Shown piece after piece: positions 1-57,285 of a stretch of 57,285 nucleotides of DNA. Position numbers and translations under genes: made by a program. Within the stretch, counting starts at the first letter, position 1, and every line of letters starts with the position of its first letter. This stretch comes from an uncultured Luminiphilus sp. Its GTDB lineage: Bacteria > Pseudomonadota > Gammaproteobacteria > Pseudomonadales > Halieaceae. The notes beneath the pieces were generated by a model. The model had not been told where the DNA came from. It saw only the letters and a list, made by a program, of their open reading frames with translations, and did no database searches. The stretch lies in the NCBI GenBank assembly GCA_938091995.1, contig CALKNZ010000033.1:1-57285 (forward strand). The letters run 5' to 3'.

Positions 1-2
1 TG

Positions 3-1133
3 TCAAAGCGAATCCCGGGCCTCTACAAGAGAGGCACCCAGGGCATCTGGCACATCGATAAATGCGTCAGGGGGTATGGCCGACTTCACGAGAGCACTGG
101 AACAAGTGAGCTCGCGGAGGCGGAAAGGTACCTGATTCGACGATTGGAAGAGATGCGTAATGCGAATGTTTACGGCATTCGAATGGAGCGTTCTTTTCGG
201 CAGGCGGCAACCAGGTTTTTGCTGGATTATCAGCACAAGCGCAGTATTGGCCGCTATGCACAATCCCGGAAAATTCTGGACCCATACATAGGCGATCTGC
301 CTTTGCGTCGGGTCCATCAGGGGACGCTGGAGTCGTTTATCCAGCATCGTCGTAAGCAGGGTATGCGAGCCAACACCATCAACCGTGATCTGGCGGTGGT
401 GCGGCGAATTCTGACGCTTGCCGCCCGATTATGGCGGGATGAGTCGGGTTTGACCTGGCTTGAAACTGCCCCTTTGTTGCAGTTGCTCGATTGTGACGAT
501 GCCCGCAAGCCATATCCCCTATCATGGGAGGAGCAGGCGAGGTTGTTTGCGCGCTTGCCGGAACACTTAAGGGACATGGCCTTGTTCAAGGTTAATACTG
601 GAACGCGGGAGCAGGAAGTGACTTGTTTGCAGTGGAGTTGGGAGGTATCGATTCCTGAGCTGAAAGCCAGTGTGTTTGTTGTCCCCGGTTATGGCGTTAA
701 GAATGGTGAGGATCGATTGGTGGTGATGAATGCTGAGGCGCGAGCGGTAATCAATCGTCAGCGTGGCAAGAACTCAGACTATGTATTCACCTACTCAAAG
801 GGTAAGCCGATTGATCGCATCAATACCAAAGCTTGGCGCCGAGCGCGAGAGGAGGCTGGATTGCCGCAAGTGCGGGTCCATGATTTGAAGCATACGTTCG
901 GTCGCCGGTTGCGGGCCAAAGGTGTCAGTCATGAAACCCGACAAGTCCTGCTGGGCCATAAAAACGGCCAGATCACAACGCATTACTCCGCTGCAGAAAT
1001 TGGAGAACTGATAGACGCGGTGGAGAAAGTGAGCTGGTCGGGTAGTTCAGCGCCGACCCTAACCTTGATCAATAATGAAAACTCCCGCAAATCTCCCGCA
1101 GTTGGGAGACGGGAAAACGTAAAATTGGTTTGA
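3..1133 (+). CDS. Tyrosine-type site-specific integrase, 5' end cut by window edge
   Basis: The frame is open to the left edge, so the N-terminus lies outside the window; an ATG at 144 exists, but the codons before it read like the arm-binding domain of phage integrases (short basic segment, then EAERYLIRRLEE). A SAM-like core-binding domain follows, then the catalytic domain: TGTREQE (first Arg, codon at 606), HDLKH (codons 879-893), LLGHK and the nucleophile in THYS. The second catalytic Arg (HxxR) is Lys here; I recall HDLKHTFG as a recurrent variant in proteobacterial integrases, so the enzyme need not be dead. The gene ends 36 bp from the 3' end of a convergent tRNA-Met gene, the usual position of an island or prophage integrase beside its attachment site. 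Family is clear; the element itself is not visible. Confidence 0.9.
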   Translation, partial: SKRIPGLYKRGTQGIWHIDKCVRGYGRLHESTGTSELAEAERYLIRRLEEMRNANVYGIRMERSFRQAATRFLLDYQHKRSIGRYAQSRKILDPYIGDLPLRRVHQGTLESFIQHRRKQGMRANTINRDLAVVRRILTLAARLWRDESGLTWLETAPLLQLLDCDDARKPYPLSWEEQARLFARLPEHLRDMALFKVNTGTREQEVTCLQWSWEVSIPELKASVFVVPGYGVKNGEDRLVVMNAEARAVINRQRGKNSDYVFTYSKGKPIDRINTKAWRRAREEAGLPQVRVHDLKHTFGRRLRAKGVSHETRQVLLGHKNGQITTHYSAAEIGELIDAVEKVSWSGSSAPTLTLINNENSRKSPAVGRRENVKLV

Positions 1134-1169
1134 TCGATTTGTAAGTTACTGTTTTTGAAGTTAAAAAAA

Positions 1170-1246
1170 TGGTAGCTACGGGTGGACTTGAACCACCGAC
1201 CCCAGCATTATGAATGCTGTGCTCTAACCAGCTGAGCTACGTAGCC
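1170..1246 (-). tRNA. tRNA-Met (anticodon CAT, elongator type)
   Basis: The minus strand folds into a complete cloverleaf of 77 nt with encoded CCA. The acceptor stem is GGCTACG with CGTAGCT (one G-U pair), the D-arm is GCTC/GAGC, the anticodon stem CAGCA/TGCTG encloses loop TTCATAA (anticodon CAT), and the T-arm GGTGG/CCACC encloses TTCAAGT. A CAT anticodon could also belong to a lysidine-modified tRNA-Ile, but the body looks like elongator tRNA-Met. Its 3' half, facing the integrase gene, is the probable attachment site. Confidence 0.93.
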
Positions 1247-1647
1247 ACAAGGGTGTGTTGCGAGGGTCGCGATTTTCTACAACTGCTGCCTCCAAGTCAA
1301 CCTGTAGCAGTTACTAAACGTGGCGTCTAGTGCGTATTGTCTGGCGGTGGCGGCATCTGTGCTCCTTTTCTCCAACGGACGCGTTCATGGTCTCTTCGAC
1401 GCTCACTCTTTAAATGATGCAGGGATTGCGCGCGACCTGACCGCCGTATTGCCAGGTGTTCCAGCGAGTCCCCCTCACGACGCGCTAGCCGGAGACTACA
1501 GCAAAACAGTAAATGCTCTGGTGGCAGGCGCTCGCCAGCTTGAGTGTTTTAGACAAAGCCCTTGGGGACATTAGTAAACACCCGATGGCCAGAATAATCC
1601 TTACATCGGCTGACTTTTGTGAGGAGCGGTGTGTTCCTGCGGCGATT
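1247..1647. other. Gene-poor stretch between tRNA-Met and the porin gene
   Basis: Apart from the tRNA promoter at its left end I see no recognisable gene. A GTG-started open frame of 84 codons (1320-1574, plus strand) lacks a ribosome binding site and resembles no family I know. The porin gene ends at 1648 reading into this stretch, and I found no clear hairpin plus T-run terminator for it. It could be decayed coding sequence left by island integration, but nothing proves that. Confidence 0.4.
1272..1300 (-). promoter_or_regulatory. Probable sigma-70 promoter of tRNA-Met
   Basis: On the minus strand TTGACT (1300-1295) is followed after 17 bp by GAAAAT (1277-1272), then a G+C-rich discriminator CGCGACCC typical of stable-RNA promoters. 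Start of transcription would be near 1264, about 18 nt before the mature tRNA. Confidence 0.45.
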
Positions 1648-2916
1648 TCAGAGTTTCAGCTGAACGGTTAACCAAAACTTGGTCGTATCGGTTAGGAAAT
1701 CTTTCGCTTGATAGTCGGCGAACTTTGCCTGCAGACTCAACTGCTTGTTGACTGGCCACGTCGCAATCATATCGAACTCAGTGCCGTATTGGGTGTCCAG
1801 AGATTCTGCCTTGAAGTCATGGTAGAAGGCGCCAACCTTTACCGGGCCTAATTTTCCGCTGATGCCGACATAGGCGTCTTCAATGCCATTGGCAGGCGTC
1901 GCTAGGAATTTATCAGCCCAACCTTGAAATAGGTGTAATGTAGCGAGTGGTGTTTTAAAGCCAACGCCGCCACCAGTGTTACCATTTTCACCTGAGCCAA
2001 GCACCTCATATCCAATTTTTAGCGTAACGGGTTTGAAGCTGGCGTTAAGCTCAGCCATGTAATAATCGGCGTCGTAATCAAGTTCACTATTGCCCTCGCT
2101 AGACTGTGTGGCAAAAGCGGCTTTTACACCGAGCCACTCCGAAAACTTACCCTGGTATTCAATACCGAACGTATTTGTAGAGTTGTTCACGGTTTTTCCT
2201 GCGGTATACCCGCTTTGTGGATCTACATCTATAAGGTAGCCATAGCCGGAGACAGAATGTGCCTCTGCTAGGTTGTAAGTTGCTCGAAGGAAAATATTGT
2301 CTCCTTCCCAGTCTGCCGGTTGTGCACCGTCGTTGGGCCCAAAAATTCTGTTGATGTTGTAAACATAGCTGGCATCTACCGACAGATTTTGTGTGGGATT
2401 GAGTTGTATCCTCAGGCCATCGTAGGTTTGCTCATTCTGTCTCCATGCAACACCGCCAACAAAACGTTGAGAGGCATTTATTATCCGCTGGCGCCCAAAT
2501 TTTGCGTTCCATTTGTCTGCGTCATATGCCAGCCATGCCTGATTGAAGTCTGTTGCCTCAGGATCTGCGACAATTGGGTATTCTGTATTTCCATTGGTAG
2601 TAGAGTTGTAATTGTCAGTCAATACACTGGTGATGTTGTCAAATTCTAACTGCGCGCTAAAGCCTCGCAAGGTTGTCGTGGTCAACGTCAATCGAGAGCG
2701 TAGTGTTGACGCATCTGCATTTTTCTCTACACCATCCTGATCAACGCCTTCATAGCGATACCTTAGATCTACACTCGCCGTGCCTCCTTTGACCATTTCT
2801 GCCAAGCTATCAAAACCACTAGTTTCTGCATTTGCGGTATTGCTTGCGATAAGCAGCGCTAGCACTTTTGTCGCTGATAAAAAGTGTATGTGCGTGTCCG
2901 AATATTGCCTTGTCAT
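1648..2916 (-). CDS. Outer-membrane porin (alginate-export-like beta-barrel), likely part of the cyanate regulon
   Basis: A 422-residue protein with a signal peptide (hydrophobic stretch about residues 18-27, cleavage after ANA at 30). The remainder shows alternating short strands and aromatic girdles of a beta-barrel, with the pattern LRYRYE, STLRSRL, EFDN, YPIVADPE, KFGRQRI, RFVGGVAWRQNEQTYDG that I associate with proteins annotated as alginate export family (PF13372-like); this name does not imply alginate as substrate. An in-frame start at 3021 exists, but ATG at 2916 has GGAG 8 nt upstream and places the signal peptide correctly. It lies downstream of the cynF-like regulator gene on the same strand, and has its own sigma-54 promoter and upstream array matching those of the cyanate operon. 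Inferred role: passage of cyanate or a related small anion across the outer membrane. Confidence 0.8.
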   Translation of the reverse strand: MTRQYSDTHIHFLSATKVLALLIASNTANAETSGFDSLAEMVKGGTASVDLRYRYEGVDQDGVEKNADASTLRSRLTLTTTTLRGFSAQLEFDNITSVLTDNYNSTTNGNTEYPIVADPEATDFNQAWLAYDADKWNAKFGRQRIINASQRFVGGVAWRQNEQTYDGLRIQLNPTQNLSVDASYVYNINRIFGPNDGAQPADWEGDNIFLRATYNLAEAHSVSGYGYLIDVDPQSGYTAGKTVNNSTNTFGIEYQGKFSEWLGVKAAFATQSSEGNSELDYDADYYMAELNASFKPVTLKIGYEVLGSGENGNTGGGVGFKTPLATLHLFQGWADKFLATPANGIEDAYVGISGKLGPVKVGAFYHDFKAESLDTQYGTEFDMIATWPVNKQLSLQAKFADYQAKDFLTDTTKFWLTVQLKL

Positions 2917-3027
2917 TGTTCGACTCCGAAGGGTTTCCACCATGATGAGTACTGCGAGGAAGCAATGGTGAATGTCGCTGCCTGCAAGCTTGTTTTTCGG
3001 GACGCTTCCGCCCTCGAACAAAGTTTT

Positions 3028-3042
3028 GCAAACGCCGTGCCA
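3028..3042 (-). promoter_or_regulatory. Sigma-54 (-24/-12) promoter of the porin gene
   Basis: The minus strand reads TGGCAC (3042-3037), five bases, then TTGC (3031-3028), an exact match to the sigma-54 consensus with invariant GG and GC at the required distance. Transcription would begin near 3016, giving a leader of about 100 nt before the porin ATG at 2916. Confidence 0.85.
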
Positions 3043-3070
3043 TTCTTTTTTGAGTCTTTAAGTCTATGAT

Positions 3071-3083
3071 TATCAATGGATTA
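3071..3083 (+). promoter_or_regulatory. Putative IHF site between activator array and porin promoter
   Basis: TATCAATGGATTA matches the IHF consensus WATCAANNNNTTR at every fixed position. It lies between the upstream activator array (3118-3163) and the -24 element (3042), where a DNA bend is expected at sigma-54 promoters. One consensus match in A+T-rich DNA can occur by chance. Confidence 0.5.
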
Positions 3084-3117
3084 AAACTTTTTACGTTGGT
3101 AAAGCTGGCTGCGGAAA

Positions 3118-3163
3118 TTCGTAGATTCTGAATCTTCGTAGTTTGAGTTATGTAATTTCGTAG
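3118..3163 (-). promoter_or_regulatory. Three-site upstream activator array of the porin promoter
   Basis: On the minus strand CTACGAA occurs at 3163-3157, 3141-3135 and 3124-3118, spaced 22 and 17 bp. The same three sites with the same spacing precede the cyanate operon (5110-5155). The two arrays align without gaps at 38 of about 50 positions, including the 15-mer TACGAAGATTCAGAA. The last site lies 75 bp from the -24 element. Probable binding site of the CynF-type activator encoded between the two arrays. Confidence 0.75.
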
Positions 3164-3190
3164 CGATTTGATACTTACCAGGGGCCGCAC

Positions 3191-5053
3191 TCAAACTTTA
3201 AAGCTTCGGGTATCTATGTTGAGCTTCTTTATTCGCGAAGCGAGAGTGGTGGGCTTGATGTCCAATATTGCAGCAGCTCCGTCCTCTCCGAAAACCTTGC
3301 CTTTGGATCTTTCGAGCGCGAGTAGAATGTTTCGCCGCTGCCGCTGTTTGCTTTGAGATTCCTGCTCGACTTCACCCTGTGGAGAGGCGAGCACTTTGCT
3401 GGCCGTCTGATGGTTACCCGCCAGCGAGTCCCCAATCCGAATGGTATCGCCCTGAGAAAGTATTACCTGTCGTTCTATAAAATTTTCCAGCTCTCTAATA
3501 TTGCCCGGCCAATGATAATTGCCAAGTTTTTCTAGTTCGCTTAGTGGCATTCTTAGATTGGTTTTACTGGCACGCGTAGCAGCCTTTTGCAGAAACATTT
3601 GGGCCAGCAGGGGTATGTCCTCTCGACGCTCACGTAAAGGCACTGAGGTAATTGGAAAGACGTTGAGTCGGAAATAAAGATCTTCGCGAAATTTCCCAGC
3701 CTCCACCAGCTGGCGTAACTCTTTATTGGTGGCGGCGATAATTCGGACATTTACGTGTCGGGTTGTAGATTCTCCGACTCGCTCGAACTGCTGCTCCTGG
3801 AGTACTCGAAGAAGTTTTCCTTGCAGATGAAGCGGTATTTCGCCCACCTCATCCAGGAATAGTGTGCCACCGTCAGCTAATTCAAATCGTCCCGGCCTGT
3901 CGCCTGTGGCGCCGGTAAAAGCGCCTTTAATATGACCAAAAAACTCACTTTCAAAAAGCTCTTCCGGAACCGCTGCACAGTTCACCCGGATAAGTGGCCT
4001 TTGAGAGCGATCACTTTGTTCGTGTAAAGAGCGCGCAATCAGCTCCTTGCCGGTGCCCGACTCACCAACAATCAGGACGGTAGCTTCCGTTGGTGCGACG
4101 AGATTGATCTGACGCAATGTATTCTGAACTCCTGCACTACGGCCAATAATGCGATGGTGGTTGTACTCAATACTGATCTCCTCTTGCAGGTACGCGTTCT
4201 CGAGTTCGAGTCGATTTTTTAGCGATTCGACCTCCTCTAGAGCCGCCATTAAACGTTTGCGTCCTGCCTTTTTCTCGGAGACATCTCGAAAGATGACAAC
4301 AACACCCACAATTACACCAGCCTCCTTGATAGGCGTGCTGGTGTATTCAACATCTACGGCCTTGCCGTTTCGAGACCAAAATATATCTTCATCTTCTGTA
4401 TGAACCTTCCCACTTCTGAGTGATTCAAATATAGGGCAGTCATGCAGCTCAAACAGAGAGCCATCGCCGTGGCTGTGATGCACTATGGTGTGCATGTTGC
4501 GTCCAATCAGCTCTTCTAGGGAATAACCCAATATTCTTAGTGCTGCTGGGTTTACGAAAGTGGTGTCCCCTTTGCTGTCTACACCGTAAATGCCCTCGCC
4601 AGCGGCATCCAATAACAAGCGGTGCTCGTGCTCGAATTCGCGGAAGACATTGGCAACACGGTTCCATTGACTCAATCCCGAGTTGTATAAATCGATAGCA
4701 TCTGCCTGCGCTTTGCGTTGAGCTATTTCTCGAAGCGGTTGCAGGTTCAGATGTAGTAGCCGCTCTTCGCCAACTTGGCTGAAACGACCGAACACCTCGA
4801 TACCACACTCTTGCTCTTGAATGACGATGGTTAAGTCACTGCATAGGCCGCGGGTTTTTTCTAGTACTTCCTGAGTAAAGACCACCAGTTTGGGTAAATC
4901 TGGTTTGAATAAGTCACTGGGGCGTATCGCCTTCAGCCCGGCACGGTCCAGTCGCATTAAACGGCAGGCTTCCTGATTGGCCTCAACGAGTACATCCCGG
5001 TAGGGGTCTACCGCAATTTGGGGCGTCGCAGAGTGATGATAAAGATTATCCAT
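3191..5053 (-). CDS. cynF: Sigma-54-dependent activator with PAS domains, CynF-type regulator of cyanate genes
   Basis: A 620-residue enhancer-binding protein with no membrane segments. Residues 10-115 look like a degenerate PAS domain; 145-260 form a clear PAS domain containing HDCPIF; a coiled coil (265-295) leads to the AAA+ domain (303-530) with Walker A GESGTGKE (330-337), the sigma-54 contact loop GAFTGA (377-382) and Walker B GGTLFLDE (395-402). A Fis-type helix-turn-helix ends the protein (about 575-615). It is divergent from the cyanate operon and lies between two identical operator arrays. I recall a sigma-54 regulator named CynF in the cynFABDS cluster of Pseudomonas pseudoalcaligenes; the symbol is assigned by this context and architecture. 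The PAS ligand is unknown; cyanate, ammonium status or redox are all possible. Confidence 0.88.
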   Translation of the reverse strand: MDNLYHHSATPQIAVDPYRDVLVEANQEACRLMRLDRAGLKAIRPSDLFKPDLPKLVVFTQEVLEKTRGLCSDLTIVIQEQECGIEVFGRFSQVGEERLLHLNLQPLREIAQRKAQADAIDLYNSGLSQWNRVANVFREFEHEHRLLLDAAGEGIYGVDSKGDTTFVNPAALRILGYSLEELIGRNMHTIVHHSHGDGSLFELHDCPIFESLRSGKVHTEDEDIFWSRNGKAVDVEYTSTPIKEAGVIVGVVVIFRDVSEKKAGRKRLMAALEEVESLKNRLELENAYLQEEISIEYNHHRIIGRSAGVQNTLRQINLVAPTEATVLIVGESGTGKELIARSLHEQSDRSQRPLIRVNCAAVPEELFESEFFGHIKGAFTGATGDRPGRFELADGGTLFLDEVGEIPLHLQGKLLRVLQEQQFERVGESTTRHVNVRIIAATNKELRQLVEAGKFREDLYFRLNVFPITSVPLRERREDIPLLAQMFLQKAATRASKTNLRMPLSELEKLGNYHWPGNIRELENFIERQVILSQGDTIRIGDSLAGNHQTASKVLASPQGEVEQESQSKQRQRRNILLALERSKGKVFGEDGAAAILDIKPTTLASRIKKLNIDTRSFKV

Positions 5054-5092
5054 AACAGCATTACCAATGGCGCAAATCTGTAAAGCGATGCA

Positions 5093-5107
5093 GCAACTAT
5101 TGGGCCA
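5093..5107 (-). promoter_or_regulatory. Possible sigma-54 promoter of cynF
   Basis: The minus strand reads TGGCCC (5107-5102), five bases, then TTGC (5096-5093): one mismatch from the -24 consensus, with GG and GC kept at the right spacing. Transcription would begin near 5081, 28 nt before the cynF ATG. The nearest activator site (5110-5116) almost touches the -24 element, a poor position for classical activation, so the array might repress or modulate here. Confidence 0.4.
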
Positions 5108-5109
5108 GA

Positions 5110-5155
5110 TTACGAAATTCCATGAACAGCATTACGAAGATTCAGAAATAACGAA
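5110..5155 (+). promoter_or_regulatory. Three-site upstream activator array of the cyn operon
   Basis: Sites TTACGAA (5110-5116), TTACGAA (5132-5138) and TAACGAA (5149-5155) are spaced 22 and 17 bp, exactly as in the array upstream of the porin gene. TACGAAGATTCAGAA (5133-5147) is identical in both. The last site lies 76 bp from the -24 element of the cynA promoter. Confidence 0.75.
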
Positions 5156-5231
5156 TTATCGTAGGCGTCGCATCGCGGTAGTGAGCCTGGGAAGCCTTTC
5201 AAAAACAGTCACTTATAAAAATTAGTGGCGT

Positions 5232-5247
5232 TGGCACGGTGCTTGCT
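5232..5247 (+). promoter_or_regulatory. Sigma-54 (-24/-12) promoter of the cyn operon
   Basis: TGGCAC (5232-5237), five bases, TTGCT (5243-5247), preceded by T and followed within the spacer by GG: a full match to YTGGCACGRNNNTTGCW. Transcription would begin near 5258. Confidence 0.9.
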
Positions 5248-5364
5248 CCACACAGGATATGAAACCCATGGGAGCTTCCCAATAAAGCTTTTACGTTGGC
5301 TTGAGGTTCTAAGCGCAACATAAAAGATCATGTACTGCCGTCATAACGAACAGGAGCACCAAAT

Positions 5365-6834
5365 ATGAGCAACAAGAGTTTAGGTAACCCATTTGATGCC
5401 GAGAGTAGCCTGGCACACACCGCTAGCTGCGTCTGTGCCGTTTGCAAATCTGAACTGCAATCTGGTGAGGGGTTGAGTGATCGTGATAGGCAAATACTCA
5501 TGGAGCGTCAGATCTCCGACCAAGAATCGGTAAGGCACACATCTTCCAGCGCCGCTACAGAAACTTTTGGAAGCAGCGAGGACATGATGGATCGTGTTGT
5601 CGAAAACGCCATTGTCAGGGGCGTATTCGGCCACAATGATGCAAGCCGCAGGAACTTTATCAGGTTGGTGGGTGGGGGGACTCTAGCCGCTGCGTTAGGG
5701 ACCATGATCCCCATGGACAAAGTGAAAGCGGCGGTCAAAGACGCGATAGGACCGTTGGAAAAGACGAAGCTGAAGGTGGGCTTTGTCCCGATTACCTGCG
5801 CGACACCGATTATCATGGCGCAGCCCATGGGTTTTTACGCCAAATATGGTTTAGATGTGGATGTCATTAAAACTGCTGGGTGGGCCGTAGCTCGAGACAA
5901 GTCACTCAATGGCGAATACGATGCGTCTCACATGCTAACACCCATGCCATTGGCCATGAGTATGGGTGCTGGCTCAACCGCGACTCCCTACATTATGCCT
6001 GCGGTTGAAAACATCAATGGCCAGGCGATTGTTTTACACAATAAGCACAAGGATAAGCGTAATCCCAAGGACTGGAAGGGATTTAAGTTTGGTGTGCCTT
6101 TCGATTACTCCATGCACAACTTTCTACTGCGATATTACGTCGCAGAGCACGGTATCGATCCGGACAAAGATATTCAGATTCGGGTCGTACCGCCACCCGA
6201 AATGGTTGCCAATTTAAGGGCGGGAAACCTTGATGGGTATCTGTCCCCCGACCCATTTAATCAGCGAGCAGTTTTCGAAAAAATTGGTTTCCTCCATGTT
6301 CTTACCAAGGATATATGGGAGGGCCATCCTTGTTGCGCCTTCGCCTGCAGTGAGAAATTTTCTACGGAAATGCCCAACACCTATGCGGCGCTGTTTAAGG
6401 CTATTGTGGACGCGACGCACTATTCCCATAAAGCAGAAAATCGCGCTGAAATTGCTAAAGCTATTTCACCCAAGAATTATCTGAACCAACCTGAAGTTGT
6501 GGTTAAGCAAGTGCTAACCGGACGCTACGTAGACGGGATTGAAAATAAGGTTCAGGACGTTCCAGATAGAATTGATTTTGATCCGTTTCCTTGGCATTCA
6601 ATGGCAGTATGGATTTTGACTCAAATGAAACGCTGGGGTTATGTAGAGGGTGATATTGATTATAAGGGTATAGCAGAGCGTGTCTACGTCGCTGCTGAAA
6701 CGGGGCAGGTAATGCGTAATCTGGGCTACACCCCCCCCGAATCTACCTATAAAAACTACACCATCATGGGCAAGGAGTTTGATTACAACAAGCCTGAAGA
6801 ATATATCAATAGCTTCGCTATTAAACGGGTTTGA
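5365..6834 (+). CDS. cynA: CmpA/NrtA-family substrate-binding protein of the cyanate ABC transporter, Tat-exported
   Basis: A 489-residue member of the nitrate/bicarbonate/cyanate-binding family that delivers the anion to the CynB-CynD complex. Typical family patches are visible, such as LKVGFVPITCATPIIMAQ at the start of the binding domain and LSPDPFNQRAV in the middle. A twin-arginine signal SRRNFIR (94-100) with a hydrophobic stretch to about 114 indicates folded export. Unusually, about 93 residues precede the twin Arg, and they hold a cysteine cluster, His18 and C22-x-C24-x-x-C27. AGGAG 9 nt upstream supports the ATG at 5365. It is the first gene of cynABDS-DUF1348 under a sigma-54 promoter. 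Cyanate as substrate is inferred from cynS; sequence alone does not exclude nitrate or bicarbonate. Confidence 0.9.
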   Translation: MSNKSLGNPFDAESSLAHTASCVCAVCKSELQSGEGLSDRDRQILMERQISDQESVRHTSSSAATETFGSSEDMMDRVVENAIVRGVFGHNDASRRNFIRLVGGGTLAAALGTMIPMDKVKAAVKDAIGPLEKTKLKVGFVPITCATPIIMAQPMGFYAKYGLDVDVIKTAGWAVARDKSLNGEYDASHMLTPMPLAMSMGAGSTATPYIMPAVENINGQAIVLHNKHKDKRNPKDWKGFKFGVPFDYSMHNFLLRYYVAEHGIDPDKDIQIRVVPPPEMVANLRAGNLDGYLSPDPFNQRAVFEKIGFLHVLTKDIWEGHPCCAFACSEKFSTEMPNTYAALFKAIVDATHYSHKAENRAEIAKAISPKNYLNQPEVVVKQVLTGRYVDGIENKVQDVPDRIDFDPFPWHSMAVWILTQMKRWGYVEGDIDYKGIAERVYVAAETGQVMRNLGYTPPESTYKNYTIMGKEFDYNKPEEYINSFAIKRV

Positions 6835-6835
6835 T

Positions 6836-7663
6836 ATGAGCTCTCTTGCGGCAAGATCGGCGCTCGTTTCTGTTTGCCTGTTGGTGGGCCTCCTTGGCCT
6901 GTGGGAGGCTCTGAATCAGCCGCCAACGGCGAGTGAGGCGCTTACCGAGTTTGAAATACTGATGGGCGGAGTTGACCAGGAGGCCCGAGTGCCTCCGCCA
7001 TCTCAGGTTATGAGTCATGCTTGGCATGAACTGAGTAATCCTTTCTATGATGCGGGCCCCAATGATAAGGGCATTGGCATACAGTTGGCTTACTCGCTGT
7101 TTCGCGTGCTTACTGGGTATGTCAGCGCCGCACTAGTCGCGATCCCATTAGGTTTTATTATTGGCATGTCGCCGCTAATGCACCGGGCGCTGAATCCATT
7201 CATTCAGGTTCTGCGTCCCATCTCTCCATTAGCTTGGATGCCGCTCGCACTTTTTATTATTAAAGATTCTGAGCAATCGGCCATCTTCGTCATCTTTATT
7301 TGTTCGATTTGGCCCATGCTCATCAACACGGCTTTTGGCGTGGCAAATGTGCGTAGCGACTGGATTTCGGTGGCACAAACCCATGAGCTAAGCCAATTGA
7401 AGACGGCCTTCTTGGTCATACTGCCTGCAGCAGCACCTACTATATTAACGGGCATGCGGATTTCAATCGGTATTGCGTGGCTGGTTATTGTTGCCGCGGA
7501 GATGCTAGTCGGTGGTACTGGCATTGGGTACTACGTTTGGAACGAGTGGAACAACCTAGATTTGAACAGCGTCATATTTTCGATTCTTATGATTGGCGTG
7601 GTTGGCATGGCTCTCGATTTTGCTTTGGGTCGCGTTGAAAAGCTTGTGCAATATAAGGAGTGA
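6836..7663 (+). CDS. cynB: Cyanate ABC transporter permease
   Basis: A 275-residue inner-membrane permease of the NrtB/SsuC class. After an N-terminal membrane helix (residues 5-25) comes a periplasmic loop, then five further helices, with the cytoplasmic coupling loop around HELSQLKTAFLVILPAAAP that contacts the ATPase. The ATG at 6836 is one base after the cynA stop, indicating translational coupling; there is no good ribosome binding site of its own. A longer in-frame start at 6779 overlaps cynA and is unlikely. It forms the channel between CynA and CynD. Confidence 0.88.
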   Translation: MSSLAARSALVSVCLLVGLLGLWEALNQPPTASEALTEFEILMGGVDQEARVPPPSQVMSHAWHELSNPFYDAGPNDKGIGIQLAYSLFRVLTGYVSAALVAIPLGFIIGMSPLMHRALNPFIQVLRPISPLAWMPLALFIIKDSEQSAIFVIFICSIWPMLINTAFGVANVRSDWISVAQTHELSQLKTAFLVILPAAAPTILTGMRISIGIAWLVIVAAEMLVGGTGIGYYVWNEWNNLDLNSVIFSILMIGVVGMALDFALGRVEKLVQYKE

Positions 7664-7666
7664 ACT

Positions 7667-8569
7667 TTGAGAAACGCGTTTGTCACCATCGAACAATTGG
7701 GCAAAACCTACAGTTCAAAAAATGAAGAGCTTGTGGTGTTTGAGGATGTCAGTTTTGGCATTGAGAAAGGGGAATTTGTATGCATTATCGGACATTCTGG
7801 ATGTGGTAAATCCACAATACTTAATGTTCTCGCTGGACTCGACAAGCCATCCCATGGCGGCATCATCATGGATGGGAAAGAGGTAATAGGGCCGAGTCTA
7901 GATCGCGGGGTGGTATTTCAAAACTACAGCCTATTGCCCTGGCTTTCGACGCTGCAGAATGTGAACTTTGCAGTGAAAGCGCGCTGGCCCAACTGGAGCA
8001 AGGCAGATGCCCTTGAGCACAGTGTGGGATTCCTGAAAATGGTGGGTCTGGGCCATTCTCTGCATAAAAAGCCATCTGAGCTATCCGGAGGTATGCGCCA
8101 ACGGGTCAGTATTGCCCGGGCTTTTGCAACGAACCCTAAATTGCTGCTTCTCGACGAACCCTTCGGCGCGCTAGATGCTCTGACCCGGGGTGTAATCCAG
8201 GATGAACTTTTGAAAATCTGGAGCGAAACACAGCAAACGGTTTTCATGATTACTCATGATGTCGATGAAGCGATTTTGTTAGCAGACAGGATTTTACTCA
8301 TGAGTAACGGTCCTAGAGCCCGGGTTGCCGAGTCGGTCAGTATCAATATATCCAGGCCGCGGCAGCGAGGCACCATTGTCGAAGATCCTGCTTACTACAA
8401 GATCAGAAATTACCTTGTGAATTTCCTTGTGAATCGCGCTGGAGACGAATCCGAGGTCGGCGGGGCACATTTCTCAGTGCCTAAGGTCGTCGATCCTGCC
8501 GCCGAGAGGGCAGATCAACGAGATACTTCTGAAATCGATATTGCGGCTCTGCAGGTCGCGACTAATTAG
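7667..8569 (+). CDS. cynD: Cyanate ABC transporter ATP-binding protein
   Basis: A 300-residue ATPase of the NrtD/SsuB/TauB class. Walker A is GHSGCGKST (42-50), followed by the Q-loop (VFQNYSLLPW), the signature LSGGMRQR, Walker B LLLLDEPFGALD and the switch His in ITHDVDEA. The start codon is TTG at 7667, with AAGGAG six nt upstream and only 3 bp after cynB. The C-terminal 40 residues after the ATPase fold are acidic and unassigned. It energises import through CynB. Confidence 0.9.
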   Translation: MRNAFVTIEQLGKTYSSKNEELVVFEDVSFGIEKGEFVCIIGHSGCGKSTILNVLAGLDKPSHGGIIMDGKEVIGPSLDRGVVFQNYSLLPWLSTLQNVNFAVKARWPNWSKADALEHSVGFLKMVGLGHSLHKKPSELSGGMRQRVSIARAFATNPKLLLLDEPFGALDALTRGVIQDELLKIWSETQQTVFMITHDVDEAILLADRILLMSNGPRARVAESVSINISRPRQRGTIVEDPAYYKIRNYLVNFLVNRAGDESEVGGAHFSVPKVVDPAAERADQRDTSEIDIAALQVATN

Positions 8570-8595
8570 CACTAACCTAAAAGCTGGGGATTTTT

Positions 8596-9036
8596 ATGAA
8601 TAAACTTGAAATGACAGACCTCATCGTTAGCACCAAAATCGAGAAAGGGCTAAGTTGGGAAAGCATGGGTAATGATCTAGGGATGTCGCCGGTATGGCTG
8701 ACGTCTGCGTGCTTAGGTATGAACAGTGCTCCCCCAGAGCGGGCGAGCGCGATAGCAGAGTACCTTGGGCTGGGTAATGAGGTAGCTAAGGCTCTTGAGG
8801 CATTTCCAACTAAAGTATGGGAGCAGGCTGTGCCAACCGACCCTTTGATTTATCGGCTTTACGAAGTTGTTGGGGTCTATGGTGAGACGCTTAAGGAGGT
8901 CATCCAGGAAAAATTTGGGGACGGCATCATGAGCGCTATCGATTTCTCTATGGAGGTGGATAAAATTGAGGACCCAAAGGGGGACCGTGTGCTCCTCACT
9001 TTGAATGGCAAATTCTTACCTTATAAAAGCTGGTGA
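8596..9036 (+). CDS. cynS: Cyanase (cyanate hydratase/lyase)
   Basis: A 146-residue protein of usual length that converts cyanate and bicarbonate to ammonia and two CO2 (through carbamate) in the cytoplasm. The N-terminal helix-turn-helix-like domain (about 1-75) precedes the catalytic domain. The triad is present as Arg87 and Glu90 in [11 protein letters not shown] and Ser113 in [13 protein letters not shown] lies just upstream of the ATG. It is the fourth gene of the operon and the reason for assigning the transporter to cyanate; the ammonia formed can serve as nitrogen source, in line with sigma-54 control. Confidence 0.97.
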
Positions 9037-9076
9037 CGACGGCTTTATTGAGAGAAAACTATTAAGGGGGAAATCT

Positions 9077-9550
9077 ATGAAAGAAGGCGTACGTCCGCCC
9101 TTGCCACCATTCTCCTACGAGGATGCACTTGTCAAAGTCAGGCGAGCTGAGGATGCGTGGAATGGAAAGAGCCCTGAAGCGATTGCTTTGGCCTACTCTC
9201 TGGATTCTATTTGGCGAAATCGAAATCAGTTTTTAAAGGGTCGTGCGGAAATCATTGAGTTCCTGACGAACAAATGGCTGAAGGAGCTTGATTACCGTCT
9301 GATAAAAGAGATGTGGGCTTTTGGTGCAGATAAAATTGCGGTCAGATTTGCCTACGAATGGCACGATGATCGGGGCTGTTGGTATCGATCTTACGGAAAT
9401 GAAAATTGGGAGTTTGATGAGTTGGGTCTGATGAAGACCCGTTATGCGAGTATCAACGATATGCCCATTAGCGAGAGCGACAGAAAATTCTGCTGGGAGG
9501 GGAGTGCTCGCCCCGCAGACTATCCTGGGCTCACAGCACTGGGATGTTAA
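9077..9550 (+). CDS. DUF1348 / NTF2-like protein, last gene of the cyn operon
   Basis: A 157-residue protein of the DUF1348 (SnoaL-like, nuclear-transport-factor-2 fold) family: conserved stretches are [60 protein letters not shown] and [14 protein letters not shown]. An earlier ATG at 9005 overlaps cynS, but the ATG at 9077 has AAGGGGG 7 nt upstream and gives the family length. It lies 40 bp after cynS in the same direction, so it is probably co-expressed with cyanase. Function is unknown; NTF2 folds bind small molecules in a central pocket, so a role with cyanate, carbamate or a by-product is possible. Confidence 0.85.
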
Positions 9551-9642
9551 AAAGTGGGTCATGCCCCTGCCTAGCGCGCAGTAGTCACTACAATGTTGGT
9601 GACAAAAAACAGTAGCTACAATGTTAGGCAAGAATCAAAGAA

Positions 9643-9687
9643 AGCCCCTCAGCGTGCAGTGCGCCAGTTGAACTGGCTCTTAGGGGC
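9643..9687. terminator. Imperfect nested inverted repeat between convergent cyn operon and ychF
   Basis: AGCCCCT (9643-9649) pairs with AGGGGC (9682-9687), enclosing the near-perfect palindrome CCAGTTGAACTGG (9664-9676). It lies in the 195-bp gap where transcripts from both sides converge, a fitting place for a two-way terminator, but no T-run follows on either strand. Just before it CTACAATGTT is repeated directly at 9588 and 9616. Confidence 0.25.
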
Positions 9688-9745
9688 GAGAGGGCGCTGG
9701 TTGGCTGAAGGTAGCTAAACCCTCTAGGTTAAACAGTGCTCTGAA

Positions 9746-10840
9746 CTAAACATTGAATCGGAAGTGAATAACGTCGCCATCGGCTAGGATGTACTCCTTA
9801 CCCTCAAGGCGCCAGCGCCCGGCATCTTTCGCGCCTTGCTCCCCCTTGTGTGCGATGAAGTCGTCATAGCCAATCACTTCAGCTCGAATAAAACCTTTTT
9901 GAAAATCTGTGTGAATCACACCAGCGCCCTGTGGCGCTGTGGCGCCAACTGGCACAGTCCAGGCTCTGACCTCTTTGGGCCCGGCTGTGAAGTAAGTTTG
10001 TAAATTGAGAAGCTTGTAGCCGGCACGAATCACCCGATTTAAGCCGGGTTCTTCCATGCCCATTTCAGCCAGAAAATCCTGTTTCTCGTCGTCTTCGAGT
10101 TCAATGATTTCTGATTCTAGCTTGTTACAAATGGCAACAACCTCAGCGCCTTCGGCGGCGGCGATGCTCTGAACGGTATCGAGGTGGGGGTTATTCTCAA
10201 ACCCGTCCTCTGCAACATTGGCAATATAAAGCGTGGGCTTGGTGGTTAGCAGGTGAAGCGTGCTCAGAAGGGCTTGCTCGTTGTCGTCTAAGGTCAGCGC
10301 TCGAATAGGCTGGGCTTCATTGAGCTGTGGCAAAAGTTTGTCCTCTAACAACTGCTTCATTGCGATCGATTCTTTATCGCCGCCTTTCGCTGTGCGAGTC
10401 ACCTTAGTTAGCTGCTTTTCGCAAGACTCGAGGTCGGCGAGTGCAAGCTCTGTATTGATGATCTCTATGTCCGATGTAGGATCTATTTTATTGGCCACGT
10501 GAATCACGTTGTCATCTTCGAAGCAGCGCACGACGTGAGCAATGGCATCGGTTTCGCGGATATTAGCCAAAAACTGATTGCCTAAGCCTTCACCCTTGGA
10601 GGCGCCTGCCACCAAGCCTGCAATGTCGACAAACTCCATGGTGGCAGCAATTTCGCGTTCCGGATTGATCAGAGCAGCAATTTTCTGCTGTCTGGAGTCC
10701 GGAATGGTCACGACCCCCGCGTTAGGCTCGATCGTACAAAACGGAAAATTTTCCGCGTCAATACCGGCCTCGGTGAGTGCATTGAACAGGGTAGATTTGC
10801 CGACATTCGGTAATCCTACAATGCCGCATTTGATACCCAT
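9746..10840 (-). CDS. ychF: Redox-regulated ATPase/GTPase YchF (OLA1 family)
   Basis: A 364-residue cytoplasmic P-loop NTPase of the Obg-HflX superfamily that associates with ribosomes. G1 is GLPNVGKST (8-16), G3 is DIAGL, and the G4 position reads NKLE rather than NKxD, the change that explains the ATP preference of YchF. A coiled-coil insertion (about 140-190) and a C-terminal TGS domain (about 280-364, ending [11 protein letters not shown]) complete the family layout. It lies 29 bp downstream of pth on the same strand, the order also known from E. coli and Pseudomonas. Confidence 0.97.
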
Positions 10841-10869
10841 AATGTGTCCTTAATTCGGTAAATTCAGTG

Positions 10870-11472
10870 TTAAAAAGTAGGGGGCTGCGCAGCATCAACG
10901 CTGTGCAATCGGGTCATGGCCTTCACCGCGTCGCCCTCTAAAAGCAATGGCAAGCTGGCCACGGCTTCATCGATAATCGCGTCTATCGCCTGTCGGTCGA
11001 CTTTACTGGGTTTGGCCAAGACATAATTTGAGACTTCACTCGCTCGTCCCGGGTGCCCAATGCCTACCCTGAGGCGGTGAAACTCTCGATTGCCGCCAAG
11101 TGCTGGAATGATGTCTCGTAATCCATTGTGGCCACCGTGCCCGCCCCCTTGTTTAAATCGTGCGGTACCTGGAGCAATGTCCAATTCATCGTGGGCAACC
11201 AAAATAGCGTCCGGCGCAATACGATAAAAATTCGCCATTGCCGCGACAGACAGGCCACTTTTATTCATAAACGTATTGGGGCGCAAGAGCCGCAGATCGT
11301 GTCCTGCAAAGCTAATTCGAGCGGTATCGCCATGGAACTTAGTTTCTGCTGTGAGTGCGGCGCCACATTGACGCGCCAATTCCTCCACGAAAAAGGCACC
11401 CGCATTATGACGGGTGCCTTCGTAGGATTTACCGGGATTACCGAGCCCAACGATGAGCTGGATTGCCAGCAA
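10870..11472 (-). CDS. pth: Peptidyl-tRNA hydrolase
   Basis: A 200-residue enzyme that frees tRNA from prematurely released peptidyl-tRNA. [17 protein letters not shown] carries Asn12 and catalytic His22, and the acidic patch AHDELD and [11 protein letters not shown] follow in order. It sits 9 bp after rplY. A GC-rich 10-bp inverted repeat with a T-run on the coding strand lies at nt 53-83 of the frame (see terminator entry), so expression might be attenuated. Identity is certain; the meaning of the hairpin is not. Confidence 0.97.
11390..11420 (-). terminator. Terminator-like hairpin inside the 5' end of pth
   Basis: On the coding (minus) strand AAGGCACCCG (11420-11411), an 8-nt loop, CGGGTGCCTT (11402-11393) and then TTT give a perfect 10-bp stem ending in five T residues and C. 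It lies over codons 18-28, encoding the conserved region around the catalytic His. It has the form of an intrinsic terminator for transcripts coming from prs-rplY; coincidence of codon choice is possible. Confidence 0.35.
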
Positions 11473-11481
11473 AGGATCGAC

Positions 11482-12135
11482 TCACTCTTCCGCTGCGGGC
11501 TCCTCGCCCTCAGCTTTTTCGTTATCGTCCGATTCATCTTCGGCTTTGCTGCCTCTAGGTGCGATGACTGACGCAATAGCCAGATCGTGGTCGTCGCCCA
11601 ATGCCAGCGCGGTCGATTCAACACCTGCGGGTAATGTGAGGTCAGACAGGTGCACAATTTGACCCAGTTCCACAGCTGACATATCGACTTCAATGTAGTC
11701 TGGGATATCGCCAGGTAAACACTGAACTTCTATATCAGTGGCCTGGTGCTGCACCATGCCGCCACCCATCTTCACGCCGTGGCAGACATCTTCGTTAGTG
11801 AAGTGCAGGGGCACGTTCACCTTGATCGCTTTATCGGCTTGCACGCGTAAAAAGTCGACGTGCATGGGAAAGCCTTTGGCGGGATGACGCTGTACGTCTT
11901 TGAGAATGGCGGTTTCAACCTTGCCATCAACGTTAACGTTGAGTACGGAGGCGTAAAACGTCTCCTGCTCCATCATTTTTTCCAGATCCTTACGAATCAG
12001 GCTAATGCTAATGGCAGCAGATTCACCGCCGTAAACGACACCAGGCACTTTGCCTTCAAGTCGACGTAGGCGGCGGCTCGCACCTTTCCCTTCATCAACC
12101 CGAACCTGGGCTTGTACTTCGAAAGATTCAGACAT
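11482..12135 (-). CDS. rplY: 50S ribosomal protein L25, long CTC form
   Basis: A 217-residue protein that binds 5S rRNA. The N-terminal L25 domain (1-95; EGKGASRRLRRLEGKVPGVVYGG) is followed by the second beta domain of the CTC/TL5 type (100-185; HVDFLRV, VHLSDLTLPAGVE) and an acidic, low-complexity tail (SKAEDESDDNEKAEGEEPA). The ribosome binding site AGGAG precedes the ATG. It is in the prs-rplY-pth-ychF order of Pseudomonas. Confidence 0.95.
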   Translation of the reverse strand: MSESFEVQAQVRVDEGKGASRRLRRLEGKVPGVVYGGESAAISISLIRKDLEKMMEQETFYASVLNVNVDGKVETAILKDVQRHPAKGFPMHVDFLRVQADKAIKVNVPLHFTNEDVCHGVKMGGGMVQHQATDIEVQCLPGDIPDYIEVDMSAVELGQIVHLSDLTLPAGVESTALALGDDHDLAIASVIAPRGSKAEDESDDNEKAEGEEPAAEE

Positions 12136-12208
12136 GGTCTGTCTCCTTTATATTCATCACGTTACCTGCGACCGGTGCAGTGATGAGTGGGTTTACACCG
12201 TCAAACGA

Positions 12209-13156
12209 TTATTCGTCAAACAGTGCGCTAATGGATTCTTCGTTGCTCACTCGGCGAATAGATTCCGCCAAAAGGTCGCTGATAGTGAGCTGGCGAATGT
12301 TAAGGGCCTTGGCTTCATCTGACAGCGGAATGCTGTCGGTCACGACCAGCTCATCCAGTTCTGAATTGCGAATGTTTTCTAATGCTTTGCCCGAAAGCAC
12401 AGCATGGGTGCAATACGCGACGACTTTGGTAGCGCCCCTTTCTTTGAGCGCTGTGGCAGCACTGCACAACGTGCCTGCGGTATCTACCATATCGTCAACC
12501 ATAATGCAGGTTCGTCCATCGACTTCGCCAATCAGATTCATAACCTGAGCTTCGTTCGCTCGCGGTCGTCGTTTATCAATGATCGCGAGATCGGCATCAT
12601 CAAGCTGCTTGGCAATGGCACGCGCTCGGACGACCCCTCCTATATCGGGAGACACCACCACCAAATTTTCGTATTTACAGCGGACAATGTCGTGGTTCAA
12701 GACCGATGAGGCGTAAACATTGTCTACAGCACAGGTGAAAAAGCCCTGTATTTGCTCGGCGTGAAGGTCGACGGTAAGCACGCGATCAACCCCGACGGCT
12801 GCCATCATATCCGCAACAACTTTAGCCGAGATAGGTACTCGAGCTGAGCGGACGCGACGGTCCTGCCTGGCGTAGCCAAAGTAGGGAACTACCGCGGTGA
12901 TGCGACCCGCTGACGCTCTGCGCAAGGCATCAATCATTAACACCAGTTCGATCAAATTGTCGTTGGTGGGCTGGCAAGTGCTCTGAATCACAAAAACGTC
13001 TTTGCCCCGGACATTTTCATTAAGTTCAACGGTGATCTCGCCGTCTGAGAACTTACTGACCTGCGCAGCCCCCAGCGTCTGATACAGACGATCCGCCACC
13101 TTACCGGCTAGCTCGGGGTTTGCGTTACCCGTAAAGACCATAATCTTGGATGACAT
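12209..13156 (-). CDS. prs: Ribose-phosphate pyrophosphokinase (PRPP synthetase)
   Basis: A 315-residue enzyme, the same length as the E. coli protein, making PRPP from ribose 5-phosphate and ATP for nucleotide, histidine and tryptophan synthesis. Motifs: [25 protein letters not shown], the metal-binding [11 protein letters not shown] and the PRPP loop [10 protein letters not shown]. The frame extends to 13180, but the ATG at 13156 has GAGG 8 nt upstream and gives the canonical N-terminus ([10 protein letters not shown]). It follows tRNA-Gln on the same strand. Confidence 0.97.
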
Positions 13157-13191
13157 GATCGGCGCCTCGTTTTCCTGCAACTTCAGTTAGA

Positions 13192-13266
13192 TGGCTGGGG
13201 TGGCAGGATTCGAACCTGCGAATGGCGGGATCAAAACCCGCTGCCTTGCCACTTGGCGACACCCCA
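13192..13266 (-). tRNA. tRNA-Gln (anticodon TTG)
   Basis: The minus strand gives a 75-nt cloverleaf with encoded CCA. Acceptor TGGGGTG/CACCCCA, D-arm starting TCGCCAAGTGGCAAGGC, anticodon stem-loop GCGGG TTTTGAT CCCGC (anticodon TTG), T-arm GCAGG TTCGAAT CCTGC. It lies 7 bp after ispE and 35 bp before the prs ATG on the same strand, so it is probably cut from a longer mRNA; the same order is known in Pseudomonas. Confidence 0.95.
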
Positions 13267-13273
13267 ATAAACG

Positions 13274-14116
13274 TTAATAGTGCTCTGCAATGAACTGAGG
13301 CCTTTGATTCACGCCTCTCGCCACCACCGGACCTAGTGCTTCCGGTACTTTTGCCGCGATGGCTTGAGCCTTGGCTTGTGTATCCACTTGTGCGAATACG
13401 CAGGCCCCACTGCCAGTCATCATTGCAGGCGCTGATTTGCTAAGCAATTTCAACGCGTTACGCACCTCTGGATAGCGCATCTCAACGACAGCTTGCAAGT
13501 CATTGTGAACGCCCCCCGTGAAAGCGGCCGACATTGTGATCGCCGGTGTGTTTCTTGTCAATTCTGGCGCATTGAATATATCTGCGGTGCTGACATGACA
13601 AGGGGGCCTGAGTATGACAAACCAATTCTCGGGTAGGGTCATAGGGGTAAGTATTTCGCCAGTTCCTTCGCCCCATGAGCTGCGACCGTAAACGAATACC
13701 GGTACGTCAGCGCCCAGTTCAAGCCCCAAGGCTGCGAGTGTCTCTGTAGAGTGCCCCAGTTCAAGCAGCTGGTTGAGCGCTAGTAAGGTTGTTGCGGCGT
13801 TGGAGCTACCACCTCCCAAGCCTCCGCCCATTGGAATATTTTTTTTGATGCTAATGCATACCCCTCCCATACTTGGGTCTTGAGGCATCAGGAGGCTTGC
13901 GGCTCGCAGTATTAGATTGTCCTCCGGTGGCACCCCCTCGAAATCAGCCTTTAACGTGCAGCCAGGGGTGTTTTGCCGATCGAATGTCATTTCGTCGCCC
14001 CAGTGCAATAACTGGAAGACGGTTTGTAGGTTGTGGCGACCATCGGCACGACGCCCAGTAATGTGTAGAAACAAATTGAGTTTTGCGGGGGAGAGACACC
14101 TTAGTGACTTTATCAT
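13274..14116 (-). CDS. ispE: 4-diphosphocytidyl-2-C-methyl-D-erythritol kinase
   Basis: A 280-residue GHMP kinase of the MEP isoprenoid pathway. CLSPAKLNLFLHITGRRADGRHNLQTVFQ at the start, the ATP loop PMGGGLGGGSSNAATTL and the C-terminal MTGSGACVFA are diagnostic. The ATG at 14116 overlaps the lolB stop as ATGA and is preferred to the start at 14140. lolB-ispE-tRNA-Gln-prs is the standard gammaproteobacterial order. Confidence 0.97.
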   Translation of the reverse strand: MIKSLRCLSPAKLNLFLHITGRRADGRHNLQTVFQLLHWGDEMTFDRQNTPGCTLKADFEGVPPEDNLILRAASLLMPQDPSMGGVCISIKKNIPMGGGLGGGSSNAATTLLALNQLLELGHSTETLAALGLELGADVPVFVYGRSSWGEGTGEILTPMTLPENWFVILRPPCHVSTADIFNAPELTRNTPAITMSAAFTGGVHNDLQAVVEMRYPEVRNALKLLSKSAPAMMTGSGACVFAQVDTQAKAQAIAAKVPEALGPVVARGVNQRPQFIAEHY

Positions 14117-14658
14117 TGCTGAAGCGCCTCTAAATTCCACTTCAGCACCACTAGCCGAACGCTGAGATCGTCTCGGTAAGCCTCAATTTTTCGGGGTAGC
14201 TGCCAACCTCCGGCGACCTGCCACTGAGTAATCTTGACCTGCCAGCCGTCAGTACTGTCGTGATACCCCATCAGCCATGCGCTGATCAAATTGAGGGGGA
14301 GGGTGGTCAAAGTCGCCACAACTTCGTCATCTACCGGGAGGGTCTCTAAAGGTTTTTGTAGGCCCCCATCTAGCCAGAAGAGCTGTTCGTCTTCTCGCCA
14401 CAATTCAAGAGCGCCCGAACCCAAAGGGCCGCTCAACCGTAGTTGGTCCCGCGTGGCTTCAAGACGGGACCAGTCTAGGTTCACGGTATTAGTCTTAGCG
14501 TTTGCCTGAGTAACCGCGGCCTTACCCTGAAAGGACCAGCCAATGCTGTTGCGGGGCAGCTTTTGCGCACCTGTGTCATCGTTAACCGAGGTTATTGCGC
14601 AGCCGTTAAGTACCAGAATTAACAGGAGGCTCGCGAGCTTAAGTCCCTGGTCAATCAA
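14113..14658 (-). CDS. lolB: Outer-membrane lipoprotein receptor LolB
   Basis: A 181-residue lipoprotein: signal peptide with lipobox LNGC, Cys20 being the acylated residue. It accepts lipoproteins from LolA and inserts them into the outer membrane. GWSFQGKAAV, LSGPLGSGALELWR, LPLNLISAWLMG and the ending VRLVVLKWNLE fit the LolB fold. It overlaps the TPR lipoprotein gene by 8 nt and ispE by 4 nt, so the three are translationally coupled. Confidence 0.92.
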   Translation of the reverse strand: MIDQGLKLASLLLILVLNGCAITSVNDDTGAQKLPRNSIGWSFQGKAAVTQANAKTNTVNLDWSRLEATRDQLRLSGPLGSGALELWREDEQLFWLDGGLQKPLETLPVDDEVVATLTTLPLNLISAWLMGYHDSTDGWQVKITQWQVAGGWQLPRKIEAYRDDLSVRLVVLKWNLEALQQ

Positions 14659-16450
14659 CAGCCGCGTCTTCCAACAATACGCCCAGGCGTTCTAATGCTT
14701 GGGTAACGTGAATAGCATCGGGCTGTTGCTGTAGTGAAGCTCGCCAAATGGCAAGAGCATCCTGCTGCTTCCCCGAAACCCAAAGTACTTCTCCCAAGTG
14801 GGCGGCCACCTCAGCGTCAGGAAAGCGGGCGTAGGCCTCCTTTAATAAATCGGTGGCTTGTAAAAACCGCCCCAGTTTGAAATACACCCAGCCTAGGCTG
14901 TCTAAAATTGCCGGCTCCCCCGGAGACAGTTTTAGGGCTTTCTCGATTAAATCTGCGGCCTCTTGATAACGGTCGGTGTGAACCGTCAGCGTGTAACCGA
15001 GGGCATTGAGTGTGGTGGCGTTATTAGGCTTAAACACCAAAATAGCGCGGAGGTCATTTTCCATGCCTGAAATGTCGCCCAATGCTTCAGACGCCATGGC
15101 CCTACCATAAAACATTGATACAGATTCGGGGAATACGTTTAGCGCCTCTGAGTAAACTTCGATCGCCAGTTCCAGCTCATCGATTTCGCCAAGAATCTCT
15201 GCCTCGAGGCCGTAAAGCTGCTCAGCTTGTCCGGGGTGATTTGCCCGTGCTCTGATAAAACCGTCCTGAAAGTCTCGGGTGTCTCCTGCGTTGAGACGCA
15301 GCTCGGCTGCCCGGCGCATCGCGTCAAAAAACTCTCTGCTGGGGCCGACGCGATCGTAAAAACTGATGGCTTCTGCTTCCTCACCAAGGTCTTCATAAAC
15401 ACGCCCCAGGTAATAGTGTGCCTCATCGGGACGCTGACCAAGGTCAATCAGAGCAAGCAAATTTGTGATTGCCGCGTCCAGTCGCTTCGCTTCTATTTCT
15501 ATGAGCGCAAGAGAGAATAAATAGTCACCATTTCGGGGTGAGAGCATTAGCAGGGCTGAAAATTGCTCGCGTGCCGCATCATAGCGCTCGGTACTTGCCA
15601 GCAAACGTGCAAACTGCAGGCGCATAGCTTCATTATCTGGAGCACGTTTTACGGCGGCATGCATTCGCTTAAACGGCTTTTTAGCATTTTGATCAAGCTT
15701 AACCTGAGTCCAAAGCAATAGGGCCCGTTCTTCATTGGGGTCTGCATCTAGGACAGGGACGAGAGCGTTCAAGGCCTTAGTAAGATCGTTTTGTGCCCTG
15801 TACAAATAGGCCAAGGCAATGGCGATATCCTGATCTTCTGGCCAATCGGCGGCGAGTGCCTCAATGGCGTCTGCAGTGGCCCTTTGTCGTTCTGGCCCCA
15901 GTTGGTCCCATGTCACCATTAAAGCGGGTGCATTAATTCTCGATCCACGCTCCTTGGCTGCTCTAGCAAATATCAGGGCGCGTTCAGGCTGGCCTGCGCG
16001 AATCAGTAATCCCATTGCAGTAACGGCAGCCGCACCGTCATCGCTATCTTGATTGGTAAGCTTCATCGCTAGCACGAGTGCATGACGGTCGTTTTGTCGA
16101 AATTCTGCCAGCCTTAACGCTCGGCGCGTGAGCTCTGGATCCTGCAGCTTCAGAGCTTGGCGGGTAAGAATTTCCAGTGCTTCGTCGAGGCGTCGCTGGC
16201 GCAGTAAAAACTCAGCTTGTAGCAAGGGATACAGACTTTCAGCAGGAATCGGTGCTTCTGGTGGGCTGTCTACAGTGGGTACGGCTTTTGTTTTCTCAGG
16301 CACGGGCTCATCAATAGGCTCTGAACGTTTGGTGTCAGGGGCTGAGGATGCGGCAGCTTCGGAATGTGTTGTAGGCAAAGTCGACTGACAGGCGGTGAGG
16401 ATTGCTACAAACCCGATTTGAATCGCTAAGATGTAAGATTTACTCGTCAT
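14651..16450 (-). CDS. TPR-repeat lipoprotein upstream of lolB (PA4667-like)
   Basis: A 599-residue protein with a lipoprotein signal (lipobox LTAC, Cys21), a Pro/Ser/Glu-rich linker (about 25-70) and about fourteen helix-turn-helix tetratricopeptide units; clear ones are DEALEILTRQAL, DEAHYYLGRVYEDLGEEAEAISFYDR, TTLNALGYTLTVHTDRYQEAADLIEKAL and AILDSLGWVYFKLGRFLQATDLLKEAY. Start at 16450 rather than 16486 puts the signal peptide at the N-terminus. A homologue in this position is known in Pseudomonas (PA4667, from memory). TPR lipoproteins scaffold envelope complexes; the specific partner is unknown. It is divergent from hemA. Confidence 0.88.
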   Translation of the reverse strand: MTSKSYILAIQIGFVAILTACQSTLPTTHSEAAASSAPDTKRSEPIDEPVPEKTKAVPTVDSPPEAPIPAESLYPLLQAEFLLRQRRLDEALEILTRQALKLQDPELTRRALRLAEFRQNDRHALVLAMKLTNQDSDDGAAAVTAMGLLIRAGQPERALIFARAAKERGSRINAPALMVTWDQLGPERQRATADAIEALAADWPEDQDIAIALAYLYRAQNDLTKALNALVPVLDADPNEERALLLWTQVKLDQNAKKPFKRMHAAVKRAPDNEAMRLQFARLLASTERYDAAREQFSALLMLSPRNGDYLFSLALIEIEAKRLDAAITNLLALIDLGQRPDEAHYYLGRVYEDLGEEAEAISFYDRVGPSREFFDAMRRAAELRLNAGDTRDFQDGFIRARANHPGQAEQLYGLEAEILGEIDELELAIEVYSEALNVFPESVSMFYGRAMASEALGDISGMENDLRAILVFKPNNATTLNALGYTLTVHTDRYQEAADLIEKALKLSPGEPAILDSLGWVYFKLGRFLQATDLLKEAYARFPDAEVAAHLGEVLWVSGKQQDALAIWRASLQQQPDAIHVTQALERLGVLLEDAAVD

Positions 16451-16564
16451 AGTCCAATGATGACACAGCAGTGACACCAAACCCATTATTGGGACATCAT
16501 TATACGCGGCAGATTTTGTCGCTTCTGCTATTATGTCGGTCCGAAATAAGAAAACTTAAGCGTT

Positions 16565-17875
16565 GTGTTTCAAGAACTGATTGCTGTTGGTATTAATCAC
16601 GACTCAGCAACTCTCGAAATAAGAGAGCGGGTCGCTTTTGCCCCGGAAAACATCGGGACAGCCCTCGGCAGTGCCCTCGCCACCGCTCCAATCACCGAAG
16701 TGGTGATTCTTTCGACCTGCAATAGAACTGAAATCTATGGGGTTATCCCCACCTCTGGCGATCCGCTGAGTGCTAGCGACGCCCTGGTGAGCTGGGTTAC
16801 GCAGCACCATGGTTTACCTGCCGAAGCTTTGTCGACCTGCATCTATAAGCATCATGGACGACAAGCCTTGACGCACCTGGTTCGGGTTGCTGCGGGTTTG
16901 AACTCCATGGTTTTGGGCGAACCCCAGATATTTGGGCAACTTAAGTCTGCATTTGCCGTCGCTGAGGAGGCGGGTGCGGTTGGCAGTCGGTTGCAGCAAC
17001 TGTTTCCCGAAGCCTTTCGTATCGCTAAAAAGGTAAGAACCGATACCGCGATTGGCGAAAACCCGGTTTCCGTCGCTTACGCGTCAGTCGATTTAGCGGG
17101 ACATATTTTTTCGAATCTCTCAAAACGCACGGCCCTGCTGCTCGGGGCCGGTGAAACTATCGAACTGGTGGCGCGTCACCTTTGCGACGCGGGGCTAGGT
17201 AATTTAATTATCGCCAATAGAACGCTGGCACGTGCGGAGTCGCTGGCCCAGCAATTTGATGCCAATGCTGTACTGCTGGCCGATGTACCTGAAAGGCTCC
17301 CCGAAGCAGATATTGTTATTAGCTCAACGGCAAGCCAGCTGCCTATTTTGGGTAAAGGTGCTGTTGAGCGAGCGCTGCGTCAGCGACACTACCGCCCTAT
17401 GCTGCTGATTGATCTTGCCGTGCCCCGTGATATTGAGCCCGAGGTGTCTGAGCTTTCTGATATCTATTTGTATTCCGTCGATGACCTGAAAGATGTCATT
17501 GCCGAAAATTTGCGACTGCGGGCAAGTGAAGCCAATAAGGCCGATGGCATTATTAAAGCGGGTGTCGAGGGTGTTGAGGAAGATTTTCGTGGGCGGCAGT
17601 CTGCAGATGTGGTTCGAACATTCCGCGAATCGGCTCTGGCTATTCAAGAGGTCGAGCTCGCCAAGGCTATAAAATCGGTGGAGCGCGGTGAGTCACCGGA
17701 AGAGGTGGTGCGGCGTTTGGCTCGTGATTTAACCAACAAGCTAATCCATGCGCCGACGGCAGGCTTACGCCAGATCGCTCGTGAGGGTGATGACGGGCAG
17801 GTGACGCGGGCTAAGGCCTTATTAGGCTTGGGTGAAAGTTTATCTTCTGAAGACGAAAACCCCACTCTCCAGTGA
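16565..17875 (+). CDS. hemA: Glutamyl-tRNA reductase
   Basis: A 436-residue enzyme that makes glutamate-1-semialdehyde from Glu-tRNA, the first step of tetrapyrrole synthesis by the C5 route. The catalytic Cys52 is in [27 protein letters not shown], the NADPH site [16 protein letters not shown] and the C-terminal dimerisation helices follow. The start is a GTG at 16565. The stop overlaps the start of prfA (GTGA). hemA-prfA-prmC-moeB is conserved in gammaproteobacteria. Confidence 0.97.
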
Positions 17876-18960
17876 AAAGTTCTCTAACGGTAAAGCTAGC
17901 TAGCCTCGTCGATAGGCATGAGGAAGTGGCTGCCCTGCTGGGCGATCCCGAAACCGCGGAAGATACCAATCTGTTTCGGGAGCTCTCCCGAGAATACTCG
18001 CAGCTTGATGAAGTCGTTGTGGCGTTCACGGCTTACCGCGCAGCAACTGCCGATATTGAAGCAGCCCAAGAAATGCTCACAGATTCTGACCCAGAGTTGC
18101 GAGAGATGGCGGCCGAAGAGCTTGCTGTTGCTACTGAGCTGGTCACTAAAATCGAATCAGATCTGCAGGTACTGCTACTGCCTCGTGATAAGCGCGACAG
18201 TAACAACGTCTATCTGGAAATTAGGGCAGGTACGGGTGGTGACGAGGCAGCGATCTTCTCCGGTGATTTGTTTCGCATGTACAGTCGCTACGCCGAGAGT
18301 AAGGGTTGGCGACTCGAAACCATATCTGAACGTGCTGGAGATCATGGGGGCTTCAAGGAAATTATTTCTCGGGTTGTCGGTGACGATGTTTATGCTTACC
18401 TAAAGTTTGAGTCCGGCGCACACCGAGTTCAAAGGGTGCCTGAAACCGAATCCCAAGGAAGAATTCATACCTCGGCTTGTACAGTCGCTGTAATGGCTGA
18501 GCCTGATGATGTCGAGGCGATAGATATTCGAAAGGAGGATTTGCGTATCGATACGTTTCGCTCCTCGGGGGCAGGCGGACAGCATGTTAATACCACGGAT
18601 TCAGCGGTTCGCATTACCCATTTACCGACGGGAGTGGTGGTGGAGTGTCAAGACGAACGCTCGCAACACAAGAATCGCGCCCGGGCCATGTCGCTACTGT
18701 CGGCTAGACTGCTGACCGCTGCCGAGGACAAGGCACACACTGAGCAGGCAGCTGAGCGTCGCAACCTTGTGGGGAGCGGGGATCGTTCAGAACGTATCCG
18801 AACCTATAATTTTCCTCAAGGACGTGTCACCGACCATCGTATTAATTTAACGCTTTACAAGCTTGATGAAATCGTCCAAGGGCATCTCGATGCGCTGGTG
18901 CAGCCGTTACGGACTGAGCATCAGGCCGACTTATTAGCGGCTCTCGGTTCGGGCGAGTGA
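17872..18960 (+). CDS. prfA: Peptide chain release factor 1
   Basis: A 362-residue factor that ends translation at UAA and UAG. The GGQ loop is [16 protein letters not shown] (around residue 235). The stop-codon recognition tripeptide is PET ([10 protein letters not shown]), an accepted form of the class-1 PxT motif. GTG start at 17872 overlaps the hemA stop. The next gene modifies the Gln of GGQ. Confidence 0.98.
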
Positions 18961-19772
18961 CAACCTTCAAGGCTCTGGTCAAAGAGGTGCTACTGCCTCG
19001 TAAGGAGTCGGAAATACTGCTTTTCCACGCTTTTGATTGCGATCGCAGCTGGTTTTACGCCCATGGTGATGATCCCGTCACAATGCCCGAGGCGACGCAT
19101 TTTTTTGAGCTGGTAAAGCGACGGCAAGCAGGAGAGCCTCTAGCCTATATTCTGGGTCAATGGGAGTTTTGGTCCTTGCCACTTACGGTGACCCCTGACG
19201 TATTAATCCCCAGAATGGATACCGAAATATTGGTTCAGTGGGGCGTGTCGTTACTCTTGGAGTCTTCCAGGAGGCGTTGTTTGGATTTAGGCACGGGCAG
19301 TGGTGCTGTGGCGTTGGCTGTTAAGCATGAAGTATCAGGTAGCGAGATTACTGCTGTCGATTTAAGTGAACCTGCCTTGAGTGTAGCGCGAGCCAACGGT
19401 AGACAATTGGGTCTGGAGGTCGAGTGGCTGTGGGGTTCTTGGTTTGAGCCAGTGAGAACTCGGCACTTTGAACTTATCGTCGCTAATCCACCGTACATCC
19501 GTGACGATGATGAACACCTTCATCAAGGGGATCTTCCTGCTGAGCCCAGTATGGCGCTGAGGGCGGGTAACGACGGGTTGCGGGCGCTTCGCGAGTTGGC
19601 GACCGAAGGGCAAGCCTCACTTGAGCCTGGGGGCTGGATGTTGCTGGAACATGGATGGGATCAGGGGTCTGATGTTCGAAACCTTATGGCCGACAACGGT
19701 TGGCAGGCGGTTGAAACGCGGCGTGACCTAGCGGGACATGAACGGGTAACGGGAGGTCGTAGGCCTTTATGA
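18957..19772 (+). CDS. prmC: Release factor glutamine methyltransferase
   Basis: A 271-residue SAM-dependent enzyme that methylates the Gln of the GGQ motif of RF1 and RF2. The N-terminal helical domain ends near 75; [12 protein letters not shown] and [11 protein letters not shown] lead to the SAM site [12 protein letters not shown] and the catalytic NPPYI (about 178-182). GTG start overlaps prfA by four bases, so enzyme and substrate are coupled in translation. Confidence 0.96.
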
Positions 19773-20530
19773 ACGATAGCGACCTAGAACGGTATTCCAG
19801 GCAATTATTGGTGCCCGGTTTTGAGCTGGAGGGACAGGAGGCCTTGGCCGCGGCATCGGTTCTCATTGTGGGTTGTGGCGGACTGGGTGCGCTGGCTGCT
19901 CAGTACTTAGCAGCTGCGGGCATAGGCGAGCTGGTGTTGGTCGATGCCGATCGCATTGAGCTGAGTAATTTGCCCCGCCAGATTGCTTATACCGAGGATG
20001 ATATCGGACGTTTTAAAGTAGAGGTCCTAGCCGAGCGGCTGGGTGCAATGAACAGCGCAATGACGGTAGTGCATCACTCCATAGCTTTTGATGAGAGTTC
20101 AGGACTCGGGCTATTGAGTGCAGTTGATGCCGTAGTCGATGGAACCGATAACCATGCCGCCAGATTGCTTATTGATCGTTTCACGGTCCAAAGCGAATTA
20201 CCTTGGTTTATGGGCGCCGCGGTTCAAATGGCAGGCCAAAATATTGCCTTCACCGGAATGCGAGAGGAGGGTTGCTACCATTGTCTGGCTCCTGAGCACG
20301 TGGGCGATAACAACGGAGGATGCGCTGCGTTGGGCATTTTAGGGCCTGTTGTCGCTACAGTAGCGTTGCGCCAGGTTTTGGATGTACTGGCGGCACTAAC
20401 CGGCGTTGGCACAGTACCTTGGGGCATTCTGCGTCAATATGACTTTAGAGCGAATACTACCGCGGCACTGCCGCTGCAACGACGAGCGGGTTGTGTGGTC
20501 TGCGATCCCGATTTAAAAACGCCAATGTAG
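19769..20530 (+). CDS. moeB: MoeB/ThiF-type sulfur-carrier adenylyltransferase
   Basis: A 253-residue E1-like enzyme that adenylates a MoaD- or ThiS-type carrier. ERYSRQLLVPG at the start, nucleotide loop GCGGLGA (36-42), DADRIELSNLPRQ and zinc pairs C169xxC172 and C242xxC245 are all present. In Pseudomonas moeB occupies the same place after prmC. MoeB or ThiF cannot be decided from sequence alone; the family N-terminus and place favour MoeB. ATGA overlap with prmC. No murI follows, unlike in Pseudomonas. Confidence 0.9.
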   Translation: MNDSDLERYSRQLLVPGFELEGQEALAAASVLIVGCGGLGALAAQYLAAAGIGELVLVDADRIELSNLPRQIAYTEDDIGRFKVEVLAERLGAMNSAMTVVHHSIAFDESSGLGLLSAVDAVVDGTDNHAARLLIDRFTVQSELPWFMGAAVQMAGQNIAFTGMREEGCYHCLAPEHVGDNNGGCAALGILGPVVATVALRQVLDVLAALTGVGTVPWGILRQYDFRANTTAALPLQRRAGCVVCDPDLKTPM

Positions 20531-20545
20531 TGGTTCTATGATGTT

Positions 20546-21931
20546 TTATTCGGTCACGGTGCTGGGTAAGTCGCGACGTAAAATGACCCATATTCGTGCG
20601 CCAATTAAAACGGTACATACGCTGATGCCAGTAATCGTTGCGTACCAAAAACCCGCGGCTCCATCGCTGGGATTATCGGACAACTCAATGCCTAGCCACC
20701 AGCCCAGAGGCAGGGCGACCAACCAATAGGAAACGACCATCATAATAAAAGGGAACTGGGTTTCTTTATAAGCGCGTAAGATGAACGAGCCTACAATTTG
20801 AGCACCATCGATCAGTATAAAAAATGCCGATAGGGTCAGTAGCCGCGTCGCCAGTAGCTGAATGTCAGGAGCATCGGTATAGATGCCAATAATTGCGCCG
20901 GGAAAACTGAGCAGAAGTAACATTGTTCCCAGCGCCACGAGCCCAGAAATTGTCCCGCCAACAATCATTGCCCGATAAATACCTTCGCGCCAACCTGCAC
21001 CAATAGCGTGCCCAATGCGTGTCGACATGGCGGTCCCTATCGCCAGCATCGGTATGTAAAATAAGTCCCACACATTAAAGGCAATTTGATGTGATGCAAT
21101 GGCGGTATCGCCCAGGCTAGCCACCAAAAGAGCGATCACACTAAATACGCCCATTTCTAGGAAAAAAGTGAGGCCAATAGGGGCTCCCACGGACAAAATT
21201 TCTCGGATCTTAGTCCAGTCGGGTGCCACAGGTTTCCACTCAGGAAGATAAAGTTTGAGTTTCTTGCTGCGTAAAACGTAAGCACCAATGAGAAAAACAC
21301 TTAACCACATTGAGATTGCCGTCGCGATACCGCAGCCCTTGGCGCCAAGCTCTGGCGCACCCCATTCGCCGAATATGAAGGCGTAGTTGAGGGGCACATT
21401 TAACAAAAAGCCGGCAACAGCAGCGAAGGCAAAGGGTTGTGTAATACCCAAGCCCTGGGTGTGGTAACGAAGGGCTTGGAAAATCGCGGTTGCAGGCATG
21501 CCCAGAGCGACCATTTGTGCGTAGTCGAGAGCGAGTTGTCGGGTCGTGGGGTTAAGGCCTAGTAAATCCAAAATTGGCCCTGCATACCAAATCGCGGGGC
21601 TCAAGGTCAGGCCAAGGAACACAGCGACCCATAGTGATTGAGGCAGTTGCTGACGGATTTTTTCAATACGGCCACCGCCGAAGTCCTGAGCTACAATTGT
21701 GGCGGTGGCAAATACTGTGCCGAGGATCAGTAAATAGACCGGGAGCCAAATATTGATGCCGATGGAAATGGCCGCAAGATCCTGTTCACCGTAGCGAGCT
21801 GCCATAATGGTATCGACAACGCCGGTGCCCATTTGAGCGCTCTGGGCGATAAACAAAGGAAAAGCAAAGCGCAGCAGTTGCCGCATTTCTCTTCGGAAGA
21901 GCGTGCCTGTCATTAATTTTGCTGCAGCCAA
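20546..21931 (-). CDS. MATE-family multidrug efflux transporter (NorM type)
   Basis: A 461-residue inner-membrane protein with about twelve helices in two similar halves. Family landmarks: PLFIAQSAQMGTGVVDTIMAARYGEQDLAA in helix 1-2, and the second half starting LSVGAPIGLTFFLEMGVFSVIALL. NorM proteins export cationic drugs using Na+ or H+; no substrate can be deduced. Starts at 21931 or at internal Met7/Met16 are all possible. It is convergent with moeB (15 bp between stops) and divergent from the helicase gene. Confidence 0.9.
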   Translation of the reverse strand: MAAAKLMTGTLFRREMRQLLRFAFPLFIAQSAQMGTGVVDTIMAARYGEQDLAAISIGINIWLPVYLLILGTVFATATIVAQDFGGGRIEKIRQQLPQSLWVAVFLGLTLSPAIWYAGPILDLLGLNPTTRQLALDYAQMVALGMPATAIFQALRYHTQGLGITQPFAFAAVAGFLLNVPLNYAFIFGEWGAPELGAKGCGIATAISMWLSVFLIGAYVLRSKKLKLYLPEWKPVAPDWTKIREILSVGAPIGLTFFLEMGVFSVIALLVASLGDTAIASHQIAFNVWDLFYIPMLAIGTAMSTRIGHAIGAGWREGIYRAMIVGGTISGLVALGTMLLLLSFPGAIIGIYTDAPDIQLLATRLLTLSAFFILIDGAQIVGSFILRAYKETQFPFIMMVVSYWLVALPLGWWLGIELSDNPSDGAAGFWYATITGISVCTVLIGARIWVILRRDLPSTVTE

Positions 21932-22016
21932 TTTGAGGTGCCTCCGTACCGCCTACAATTTAGCACGGCTTAAGCTGTGCTAGACTCCCTCACCGCATAT
22001 TTTACTGAGTTCAATT

Positions 22017-23249
22017 TTGAGCAAATTTAACCACGACGAAGACTTGAAGTCCTGGAGCCCAAGCGACTTTGTTGTCGAGGCTGTCGATGACAAAACCCGT
22101 TTTCATGATCTTGATCTGCAGGACTCCCTGTTGAGGGGGGTCGCAGAGCTGGGTTTCCAATACTGCTCGCCGATACAGGCCAAAATTCTGCCGCACACCT
22201 TGCAGGGCCACGATGCCATTGGTAAGGCGCAGACGGGCACGGGTAAGACGGCAGCTTTTCTCATCACTATTTTCAACGATCTACTGTGTAACCCAACGGA
22301 AGGGGAGCGGTATCTGGCCGAGCCACGGGCGGTAATCATTGCCCCGACCCGCGAGTTAGTGATGCAAATTGCCGCCGACGCCGAAGACCTGGGTAAGTTT
22401 ACCGGGCTGCGAACCGTTACCATGATTGGTGGCGCTGACTATCAAAAACAGCTGGCCAAGGTGCAGTCGCGTGTTGTCGATTTGGTTGTCGCCACCCCCG
22501 GTCGATTGATCGACTTCATGCAACGTCGAGATCTTTTTCTCGATCGTGTGGAAACATTGGTCCTTGATGAAGCAGACCGCATGCTAGATATGGGGTTTAT
22601 TCCTCAGGTAAAAAGAATTGTTAGAGCAACACCCCGAAAAGAGGACCGACAAACACTGTTGTTCTCGGCTACCTTTACACAAGATATTCTCAATTTAGCC
22701 CAGCAGTGGACCTTTGAGCCTGTCACCGTAGAGATAGAGCCAGAACGTGTTGCAACGGCAACAGTCGATCAGCGCGTTTATTTGGTAACCAGCCATGAGC
22801 GGCTTAAAGTGTTGCTCAAGGTTCTCAGGGGACCCGAAGCCGTGTCGACGATTGTATTCGCCAATCGTCGTGATCAAGTTCGATCGCTGCACGAGAAGCT
22901 GCGTAAAGCCGGTATTTCCTGTGGGATATTATCGGGAGAGATAACCCAAGCCCGCCGAACCAAGACTTTGGCTGATTTTAAGTCGGGCAAGATAAAAGTG
23001 TTGGTGGCTACCGATGTGGCAGGGCGTGGTATCCATGTCGATGGTGTGAGCCACGTCGTTAACTATAACCTCCCTGAAGATCCTGAGGATTATGTGCATC
23101 GCATTGGACGCACGGGAAGAGCCGGTGCAACGGGCATTTCTATCAGTTTTGCTAGTGAAGACGATGCTTTTTTGCTACCTGATATAGAGACTCTTCTCGG
23201 CGAACGTCTCAAGTGTGTGCCGCCACCCGCAGAGTTGCTGGACTCATAG
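22017..23249 (+). CDS. rhlB: DEAD-box ATP-dependent RNA helicase, RhlB-like
   Basis: A 410-residue helicase: Q motif (FQYCSPIQ), motif I AQTGTGKT, Ia [31 protein letters not shown] and [10 protein letters not shown] all in order. The short N-terminal extension and very short tail ([11 protein letters not shown]) resemble RhlB of gammaproteobacteria, where it can join the RNA degradosome. The start is TTG at 22017 with only a weak ribosome binding site. The DEAD-box class is certain; RhlB rather than RhlE is likely. Confidence 0.88.
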
Positions 23250-23255
23250 CCAGAC

Positions 23256-23993
23256 TTATTGGCGATGCCGCAGTTCTTCGCACCACATCAGTGTTGCCCC
23301 AACAACGGCAGCCGGTATTACGACGAGATTAAGCAGTGGTATGCCGGCCACAAAGGCGACCATGCCACCCAGTCCCAAACTGCTCAGGCGTCTTGAGGCG
23401 CAGGCATTCTTCACTTCAGCAAAGCTCAGGCGATGGTTATCCATGGGGTAGTCCATAAATTGCAACCCCATCATCCAAGCACCCAAGGCAAACCAAAGTA
23501 GTGGTGCAAAAGCTTGGAGGCCTGGGATAAAGGTCACGACAAGAACAAACAGCGCCAGCGGAATGTAATAAATAATTTTGCGAATTTCTCGAAAAACACC
23601 CCGGGGAATGGCAATGATGGCGTTGCCAATGCCTTCAAGGGCCGGTACCGCTTGCCCGGTGACTTGCTCTTCTACTTTTTCAGCGAGCAGTGCATGGAAG
23701 GGGGAGGTCAATACAAGCACTATGAGGGTCGATAAGTATCCGGTAGCCAAGCCGCCCATAAGCCATAACAACGGTGCAATTAACCAAGTGAGAAATCCCA
23801 GCCAGCTTGGTAGCGTTGCTTCAGTAGCCTGAACTAAGCCATCGACCACACTCCAGGCGGCAGCGCCAAAAAGAATAAATAGACTCACATTGGCGATCAG
23901 CGGCAATATAACGAAGGCGCGCAGGCGCCGATCCGTCAGCATGCCCAGCCCACGAAAAAAATAGCCTGCCCCTGTGATCAAATTTCCATTCAT
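23256..23993 (-). CDS. cysZ: Sulfate transporter CysZ (EI24 family)
   Basis: A 245-residue membrane protein with the CysZ N-terminus GAGYFFRGLGMLTDRRLRAFVILPLIANV, several long hydrophobic helices and the conserved FMDYPMDNHRLSF and C-terminal NLVVIPAAVVGATLMW. CysZ mediates sulfate entry for cysteine synthesis. It is convergent with rhlB, only 6 bp between stop codons, leaving no room for a separate terminator. Confidence 0.93.
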   Translation of the reverse strand: MNGNLITGAGYFFRGLGMLTDRRLRAFVILPLIANVSLFILFGAAAWSVVDGLVQATEATLPSWLGFLTWLIAPLLWLMGGLATGYLSTLIVLVLTSPFHALLAEKVEEQVTGQAVPALEGIGNAIIAIPRGVFREIRKIIYYIPLALFVLVVTFIPGLQAFAPLLWFALGAWMMGLQFMDYPMDNHRLSFAEVKNACASRRLSSLGLGGMVAFVAGIPLLNLVVIPAAVVGATLMWCEELRHRQ

Positions 23994-24059
23994 CTGTTTG
24001 ATCCTCCCTGATCTCTGGGACAGTATAAAGTGCTGAGCGCTAATTTGTGGAGCAAGGTC

Positions 24060-24656
24060 GTGTCAGATGATGAGTTTTTTCAGGCGGAGATGCTGGGGGT
24101 CACTCCTCTTAAGCGTGACGCTAGGGAGCGCCTGCTGCGCAAAGAGCAGGAGGGTGATGGCAAAGCTCGTCGGTTGGCTGCTGAGGGTGAGCCAGAAGGG
24201 GTTGTGAATTCATTCGTCGATGAAGGTATTGAACCCCTTGATGCCTGGTATGTTTTGGCTTTTAAGCGTCCAGGTATACAGCATGGCGTCTATAAAAAAC
24301 TCAGGCAGGGCCGCTATGAAATTGATGCGCGTCTCGACCTCCATCGGCTTTCGGTAAAGCAGGCGAGACTCGATGTGCATAGTTTTATTCAGGAAGCTAT
24401 GCAGTATGGCTTGCGCACCGTATTGATTCTTCATGGCAAAGGGCTTCGCAAGACTGAACAGGAAAAAACTGCCGTGCTGAAGGGTTATGTCAATCGCTGG
24501 TTACAAGATTCGGAGGAAGTCCAGGCATTCCACTCTGCTCAGGCAGCGCATGGTGGCACAGGAGCCGTTTACGTATTGCTGAGAAAAAACCTTCAAAAGA
24601 AGCGTGAAAACAGAGAGCGGTTCTTAAAAGGGCGGGTGCCTTACGACGGACAGTAA
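24060..24656 (+). CDS. Smr-domain endonuclease-like protein (SmrA/YdaL type)
   Basis: A 198-residue protein with a charged N-terminus (TPLKRDARERLLRKEQ) and a C-terminal Smr domain: LDLHRLSVKQARLDVHSFI and the HGKG motif in LILHGKGLRKTEQE, as in MutS2 tails and SmrA/SmrB nucleases. The frame opens at 24030, but the GTG at 24060 has GGAG 7 nt upstream. It is divergent from cysZ. Smr domains nick DNA or cut RNA on stalled ribosomes; which applies here is not known. Confidence 0.85.
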   Translation: MSDDEFFQAEMLGVTPLKRDARERLLRKEQEGDGKARRLAAEGEPEGVVNSFVDEGIEPLDAWYVLAFKRPGIQHGVYKKLRQGRYEIDARLDLHRLSVKQARLDVHSFIQEAMQYGLRTVLILHGKGLRKTEQEKTAVLKGYVNRWLQDSEEVQAFHSAQAAHGGTGAVYVLLRKNLQKKRENRERFLKGRVPYDGQ

Positions 24657-24669
24657 ACCTGAAAGCTAC

Positions 24670-26118
24670 TTAGGAACCGTTCAGTTTTTTCACTAAAAGC
24701 GTGTTAAGTAGCTGCGGATTCGCCTGTCCTTTGGAGGCCTTCATGACCTGTCCGACAAAAAACCCTACCAGCTTCTTTTGCTTGCCCTCTTCTGCGGCTC
24801 GGTATTGGGCGACTTGGTCAGGATTGGCTTCTATCACCTGGTCGACCATGGTTTCGAGTGCTCCGGTATCGGTCACTTGTTTTAAGCCGCGGGTTTCAAT
24901 AATGGCATCGGCGGTGCCTTCTTGTTGCCATAAACCCTCGAAAACCTGTTTTGCTAATTTACTCGACAGGGTGTCGTCCGCTATTCGGACAATGAGTCCA
25001 GCAAGAGATTCCGCAGAAACTGGTGACTGGCTGATGTCCAAATTTTCTCGATTTAAAGTGCCCGCAAGATCGCCCAATATCCAGTTTGCGGTTAACTTAG
25101 GGGCCTTACTTTGGATCGCCGCTGTTTCAAAGTAATTAGCAAGGGTGGGGGTGTCAACAAGCAGTGCAGCATCGTAGTGACTCAGTTCATAATCACTGAT
25201 GAAACGTTCACGCTTGATGCTTGGGAGCTCGGGTAGTGCGCTTTTTATGGCGCTGATGTATTCATCGTCGATGATGATAGGGAGTAAGTCCGGCTCGGGA
25301 AAGTAGCGATAGTCGTTGGCGACTTCTTTTGAGCGCATGGCGCGGGTTTCGTTTTTCTCGGCGTCATAAAGGCGAGTTTCTTGAGTGATGGTGCCACCGG
25401 ATTCCAAAACATCTTGCTGTCGCTCTGTTTCTACAGCGATGGCTTTCTCAACGAACTTAAATGAGTTCACGTTTTTGATTTCAGTGCGCGTACCAAAGCC
25501 CTCACTGCCCGAGGCTCGCAATGAAATATTGATGTCACAGCGCATAGAACCCTCGGCCATATTCCCATCTGAAATGCCCAAGTAGATGGCCAGTGAGTGT
25601 AGGGCTTTTAAATAAGCTACGGCTTGAGCAGCAGTTCTGAAGTCGGGTTCGGTGACGATCTCAAGTAGCGGGGTGCCCGCACGATTCAGATCCACGCCCG
25701 TTTGCCCGGTATAGGCGTCATGGACAGATTTTCCAGCGTCTTCCTCAAGGTGTGCCCGGGTAATGCGTACTGGAAATAACGATCCGTCCTCCATCGGAAT
25801 ATCAAAGTGCCCTTCACAAACAATGGGCTCAAAAAACTGACTGATTTGGTATCCCTTCGGCGAGTCGGGGTAAAAATAATTTTTTCGATCGAAGACAGAA
25901 CGCTTACCTAGGCGGGCATCGATAGCCAGACCAAACATAACGGCGTAGCGTACGGCTTCGCTATTGAGCACTGGCAGCATGCCAGGCATGCCAAGGTCTA
26001 CTGCACAAGCCTGAACATTGGGTTCTGCGCCAAACTGGTTGGCAGCACCTGAAAATATTTTGCTGTTGGTAGCGAGTTGCAAGTGCACCTCTAGCCCCAT
26101 TACGACTTCCCAGCTCAT
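24670..26118 (-). CDS. gatB: Asp-tRNA(Asn)/Glu-tRNA(Gln) amidotransferase subunit B
   Basis: A 482-residue subunit: [19 protein letters not shown] at the start, [15 protein letters not shown] and [10 protein letters not shown] in the kinase-like core, and the tRNA-binding YqeY-like tail (about 405-482). GatB phosphorylates the mischarged tRNA that GatA then amidates. It overlaps gatA by four bases, completing a gatCAB operon as in Pseudomonas next to mreB. Confidence 0.97.
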
Positions 26119-27593
26119 TGGCTTGCTCCCCCGAGCACCGGTTTAGCATGGTGGTGATCTGTACATAATTGGAAGCGATGTCCCACTCTTAATAGGGTTG
26201 CTTCATCAAAAGAACGTCCTATTAATTGCAGTCCCACTGGCATGCCATCAACAAGTCCTGCGGGAATCGATAGGCCGGGTAGACCGGCGAGGTTTACCGA
26301 CAGGGTGTAAACGTCCTCCAAATACATAGCGAGTGGGTCGTCAGATTTTGCGCCTAGAGGAAAGGCCGGTCCGGGTGCAGCCGGCCCCGCAATAACGTCA
26401 CAGTGCTCGAAAGCTTTTTGAAAATCTTCGCTGATCAGTCGCCTGACTTGTTGGGCTTTTTTAAAGTAAGCATCGTAGAATCCCGCCGACAAGGCATAGG
26501 TTCCCACAAGGATGCGTCGCTGAACTTCTTCGCCAAATCCTTCACTGCGAGATCTTTCATAAAGATCGGTAAGACTAAGAGGGCTTTCACAGCGGTGGCC
26601 AAATCTCACGCCGTCATAGCGTGAGAGGTTTGTAGACGCCTCTGCTGGGGCAATAATGTAGTAAGTCGCTATCCCCTGTTCAGTATGGGGCAGGTCAATA
26701 TCGACCAGTTCTGCGCCCTCCTTTACGAGCTCGTCCAAAGCTTGATGGATTTTGTCGGCAACTCTCTGATCGAGATTTTGGCTGAAATACTCTTTCGGGA
26801 TTCCAATTCTGAGTCCTGAGATCGGCTGATTGAGACCCCCAGAGAAGTCGGGGACCTCAAGATCGGCCGAGGTCGAATCCCCTGCATCAACGCCACTCAT
26901 AGCTTGTAACATGAGCGCGGCGTCTTCGACTGTGCGGGTCATGGGACCGGCCTGATCCAAAGATGAAGCGAAAGCAATAATGCCCAGTCTAGAGACCCGT
27001 CCATAGGTAGGCTTTAATCCAGTGATTCCGCATAGTGAGGCCGGTTGGCGAATTGAGCCTCCAGTATCGGTGCCTGTGCCCAGGGGTGTGAAACCGGCGG
27101 CGACCGCAGCAGCAGCGCCACCGGAGCTACCACCCGGAACGCAATTGAGGTCCCAAGGGTTGCGCGTTACGCCAAATACCGAGGTCTCCGTGGACGAGCC
27201 CATAGCAAACTCATCCATATTGGTTTTCCCAAGCATAACTGTCCCTGCGGCACGGAGTCGGCTGACTACCGTGGCATCGTATGGGGGAATGAAGTTCGCT
27301 AGCATTTTTGATGCGCAGGTAGTGGCCACGTTGCGGGTACAGAAAATATCTTTATGAAGGAGTGGTATGCCGGTAAGGGGGCCTGCCGAGCCTTCACGCA
27401 GCCGCAGATCTGCGGCTTTGGCCTCGGTCAAGGCGGACTCTTGGCACAGAGTGATAACGGCATTAACTGCGGGGTTCTGTTTGGCAATAACGTCAATGCA
27501 GGCTTGTGTGAGCTCCACCGCCGAAATTTCTGCGGTTCGTAACCCAGACGACAATTCAGTAGCTGAGGCGTATGTGAGGGATTCCAGAGTCAT
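26115..27593 (-). CDS. gatA: Asp-tRNA(Asn)/Glu-tRNA(Gln) amidotransferase subunit A
   Basis: A 492-residue amidase-signature enzyme that releases ammonia from glutamine. The Lys-Ser-Ser triad is visible in [24 protein letters not shown] and [13 protein letters not shown]. The start overlaps the gatC stop (TAATG). The complex corrects Glu-tRNA(Gln) and/or Asp-tRNA(Asn); a tRNA-Gln gene is present in this window. Confidence 0.97.
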
Positions 27594-27880
27594 TAATCGA
27601 TAACCTTAGGAACGAGAAAAAATCCATCCTCTACAGCAGGAGCGGTTTGTTGAAGTGCCTCCCGCTGATTACCCTCGGTGACACTATCGGCACGCAGTCG
27701 CTGATGCATGTCGTGTGGGTTAGACATGGGTATGACCCCAGCGGTGTCAATTTCTTCCAGCTGGGCAACCAAATTCAATGTGCGAGTAAAGCGATCGGTC
27801 ACATCGCCAAGTGCGGCTTCGTCGATACGTAACCGAGCGAGCTGTGCCACCGACAGCACGTCTGTGGGTATAGTGGGCAT
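27593..27880 (-). CDS. gatC: Asp-tRNA(Asn)/Glu-tRNA(Gln) amidotransferase subunit C
   Basis: A 95-residue stabilising subunit: [47 protein letters not shown] and the end [12 protein letters not shown] are typical. The frame is open to 28105, but the extra 75 residues are unlike GatC and overlap the mreB leader, so ATG at 27880 is preferred. Its ribosome binding site is weak. Confidence 0.92.
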
Positions 27881-28047
27881 GGCGGCATATCCGCTGTGAA
27901 AGGAAAGGGGCGAAGCTACCACAGATTCACCTTGCCCAAAAACCCCCACGTTGATACATTCCCACTTTAGGACGAAGCTGAAACTCGCTGATTTACCTGT
28001 GTTTTTGCTGTGTTTTGCAGAACTTGGCTTTGTCATAACACATTCCC

Positions 28048-29154
<1,107 letters not shown>

Positions 29155-29218
29155 GTTCTCCTTTTTCAACGTTAAGGCGAGGTGAGCGATCAAACCCCTA
29201 TTTCTTAAAGAAAAACAT

Positions 29219-30025
29219 GTGGGTTGGCGTGCCACTTTAGCGATAGGTTGTTGCCTGTTGCTGTTGTTCTTCTTGCGTGATCACCCTGCCCTGGAAACTC
29301 CTAGGCAATTTACTATTGATACTGCAGCTATCTTGTATCGCGTAGCGGCGGCGCCCAAATCTGCTTTTATTGGGATCGGGGATTTCTTTCAGTCCCACAG
29401 TACCCTGCGAGCTGACAAAGAACGTCTCGAGCAAGAAAATTTGGTGCTCAAGGGGCAAACTCAAAAGCTTGCGTCAGTTCTGGCAGAGAACGGGCGCTAT
29501 CGTGCTTTACTGCGCTCTGCCGAGACCCTTGAGCGCGAGGTTATGGTCGCGGAAATTGTTGCCATGACAGCTGCGCCATCGCGTCATGAATTGGTTATTG
29601 ATAAGGGGAGCGCTGACGCTGTTCACGTGGGACAGCCATTGCTGGGTGCCGATGGCCTGATGGGACAGGTGATTCGAGTGGGGCAATACAACAGTCATGC
29701 GCTACTCATTACGGATGCAACCCATGCGGTTCCCGTTCAGGTGCTGCGCAGTGGTGTACGAGGGCTTGCCGAAGGAACTGGCGCATTAAATCGTTTGGTG
29801 GTCAGGCACATTGCAGCGACGACTGATATTGAAGAGGGTGATACTTTGGTGACATCGGGTCTTGGAGGGCTTTTCCCGGCGGGATATCCGGTGGCTATTG
29901 TTACGACCATCATAAAACAGCCTGGCTCTTCTTTTTCACAGGTAGTAGCAGCGCCGATTGCAAGCCTTGATCGTGGCCGCCATGTGATGTTGGCCCTCGA
30001 TCTCATGCCCAATAGCAGTCAATAG
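29219..30025 (+). CDS. mreC: Rod-shape-determining protein MreC (start uncertain)
   Basis: Periplasmic elongasome protein of 268 residues from the GTG at 29219: one N-terminal membrane helix (LAIGCCLLLLFFL), a coiled coil (ADKERLEQENLVLKGQTQKLASVL) and the beta domain with ELVIDKGSADAVHVGQPLLGADGLMGQV. The ten codons before the GTG read IKPLFLKEKH, very like the usual MreC N-terminus, and begin at an ATC (29189) that has GAGG six nt upstream. The in-frame stop at 29183-29185 excludes a longer frame, so the true start may be ATC at 29189. Confidence 0.95.
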   Translation: MGWRATLAIGCCLLLLFFLRDHPALETPRQFTIDTAAILYRVAAAPKSAFIGIGDFFQSHSTLRADKERLEQENLVLKGQTQKLASVLAENGRYRALLRSAETLEREVMVAEIVAMTAAPSRHELVIDKGSADAVHVGQPLLGADGLMGQVIRVGQYNSHALLITDATHAVPVQVLRSGVRGLAEGTGALNRLVVRHIAATTDIEEGDTLVTSGLGGLFPAGYPVAIVTTIIKQPGSSFSQVVAAPIASLDRGRHVMLALDLMPNSSQ

Positions 30026-30027
30026 TT

Positions 30028-30510
30028 GTGATTGTACAGAGAGGCTCTTGGGTGGTTTTCGGCTCGATTTTTGTGGCGCTTTTGCTCCTTGCTGCACCCG
30101 TCCCCATGTCTTGGCGCGGTTTTATTCCAGACTGGCCGCTCTTATTTTTGTTTTATTGGGTGTTGGCTTTGCCGAATCGAGTAGGCGTGCTTCTAGCCTG
30201 TATGGTTGGAGTGCTCACTGATCTTCTGGATGGGTCGCCTATCGGCGCTACAGCTATTGGTTCAGTGTTAGCCGTGCTTATTATTCTTGTGAGTTATCAA
30301 CGTATTCGGCAGTTTGATGGGTTAAAGCAGAGCCTTGTCATGGGGCTGTTAGTGTCACTGGTACATCTTGTTGAGCAGCGATTGGAAGCGTTTTTGGGCT
30401 GGCAGCATGTTGGCACAGATTTTCTAATACCGGCCACAGTCTCCCTATTGTTTTGGGTGCCAGTTCGTAATGGCCTTAGATTTCTAAGACGGTATTACGA
30501 GGTTCAGTGA
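30028..30510 (+). CDS. mreD: Rod-shape-determining protein MreD
   Basis: A 160-residue inner-membrane protein with about five or six helices, among them VVFGSIFVALLLLAAPVPMSW and WPLLFLFYWVLALP, and the conserved GVLTDLLDGSPIGATAI. GTG start at 30028, two bases after mreC. It completes mreBCD; its stop overlaps the next start (TGATG). Confidence 0.93.
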   Translation: MIVQRGSWVVFGSIFVALLLLAAPVPMSWRGFIPDWPLLFLFYWVLALPNRVGVLLACMVGVLTDLLDGSPIGATAIGSVLAVLIILVSYQRIRQFDGLKQSLVMGLLVSLVHLVEQRLEAFLGWQHVGTDFLIPATVSLLFWVPVRNGLRFLRRYYEVQ

Positions 30511-31073
30511 TGAAGGTCATACTTGCCTCCACTAGTCCAAGACGACGGTCGCTGCTAGAGCTTTTATTGCCTGACTTTACCTGCGAAGCGCCTGACGTTG
30601 ATGAGCGTCTAAAGGTGGAGGAGACACCAAGAAGTTATGTATCGCGCTTGGCGATAATGAAGGCGTTTGCCGTTGAAGCTCCCGGTGCACTCATTCTGGG
30701 TGCTGATACGACCGTTACGGTGGGTGCGTCGGTCCTGGGAAAACCCCGTGATCGTGAGCATGCAACGCATATGCTGTCCTTGCTTTCTGGGCGGTCCCAC
30801 GAGGTACTGACGGCCGTAGCTGCTCGCTGCGACGATGTTATAGAGAGTTGTATTGTGTCCACCATCGTCACCTTCGTTGAGTTATCGCCGCAAAATATTG
30901 CGAGTTATCTCGATACGCCAGAGCCTTGGGATAAAGCGGGTGCTTACGCAATTCAAGGGCGAGGGGGTGTTTTTGTGCAGCGTATAGAGGGTAGTTACTC
31001 TTCGGTGGTGGGATTACCTCTCGCTGAAACAAGGGCCTTGATGGCCAGTTTTGGTGTTGGTTTAGATTGGTGA
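30510..31073 (+). CDS. Maf-family nucleoside-triphosphate pyrophosphatase
   Basis: A 187-residue Maf protein (YhdE type) hydrolysing non-canonical or dTTP/UTP nucleotides. ASTSPRRRSLLELL at the N-terminus, GADTTV, GKPRD and the C-terminal GAYAIQGRGGVFVQRIEGSYSSVVGLPL are diagnostic. ATG at 30510 is preferred to the GTG three bases earlier, as it gives MKVILASTSPRR. In Pseudomonas and E. coli rng follows; here yhdP follows directly after 6 bp. Confidence 0.94.
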   Translation: MKVILASTSPRRRSLLELLLPDFTCEAPDVDERLKVEETPRSYVSRLAIMKAFAVEAPGALILGADTTVTVGASVLGKPRDREHATHMLSLLSGRSHEVLTAVAARCDDVIESCIVSTIVTFVELSPQNIASYLDTPEPWDKAGAYAIQGRGGVFVQRIEGSYSSVVGLPLAETRALMASFGVGLDW

Positions 31074-31079
31074 AGCCGC

Positions 31080-34000
31080 ATGTCGATTGAGAGGATGTAT
31101 CAAATTCTCGGCCGTACAATTTGGCGAGCAATGCTTTTGCTGGTGGTGTTATTGGCGGTGTATGTCGCAGGTGCTAGGGCTTTATTAAGCGCCTTACCGC
31201 TGTACCAGCAAAATATGGGGGAGTGGCTAACCGAGAAGACCAGTCTCAATTATCAAATCACTAGTATTCAAGGCGATATTGAAAAATTTCAGCCTAGCAT
31301 TCGAGTCACCGGTCTAGTTATTGCGCTGCCCAACGGTCTGCCAATGAGTTTTGAGTCGGCAGAGCTGACCGTTGACCTCTGGGCTTCAATGTTGGCCAGA
31401 CAAATTCGTTTAGACTCCCTTCGCCTAAATGGTTTGGCGGTGGACTTACCCTTGGGCGCTTTATCGATCTCGGGGAGTGACGGAAGTGCAGCACGGGTGG
31501 CTGCTGCACTGCTGGTAGCATTTCGTAAGGTAACCATCGCGCAAACAGAAATTTGGTTGGTCGACTCCGAGGGCGATCGCGAACCATTGAATTTAACTCT
31601 CGATTTGCGCCGAATGGGGAGTAAACGTCAAATCGCGGTTGAGGTCACTGGCCCACAGGGCTCGCAACTCAGTATTTCAGGTTCGAGTGTCGGCGATATC
31701 CTTCAGTTAGATCGCTTTACCGGTGAGCTGCACGGGCATTTAAGCATTCCCCATGCTGATTGGTTGGCGACCTTGTCTGATTATGACTTTGACTTTAGCG
31801 GTCAGCTTGATTTTTGGTATCGTAATAATAGCCAAGAACCTAATATTGAGGTGTCACTAGATATTGCGGACCTGACTTGGTCCTCGCCACTTGGTCGCAC
31901 CTCAACCTTCGATAGTTTGGCGTTTGACGCTGGCATTAAGACTCAGCCTGAAGGTTGGATAGGGCGACTTCAGTCATTTGCTATGAGTGCTCAGGATACG
32001 GCGTTTACGCTAGAGCGCTTGCAAATTGAACAGCGTGGTAGGGGCCTTCAATTCAAAACGGAATCGGTTGACGTCGGTCAGTTAGTGGCTGCAGTGGTGG
32101 CCAGTGATGTTTTGCCCAGCAAGGCCTCTACGATTCTCTCTGAACTGGAGCCGTCGGGTTCTTTGCTGGCGCTTGAGGCCGGACTGACGGATTGGCGCGA
32201 GCCCCTATCGGATTGGTCAATTGTGTCTCAGGTCCAAGATTTATCGGTGCAAGCCCGCAAAAAAGTGCCGGGACTGCTAGGTATGGATGGAACAGTGGTG
32301 GCGAATCACATGGGCGCTACGGCTTGGTTGGACACCAATGACTTTGCATTGGATCTACCGCAGGTTTACAGGGCGCCGATTGAATTCAAACAGGTGTTAG
32401 GCCAACTTTCAGCGCGTTGGGATTCGAATACCCTATATCTTTATCGAGGTATTTTTGATGGAGAACATGAAAGTCATCGTGCCAATGCACTTTTTGGCAT
32501 GGTGATTCCTTGGGTTCCTAATTCCCAAGCGGGACCACCCCTAGCGATGTATCTGGATGTCGGTGTTCCCGAGGCAGCGGTGGATGTTCGTCGAAACTAT
32601 GTCCCCTATCGAATTCCTGAGGTCCTTGAGCAGTGGCTCGATAACAGTATTTTGGCGGGGCACCTGTCACAAACGGGCTTTTCTTGGCGAGGGGGCTTTA
32701 AAGGCTTTGGCTCTGGTCTTCAAAGTATGCAGATTGCCTCTGGTGTCTCTGACGGCAATATAAAATTTCAACCCGATTGGCCGAAGATTGAGAATTTTGA
32801 AGGAACGTTACTGGTCGATACTGACCGGGTCAGTGTTTGGGGCCGCCGTGGAAGCATCAGTCATGCGAGCGTCGAAAATGTCTCAGTAGAAGTTGACGCA
32901 GCAAGCACTGCGGGTGAGTTATTAGCTTCGGGTCAGTTTCATGGCTCTGGGATCGCAGCCTTAGATCTGCTGCAGAACAGCCCTATTTATACCAACGCGA
33001 CTGCATTACTGGATGATTTGGAGCTGGAAGGAGCGGTGACGGGGCGTCTCGAGTTGGCGATGGATATCCGCTCACCTGCGGCACCGCCGCAGATCGCGCT
33101 TGCTGCAGAGCTTTCAGACGCTAAAGTGACGTCGCGTCTTTTAGCCCTTACCCTGGAAGATTTACGGGGCGGGTTAGATTTTAATTCTGAAACCGGCTTT
33201 TCTAGCCGAGACCTGCAATCTACAGTGTTTGGACAGCCCGTTGTTACAGAAATAGGCAGGGGCAGCTCCGGTCTTGATGACGCAGCGATATTCGATGGTC
33301 GGTTTATCGCCGATGTATCTGGCACTGATTTGTTAAATTGGAGCCAAGGTTTAGCCGCGTATTCTTGGGCAGAAGAAACGCAAGATCAGCCGCTGTCAGG
33401 TAAAACCCAGGTGACGGTCAATGTAGCTGTTGGTGATGGAGCCCAGTTTCATGTGGGTAGCACATTGGAAGGGTTGGCGGTGGCATTACCAGAACCGCTG
33501 GGTAAAAGTTTGGATGCGTCTGCCCCCCTAAGTGTAATTTTGCGGCCGAGTTCGCCCATTCCTCTTGAGGTTTTTTGGTCTGAGCGCCTACAGTCGCGAC
33601 TGTACCAAGACGAAGCCGGACTCTCAGGCCTTGGGTTAGATCTAACGCCGAAACCTCATCCCACGCTATTTCCTAAAGATGCACAAACTGCAGGTGTCCA
33701 TGTATTTGGGCAGATTGCACGCATCGAACTCGACCCATGGCTTTCGACCTTGCGTCGATTCAGCCTTACCGATAACGGTGTCTCGCCCCAGTGGCCGCTG
33801 CAAGTTAACACTTTGAAAATCGATGAGATGGTCGTTGGCACGATTGCTGTTGATAACGTCACGATTGACGTTACCCCCTATAGTTCGTGGTACCAACTTG
33901 GCATTAACACATCATGGCTGGATGCAGAACTGACCTTGCCCGAGGACGACAGAAATATAGCGTTAATCATTAACCAACTTGATTATGATCAGCTGAGTGG

Positions 34001-35006
34001 CTTGAGCACTGTTACGACTGATCTGTACCCCTCGGATAATGAAACCGTGACACGCCGTCCACCGGAGCTACCTGTCCCGCTTGATGTCACTGTGGCTAAT
34101 CTGAAAATGAAGGAGCAGGCGCTCGGTGCTGCTAGATTTCGTCTCACTAGCGCAGCTGATGCCTTGGTCATCGAAGATATACAGGGTCAATTTGCAGGTT
34201 TGAAGCTGTTAGAGGGCAGCGGTTTGACCTGGTCGGAGAACGACCAGGGGGCTTGGATTACTGACCTTAACGTGCGCGCGGAAATGCTTGATCTTAAGCG
34301 AACGTTTACTGACCTATCACTGGAGCCCCTAGTAACCACCCGTTCGGGTGTCATTCAGACTGATCTAGCCTGGCCAGGTAGCCCCACAGATTTGGATCTA
34401 TTGGAGTTAACTGGATCGGCGCAGATGGAGTTAAGAGAGGGGTCCTTTTTGCCGGTTTCATCTGGAGCAACCGGCGCGGTGCGTTTATTCAGCTTATTAA
34501 ATCTAGCTGGGCTGTTTGGCCGTGCCGATGTGACCAGAATTTTTGATCCGGGTGTTGCGTTTCGATCTGCCGTTGGCGAGTTAGAATTCAATCCGGGCAG
34601 CGTGAAAATTCCCGAGTTCAATATTATTGGTACGGGCGGGGGATTTAACTTTAGTAGTGATATTGATCTCGTTACCGAAATGATCGACGGTGAGTTAGTG
34701 GTCACATTACCGCTGGTAGAGAATATTCCCTGGGTGGCGGCTCTAGTGGGAGGGATTCCTGTGGCCGCGGGTGCTTATTTGGTTAGCAAGGTCTTCGAAG
34801 AGCAATTCTTAAGTCTGAGCAGTGGTGTGTATGCAGTGAAGGGAAATCTCAGCGCTCCAGAGGTAAAGTTCATTCGAATATTTGACGCTGGAGCGCCTGT
34901 TGACTCACAGGGTTCAGTTTCCGGTGGCTCCCAAGGAGCCCCTCAAGGAGCCCCCGAAGGAGCCCCTCAAGGAGAGTCCCAAGGAAACCCCCAAGGAGAT
35001 CTCTAA
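31080..35006 (+). CDS. yhdP: YhdP-family AsmA-like envelope protein (lipid transport between membranes)
   Basis: A 1308-residue protein with one N-terminal membrane helix (IWRAMLLLVVLLAVYVAGARALL) and a very long, beta-rich periplasmic part, as in YhdP, TamB and AsmA, which are thought to form bridges carrying phospholipid to the outer membrane. Family stretches include VRRNYVPYRIPEVLEQWLDNSI, and near the end SGATGAVRLFSLLNLAGLFGRAD. The C-terminus carries a Gly/Gln/Pro-rich repeat (see separate entry). Last gene of the mre operon; its TAA overlaps the darP stop on the other strand. Confidence 0.93.
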   Translation: MSIERMYQILGRTIWRAMLLLVVLLAVYVAGARALLSALPLYQQNMGEWLTEKTSLNYQITSIQGDIEKFQPSIRVTGLVIALPNGLPMSFESAELTVDLWASMLARQIRLDSLRLNGLAVDLPLGALSISGSDGSAARVAAALLVAFRKVTIAQTEIWLVDSEGDREPLNLTLDLRRMGSKRQIAVEVTGPQGSQLSISGSSVGDILQLDRFTGELHGHLSIPHADWLATLSDYDFDFSGQLDFWYRNNSQEPNIEVSLDIADLTWSSPLGRTSTFDSLAFDAGIKTQPEGWIGRLQSFAMSAQDTAFTLERLQIEQRGRGLQFKTESVDVGQLVAAVVASDVLPSKASTILSELEPSGSLLALEAGLTDWREPLSDWSIVSQVQDLSVQARKKVPGLLGMDGTVVANHMGATAWLDTNDFALDLPQVYRAPIEFKQVLGQLSARWDSNTLYLYRGIFDGEHESHRANALFGMVIPWVPNSQAGPPLAMYLDVGVPEAAVDVRRNYVPYRIPEVLEQWLDNSILAGHLSQTGFSWRGGFKGFGSGLQSMQIASGVSDGNIKFQPDWPKIENFEGTLLVDTDRVSVWGRRGSISHASVENVSVEVDAASTAGELLASGQFHGSGIAALDLLQNSPIYTNATALLDDLELEGAVTGRLELAMDIRSPAAPPQIALAAELSDAKVTSRLLALTLEDLRGGLDFNSETGFSSRDLQSTVFGQPVVTEIGRGSSGLDDAAIFDGRFIADVSGTDLLNWSQGLAAYSWAEETQDQPLSGKTQVTVNVAVGDGAQFHVGSTLEGLAVALPEPLGKSLDASAPLSVILRPSSPIPLEVFWSERLQSRLYQDEAGLSGLGLDLTPKPHPTLFPKDAQTAGVHVFGQIARIELDPWLSTLRRFSLTDNGVSPQWPLQVNTLKIDEMVVGTIAVDNVTIDVTPYSSWYQLGINTSWLDAELTLPEDDRNIALIINQLDYDQLSGLSTVTTDLYPSDNETVTRRPPELPVPLDVTVANLKMKEQALGAARFRLTSAADALVIEDIQGQFAGLKLLEGSGLTWSENDQGAWITDLNVRAEMLDLKRTFTDLSLEPLVTTRSGVIQTDLAWPGSPTDLDLLELTGSAQMELREGSFLPVSSGATGAVRLFSLLNLAGLFGRADVTRIFDPGVAFRSAVGELEFNPGSVKIPEFNIIGTGGGFNFSSDIDLVTEMIDGELVVTLPLVENIPWVAALVGGIPVAAGAYLVSKVFEEQFLSLSSGVYAVKGNLSAPEVKFIRIFDAGAPVDSQGSVSGGSQGAPQGAPEGAPQGESQGNPQGDL
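34932..35003 (+). repeat. Six-unit, 12-bp in-frame tandem repeat at the 3' end of yhdP
   Basis: Six consecutive 12-bp units begin at 34932, 34944, 34956, 34968, 34980 and 34992: CAAGGAGCCCCT, then variants ending CCC, CCT, GTCC, CCCC and CTC. They encode QGAP, QGAP, EGAP, QGES, QGNP, QGDL and stop exactly at the last codon before TAA. Copy number is likely to vary between strains. Every unit carries an AGGA or AGGAG string like a ribosome binding site. Confidence 0.9.
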
Positions 35007-35536
35007 AAGTCTACCTCCGAGGACTCCTGAAGTTCTCGCAGATATTTAAACAACTTCCTTGCCTGCTCTTTTGCGCGAGGCCCGCTGCTATCGCTTTGCC
35101 GCACAAGGTGTCGCAGCTGCTGACGATCGGCATGGGGGAAGGCCGCTAAGGCTGCCGGAAAGGCTGCTTCGCCTTGGGCAATTAGCGCGTCCCTGAGTTG
35201 TTCTAGTTGATGCAGTTGTGCTCGTTCGGCTTGATGAATGCCATCAAGTTTCGCGAGGGCAGTTTCTATCGGTTCGGGATCGATCACGCGCATCAGTTTG
35301 CCAATGTACTGCAGCTGGCGCCGGAGTCCCCCGCGCTGTGTAATTTTTCGGGCTTGAAGTACCGCTTCTTCCAGGCGGGCATCTTCGATTGGGATTTGCT
35401 CAAGCTGACTTGGTGTTAGATTAACTAGACGGGTTCCCAACACCTGAAGTGCGGTCATCGCACGTTTTTTCGAGCTTTTGCTCGGCGGCGCGTCCTCAGG
35501 ATTCCAGTCGTCATCTTCAAAATCTGTTTTAGCCAT
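35003..35536 (-). CDS. darP: Ribosome biogenesis factor DarP (YjgA, DUF615)
   Basis: A 177-residue, highly charged protein: DDDWNPEDAPPSKSSKKRAMTALQVLGTRLV, then RKITQRGGLRRQLQYIGKLMR and a C-terminal helix bundle ending RKLFKYLRE. YjgA binds the late 50S precursor. It follows mgtE with an 8-nt overlap and converges on yhdP, their stop codons sharing the bases CTAA. Confidence 0.93.
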   Translation of the reverse strand: MAKTDFEDDDWNPEDAPPSKSSKKRAMTALQVLGTRLVNLTPSQLEQIPIEDARLEEAVLQARKITQRGGLRRQLQYIGKLMRVIDPEPIETALAKLDGIHQAERAQLHQLEQLRDALIAQGEAAFPAALAAFPHADRQQLRHLVRQSDSSGPRAKEQARKLFKYLRELQESSEVDF

Positions 35537-36878
35537 AAAAAATTGCTGCCAGCCCTAGAAAGGATAAAAAGCCCACGACGTCAGTGACCGTAGTGAGAAC
35601 AACACCGCCTGCTAAGGCTGGATCGATACCTAATCGCTTTAATGTCAAAGGTATAACGGCACCGGCTAATCCAGCGGTCATTAGATTGATCATCATGGCG
35701 GCGGCAATCACTAGGCCCAATGTCCAGTCTTCAAACCAAGCAGAGGCTGCCGCGGCAACAACGAGAGCCCACAATATGCCATTAGCCAGTCCCACTAAAG
35801 CCTCTCGTGTAACTAGCCAACGTTGATTACGACTGTTTAATTGGCCCATCGCGAGGCCTCTAATTAAGACCGTTAAGGTTTGGGTGCCCGCGACGCCGCC
35901 CATTGAAGCTACGATGGGCATGAGCACCGCAAGAGCCACCACTTTTTCAATGGTGTCCTGAAATATATTGATCACTGACGATGCGATTAACGCTGTGATC
36001 AGATTTATACCCAGCCAAATGGCACGGCGGGGTGCAGTTTGCATGACGGTGGCAAAGGTATCTTCGTCTTCGGCAATACCCCCCAGGGAGGTGAGGGAGT
36101 GGTCGGCTTCTTCTCGAATGACATCAACGACGTCATCAATGGTGATTCGGCCCAGCAATCGGTTTTGCTCGTCGACAACCGGCGCTGAAATCCAATCGTT
36201 TCGTTCGAATAGTCTGGCCACTTCTGCAGCAGGTAGGTGGGCGGGAATCGCATCGCGATTCGTTACCATCATTTCTCTGACCGATTGGCCGGGATCGGTG
36301 ACAAGAAGTATGCGTATGGGGAGAATGCCGATAAAGTGATCTTCTCGATTCACGACAATGATGCTGTCAGTATTCTGCGGTATCTCAGCATGTCGTCGCA
36401 GATAGCGCATGACGACATCAAGGGTCAGGTCAGCTCTAATCGAAATGGTGTCAGTGCTCATCAGACCACCAGCAACATCGTCTGGAAACGCCAATACAGT
36501 GGCCAATCGCGTTCGATCAGCCTCGTCCATAATGCCAAGAACTTGCTCGGTTATAGAGTCAGGAAGATCGTGCAGGATGTCGGCGACGTCATCGTCATCA
36601 AGTTGGCCCACGATCACAGCTAGGGCCTTTGGATCCATTTCGACAAGGAACTGATTGCGCAGTTCCTCAGGTAACTCGTTGAGGACGTCGGCTTCTTGCT
36701 CCGGTTCTAACAGGCTCCAGAGAACCTGTCGAACTCGAGGGGGGTAGGAGGTGATGAGATAGGCTACATCCCCAGGGGACAAATCGCTGACAATGCCGGC
36801 TACGTCGCCGAGGGTCCCCGCGTCGAGTGCGCGATCAAGCTGCGCGAGCTGCTTTTCTGTAGTAACCGAAGAATTCAC
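35529..36878 (-). CDS. mgtE: Magnesium transporter MgtE
   Basis: A 449-residue Mg2+ channel: N-terminal superhelical domain (about 5-130; LPEELRNQFLVEMD), tandem CBS domains (about 135-255), a plug helix and five membrane helices (about 285-449) with the pore segment GGVAGTQTL and the selectivity stretch DPALAGGVVLTTVTDVVGF. It lies 95 bp downstream of ptsO on the same strand. I saw no Mg2+ riboswitch in the short gap. Confidence 0.95.
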   Translation of the reverse strand: MNSSVTTEKQLAQLDRALDAGTLGDVAGIVSDLSPGDVAYLITSYPPRVRQVLWSLLEPEQEADVLNELPEELRNQFLVEMDPKALAVIVGQLDDDDVADILHDLPDSITEQVLGIMDEADRTRLATVLAFPDDVAGGLMSTDTISIRADLTLDVVMRYLRRHAEIPQNTDSIIVVNREDHFIGILPIRILLVTDPGQSVREMMVTNRDAIPAHLPAAEVARLFERNDWISAPVVDEQNRLLGRITIDDVVDVIREEADHSLTSLGGIAEDEDTFATVMQTAPRRAIWLGINLITALIASSVINIFQDTIEKVVALAVLMPIVASMGGVAGTQTLTVLIRGLAMGQLNSRNQRWLVTREALVGLANGILWALVVAAAASAWFEDWTLGLVIAAAMMINLMTAGLAGAVIPLTLKRLGIDPALAGGVVLTTVTDVVGFLSFLGLAAIFYG

Positions 36879-36973
36879 GGCCAGCCCTCCGTTCCCAGGT
36901 GTCGATTATCGGTGACAATGAAGCGCGGTGCACCTAAAGAGACGGTGAATATGACCTTGCCTGGGAACTTCGT

Positions 36974-37243
36974 TTACTCGGATTCGCCGAAGCGATCGTT
37001 GATTAGGGCTGCGATGGCGGCATGAGCAGCGACCTCGTCTTCCCCTTCAGTGGTCAGGTGTAGTGTTGTGCCTTGACCTGCAGCCAGCAGCATGACCGAC
37101 ATGATACTTTTGGCATCCACTGTTTGGTCATCTTTTCGCAAGGTAATTTTGCTACTAAAGCCCGCAGCACAATCAATGAGCTTTGCCGCAGCACGGGCGT
37201 GCAGTCCAAGACGATTAATAATAATGACCGAATCTTCAATCAT
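36974..37243 (-). CDS. ptsO: Nitrogen-PTS phosphocarrier NPr
   Basis: An 89-residue HPr-like protein with the phosphorylated His15 in NRLGLHARAAAKL and the conserved SIMSVMLLAAGQGT. It passes phosphate from PtsP to PtsN in the nitrogen-related PTS. It overlaps rapZ by four bases; rpoN-hpf-ptsN-rapZ-ptsO is the standard order in gammaproteobacteria. Confidence 0.95.
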   Translation of the reverse strand: MIEDSVIIINRLGLHARAAAKLIDCAAGFSSKITLRKDDQTVDAKSIMSVMLLAAGQGTTLHLTTEGEDEVAAHAAIAALINDRFGESE

Positions 37244-38109
37244 GCCGTTACCATAGTTGATAGTTCACGGTGACGGATCTGTGTTCGCCGATGTTCCGAT
37301 TGTAGGAAGCGAAAGACGGCTTCCGCAACATAGACTGAGCGGTGCTGCCCACCCGTACAGCCAATAGCAATTGTCATGTAGGTTCGCTGAGATTCTGCAT
37401 AGGCAGGCAACCAGCGCACTAATAGCTTGGTAATATCGTCGACAAATTCCTGTGTCTGGGGATGGTTCTCGAGAAACTGCGCCACCGCAGAATCTTGGCC
37501 TGTCAGGGGACGCAAATGACTTTCCCAGTGTGGATTGGGTAGTAGCCTGGCATCAAAGACTAGATCGGCATCCGACGGTACTCCGCGCTTAAAGCCAAAC
37601 GATTCCACAAGTAAAGATAGGCCCTCAACATTCGGCGACCCTAGTCGTGCTGAAATCATCGCGCGCAGATCGTAAAGGGTTAGATCGCTGGTATCGATAA
37701 CCAGATCAGCATCCTGCGATAGGCTAATTAACAGGTCATTTTCATGAGCGATGGCTTCGGGCAGAGAGTATTTGTCACTGCTTAGGGGATGTCTGCGACG
37801 CGTTTCGCTGAATCGCTTAGTCAATACGGCAGGTTTAGCATCAAGAAATAAAATTTGACTATTTACGGTCTCGGGGAGCGTTTCTATGACCGTTGTGATT
37901 TGTCGCAAGTCGTCAATGCTATTGCGAACATCGATACAAACAGCAATGCCGCGAAATGACTGATACTGCTCTCGCTCAAGTTGCAGCGTTAGGGTGGGAA
38001 GTAGTGCTGCTGGTAGGTTGTCCACACAGTAAAACCCCAGATCCTCTAGCTGGTGCAGCGCGGTGCTTTTCCCCGAACCAGACCGGCCGCTGATAATGAC
38101 GAGTTCCAC
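37240..38109 (-). CDS. rapZ: RNase adapter protein RapZ
   Basis: A 289-residue P-loop protein: Walker A GRSGSGKST (8-16), DNLPAALLPTL, and the C-terminal RNA-binding domain with IAIGCTGGQHRSVYVAE. RapZ targets small RNAs such as GlmZ to RNase E in E. coli and senses glucosamine-6-phosphate. It lies between ptsN and ptsO in the rpoN operon. Confidence 0.96.
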   Translation of the reverse strand: MELVIISGRSGSGKSTALHQLEDLGFYCVDNLPAALLPTLTLQLEREQYQSFRGIAVCIDVRNSIDDLRQITTVIETLPETVNSQILFLDAKPAVLTKRFSETRRRHPLSSDKYSLPEAIAHENDLLISLSQDADLVIDTSDLTLYDLRAMISARLGSPNVEGLSLLVESFGFKRGVPSDADLVFDARLLPNPHWESHLRPLTGQDSAVAQFLENHPQTQEFVDDITKLLVRWLPAYAESQRTYMTIAIGCTGGQHRSVYVAEAVFRFLQSEHRRTQIRHRELSTMVTA

Positions 38110-38111
38110 GG

Positions 38112-38573
38112 TTACGCTGCCTTTGCCGTGACTGCAGATTGCAGCAGGCCAGTTGTGCTGGAGGCTTTTCGCAGGCCCTCACAATATCCGACATCGGAGA
38201 ACCGGCCTGCGACCTCTGCCAAAAGGTCTAAATGCTCTTGGGCAGCGTCTGGCGGAACCAGCAACACAAAAAACAGATCCACGGGCGCGCCATCAGGGGC
38301 ATCGTAATCAATGGGAGACGCCAACGTGATCAAACAGCCCAGGGGTTCGTTCAAGCCTTCAACACGACAATGGGGCACGGCAACTCCGGTGCCCAGCGCG
38401 GTAGATCCCAGCCGCTCGCGTTCTAACAAGCCGGCATAGACTTGGCTCACCTCCAGAGGTTCCTCAACCTCGGCAATGTGTTGCGCTGCCAACTCTAACA
38501 CCCGCTTTTTACTGATCGCATGCAGCCTGCAAACAACGCGCTGTAGATTTAATAAACTGTCCAAAGAGCTCAT
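38112..38573 (-). CDS. ptsN: Nitrogen-PTS enzyme IIA (EIIA-Ntr)
   Basis: A 153-residue EIIA domain with the phosphorylated His68 in GTGVAVPHCRV and the ending region DLFFVLLVPPDAAQEHLDLLAEVA. It regulates K+ transport and other targets according to nitrogen and carbon state. It is two bases from rapZ and three bases from hpf. Confidence 0.95.
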   Translation of the reverse strand: MSSLDSLLNLQRVVCRLHAISKKRVLELAAQHIAEVEEPLEVSQVYAGLLERERLGSTALGTGVAVPHCRVEGLNEPLGCLITLASPIDYDAPDGAPVDLFFVLLVPPDAAQEHLDLLAEVAGRFSDVGYCEGLRKASSTTGLLQSAVTAKAA

Positions 38574-38576
38574 TGC

Positions 38577-38864
38577 CTAGCGGCCTCGCTGTTTTTCCTT
38601 GTGCTTAATGATTTGCCGATCAAGCTTGTCGGCAAGTGCATCAATGGCTGAATACATGTCGTCGTTTTCCGCTGAGGCAAAAAGATCTGCCCCTGCGATG
38701 TGTAAATTTGCTTCGGCTTTGTGGCTGGCCTTTTCAACGACGAGAGTCACTTCCACATTTGTAATGTGGTCTATGTGCCTTTGCAGTTTCTCAAATTTAG
38801 CGGCAACGTGATCGCGTAGACCATCGGTTACCTCAATGTGATGCCCGCTTACAATTAATTGCAT
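38577..38864 (-). CDS. hpf: Ribosome hibernation promoting factor, short form
   Basis: A 95-residue HPF/YfiA domain (MQLIVSGHHIEVTDGLRDHVAAKFEKLQRH, VEKASHKAEANLH, DMYSAIDALADKLDRQIIKHK) without the C-terminal dimerisation domain of long HPF, so it belongs to the short type that acts together with RMF to make 100S ribosomes. It lies 40 bp downstream of rpoN. Confidence 0.95.
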   Translation of the reverse strand: MQLIVSGHHIEVTDGLRDHVAAKFEKLQRHIDHITNVEVTLVVEKASHKAEANLHIAGADLFASAENDDMYSAIDALADKLDRQIIKHKEKQRGR

Positions 38865-38904
38865 AACTTCTACTCCCTACTAACGATCACTTCAATACTA
38901 AGAT

Positions 38905-40338
38905 TCAGAGTAATCTCCGCCGCTCATTAGAGGGCGGGATGTTCAGTTGTTCGCGATACTTGGCCACCGTTCTTCTCGCAACTATGATGCCTTCTGCCTC
39001 TAACAGCACACAAAGTTTGTTGTCACTGAGTGGCTTTTTAGCTTCTTCTGCCTGGACCAGTCTTTTAATTAGGGCTTTGATTGCAGTGGAGGAACGTTCG
39101 CCACCCTCTGTGGTGGCAACATGACTGGAAAAGAAAAATTTCAGTTCGTAAATGCCTCGCGGGGTATGCATGTATTTACGGGTAGTGGCACGGGAAACTG
39201 TCGATTCATGCATGCTTATCTGCTGTGCAATATCCGCCAAAATAAGTGGTTTCATCGCCTCTTCGCCGAGCTCTAAAAATTCTCGTTGATGTTCAACAAT
39301 TTTACTGGCGACTTTTAATAACGTTTCGTTTCTGTTGTGCAAACTTGTCATGAAAAATTTAGCTTCTTGCAGATTTTCTTTTACAAAGGTCTTATCGCTG
39401 GCTGAACCTGTTTGTCCAATGAGTTCAGAGTAGAGGGAGTTGATCCGGAGTTTGGGGGCAATATCGGGGTTGAGTTCAACCCGCCAGTGGCCATTTTTCC
39501 GCAGGACAAAAACGTCAGGAATAATGTATTCCGTCGTGCTTTCCCCGACGGATGTTCCTGGGGTTGGATCTAGTGAGCGTATGAGGTTCAACGCACCAAC
39601 GACATCCTCTGGCGTTGTCCGAAGGCGCCGAGATAGTTGCCGGGGATCGGCGGTTGCAATGCTTTCCAGATGACGATTAGCGATAGCGCCGGCCGTATTT
39701 CGATGGGGCGTGTCCTCGTCCATTTGTCGCAGTTGGAGTAGCAGGCATTCCCGTAAGTCAGCAGCAAAAATACCTGTCGGTTCGAAATGTTGTAACCGAT
39801 GCAATACCGCTAATACCTCATCAAGCTCCAGGTCCGGGTCTCGCAAGGCCTCTAAAATTTCTTCTGGGGTTTGTGTTAGGCGACCATTGGCGTCGACTGC
39901 ATCGATCAGGGCGGTCGCTATCATATGGTCCGTTGCGGAGAACCGAGTCAGATTTAATTGCCAGTGGAGCTGGTCATGCAGCGTTTCAGGCTCTGCATCT
40001 CGATCTGCGAACTGCCCTAGGTCACTGTCTTGGGATGAGGGCGGCGGCGCGGAGGAGGGCATGAGGTCTTCCCAACGAGTATCGACCGGCAGCTCTTCGG
40101 TACTGTCTTGCTCTGCGACCGGCGCGGTGAAGTCAACCTCACTTTCACTCTGATTGCCTTGGCCATCGTCATGACTGTCACCGTCCTCTTCGCGTTCGAG
40201 CAGCGGGTTGGATTCGAGGGTCTCTTCAATCGCCTGCTGTAAATCAAGGGTGCTGAGCTGCAATAACTTAATGGCCTGTTGAAGCTGGGGCGTCAACGCC
40301 AGTGATTGGCCCATTTTTAACTGTAGTGACTGCTTCAT
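38905..40338 (-). CDS. rpoN: RNA polymerase sigma-54 factor
   Basis: A 477-residue factor: Gln- and Leu-rich region I (KMGQSLALTPQLQQAIKLLQLSTLDLQQAIEE), acidic region II (about 55-115), core-binding region, helix-turn-helix and the RpoN box ARRTVAKYREQL near the C-terminus. It recognises -24/-12 promoters and needs an AAA+ activator such as the CynF-type protein at 3191-5053; two perfect promoters of this class are found in this window. It lies downstream of lptB on the same strand. Confidence 0.98.
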   Translation of the reverse strand: MKQSLQLKMGQSLALTPQLQQAIKLLQLSTLDLQQAIEETLESNPLLEREEDGDSHDDGQGNQSESEVDFTAPVAEQDSTEELPVDTRWEDLMPSSAPPPSSQDSDLGQFADRDAEPETLHDQLHWQLNLTRFSATDHMIATALIDAVDANGRLTQTPEEILEALRDPDLELDEVLAVLHRLQHFEPTGIFAADLRECLLLQLRQMDEDTPHRNTAGAIANRHLESIATADPRQLSRRLRTTPEDVVGALNLIRSLDPTPGTSVGESTTEYIIPDVFVLRKNGHWRVELNPDIAPKLRINSLYSELIGQTGSASDKTFVKENLQEAKFFMTSLHNRNETLLKVASKIVEHQREFLELGEEAMKPLILADIAQQISMHESTVSRATTRKYMHTPRGIYELKFFFSSHVATTEGGERSSTAIKALIKRLVQAEEAKKPLSDNKLCVLLEAEGIIVARRTVAKYREQLNIPPSNERRRLL

Positions 40339-40497
40339 TACACCTCTTGGAAGCGTTTACCCCTAAGTCGCTCCCGTCAGTGTAGCGCTGCCTTATAGCT
40401 TATCGCAACGATTGGCGTATTACTTGCTTTGCTCTGGTACACAATAGCCGGATTAATCGCGCGATTGACTCTAACTGCTGACTCGAGAAGGCGCACT

Positions 40498-41226
40498 CTA
40501 AAGGGTGAAGTCGTTACCCAAATACACGGCTTTTACCTTTTCATCAGCAAGGACTGTCTCCGGCTCTCCAGACGCAATGACGTATCCCTCTCCAACAATA
40601 TAAGCCCGCTCACAAATGTCGAGGGTCTCCCGTACATTGTGATCTGTTATGAGAACGCCGATATTGCGGGCTTTGAGCTGATTGATGATGCCTTTAATCT
40701 CATTAATTGAAATGGGATCGACACCAGCAAATGGTTCATCCAAAAGAACGAAGGCTGGATCAAGTGCAAGGGCACGTGCTATCTCCACCCGCCGTCTTTC
40801 GCCCCCGGACAGCGCCTGCCCGAGTGAGTGTTCTATGTGTCCGATACTGAACTCAGCCAGAAGATCATCGCAAAGCTTATGTTGTTCCGCGCGATTGATG
40901 TCTTTACGCATCTCGAGAATGGATAGCAGGTTATCTCGTACGGACAAGCGCCGAAAAATAGAGGCTTCTTGAGGCAGGTAGCCAATCCCGGCTCGGGCTC
41001 TTTGGTGAATGGGTCGAGGCGTTAGGTCTTGCTGTTGGAGTAATATGCGCCCCTCATCGGCCTTAACCAGCCCAAGAATCATGTAAAAGCAGGTTGTCTT
41101 GCCCGCGCCATTCGGTCCAAGTAAGCCAACGATTTCTCCGGAGCTGACTTCAAGGGACACGTCTTTAACGACCTTCCTGCCTTTATAAGCTTTAGCAAGA
41201 TTCTGGGCGGATAATGTTTTTTGCAT
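40498..41226 (-). CDS. lptB: LPS export ABC transporter ATPase
   Basis: A 242-residue ATPase: Walker [22 protein letters not shown], signature LSGGERRR, Walker [13 protein letters not shown] and the switch region [12 protein letters not shown]. It powers extraction of lipopolysaccharide from the inner membrane with LptFG. It is two bases after lptA. The 159-bp gap to rpoN holds no other gene. Confidence 0.97.
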
Positions 41227-41228
41227 GC

Positions 41229-41777
41229 CTAGGAGTCCGGGTTCTTGGGGCGCTCCATGGCGCTGGGAGGAATAATCATTTCAACGCGTTGGCCTGCGCT
41301 CTGCCCGGGAGCTTGATCACCTGTTGCGGTCACCCGCTGCTGACCCAATATGTAATCAATTGTGGCGCCGGTAACGATGGCGCCATCCTGTTCGATTCTC
41401 GCGTTTTCTGTCAGTGTCACTGTGTCATCTTTCTGATCATAAGCAATGCGATTAGCGGCCGCTTTAATCGGCGCTTTGCCATCCTCTGGAGTCTGCCTCA
41501 GGGTCGCAGGGGTGCCTATTGCGGTGATGAGCCCATTTGCCGCATCCCCATGCTGGTGCAGCGTCAGGAGATCCGCTTCGATACGCAGTGAACCCTGAGT
41601 CAGCTCCACCGACCCTTGGTAACGTGTTTCGCCAGCTTGTTCGTCGCGGACCGCCGAATCGGCGGTGATTCTGATGGGTTGCTCCCGGTCAGTGGGTAAG
41701 GCCTGAGCTAGCGTCGCGATCAGTGCGGCTAACGTTGTAGCTAGTAATCGCAATAGTAATCCGTTTTTATTTTGCAT
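41229..41777 (-). CDS. lptA: Periplasmic LPS-binding protein LptA
   Basis: A 182-residue protein with signal peptide ([16 protein letters not shown], cleavage after AQA) and an OstA-like beta-jellyroll: [37 protein letters not shown]. It forms the bridge that carries lipopolysaccharide across the periplasm. The start overlaps the end of lptC by 11 nt. Confidence 0.94.
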
Positions 41778-42309
41778 AGCGAGTCTCTACCTCGTGGAGC
41801 AGCGTTGCCTCACTAGATGTCAAATTGATGTTGAGTCCGGTAGCTGTTGTGAGGCTATTCGCTGTGAACAGCTGCACCTTAGCATCGGTGGTTGCTAGGT
41901 TTTCATTCAATAGAAGGCGGATATGGGGTGTCTTCATGGTCGCACCGCGTTCCAGTTGATTTATTTCAACGCCTTTTAGGAGGAAAAGCTCCTTTATGTT
42001 TGGATGCAATTGGCCTTCAGTAGCCGTCATTTGCCAATGGTTACCGTCATCATCGGGGCTCAGAAATGTCAGCTCCTGGGCATACGTGGTTGGATCGTTA
42101 ATGTAAGTTTTCCCCGATGCAATAGTCAGATATTGAATGCGCAAGCCCGTGGGGTCATAGCTCCAACGTTCAGCGCGCTCAAGATAACTATCGGGGACTG
42201 AGCTGGACGTCAGCGGTGCTGTGGGTATGACTTCGTCACCTCTACCCAAGGTAATCCAGAAAAAGATTCCTATCGCGATCAATAACAGTGAGGAAAAGGT
42301 GAGTTTCAT
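41767..42309 (-). CDS. lptC: LPS export protein LptC
   Basis: A 180-residue bitopic protein: N-terminal helix (FSSLLLIAIGIFFWITLG) and a periplasmic jellyroll (LRIQYLTIASGKTY, LHPNIKELFLLKGVEI). It connects LptBFG to LptA. ATG at 42309 overlaps the kdsC stop as ATGA and is preferred to a start at 42339. Confidence 0.93.
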   Translation of the reverse strand: MKLTFSSLLLIAIGIFFWITLGRGDEVIPTAPLTSSSVPDSYLERAERWSYDPTGLRIQYLTIASGKTYINDPTTYAQELTFLSPDDDGNHWQMTATEGQLHPNIKELFLLKGVEINQLERGATMKTPHIRLLLNENLATTDAKVQLFTANSLTTATGLNINLTSSEATLLHEVETRYAK

Positions 42310-42830
42310 AGATCGTAGCTTTCTACTAGGGCCTGCCACTCACCTCGAGCTCGCAGCAATGTTTCCGCCCATTCGCGAACGGCGCCCTGACCGCCGTCAC
42401 TTTGCGTAATGTAGTCTGCACAATCGCGTACAACGTCGACTGCATCAGCGGGGCATGCACCGTGAGCGGCCGATTTAATAGCGGCCAAGTCGGGTAGATC
42501 GTCTCCCATGTAAGCGGTCTCGTCCAGAGTGCAACCCACAAGGGCGGTCATTTCTTGCAGCGCTGTCAGTTTATCCTCTCGGCCTTGAATAACATCGGTG
42601 ATGCCGAGCTCCGCGGCTCTTCGTTCCACCATGGGCGACGATCGACCTGTTATGAGGGCGACTCTAATGCCGGCTTTTTGCAGCAGCTTCACGCCCAACC
42701 CATCCTTAATACAGAAAGATTTGTATTCTAGCCCGCTGCTGTCGTAGGTCACTCTGCCGTTGGTAAGTACGCCATCGACATCCATAGCCACTAATTTCAG
42801 TTTGGCTGCAAAGTTATCGAGCTGCCTCAT
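42306..42830 (-). CDS. kdsC: 3-deoxy-D-manno-octulosonate 8-phosphate phosphatase
   Basis: A 174-residue HAD phosphatase of Kdo synthesis. The nucleophile motif is MDVDGVLTNG, motif II ALITGRSS and motif III MGDDLPDL. It overlaps kdsD by one base and lptC by four, so Kdo synthesis and lipopolysaccharide export are co-transcribed. Confidence 0.96.
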   Translation of the reverse strand: MRQLDNFAAKLKLVAMDVDGVLTNGRVTYDSSGLEYKSFCIKDGLGVKLLQKAGIRVALITGRSSPMVERRAAELGITDVIQGREDKLTALQEMTALVGCTLDETAYMGDDLPDLAAIKSAAHGACPADAVDVVRDCADYITQSDGGQGAVREWAETLLRARGEWQALVESYDL

Positions 42831-43810
42831 TAGGTCAGCCCCGCTTTGAGAAGAGTCATCAAATGTATCACGCCTGCTATGTGCCCCTGTGGGTCTGTGA
42901 TGACCAGTGACGAGATGCGATTTTGCTCCATGATGTGCATGGCTTCAGCAGCGAGATGCCCTGCTGGCAGGGTTTTCACGCCAGCTGACATAAGCTCGGT
43001 GATGGCCACAGAGTTTATATCTGGCTGCCCTTCCAATGCGCGCCGTAAGTCGCCGTCGGTAAAGATGCCTCTCAATTGACTACGCTCTCCAACGATGGTC
43101 ATGCCGAGACCTTTAGCGGTTATTTCCATGAGTGCTTCTGCTAGGGATGCAGTGGGTCCAACCAGCGGAATATCTGCGCCAGTGATCATAAGATCTTCGA
43201 CCCTGAGCAGCAGTCGCTTGCCCAGCGCGCCGCCGGGGTGTGAAAAGGCAAAATCTTCCTCAGTAAAGCCACGGCTTTCTAAAAGCGCTATGGCCAGAGC
43301 GTCACCCATTGCCAGTGCAGCGGTCGTACTTGAGGTGGGGGCTAGGTCCAAAGGGCAAGCTTCAGTATCCACGCTGACGCCAACATGCACGTCAGAGGCA
43401 TTGGCGAGTGCTGATTCAGCCTGCCCGGTCATACTAATGAGCTTGACCCCGAGTCGTTTTAGTAGTGGCAGCAAAGTAAGAATTTCTGGAGTTGTCCCGC
43501 TATTGGACAGCGCTAGCACGGTATCGCGTTGGGTGATCATACCCATGTCACCATGTGAGGCTTCACCCGGATGGACAAAAAAAGCGGGTGTACCTGTGCT
43601 GGCTAGGGTTGCTGCAATTTTGTGGGCAATATGTCCGGATTTCCCCATGCCGGTCACAATGACTCTGCCCTCTGTTTCCAGTACGAGCTGGCATGCAGTG
43701 GCAAAAGAATTATCCAGCCTCTCGGCTAACTGACTGACGGCTTGCCCTTCCAATTTGAGCGTGCGTCGTGCCGAAGTAATGAGCGCCTCATCATTGAGCA
43801 TCGTTGTCAA
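42830..43810 (-). CDS. kdsD: D-arabinose 5-phosphate isomerase
   Basis: A 326-residue enzyme with a SIS domain (about 35-180; VIVTGMGKSGHIAHKIAATLASTGTPAFFVHPGEASHGD) and two CBS domains (about 205-326). It supplies arabinose 5-phosphate for Kdo. Overlaps yrbG by four bases. Confidence 0.96.
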   Translation of the reverse strand: MTTMLNDEALITSARRTLKLEGQAVSQLAERLDNSFATACQLVLETEGRVIVTGMGKSGHIAHKIAATLASTGTPAFFVHPGEASHGDMGMITQRDTVLALSNSGTTPEILTLLPLLKRLGVKLISMTGQAESALANASDVHVGVSVDTEACPLDLAPTSSTTAALAMGDALAIALLESRGFTEEDFAFSHPGGALGKRLLLRVEDLMITGADIPLVGPTASLAEALMEITAKGLGMTIVGERSQLRGIFTDGDLRRALEGQPDINSVAITELMSAGVKTLPAGHLAAEAMHIMEQNRISSLVITDPQGHIAGVIHLMTLLKAGLT

Positions 43811-44772
43811 ACCTTTTGAATGTCATAGTAAAGCCAAAGGCAGTAAAACACATAAGCGCTTAGGAATAAGCAGCCCGCCACTCGGCCTAGTGGCGCATGA
43901 TCCTGATCTTTACGCCAGCCCAGCCATGTGAAGGCGGCAAGTGCAGCGGTTGTTATAAAAACAGCCCCCAAGTCTCGCTGCAAATCGGGGATGGACAATA
44001 GGAGTGGCGAGAAAAAACCCGGTAGCGCAAGAACAATGAGCAAGTTAAACATATTGGAGCCGACCACAGCACCAATAGCGATATCGGCATGTCCTTTGAG
44101 AGCGCTCACCATTGCGGCGGCTAACTCGGGAAGGCTCGTGCCCAAAGCGACAATGGTTAGGCCGATCACTAATTCTGAGACACCCAGGGCTTCAGCGATA
44201 TTTACAGATGCCCACACCAGAAGGCGAGAACTGCCAATAAGTATGGCAAGGCCTAGGATAAAAGCGACGATTGCCCGACTAAGAGTGAGTTCCTGAATCT
44301 CTGATGGATTGTCATTGATGCTGGGTCTTCGCAGGTGGCGACTTATCCGAATCAGGTAAAAGACCAGGGTAGCAAGCAAAATTGAGGCATCAACAGCCGA
44401 CAGGATGCCATCTTTTAGTAACCATCCACACAGCACAACGACCATTAGCAGTAGCGGTAGGTCGGTAAACGCAGTGGTTCTTCCTACCAAGATGGGGGAG
44501 ATGATGAGTGTGAGCCCAAGCACCAAGCCTATATTTGCAATATTGGATCCGAAGGCGTTGCCCACGGCGAGTTCGCCAGCTCCGGAAGCTGCTGCGGTAG
44601 CGGAAACTAAGATTTCAGGTGCTGATGTCCCTAATGACACGATGGTCATGCCAATGAGTAACGGTGACATTCCGAAACGACGGGCGAGAGAGGCTGCGCC
44701 CTGAATAAATAAGTCGGCGCTCCAAACCAAGGTGGCAATACCTACGGCGACGACAGCAAAATTCAAAAACAT
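43807..44772 (-). CDS. yrbG: Ca2+/cation antiporter family protein YrbG
   Basis: A 321-residue inner-membrane protein with ten helices in two inverted repeats, each with the ion-binding motif: IVSLGTSAPEI and IVALGTSLPEL. The frame begins at 44895, but ATG at 44772 has GAGG 6 nt upstream and gives the family N-terminus. Its ion has not been settled in the family (Na+/Ca2+ by homology). Divergent from mlaC. Confidence 0.93.
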   Translation of the reverse strand: MFLNFAVVAVGIATLVWSADLFIQGAASLARRFGMSPLLIGMTIVSLGTSAPEILVSATAAASGAGELAVGNAFGSNIANIGLVLGLTLIISPILVGRTTAFTDLPLLLMVVVLCGWLLKDGILSAVDASILLATLVFYLIRISRHLRRPSINDNPSEIQELTLSRAIVAFILGLAILIGSSRLLVWASVNIAEALGVSELVIGLTIVALGTSLPELAAAMVSALKGHADIAIGAVVGSNMFNLLIVLALPGFFSPLLLSIPDLQRDLGAVFITTAALAAFTWLGWRKDQDHAPLGRVAGCLFLSAYVFYCLWLYYDIQKV

Positions 44773-44874
44773 AACGTTCCTCTGCGCGGCCCTGCTGGCG
44801 CGCCTGGCATGCAGGTATGTCACACGCGTAGCACACAGATCGGTTATGATGTTGCGCATCGCGTTGTATCCCCT

Positions 44875-44903
44875 TTTACTCGGGGGTCGGCGCACATTAT
44901 ATC
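44875..44903 (+). promoter_or_regulatory. Candidate sigma-70 promoter of mlaC-ibaG-murA
   Basis: TTTACT (44875-44880), 17 bp, TATATC (44898-44903), four of six matches in each box, with start of transcription near 44910 and a leader of about 22 nt carrying the ribosome binding site. Confidence 0.35.
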
Positions 44904-44931
44904 CTACTGATCAACAATGACGGAGGCCTTG

Positions 44932-45642
44932 ATGGTCAATAGTGCATTTAGACAGAGCGTGAATAGAGGGTTGGTAACGCTTTTTTTGTTGTGTCTTAAT
45001 CTGGGCGTTGCCAGTCTCGCGAGCGCTCAGGGAGAGGCGTCAAAGCCTGGCCCTCGTGAGGTGGTTGCGGCTGCGACCGATAATATTATGACACTGGCTA
45101 GAGAGGCTCCGGCCTACTTTGATACGGACCCAGATCGTTACACCAATGCGGTAGCCGAGGAGCTTGACCGTGTGGTGGATTTTCGTGGGTTTGCGCAAAG
45201 GGTCATGGGGCGCTATGCGGGCAGCGAGCTGTACAAGAGTCTGGATGAAGCCGGGAAAAACCAACTGCGAGCCCACCTAATGGCGTTTACCGATGTACTG
45301 CGCTCGGGCATGGTCAACACCTACAGTCGTGGCTTGTTGGCGTTTGGAGGGTCGAAAGTAGAGTTGGGTGAAGTGGATATGGCTCCCGGCAGCACGCGGG
45401 TTGCTTCGGTAACGCAGCGGGTATTCGGCGATGACGGGAAAATTTATACGGTTAAGTACCAGATGGGTCAATACCGTGACGGTAGTTGGAAACTGCGTAA
45501 CTTAATTATTGAAAACATAAATTTAGGCGAAATTTACCGGGGTCAATTTGAGGCAGCTGCCCTTGAGGCTGGCGGTGATTTGGACGTGGTAATTGCGAAC
45601 TGGGATGACAATCGAGTGAAATCCCTTTCTGAGGAGGAATAA
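44932..45642 (+). CDS. mlaC: MlaC-type periplasmic phospholipid-binding protein
   Basis: A 236-residue secreted protein (signal peptide through SLASA) of the Tol-Tol_Ttg2/MlaC family: PREVVAAATDNIM, VDFRGFAQRVMGRY, FTDVLRSGMVNTYSRGLLAFGG and GSWKLRNLIIENINLGEIYRGQF. MlaC carries phospholipid between the outer-membrane MlaA and the inner-membrane MlaFEDB. GGAGG five nt upstream supports ATG at 44932 over 44917. Unusually mlaF, mlaE and mlaD are missing upstream and mlaB downstream; ibaG follows at once. Confidence 0.92.
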   Translation: MVNSAFRQSVNRGLVTLFLLCLNLGVASLASAQGEASKPGPREVVAAATDNIMTLAREAPAYFDTDPDRYTNAVAEELDRVVDFRGFAQRVMGRYAGSELYKSLDEAGKNQLRAHLMAFTDVLRSGMVNTYSRGLLAFGGSKVELGEVDMAPGSTRVASVTQRVFGDDGKIYTVKYQMGQYRDGSWKLRNLIIENINLGEIYRGQFEAAALEAGGDLDVVIANWDDNRVKSLSEEE

Positions 45643-45643
45643 C

Positions 45644-45877
45644 GTGGACGTCAGTGAAGTACGTGATCTCGTGTTGGCGGCATTTCCGGAGTCGGAGGTG
45701 GATGTCGATTTAGTCGGCGGGCACTACACCGTGAAGGTGATTTCCGAGGCTTTTGCTGGAGTCAGGTCGGTGGCAAGACAACAGCGTGTCTATGCACCGT
45801 TGGCATCTGCTATTGCTGCAGGCCATATGCATGCGGTTAATATTCGTGCATTAACCCCCGCTGAAGCAGTCGATTGA
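45644..45877 (+). CDS. ibaG: BolA-family protein IbaG
   Basis: A 77-residue BolA/IbaG domain (VRDLVLAAFPESEVDVDLVGGHYTVKVISEAFAGVRSVARQQRVYAPL) with the family His in GHMHAVNIRALTP. It works with monothiol glutaredoxins in Fe-S cluster handling and acid stress. GTG start one base after the mlaC stop. murA follows after 9 bp, as usual. Confidence 0.94.
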   Translation: MDVSEVRDLVLAAFPESEVDVDLVGGHYTVKVISEAFAGVRSVARQQRVYAPLASAIAAGHMHAVNIRALTPAEAVD

Positions 45878-47149
<1,272 letters not shown>

Positions 47150-47172
47150 CTACACGACGCTTCGGAAAACTC

Positions 47173-47817
47173 ATGACACAACAATTAACGATAGCACTTA
47201 CGAAAGGGCGCATATTAAAGCAGACACTGCCTTTGCTGCAGGCTGCGGGTTTGTCACCACTTGAAGATATTGAAGCCAGTCGTAAACTTATTTTCAATAC
47301 CGAGCACTCTGATGTCCGACTGGTTATCCTGCGCGGTTCCGACGTGCCCACTTACGTGCGTCATGGTGCGGCTGATGTGGGTGTTGTGGGTAAAGACATG
47401 CTGCTTGAATTCGGAGCTGACGGCCTCTACGAACCTCTAGATTTGGGTATTGCACGCTGTCGCTTGATGACGGCGGGATTTTCCGGGCGAGAAAAGGTTA
47501 GAACTCGAGTTCGCGTGGCGAGCAAGTTTGTCAATATTGCTCGACGCTATTATTCCAGCAAGGGCATTCAGGCCGACATCATAAAATTGTACGGGGCGAT
47601 GGAGTTGGCGCCGCTCATGGATTTAGCGGATGAGATTGTCGATATTGTGGACACAGGAAATACGTTACGCGCTAACGGCATGTCGCCCCTTGAGCATATT
47701 GCCGATATCAGCACGAGGCTAGTGGTTAACAAAGCGGCTATGCGAACCCGTCACGGTGTCATACAACAAGTCATTGAGGCCCTCGCTGTAGCGGTAAATC
47801 AGGAAGTTGGCTCATGA
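47173..47817 (+). CDS. hisG: ATP phosphoribosyltransferase, short form
   Basis: A 214-residue catalytic subunit ([56 protein letters not shown]) that starts histidine synthesis from PRPP and ATP. The C-terminal regulatory domain of long HisG is lacking, so it should need HisZ, which is not in this window. ATG at 47173 gives the family N-terminus; the longer start at 47092 would overlap murA. Confidence 0.95.
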
Positions 47818-49130
47818 CTGCAGGTCTTCTGCGCCGCCTCAACGCGGCCTCTGATTCTTTTCAGGCCGATTTGACCGCCCTGACAGCCCGGCATGACGAG
47901 CGTGACGGTGAACTGGTGAGTCGTGTTGCCACGATTATTGAGTCTGTTCGTAAAGGGGGTGACGCTGCGCTGCTTAAGCTGACGCAAGATTTCGATCAGC
48001 ATCCAGCCACTTCGATCAACGACCTAACGATTGAACCTGCACAAATGCAGGCGGCACTCGAGGCCCTTCAATCTGACACCCGGACAGCACTCGAGACCGC
48101 GGCAGAGAGAATTCGTGATTATCACCAACACCAAGTGGCCCAGAGTTGGTCATTTGAAGATGCGCTGGGTAATCGTCTTGGGCAGCAGGTTACCGCCATG
48201 GCTCGAGTTGGGATCTATGTGCCGGGTGGTAAAGCAAGCTATCCATCATCGGTATTGATGAATGCTATTCCAGCAAAGGTTGCAGGGGTTCTCGAGGTGG
48301 TGATGATGGTTCCTGCACCTCAGGGCGTGATTAATCCCCTCGTACTGGCCGCCGCCGCTTTGGCCGGTGTTGATCGTATTATTACTGTGGGTGGTGCCCA
48401 AGCAATCGCAGCCTTGGCCTTTGGAACAGAAACAATTGCGGGTGTCGATAAAATTGTCGGACCCGGGAATCAGTATGTAGCAGAGGCCAAGCGACAGGTT
48501 TTTGGCGTTGTTGGCATCGATATGGTGGCGGGCCCATCTGAAGTTCTAATCATTGCCGATGACAGTGCTCCCGCAACGTGGATGGCGATGGATCTTTTTT
48601 CTCAGGCTGAACATGATGAGCAGGCGCAGGCGATTTTAGTCAGTCCCGACGCAGCTTATCTCGATGCTGTTGAGGCCGCTATGGAAGAGCTGTTGAGCAC
48701 CATGGCTCGTGAGAACATCATTCGTTCGGCACTGAGGAATCGAGGTGCCCTCATCAAAGTACGCGATCTTGATGATGCGATTGCGCTAAGCAACAGGTTG
48801 GCGCCAGAGCACTTACAGCTTGCCTTTGACAATGCAGAAGCGCGCGTCTGTGAACTCACCGTTGCCGGCGCTATTTTCGTGGGAGTCATGAGCTGCGAGT
48901 CCCTAGGTGATTACTGTGCCGGACCTAATCACGTGCTTCCGACATCGAGCACTGCACGATTCTCTTCTCCTTTGGGTGTTTATGACTTTCAAAAGCGAAG
49001 CTCGGTTATTCAGTGTTCTACAGAAGGGGCAATCGTGTTGGGCGGCGTTGCCTCGGTATTGGCTAGGGGAGAGTCTTTGGAGGCTCATGCGCGTAGCGCG
49101 GAATTAAGGTTAGAAAAACTCGATGTTTAA
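47814..49130 (+). CDS. hisD: Histidinol dehydrogenase
   Basis: A 438-residue NAD-dependent enzyme for the last two steps of histidine synthesis. [27 protein letters not shown], the zinc/catalytic region [15 protein letters not shown] and [21 protein letters not shown] are typical. ATGA overlap with hisG. hisC, which follows in Pseudomonas, is absent; the convergent protease gene shares the TTAA stop. Confidence 0.97.
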
Positions 49131-50236
49131 CCCCCGGGTCTCGTACCCACGACTGCCTGCAGTTGAACCAGTGCCTGCTCGCGGCCCCGAGCCACCTCAA
49201 TATTCACGACCTCTCCGGGTCTGAAACGCGCAATTTGGTGCATGGTGATGCGCCCATCGTTAACCGTGCGGCCATTAATTGCGCTAATTATATCGCCCAA
49301 TTGTAATCCAGCTCTTGCGGCTGGACCGCCCTCAGACAGTCCAGAAACTACCAATATTTGTCTCTGTTGAGCGAGTGTCTCGGGGGTTTGGAGTAGCTCT
49401 ACACTAACGCCCAACCAACCTCGAACAACTGTGCCGTAGTCGACCAAGTCTTTCATGACAAAGTTTGCCAAATTCACAGGCGTCGCCAGATTGATGCCAA
49501 TGGCGGCGTTATCGGCGCCTTCGCCATTAGCGGTATAGATTAAAGTGTTAATGCCAAGTAGTTTGCCGGACGCATCGATTAAGGCGCCACCAGAGCTACC
49601 CAGAAGAATACTCGCATCGGTTTGGATGTAGTCCTCATAGTCTGATGCTTGGAGTCCGTATCGACTTAACCCAGAAATAATTCCTTGACTGACGGAGTGG
49701 CCAAAACCATAGGGATTGCCGATAGCTAGGACGACATCACCGACTTGGGCTTCATCTGAGTTGGCGAGCGTAATCGGGGTCAAGCCCGGCAGCTCGATTT
49801 GAAGGACCGCAAGGTCCGTGGCGGGGTCGGAGCCTATGGCGGTTGCCGTGGCTGACCGTCCATCATGGAGCAGCACCTGTATGGCATCGGCGTCAGCGAT
49901 CACATGATTATTGGTGATGATGTGTCCTTCTGAGGTGAGGATGACCCCCGACCCAAGGGAGCGTTCTACCCGCTGCCGGCGGCGCCCTGAGTTGCCAAGA
50001 AAGCGGCGAAGCAAAGGGTCATTCAAGCGCTGGTTGCGGCCTGTATCGACCAGTTTAGCGGTGTAAATATTGACAACAGAAGGGGTCGCTAATGCCACAG
50101 CATCACTGTAACTCGTCCTGACTTGACTGCGCTCTCTCCCCAGGGGCTGCGGTAGAACCCATTGGTCCAAAATAATAGCCGCTGCCAGTATCCCCGTAAG
50201 GGTTGGCCAGAAAAGGCTTGATAAAAACTCTTTCAC
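49127..50236 (-). CDS. algW: DegS/AlgW-type periplasmic serine protease
   Basis: A 369-residue HtrA-family protease: N-terminal anchor helix ([21 protein letters not shown]), trypsin-like domain with His111 (NNHVIADA), Asp141 (ATDLAVLQ) and Ser215 (GSSGGAL), and one PDZ domain (about 270-360). One PDZ and a membrane anchor indicate DegS/AlgW, which cleaves the anti-sigma factor of the envelope stress sigma. The oxyanion region reads ILLGSSGG instead of the common INPGNSGG or INHGNSGG, an uncommon change next to the nucleophile. Confidence 0.92.
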
Positions 50237-50322
50237 TGTTTTAGTCCTCGCATCTCAGTGATTGTAAAACAGACTGGGGCGGTTAATCTTGTTTGATAGT
50301 GAATGATTTGAAAGGTGGGTTC

Positions 50323-51078
50323 ATGGGAACATCGCGGCAAAAAATGCATGAAGCGTTAGACACATTGCTAGAACCTAGGCGTTTTCAGGATTATGCGCCC
50401 AATGGTCTGCAGGTGGAGGGGCGGGAGCAGATTGATATTGTGGTCTCCGGTGTAACGGCTAGTCAGGCGCTAATAAATGCGGCAGTCGAGATCGAGGCAG
50501 ATGCGATACTGGTACATCACGGTTACTTTTGGCGGTCCGAAGACCCTTGTCTAGTGGGGATGAAGGGACGTCGAGTCCGCACATTAATGGCCGCGGGCAT
50601 CAATTTGTTTGCTTACCATTTGCCCTTGGACTGCCATATTGATTTGGGTAACAACGCGGGGCTGGGAAGGGCTCTGGGCATACCACAATTTGGGCCTCTC
50701 GCACCCCAGGACCCGACATTACCCGTGTTTGTCGGTGACTTGCCCGATGTGATGCCCCTGACTACGATCGCTGACCGTTTATCGAAGCTGCTTGGACGCC
50801 CAGTGCTGTCCGAGGGTGATCGTACTGTCAGCCGTGTTGCCTGGTGTACGGGGGGAGGGCAAGGTTACATCGACCAGGCTGCTGACGCCGGTGCAGATCT
50901 TTTTGTGACGGGTGAAGTGTCTGAGCAGACTATTCATATTGCCAGAGAGCGCGATATCGGTTTCATTGCCGCAGGCCATCATGCGACGGAACGTTTTGGT
51001 GTACAAAGCGTAGGTGCATGGTTGAGTCGGGAGTTCGACCTGGAACACCACTTTGTCGATGATGATAATCCAGCTTGA
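50323..51078 (+). CDS. Nif3-like dinuclear metal-centre protein (YbgI family)
   Basis: A 251-residue protein of the Nif3/GTP cyclohydrolase I type 2 family: YAPNGLQVEG, ADAILVHHGYFW, FAYHLPLDCHIDLGNNAGLGRALG, CTGGGQGYIDQAADAGADLFVTGEVSEQ and AAGHHATERFGVQ supply the metal-binding His, Asp and Glu. AGGTGG just before ATG at 50323 favours it over 50293. The family is thought to be a metal-dependent hydrolase; its substrate is not firmly known. Divergent from algW, as in several gammaproteobacteria. Confidence 0.92.
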   Translation: MGTSRQKMHEALDTLLEPRRFQDYAPNGLQVEGREQIDIVVSGVTASQALINAAVEIEADAILVHHGYFWRSEDPCLVGMKGRRVRTLMAAGINLFAYHLPLDCHIDLGNNAGLGRALGIPQFGPLAPQDPTLPVFVGDLPDVMPLTTIADRLSKLLGRPVLSEGDRTVSRVAWCTGGGQGYIDQAADAGADLFVTGEVSEQTIHIARERDIGFIAAGHHATERFGVQSVGAWLSREFDLEHHFVDDDNPA

Positions 51079-51080
51079 GA

Positions 51081-51575
51081 TCAGGCGGAACGATTGAGTC
51101 GATCAGGTTCCATCAGACGGTCAATATCTTCGCTCGCTGGCTTATCGAGACCAAAGGTCTCCGATAATTGCCCTTTTTCATTGGGGCTTTTCCTGGGTGC
51201 ATAATCTAGGGGCGGCAATACGTCGACTAGATTTCCAGGTATGTCCTGGCTGCCCGCGTTCGTGTCTAGGAGCGACTGGGCGTTGGGGATCTCAATTTCG
51301 CCATCGCACAGGCTGTCAGCGCCTGACGCTAGATGGGTATAAACCTCGCGATAGTCTTCAGTCATTCGGCTGAGCAGGCGCGCGGTTTTGGCAAAATGCT
51401 CTGCAACATCCGCTTCATAGTCTGCACGACTCTCAAGAGCACGCTCCAAGCGTGATTCTAGGTCTATAATGACGTCGCGTTTACTTTTTTTGCGTATGCC
51501 TAGTAGCCAGCCACAACCTAGGCCGATACCAATTCCTAATAGGGCAGTCGCGATGAGAATTGCTCCGGACGGCAT
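51081..51575 (-). CDS. zapG: Cell-division/envelope protein ZapG (YhcB, DUF1043)
   Basis: A 164-residue protein: N-terminal helix (ILIATALLGIGIGLGCGWLLG), then a coiled coil (KRDVIIDLESRLERALESRADYEADVAEHFAKTARLLSRMTEDYREVYTHLA, about 32-85) and a disordered, Pro-rich tail. This is the YhcB/ZapG layout, linked with septation and peptidoglycan synthesis. Converges on the Nif3-like gene with 2 bp between stops; divergent from zapE, as in E. coli. Confidence 0.9.
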   Translation of the reverse strand: MPSGAILIATALLGIGIGLGCGWLLGIRKKSKRDVIIDLESRLERALESRADYEADVAEHFAKTARLLSRMTEDYREVYTHLASGADSLCDGEIEIPNAQSLLDTNAGSQDIPGNLVDVLPPLDYAPRKSPNEKGQLSETFGLDKPASEDIDRLMEPDRLNRSA

Positions 51576-51668
51576 AAATAACTCCAGTTCGCCAGTCGAT
51601 ACGTAAGTAGTGGGTAGTGTACAACGCTTCCGTCACGACACATAATTTCATGGAGCTCCCACAGAATC

Positions 51669-52772
51669 ATGCCGCACTTTTCACCTAAGCAGCGCTACGA
51701 GGAAGATCTTGCTAAGCCAGGATTTCAGCCGGACGTGGCGCAAGCGCAAGCCGTTAACCAACTGCAAGACCTTTATGATCGTTTGATCGAGCGCGAGATC
51801 AATCGCCGCGGCTTGACGGCACGGTTGCGCCGGGCTTTCGGCGAAAAAAAGGAGCCTGAACAGGGTCTATACTTTTGGGGTGGGGTCGGGCGAGGTAAAA
51901 CCTATCTGGTTGACGTCTTTTACGAGAGCTTACCCTTCGAAGCCAAGCTTAGAGTTCATTTTCACCGATTTATGCAGCGCGTTCATCGGGAGCTTACCGC
52001 CCTCGCGGGAGAAAAAAACCCCTTAGAGCAAGTGGCGGCCGGGATTGCAGCTGAGGCTCGAGTGATTTGTTTTGACGAGTTCTTTGTCAGTGATATTGCT
52101 GATGCCATGATTTTAGCGGGACTCATGACCGCGCTATTTCAGCGGGGTGTGACTTTGGTGGCGACCTCAAATATTGAGCCTTGCAATTTATACAAAGACG
52201 GTCTGCAGCGGGCGCGATTTTTACCTGCGATTAAGCTGATCGAAACTTATACCGCCGTGGTTAATGTCGATTCGGGGGTTGACTACCGGCTTCGCACCCT
52301 TGAGCAAGTGGAGTTGTGGCACACACCGTTAAATACCCAGTCTGAATTGGCCTTAATCGGCGATTTTAATGCTTTATCGGCGGGGATGACTCCAACTTCG
52401 GCGACAATCGAAATCAATAATCGCACCATCGCAATGCAGGCTATGGTTGAGGGTATGGCCATCATTGGCTTTGAGGAGCTTTGCCAGCAACCTCGGAGTT
52501 CGAGTGATTTCATAGAGCTTGCGCGTATTTTTCACACCGTTTTAATGCCAGGGATCAAAGTGATGAGTAGTCATCAAGAGGACGTTGCTAGGCGCTTTGT
52601 CAATTTGGTGGATGAATTTTACGACCGTAGTGTCAAGCTTATTGTGACTGCCGAGACCGCTCCCGAGGCGCTTTACGAGGGAAATCTACTGGGTTTTGAG
52701 TTTCGCAGAACCTTGTCTCGGTTGCAGGAAATGCAGTCTAGGGAGTATTTAGCCCGTGAGCACCGCCCGTAA
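51669..52772 (+). CDS. zapE: Cell division ATPase ZapE (AFG1 family)
   Basis: A 367-residue P-loop ATPase: Walker A in YFWGGVGRGKTYLVD, FHRFMQRVHREL, Walker B VICFDEFFVSDIADAMIL and ATSNIEPCNLYKDGLQRARFLPAI. ZapE associates with the Z-ring under stress. It is followed by rplM, the standard arrangement. Confidence 0.96.
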   Translation: MPHFSPKQRYEEDLAKPGFQPDVAQAQAVNQLQDLYDRLIEREINRRGLTARLRRAFGEKKEPEQGLYFWGGVGRGKTYLVDVFYESLPFEAKLRVHFHRFMQRVHRELTALAGEKNPLEQVAAGIAAEARVICFDEFFVSDIADAMILAGLMTALFQRGVTLVATSNIEPCNLYKDGLQRARFLPAIKLIETYTAVVNVDSGVDYRLRTLEQVELWHTPLNTQSELALIGDFNALSAGMTPTSATIEINNRTIAMQAMVEGMAIIGFEELCQQPRSSSDFIELARIFHTVLMPGIKVMSSHQEDVARRFVNLVDEFYDRSVKLIVTAETAPEALYEGNLLGFEFRRTLSRLQEMQSREYLAREHRP

Positions 52773-52904
52773 TGACTACGCCGAACCAGCCCTGTCGGTT
52801 GTCCCTGTGTGCAGGTCAGTCAGGATAGGCTTAAACTGCTTGAAAGCAAGGCCGCCATCCAGTACCATCCGCGCTCCCTTGAATTTGCCCTTGAGGCGTC
52901 ACAA

Positions 52905-53333
52905 ATGAAAACATACAGCGCTAAAGCTGGCGATGTGCAACACGATTGGTTTGTTGTCGACGCGGAAGACAAGACACTAGGTCGTCTTGCCACTGAAATT
53001 GCACACCGTTTGCGCGGTAAGCATAAGCCTGAATTCACCCCCCACATGGACATGGGCGATTACATTGTGGTCGTGAACTGCGAGAAAATCCGGGTAACCG
53101 GTAACAAGCAGACCGACAAAATGTATCACCATCACTCAGGGTATCCTGGTGGCATTAAGTCTTACAGCTTCGAAAAGCTGATGGATCGTGCTCCAGAACG
53201 TGTGTTGCAGCGGGCTGTAAAGGGCATGCTGCCCAAAAACCCCCTCGGTCGCGCGATGTTTAAAAAGCTCAAAATCTACTCGGGCTCTGAGCACCCCCAC
53301 GCCGCTCAGCAACCACAAGCCCTTGCGCTTTAG
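52905..53333 (+). CDS. rplM: 50S ribosomal protein L13
   Basis: A 142-residue protein, the same length as in E. coli: [52 protein letters not shown] and [13 protein letters not shown]. The frame opens at 52809, but ATG at 52905 with GAGG 8 nt upstream gives the family N-terminus. rpsI follows after 11 bp. Confidence 0.98.
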
Positions 53334-53344
53334 AGGAAATTAAT

Positions 53345-53737
53345 ATGTCTACGGCACAGTACTACGGCACAGGCCGACGCAAGACCTCAACCGCGCGAGT
53401 TTTCCTGCGTACCGGTACCGGTAATATTCAGATTAACGGCCGCACCATTGATGAATACTTCGGTCGCGAGGTGGCGCGGATGATTGTGCGTCAACCCTTG
53501 GAGCTGACTCAGCTTAACGATCGCTTCGACGCCTATGTCACCGTCAGCGGTGGCGGCAGTTTTGGTCAGGCCGGAGCCATTAGGCATGGCTTGACTCGTG
53601 CACTTATGGATTACGACGAGTCGCTGCGGGGCGCACTACGAGCTGAAGGTTTTGTGACTCGAGACGCAAGAGAAGTCGAGCGAAAAAAGGTGGGTTTACG
53701 GAAGGCGCGTCGTCGTCCTCAGTTCTCCAAGCGTTAA
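53345..53737 (+). CDS. rpsI: 30S ribosomal protein S9
   Basis: A 130-residue protein: [28 protein letters not shown], the core [20 protein letters not shown] and the C-terminal tail [18 protein letters not shown] that reaches the P-site. AGAGGAAAT precedes the ATG. A 216-bp gap before petA follows, holding TATAAA at 53785 as a possible -10 box for the pet genes. Confidence 0.98.
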
Positions 53738-53953
53738 CAAGCACCTGCGATTTTGCGACGGAGTTGTACCGGGCGTATGGCCAGTATAAATCTGTCGCTT
53801 ATTTGTCTACGTAAAAACAATTGGAATGCAGTAATGCGATGCCGTCGCTTGCCGCGAGCGTAGCAGAGCACTAACATTCCCGCGCAAGAAATTCCATGCT
53901 CTCTCGGCGCCTCAAGCGGCGAGGAAGCTGCCTCAATGTCGGAGAGGGTTCTC

Positions 53954-54583
53954 ATGAGCGAAGTGCAATCTAGCGAAAACGATACGGCTCAGCCGGATGC
54001 GAAAAGTCAGACCCGTCGTCGGTTTTTGACCGCGGCGACTTCGGTCGTAGGGGTCGCGGGGGTCGTCGGTGTGGCGACACCTTTTATGGGTTCTTGGAAT
54101 CCCTCTGAGAAGGCCAAGGCCGCCGGCGCGCCGGTCAAAGCAGACATTGGCAAGTTAGAGCCTGGACAGATGGTCGTCGTCGAATGGCGCGGAAAGCCTG
54201 TCTATGTATTGCATCGCACGGGCGCTCAGCTTGAAGATCTGCCCAAGCTCGACGGCATCCTCAAAGATCCTAGTTCTGCGGGATCTGACCAGCCTGGGTA
54301 TGTCGAAGGCGAGGGGCGGTCAATACGGCCAGAGCTGTTCGTTGCGGTTGGGCTGTGCACTCACCTAGGTTGTGCTCCAAAATTTAGGCCCGAGGTTGGT
54401 GCAGCTGATCTCGGCGGCGACGAGTGGTTGGGCGGTTTTTTCTGCCCTTGCCACGGTTCGAAGTTCGACTTGGCGGGGCGCGTGTTCCAGGGTGTACCTG
54501 CCTCCGCTAACTTGGTTGTGCCGCCCTACAGTTTTGAAGGCGACAACGTTCTTGTTATTGGCGTGGATGCGGAGGCGGCGTAA
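53954..54583 (+). CDS. petA: Ubiquinol-cytochrome c reductase Rieske iron-sulfur subunit
   Basis: A 209-residue protein with a Tat-type N-terminus (RRRFLTAATSVVGVAGVVGVATPF) that also serves as membrane anchor, and the cluster ligands CTHLGC and CPCHGS. It takes electrons from ubiquinol and passes them to cytochrome c1. GGAGAGGG is 5 nt before ATG 53954; an in-frame ATG at 53936, with AGGAAG 8 nt upstream, is also possible. Its TAA overlaps the next ATG (TAATG). Confidence 0.97.
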   Translation: MSEVQSSENDTAQPDAKSQTRRRFLTAATSVVGVAGVVGVATPFMGSWNPSEKAKAAGAPVKADIGKLEPGQMVVVEWRGKPVYVLHRTGAQLEDLPKLDGILKDPSSAGSDQPGYVEGEGRSIRPELFVAVGLCTHLGCAPKFRPEVGAADLGGDEWLGGFFCPCHGSKFDLAGRVFQGVPASANLVVPPYSFEGDNVLVIGVDAEAA

Positions 54584-56613
54584 TGGAAAAGGCATTGAAT
54601 TCTTTTGTTGGATGGATTGATGCACGCTTGCCGGTTACCAGAGCGTGGAACACCCACATGGGTGAGTACTATGCACCTAAAAACTTCAATCTGTGGTACT
54701 TCTTCGGCGTATTTTCGCTGTTAGTGCTGGTCAACCAGCTGCTGACAGGCATTTGGCTGACAATGAACTACACGCCCTCTGCTGAGGAGGCGTTTGCGTC
54801 TGTTGAATACATTATGCGTGATGTAGATTACGGCTGGCTGCTGCGGTATATGCATTCAACCGGTGCATCGGCATTCTTTATAGTTGTGTACCTGCACATG
54901 TTCCGTGCCCTCATTTACGGTTCGTATAAGAAGCCCCGTGAGTTACTCTGGGTCTTCGGAATGATGATTTTTATCGTCTTGATGGCCGAGGCGTTCGTAG
55001 GCTACGTTTTGCCCTGGGGGCAGATGTCTTACTGGGGTGCTCAGGTCATTATTTCGCTGTTCGGCGCGATTCCAGTGGTCGGCGAAGATATCGTGACTTG
55101 GATTCGGGGTGATTACCTCTTATCAGGGATTACCCTTAATCGATTCTTCGCTCTGCACGTGGTCGCGCTCCCCATCGTTTTGTTGGCCTTGGTTGTGCTG
55201 CACATTCTTGCGCTGCACGAGGTGGGTTCTAACAACCCCGACGGCGTGGAGATTAAGAAAAAGAAAGATGCAAACGGGATTCCTTTAGATGGGATTCGTT
55301 TTCACCCTTATTACTCGGTACATGATATTCAGGGTATCGCGGTTTTCCTCTTTTTCTTTTGCGCCATTATTTTCTTTGCGCCTGAGATGAGTGGGTACTT
55401 CTTGGAGTTCGCAAACTTCGAACAGGCCAATGGCTTGAAAACTCCCGAGCACATCGCACCGGTCTGGTATTTCACGCCGTTCTACTCGGTGCTACGTGCA
55501 GTGCCCGACAAATTTTGGGGATTTGTGTTTTTTGCGGCTTCTGTTGCTATTCCTTTTGCGCTGCCGTGGTTGGATCGCTGCGAGGTTAAATCATGGCGCT
55601 ATCGAGGAATGATCAACCGAGTCATGCTGCTGCTGTTTGTCGTTAGCTTTCTTATTTTGGGTGTCTTGGGTGTCAAGGCGCCTACGCCCGAGCGGACAGT
55701 GTTGGCACAAATCTGTACCATTTTTTACTTCGCCTTTTTTCTGGCCATGCCCATTTGGTCCAAGATGGATAAAGTAAAAGCGGTCCCAGAAAGGGTCACA
55801 ATGGACGGTGGCATAGGCGTTGTGAAAAGTTTGGGTATTCTGGCGCTGATGGGAGTGCTCACGGTAATCCCACTGAAAGTGGTGGGCGCTGAATCGGGTT
55901 TTGATTGTGGAACGATTCCTTGTGACCCAATCGCAACGGATGCTGCAAACAAGCCATCCCTTCAGCGGGGCGCGGCGCTCTACACCAATTACTGTATGGG
56001 GTGCCACTCGCTGCAGTATTCCCGTCACAATCGAGTTGCCAAAGATCTGGGCATTCCTGAGGATCTTTACAGAGCCAATCTAATGTTTGACCCCGATAGC
56101 AAATTTGGCGCCCTCATGGATAACGCCATGGACAAGGGCAATGCCAAGAAGTGGTTTGGCGCCACACCTCCAGATTTAACCTTGGTATCTAGGGCCCGAC
56201 AGCCTGAGTGGCTGTACACTTATTTGCGGACGTTTTACAAAGATCCATCGCGGCCCTACGGTGTTAACAACAAGGTTTTCCCAAAGGTGGGCATGCCTCA
56301 CGTCTTGATGGAGCTTCAGGGCATGCCTGAGTGTGCCGCAGGCCCGGACTTGGAGCACGGTCAGATGGACCCACTGACAGGAGATGCTATGATGGCGGCG
56401 CCATGTGGCCGGCTTGAAATTGCTGCGGCTGGCATCATGAGTGGGGAAGAATATGACTCGGCAATTTACGACTTAGTAAATTTTTTAGCATACACAGCCG
56501 AGCCCATTAAGTTACAGCGTCAACAAATGGGTATTAAAGTCTTGTTGTTTCTCGCAATTTTCTTTGTATTCGCATGGCTGTTGAGTCGTGAATATTGGAA
56601 GGACGTCCATTAA
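54583..56613 (+). CDS. Cytochrome b / cytochrome c1 fusion of the bc1 complex
   Basis: A single 676-residue frame. Residues 1-405 are cytochrome b with eight helices, haem ligands in MHSTGASAFFIVVYLH and LHVVALPIVLLALVVLH, and Qo-site PVWYFTP. After VPERVT (about 401-406), where cytochrome b normally ends, come Met407, a signal-like helix (KSLGILALMGVLTVIPLKVVGA) and cytochrome c1: haem motif CMGCH, the methionine region FPKVGMPHVLMEL and a C-terminal anchor (VLLFLAIFFVFAWLL). The layout recalls FbcH of Bradyrhizobium, which is cleaved into b and c1. AAGGG five nt before codon 407 (55801) could allow separate c1 initiation. No stop or frameshift separates the halves. Confidence 0.95.
   Translation: MEKALNSFVGWIDARLPVTRAWNTHMGEYYAPKNFNLWYFFGVFSLLVLVNQLLTGIWLTMNYTPSAEEAFASVEYIMRDVDYGWLLRYMHSTGASAFFIVVYLHMFRALIYGSYKKPRELLWVFGMMIFIVLMAEAFVGYVLPWGQMSYWGAQVIISLFGAIPVVGEDIVTWIRGDYLLSGITLNRFFALHVVALPIVLLALVVLHILALHEVGSNNPDGVEIKKKKDANGIPLDGIRFHPYYSVHDIQGIAVFLFFFCAIIFFAPEMSGYFLEFANFEQANGLKTPEHIAPVWYFTPFYSVLRAVPDKFWGFVFFAASVAIPFALPWLDRCEVKSWRYRGMINRVMLLLFVVSFLILGVLGVKAPTPERTVLAQICTIFYFAFFLAMPIWSKMDKVKAVPERVTMDGGIGVVKSLGILALMGVLTVIPLKVVGAESGFDCGTIPCDPIATDAANKPSLQRGAALYTNYCMGCHSLQYSRHNRVAKDLGIPEDLYRANLMFDPDSKFGALMDNAMDKGNAKKWFGATPPDLTLVSRARQPEWLYTYLRTFYKDPSRPYGVNNKVFPKVGMPHVLMELQGMPECAAGPDLEHGQMDPLTGDAMMAAPCGRLEIAAAGIMSGEEYDSAIYDLVNFLAYTAEPIKLQRQQMGIKVLLFLAIFFVFAWLLSREYWKDVH
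55791..55803 (+). promoter_or_regulatory. Possible internal ribosome binding site and petC start inside the fusion gene
   Basis: AAGGG (55791-55795), five nt, ATG (55801-55803) lie in frame exactly where a separate cytochrome c1 gene would begin. They may be a relict of separate petB and petC genes or an active second start. Confidence 0.4.
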
Positions 56614-56685
56614 CGTCCCACTCGACGCGAAGCGGTAGGTTCAGGTTGGGCTGCCGCTCACGTCAATATAACCCGGAGTTTACGA

Positions 56686-57285
56686 ATGAAACTGTCTGAT
56701 GACGCCTCTGCGGTAGTGTCCAAGCGATCTTCAATGACGCTGTTTTCGGATAGTACTAATCACTACAGTCACCGAGTGCGGATTGTACTTGCAGAGAAAG
56801 GCGTCACCGTCGATCTCATCGAGTCAGATTCCGGCGTTGCGCCTCCCGAGCTGGCCGACGTGAATCCCTACAATACAATGCCGACTTTAGTCGATCGTGA
56901 CTTGGTGCTTTACGAATCCAAGGTCATGATGGAATACCTTGATGAGCGTTTTCCCCACCCTCCGCTGTTGCCCGTCTACCCGGTCGCTAGGGCAGAGAGC
57001 CGTTTGCTGATGTACCGAATTGAGCGTGATTGGTGTAGCTTGGTAGACGCCATTCAGAACTCTCGGTCTGACAACGTGGTCACAAAATCGGCGAAGGAAC
57101 TTCGTGACGGGTTGATGGCGATAGCCCCAATTTTTGCCGAAAAGCCCTACTTCATGAGTGAAGAATTTACGCTGGTGGATTGCTGTATCGCACCGATTTT
57201 ATGGCGCCTGCCTTCTTTAGGGGTGGATATTCGCCCCGGTAAGCAGTCTAAGCCGCTCTTGGCTTACATGGACAGTTTATTTCGT
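56686..57285 (+). CDS. sspA: Stringent starvation protein A homologue, 3' end cut by window edge
   Basis: 200 codons are visible with no stop before the window ends. The protein has a GST fold: thioredoxin-like part MTLFSDSTNHYSHRVRIVLAEKGVTVDLIE, NPYNTMPTLVDRDLVLYESKVMMEYLDERFPHPPLLP, then the helical domain with FTLVDCCIAPILWRLPSLG. SspA binds RNA polymerase and promotes stress and virulence gene expression. ATG 56686 has GGAG 8 nt upstream. Its place after rplM-rpsI-pet is as in Pseudomonas. The N-terminal extension of about 16 residues is a little longer than usual. Confidence 0.93.
   Translation, partial: MKLSDDASAVVSKRSSMTLFSDSTNHYSHRVRIVLAEKGVTVDLIESDSGVAPPELADVNPYNTMPTLVDRDLVLYESKVMMEYLDERFPHPPLLPVYPVARAESRLLMYRIERDWCSLVDAIQNSRSDNVVTKSAKELRDGLMAIAPIFAEKPYFMSEEFTLVDCCIAPILWRLPSLGVDIRPGKQSKPLLAYMDSLFR

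Follow-up and report, generated by a model that had tools for sequence, protein, structure and literature searches.

In Pseudomonas pseudoalcaligenes (oleovorans) CECT5344, CynF is essential for cynABDS, genes that are induced by cyanate and repressed by ammonium, and a putative sigma-54 site lies before cynA; the same source states that nitrate/nitrite transporters may carry cyanate too (PMC6627978, in the part available). The locus described here resembles that of CECT5344 in its divergent cynF and cynABDS, its Fis-type sigma-54 activator and its putative cynA promoter. However, the available part of that report describes no operator, and its main text there does not contain the word porin (PMC6627978), whereas our window (the whole 57,285-nucleotide stretch of DNA that was analysed) carries a second array of operator-like sites before a porin gene (Table 1). 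We propose, with a probability of roughly 0.8, that a CynF-type activator drives both cynABDS and the porin gene through matching promoter designs.

By gene order and regulator class, from which orthology with the CECT5344 protein is taken, the 620-aa protein belongs to the CynF-type enhancer-binding proteins. Its gene is divergent from cynABDS, the cyanase gene is within the operon, and three dyads with incomplete right halves lie within the range of 56-71 bp before the -24/-12 box, an operator trait derived in the present analysis rather than from the literature. The protein has a PAS domain (residues 145-258), an AAA+ domain (302-468; PF00158, E 2.1e-72) and a Fis-type C-terminus, and residues 6-104 are weakly PAS-like. 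GAFTGA and a C-terminal helix motif are seen in the translation, and no Pfam HTH model matched at E 0.001. The pattern used to extract the C-terminal motif contained the motif itself and returned nothing from 8 of 81 proteins, so its conservation is not counted as evidence. Candidatus Litorirhabdus singularis encodes a CynF homologue 76-77% identical. A plasmid search for CynF returned 21 records at 40-51% identity, 17 of them from Acinetobacter.

Comparison with an empty site in a relative shows that the porin gene, cynF and cynABDS came as a single insertion, located between tRNA-Met and ychF and bordered by 9-bp direct repeats (8/9 alike) at 1313-1321 and 9745-9753. The DUF1348 gene in the cassette is found near cyn in many relatives too. 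An island carried by the tRNA integrase (144-1133) is not supported as its origin: the tRNA gene separates the cassette from the integrase, and only the 9-bp repeats are visible at the empty site. Transposon ends likewise found no support, one comparison of 400 bases per border giving matches of at most nine letters.

Table 1. Coordinates of the cassette and of its genes, predicted operators and putative promoters in the window
Feature	Position	Strand	Remarks
Cassette, 8.4 kb (porin, cynF, cynABDS, DUF1348)	1322..9744	.	Empty site in relative G015 (L213)
Porin, Alginate_exp	1648..2917	-	Pfam; start codon our choice
-24/-12 promoter of porin	3028..3042	-	Perfect box
IHF-like site, porin	3059..3071	-	AATCATAGACTTA, 8/9; 29 bp before -24 box
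IHF match of the initial annotation	3071..3083	+	TATCAATGGATTA; opposite strand, adjoins conserved -29 position
Porin operator dyad 3	3111..3122	-	ACGAATTTCCGC
Porin operator dyad 2	3128..3139	-	ACGAAGATTCAG
Porin operator dyad 1	3150..3161	-	ACGAAATTACAT; within model match 3109-3163
cynF, sigma-54 activator, 620 aa	3191..5053	-	Pfam, PDB profile matches
cyn operator dyad 1	5112..5123	+	ACGAAATTCCAT; left half intact, right half 2/4
cyn operator dyad 2	5134..5145	+	ACGAAGATTCAG; left half intact, right half 2/4
cyn operator dyad 3	5151..5162	+	ACGAATTATCGT; both halves intact
IHF-like site, cyn	5203..5215	+	AAACAGTCACTTA, 7/9; 29 bp before -24 box
-24/-12 promoter of cynABDS	5232..5246	+	
cynA, NMT1_2-type substrate-binding protein	5365..6834	+	Pfam
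cynB, ABC permease	6836..7663	+	Pfam; start codon our choice
cynD, ABC ATPase	7667..8569	+	Pfam; TIGR01184 nitrate type, above cut-off
cynS, cyanase	8596..9036	+	Pfam Cyanate_lyase
DUF1348 gene	9077..9550	+	Pfam; start codon our choice

The sigma-54 box TGGCAC-N5-TTGC occurs exactly twice in the window, once before the porin gene and once before cynA. Each array holds YWACGAA three times, with starts 22 and 17 bp apart (3163-3118, minus strand; 5110-5155, plus strand), 75 and 76 bases separate the last ACGAA from the -24 box, and the 15-mer TACGAAGATTCAGAA is common to both arrays in one copy each. The initial annotation had described these elements, and a sigma-54 activator gene (by Pfam) between the arrays, correctly. 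Its alignment of the arrays without gaps also stands, with at best 37/50 letters alike instead of the 38 of about 50 claimed; no more than 28 agreed in any of 100 letter-shuffled pairs. Over the whole genome (2.88 Mb), the exact array pattern was found only these two times and a reversed control pattern not at all. The repeated elements had been placed correctly, but they are the left half-sites of palindromes and not whole sites. As recognised from relatives, the operator consists of three palindromes ACGA-N4-TCGT with starts 22 and 17 bp apart, a sequence different from that of the NorR site. The palindromes are complete in most relatives and partly kept in the window: left halves retain 12/12 letters at both arrays, right halves 8/12 in the cyn array and 6/12 in the porin array. 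The latter score is below that of every one of 21 foreign operators, and therefore the affinity of the porin array may be low.

An operator model was built from the 21 foreign operators only, with both window copies excluded. These loci were picked for a clear 22/17 layout from a set of 80 (the best 80 of at least 536 confirmed relatives), and the model E-values consequently favour that layout; they are also rough, since a match at 9.7e-4 (L292) sits among gyrB/dnaN-like genes and is probably due to chance. On this genome, the model found exactly two sites, the cyn array (E 8.6e-9) and the porin array (E 1.2e-6). In an order sample of 390 genomes, 23 were array-bearing, and the best site was at most 1.5 kb from a CynF homologue in 22 of them. 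In a class sample this held for 14 of the 17 array-bearing genomes, the CynF homology in L250 being confined to the AAA+ and C-terminal part. The initial annotation had asked whether the array might be missing from related cyn loci; it was found there. Because arrays lie beside CynF homologues and a model of foreign operators finds both window sites, the earlier proposal of one activator for both units is supported. No second separate array was found in 47 cyn genomes (E < 0.01), in the other genomes of the order sample (390 genomes, E < 0.001) or in 398 genomes (E < 1e-4). At these thresholds, a porin array kept in relatives is rejected, and comparative support for a CynF-controlled porin is therefore limited to this genome.

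The spacing between dyad 3 and the -24 box was surveyed with the dyad 2-3 step fixed at 17 bp, a promoter range of 30-115 and ties resolved towards 70 bp. Thirteen of 81 regions were omitted (four with a weak dyad pair, nine with short sequence before the annotated start), as was L047, with no cynA nearby. Among the 68 promoters, 39 are at 56-60 bp and 27 at 66-71 bp, the latter including L062 without a convincing promoter (score 11/20), and the outliers are at 52 and 82 bp; imperfect promoters were accepted in L034, L035, L043, L045, L048 and L074. The two distance classes differ by about one helical turn, which suggests, from natural sequence alone, a face-of-the-helix rule for a sigma-54 activator. 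In the window, the distance is 69 bp for cyn and 68 bp for the porin. One alternative is that the arrays are autoregulatory or belong to another protein, with CynF activating without them; the cyn array, being placed between cynF and cynA, could indeed act towards either gene. However, the distance to the cynA-side promoter falls into two phase classes, and arrays accompany CynF-like regulators even in stretches that showed no cyn gene (L274, L276, L277, L278 and L282). We regard this alternative as very improbable.

The spacer itself offers a further clue. A perfect IHF site had been noted in the porin promoter, and it does match WATCAANNNNTTR, which we take to be the IHF consensus, at 9/9 positions. 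The porin promoter has another IHF-like site whose position and strand are those seen in cyn promoters. Of the foreign loci in the 66-71 class, 24 were tested and 20 have such a site at -28 to -30; in 2000 letter shuffles of those loci, the mean number with a site was 1.06 and the maximum 5. In the window, each of the two promoters carries it at -29, with shuffle fractions of 0.013 and 0.005. Anywhere in the 68 promoters, there is only a slight excess (mean best 6.9/9 vs 6.2/9 shuffled); the IHF signal resides in the 66-71 class, at -29.

These data bear on the possibility that an inverted duplication around cynF gave rise to the porin array, which would then be a decayed remnant of the cyn operator without function, so that only cynABDS is regulated. 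The half-lost right halves, the mutually inverted arrays flanking cynF and the lack of a second array in the other cyn genomes searched are consistent with it. Moreover, the window arrays agree at 18 of 29 non-box letters, whereas pairing 23 operators in every combination gives 12.6 on average, and their second dyads depart from the consensus with the same letters at two positions. However, 18/29 is equalled by three cross-genome pairs (window porin array with L033 and with L046, window cyn array with L033) and exceeded by the window porin array with L104 (22/29). A decayed copy should have kept its flanks as long as its sites, but the likeness between the two regions does not extend beyond array and -24/-12 box: outside them, in-register 10-letter blocks are mostly alike at 1-4 letters, at most 6. 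The porin promoter has also retained all left halves, both spacings, the perfect box, the 68-bp distance and the -29 IHF-like site. We therefore consider a decayed copy unlikely. A recent duplication of the cyn operator is likewise not shown, as the likeness ends at the array edges and 18/29 is not above several cross-genome pairs; the two arrays may nevertheless have a common origin.

The porin has an N-terminus resembling a signal peptide, as read from the translation. It scores 51.3 bits with Pfam PF13372 (cut-off 25.2) and 37.6 bits with the NCBIfam Opr porin model, below the cut-off of 150; a sequence search of the PDB gave no relatives at E 1. Porin homologues are present in 37 of 56 array-bearing genomes, none of which has a second array at the thresholds used. 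In relatives, the family is often near NrtABC-like transporter genes, and for this reason the protein appears to be a nitrate-type porin that came under the control of the cyanate activator; these gene neighbours suggest that it may transport nitrate or cyanate. Since the family goes with nitrate-type genes, another sigma-54 activator such as NtrC could drive the porin, the likeness of the arrays being incidental. One of two 60% identical porin relatives (in L321, Candidatus Litorirhabdus singularis; the other is in G057) heads a nitrate assimilation cluster behind a perfect sigma-54 promoter, where the operator model finds no array. On the other hand, the model made from foreign cynA-side operators does find the porin array of the window, this array is at a cyn-type distance from its promoter, and no NirB over the family cut-off was found in this genome (81% complete). 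Control by NtrC or a similar activator is thus very improbable. We rather lean towards regulatory capture by CynF, in which the complete design was built or copied before a nitrate-type porin, its sites being kept or rebuilt amid unrelated surrounding letters.

Under control by CynF, cyanate in the absence of ammonium would be the trigger. CynF dimers would occupy the three palindromic sites, whose steps of 22 and 17 bp correspond to roughly 2 and 1.5 turns of the helix, and form an active ring. IHF at -29 would bend the 68-69-bp spacer, and the looped DNA would bring the ring to the -24/-12 box, where it would open the sigma-54 RNA polymerase. With one promoter design before cynABDS and the porin, a single activator would upregulate the cyanate ABC importer and the cyanase along with an outer-membrane anion pore, and cyanate would presumably pass through the porin. 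A cyanate switch with a single operator would thereby become a mobile module for uptake that spans outer membrane, inner membrane and enzyme, and this points to a candidate outer-membrane pore for cyanate. What appears new here is the anatomy of the CynF operator, of which we found no description in the literature searched, and the placing of a porin under such an operator. A regulator known genetically thereby gains a candidate binding site, and CynF targets become predictable in genomes.

Three other systems are instructive. The nitrate cluster of Candidatus Litorirhabdus singularis shares the porin family and a perfect sigma-54 promoter; in contrast to the window, its porin has no array, and the leader contains two hairpins, one with a hexaloop and one terminator-like with a U run that is absent from the window porin leader. 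Rfam gave no match over threshold in the leaders, its sole match over threshold being the tRNA gene. NorR of Escherichia coli likewise adjoins its target, norVW, and three essential sites scaffold the active oligomer (PMC2941729, in the part available). Its GAF domain senses nitric oxide (PMC2941729), whereas CynF of the window has PAS-type N-terminal domains and ACGA-N4-TCGT sites. CbrB of Pseudomonas putida is part of a global regulatory system and its subsites are non-palindromic, unlike those of CynF; yet its subsites, also three in number, share one helical face, with IHF between sites and promoter, and the spacing is retained where subsites are poor (PMC6296734, in the part available).

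The host genome comprises 2.88 Mb in 130 contigs and is 81% complete, and the window is one entire contig of it, 57,285 bases long. In the initial annotation, two sigma-54 promoters and two arrays, one of each before the porin gene and one of each before the cyanate operon, were assigned to a single activator, here called CynF. Both promoters and both arrays lie where they had been placed (see the table). The motif TGGCAC-N5-TTGC occurs twice in the window, at equal distance from one exact array each, and these two exact arrays, each paired with one such promoter, are the only ones across the genome. Judging from the sequence comparisons described below, we consider it probable (roughly 0.8) that both arrays are CynF operators driving sigma-54 promoters.

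Features of the cyanate locus and its flanks (window positions)
Feature	Position	Strand	Remark
Phage-type integrase gene	144-1133		ends beside the tRNA-Met gene, which separates it from the cyn cassette
tRNA-Met gene	1170-1246		
Direct repeats	1313-1321, 9745-9753		9 bp, 8/9 alike, at the cassette ends
Cassette	1322-9744		
Porin and sigma-54 activator genes (-); cynA, cynB, cynD, cynS and DUF1348 genes (+)	1648-9550		
Porin promoter	3028-3042	-	
Porin array	3109-3163	-	
cyn array	5110-5162	+	
cyn promoter	5232-5246	+	
DUF1348 gene	9077-9550	+	3' of cynS

Regulator homologues were gathered by a profile of four orthologues, and the loci used (L033-L112, with regulators 77% to 50% identical) are the best 80 of at least 536 confirmed. 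In the regions before cynA, the operator of these relatives consists of three consecutive palindromes, ACGA-N4-TCGT. The YWACGAA copies reported in the initial annotation are present, but they are the left halves of these palindromes rather than whole sites. Across 68 regions including the window, the starts of dyads 1 and 2 are 21 bp apart in 39, 22 bp in 23, 23 bp in 4, and 24 bp and 18 bp in one each, with the step from dyad 2 to dyad 3 preset at 17 bp. By record titles, Bradyrhizobium and its relatives account for most of the 21-bp group. When 21 foreign operators are aligned, 22 of the 24 box positions show either no variation or an agreement of at least 90%. All left-half letters are kept at both window arrays. 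The right halves retain 8 of 12 letters at the cyn operator, equal to the foreign locus L046 (the remaining 20 have 10-12), and 6 of 12 at the porin operator, below all 21.

The spacer between dyad 3 and the -24 box falls into two length classes about one helical turn apart, 56-60 bp (39 of 68 promoters) and 66-71 bp (27 of 68), with two outliers of 52 and 82 bp. The longer class is made up of 24 foreign loci with a promoter, the two window promoters (69 and 68 bp) and L062, whose promoter is unconvincing. In 20 of these 24 foreign loci the -24 box is preceded by an IHF-like sequence (at least 7/9) at -28 to -30, being missed in L053, L067, L074 and L075; 2000 letter shuffles gave a mean of 1.06 and a maximum of 5 loci. 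Both window promoters have such a site at -29, scoring 7/9 (cyn) and 8/9 (porin). The perfect IHF match noted earlier in the porin promoter does exist, but it adjoins this conserved place and lies on the opposite strand. General IHF and sigma-54 consensus sequences served as the references for scoring.

A sequence-only operator model, trained on the 21 foreign operators with both window copies excluded, matched 45 of 47 genomes at E 0.5 or better. In the window genome it scores the cyn array at 36.6 bits (E 8.6e-9) and the porin array at 29.8 bits (E 1.2e-6). None of the other genomes among the 47 has a second separate place at E <0.01, the best being E 0.014 (G071) and 0.021 (G111). The sole match in G066 is at E 0.5, and the model found none in G081, with a partial CynF homologue (49%), or in G110 (L047). 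Three partly overlapping samples were also searched. The order sample (390 genomes) gave 23 genomes with a match at E 0.001 or better, and the phylum sample (398 genomes) gave 17 at E 1e-4; in both, only the window genome has two separate places. In the class sample (17 of 369, E 0.001), two or more places were found in the window genome and in G596, G810, G622 and G829.

In most array genomes of the order and class samples, a CynF homologue lies close to the array. In the order sample, 22 of 23 array genomes (G071 and G072 included) have one less than 1.5 kb from the best site; the exception (L240) is close to where its contig of 5.3 kb ends. The same closeness is seen in 14 of 17 array genomes of the class sample; in G622 the regulator adjoins another of its array sites, and in G782 and G844 no CynF homologue was found near the array. 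In G651 (L250, L288) and G731 (L281) the homology is confined to the AAA+ and C-terminal part.

The regions from G596, G810, G622 and G829 (L274-L278) contain a CynF-like regulator, and the other window proteins were not found there. Arrays with CynF-like regulators (42-55% by matched piece) are present in L274, L276, L277, L278 and L282, fetched stretches in which no other window protein has a match; their three-dyad operators stand before hydrolase-like and other genes and read as a sister regulon. Genes near the arrays of L274, L277, L279 and L282 include alpha/beta hydrolases that resemble haloalkane dehalogenases most (though under the respective cut-offs), an isochorismatase-domain protein, a short-chain dehydrogenase, DUF3187 and an MlaC-like protein (below cut-off). 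Since arrays lie near non-cyn genes, at two or more places in some genomes, operators of this type do serve multiple targets, though in that branch. The DUF1348 gene is near cynS in many cyn loci and also adjoins the array-bearing hydrolase genes of L279. Nine further loci (L048, L052, L220, L225, L231, L235, L236, L239 and L260) have CynF and CynS matches and no CynA match in the stretch; there, cyanase is apparently under CynF without an adjoining importer.

The porin, cynF, cynABDS and DUF1348 genes lie in a single insertion. G015, whose ychF is the closest to the window's (99% identical) of 31 genus genomes searched, has tRNA-Met directly after ychF and a site empty of the cassette, so the cassette is an 8.4-kb insertion carrying all these genes. 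The best CynF match in 56 other genus genomes is 4.1e-80, versus 6.4e-231 to 1.2e-200 for the G071/G072 orthologues; thus no full-length CynF was seen in those genomes, many of which are incomplete. The G+C content is 48.9% in the cassette versus 52.2% in the contig to its right. The integrase gene has no DNA match in the G015 stretch fetched.

The window porin belongs to Pfam Alginate_exp (51 bits, cut-off 25); it falls short of the cut-off set for the Opr model of NCBIfam, and sequence search gave no PDB relative. In the relatives sample, 23 of 97 genomes have a homologue, the window genome counted, and 20 of the 22 other neighbourhoods were fetched. Eleven of the 20 have a CynA, CynB or CynD homologue near the porin (L194, L195, L200-L206, L209, L212), L200 including the cyn operon itself; L196 has only a weak ATPase match 5 kb away. 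The one neighbour ATPase tested (L203) passes the cut-off of TIGR01184, a nitrate model, and none of five substrate-binding proteins tested reached any NCBIfam cut-off.

Two porins, each 60% identical to that of the window, are its nearest relatives. One is in G057, whose fetched neighbourhood showed no CynA/CynB/CynD-type neighbour; the other is in Candidatus Litorirhabdus singularis (G097). Among the best 80 loci, the latter also supplies the closest CynF (76%), CynA (89%), CynB (90%) and CynS (92%). The Litorirhabdus porin has a perfect sigma-54 promoter upstream and no array by the foreign-operator model. After it come an ANTAR response regulator and two NMT1_2 proteins, then a permease closest to TIGR01183 (under that model's cut-off), a TIGR01184 ATPase and NirB; we take this to be the nasT-nasS-nrtABC-nirB order. 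The leader of the Litorirhabdus porin (L321:8480-8602), beside which the ANTAR protein is encoded, forms one hairpin with a hexaloop and another that resembles a terminator and has a U run, as would be expected where an ANTAR protein allows read-through of the leader. The window porin leader folds without a terminator-like U run; against shuffles the two folds have z of -1.9 (Litorirhabdus) and -1.0 (window), neither strongly distinct. The Litorirhabdus porin is about 12.5 kb from the cyn operon on one contig, and three further genomes, G119, G072 and G154 (the latter two of one genus), have a porin homologue less than 2 kb downstream of theirs. These layouts indicate that the porin-cyanate neighbourhood recurs, but without the porin array. 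That cyanate passes the porin may be proposed from this arrangement, with less confidence than the operator assignment.

Cyanate lyase is reported to be enriched among sigma-54-regulated genes of alpha- and gammaproteobacteria (PMC12316311). The words porin and IHF are absent from the main text of PMC6627978, and the literature searched, including parts of PMC5744179 and PMC11049912, revealed no operator for CynF and no porin for cyanate, most subscription papers lying outside that search. The cyanate part belongs to a known kind of system, its operator being newly described; a porin under the same operator type, as predicted here, is a new variant, in one genome so far. In the parts of the sources covered, the closest mechanistic models are NorR (PMC2941729) and CbrB (PMC6296734), with three sites and assembly of an oligomer on the enhancer. 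CbrB, helped by IHF, tolerates poor subsites as long as their spacing is preserved (PMC6296734), and this tolerance would fit the half-lost palindromes of the window operators.
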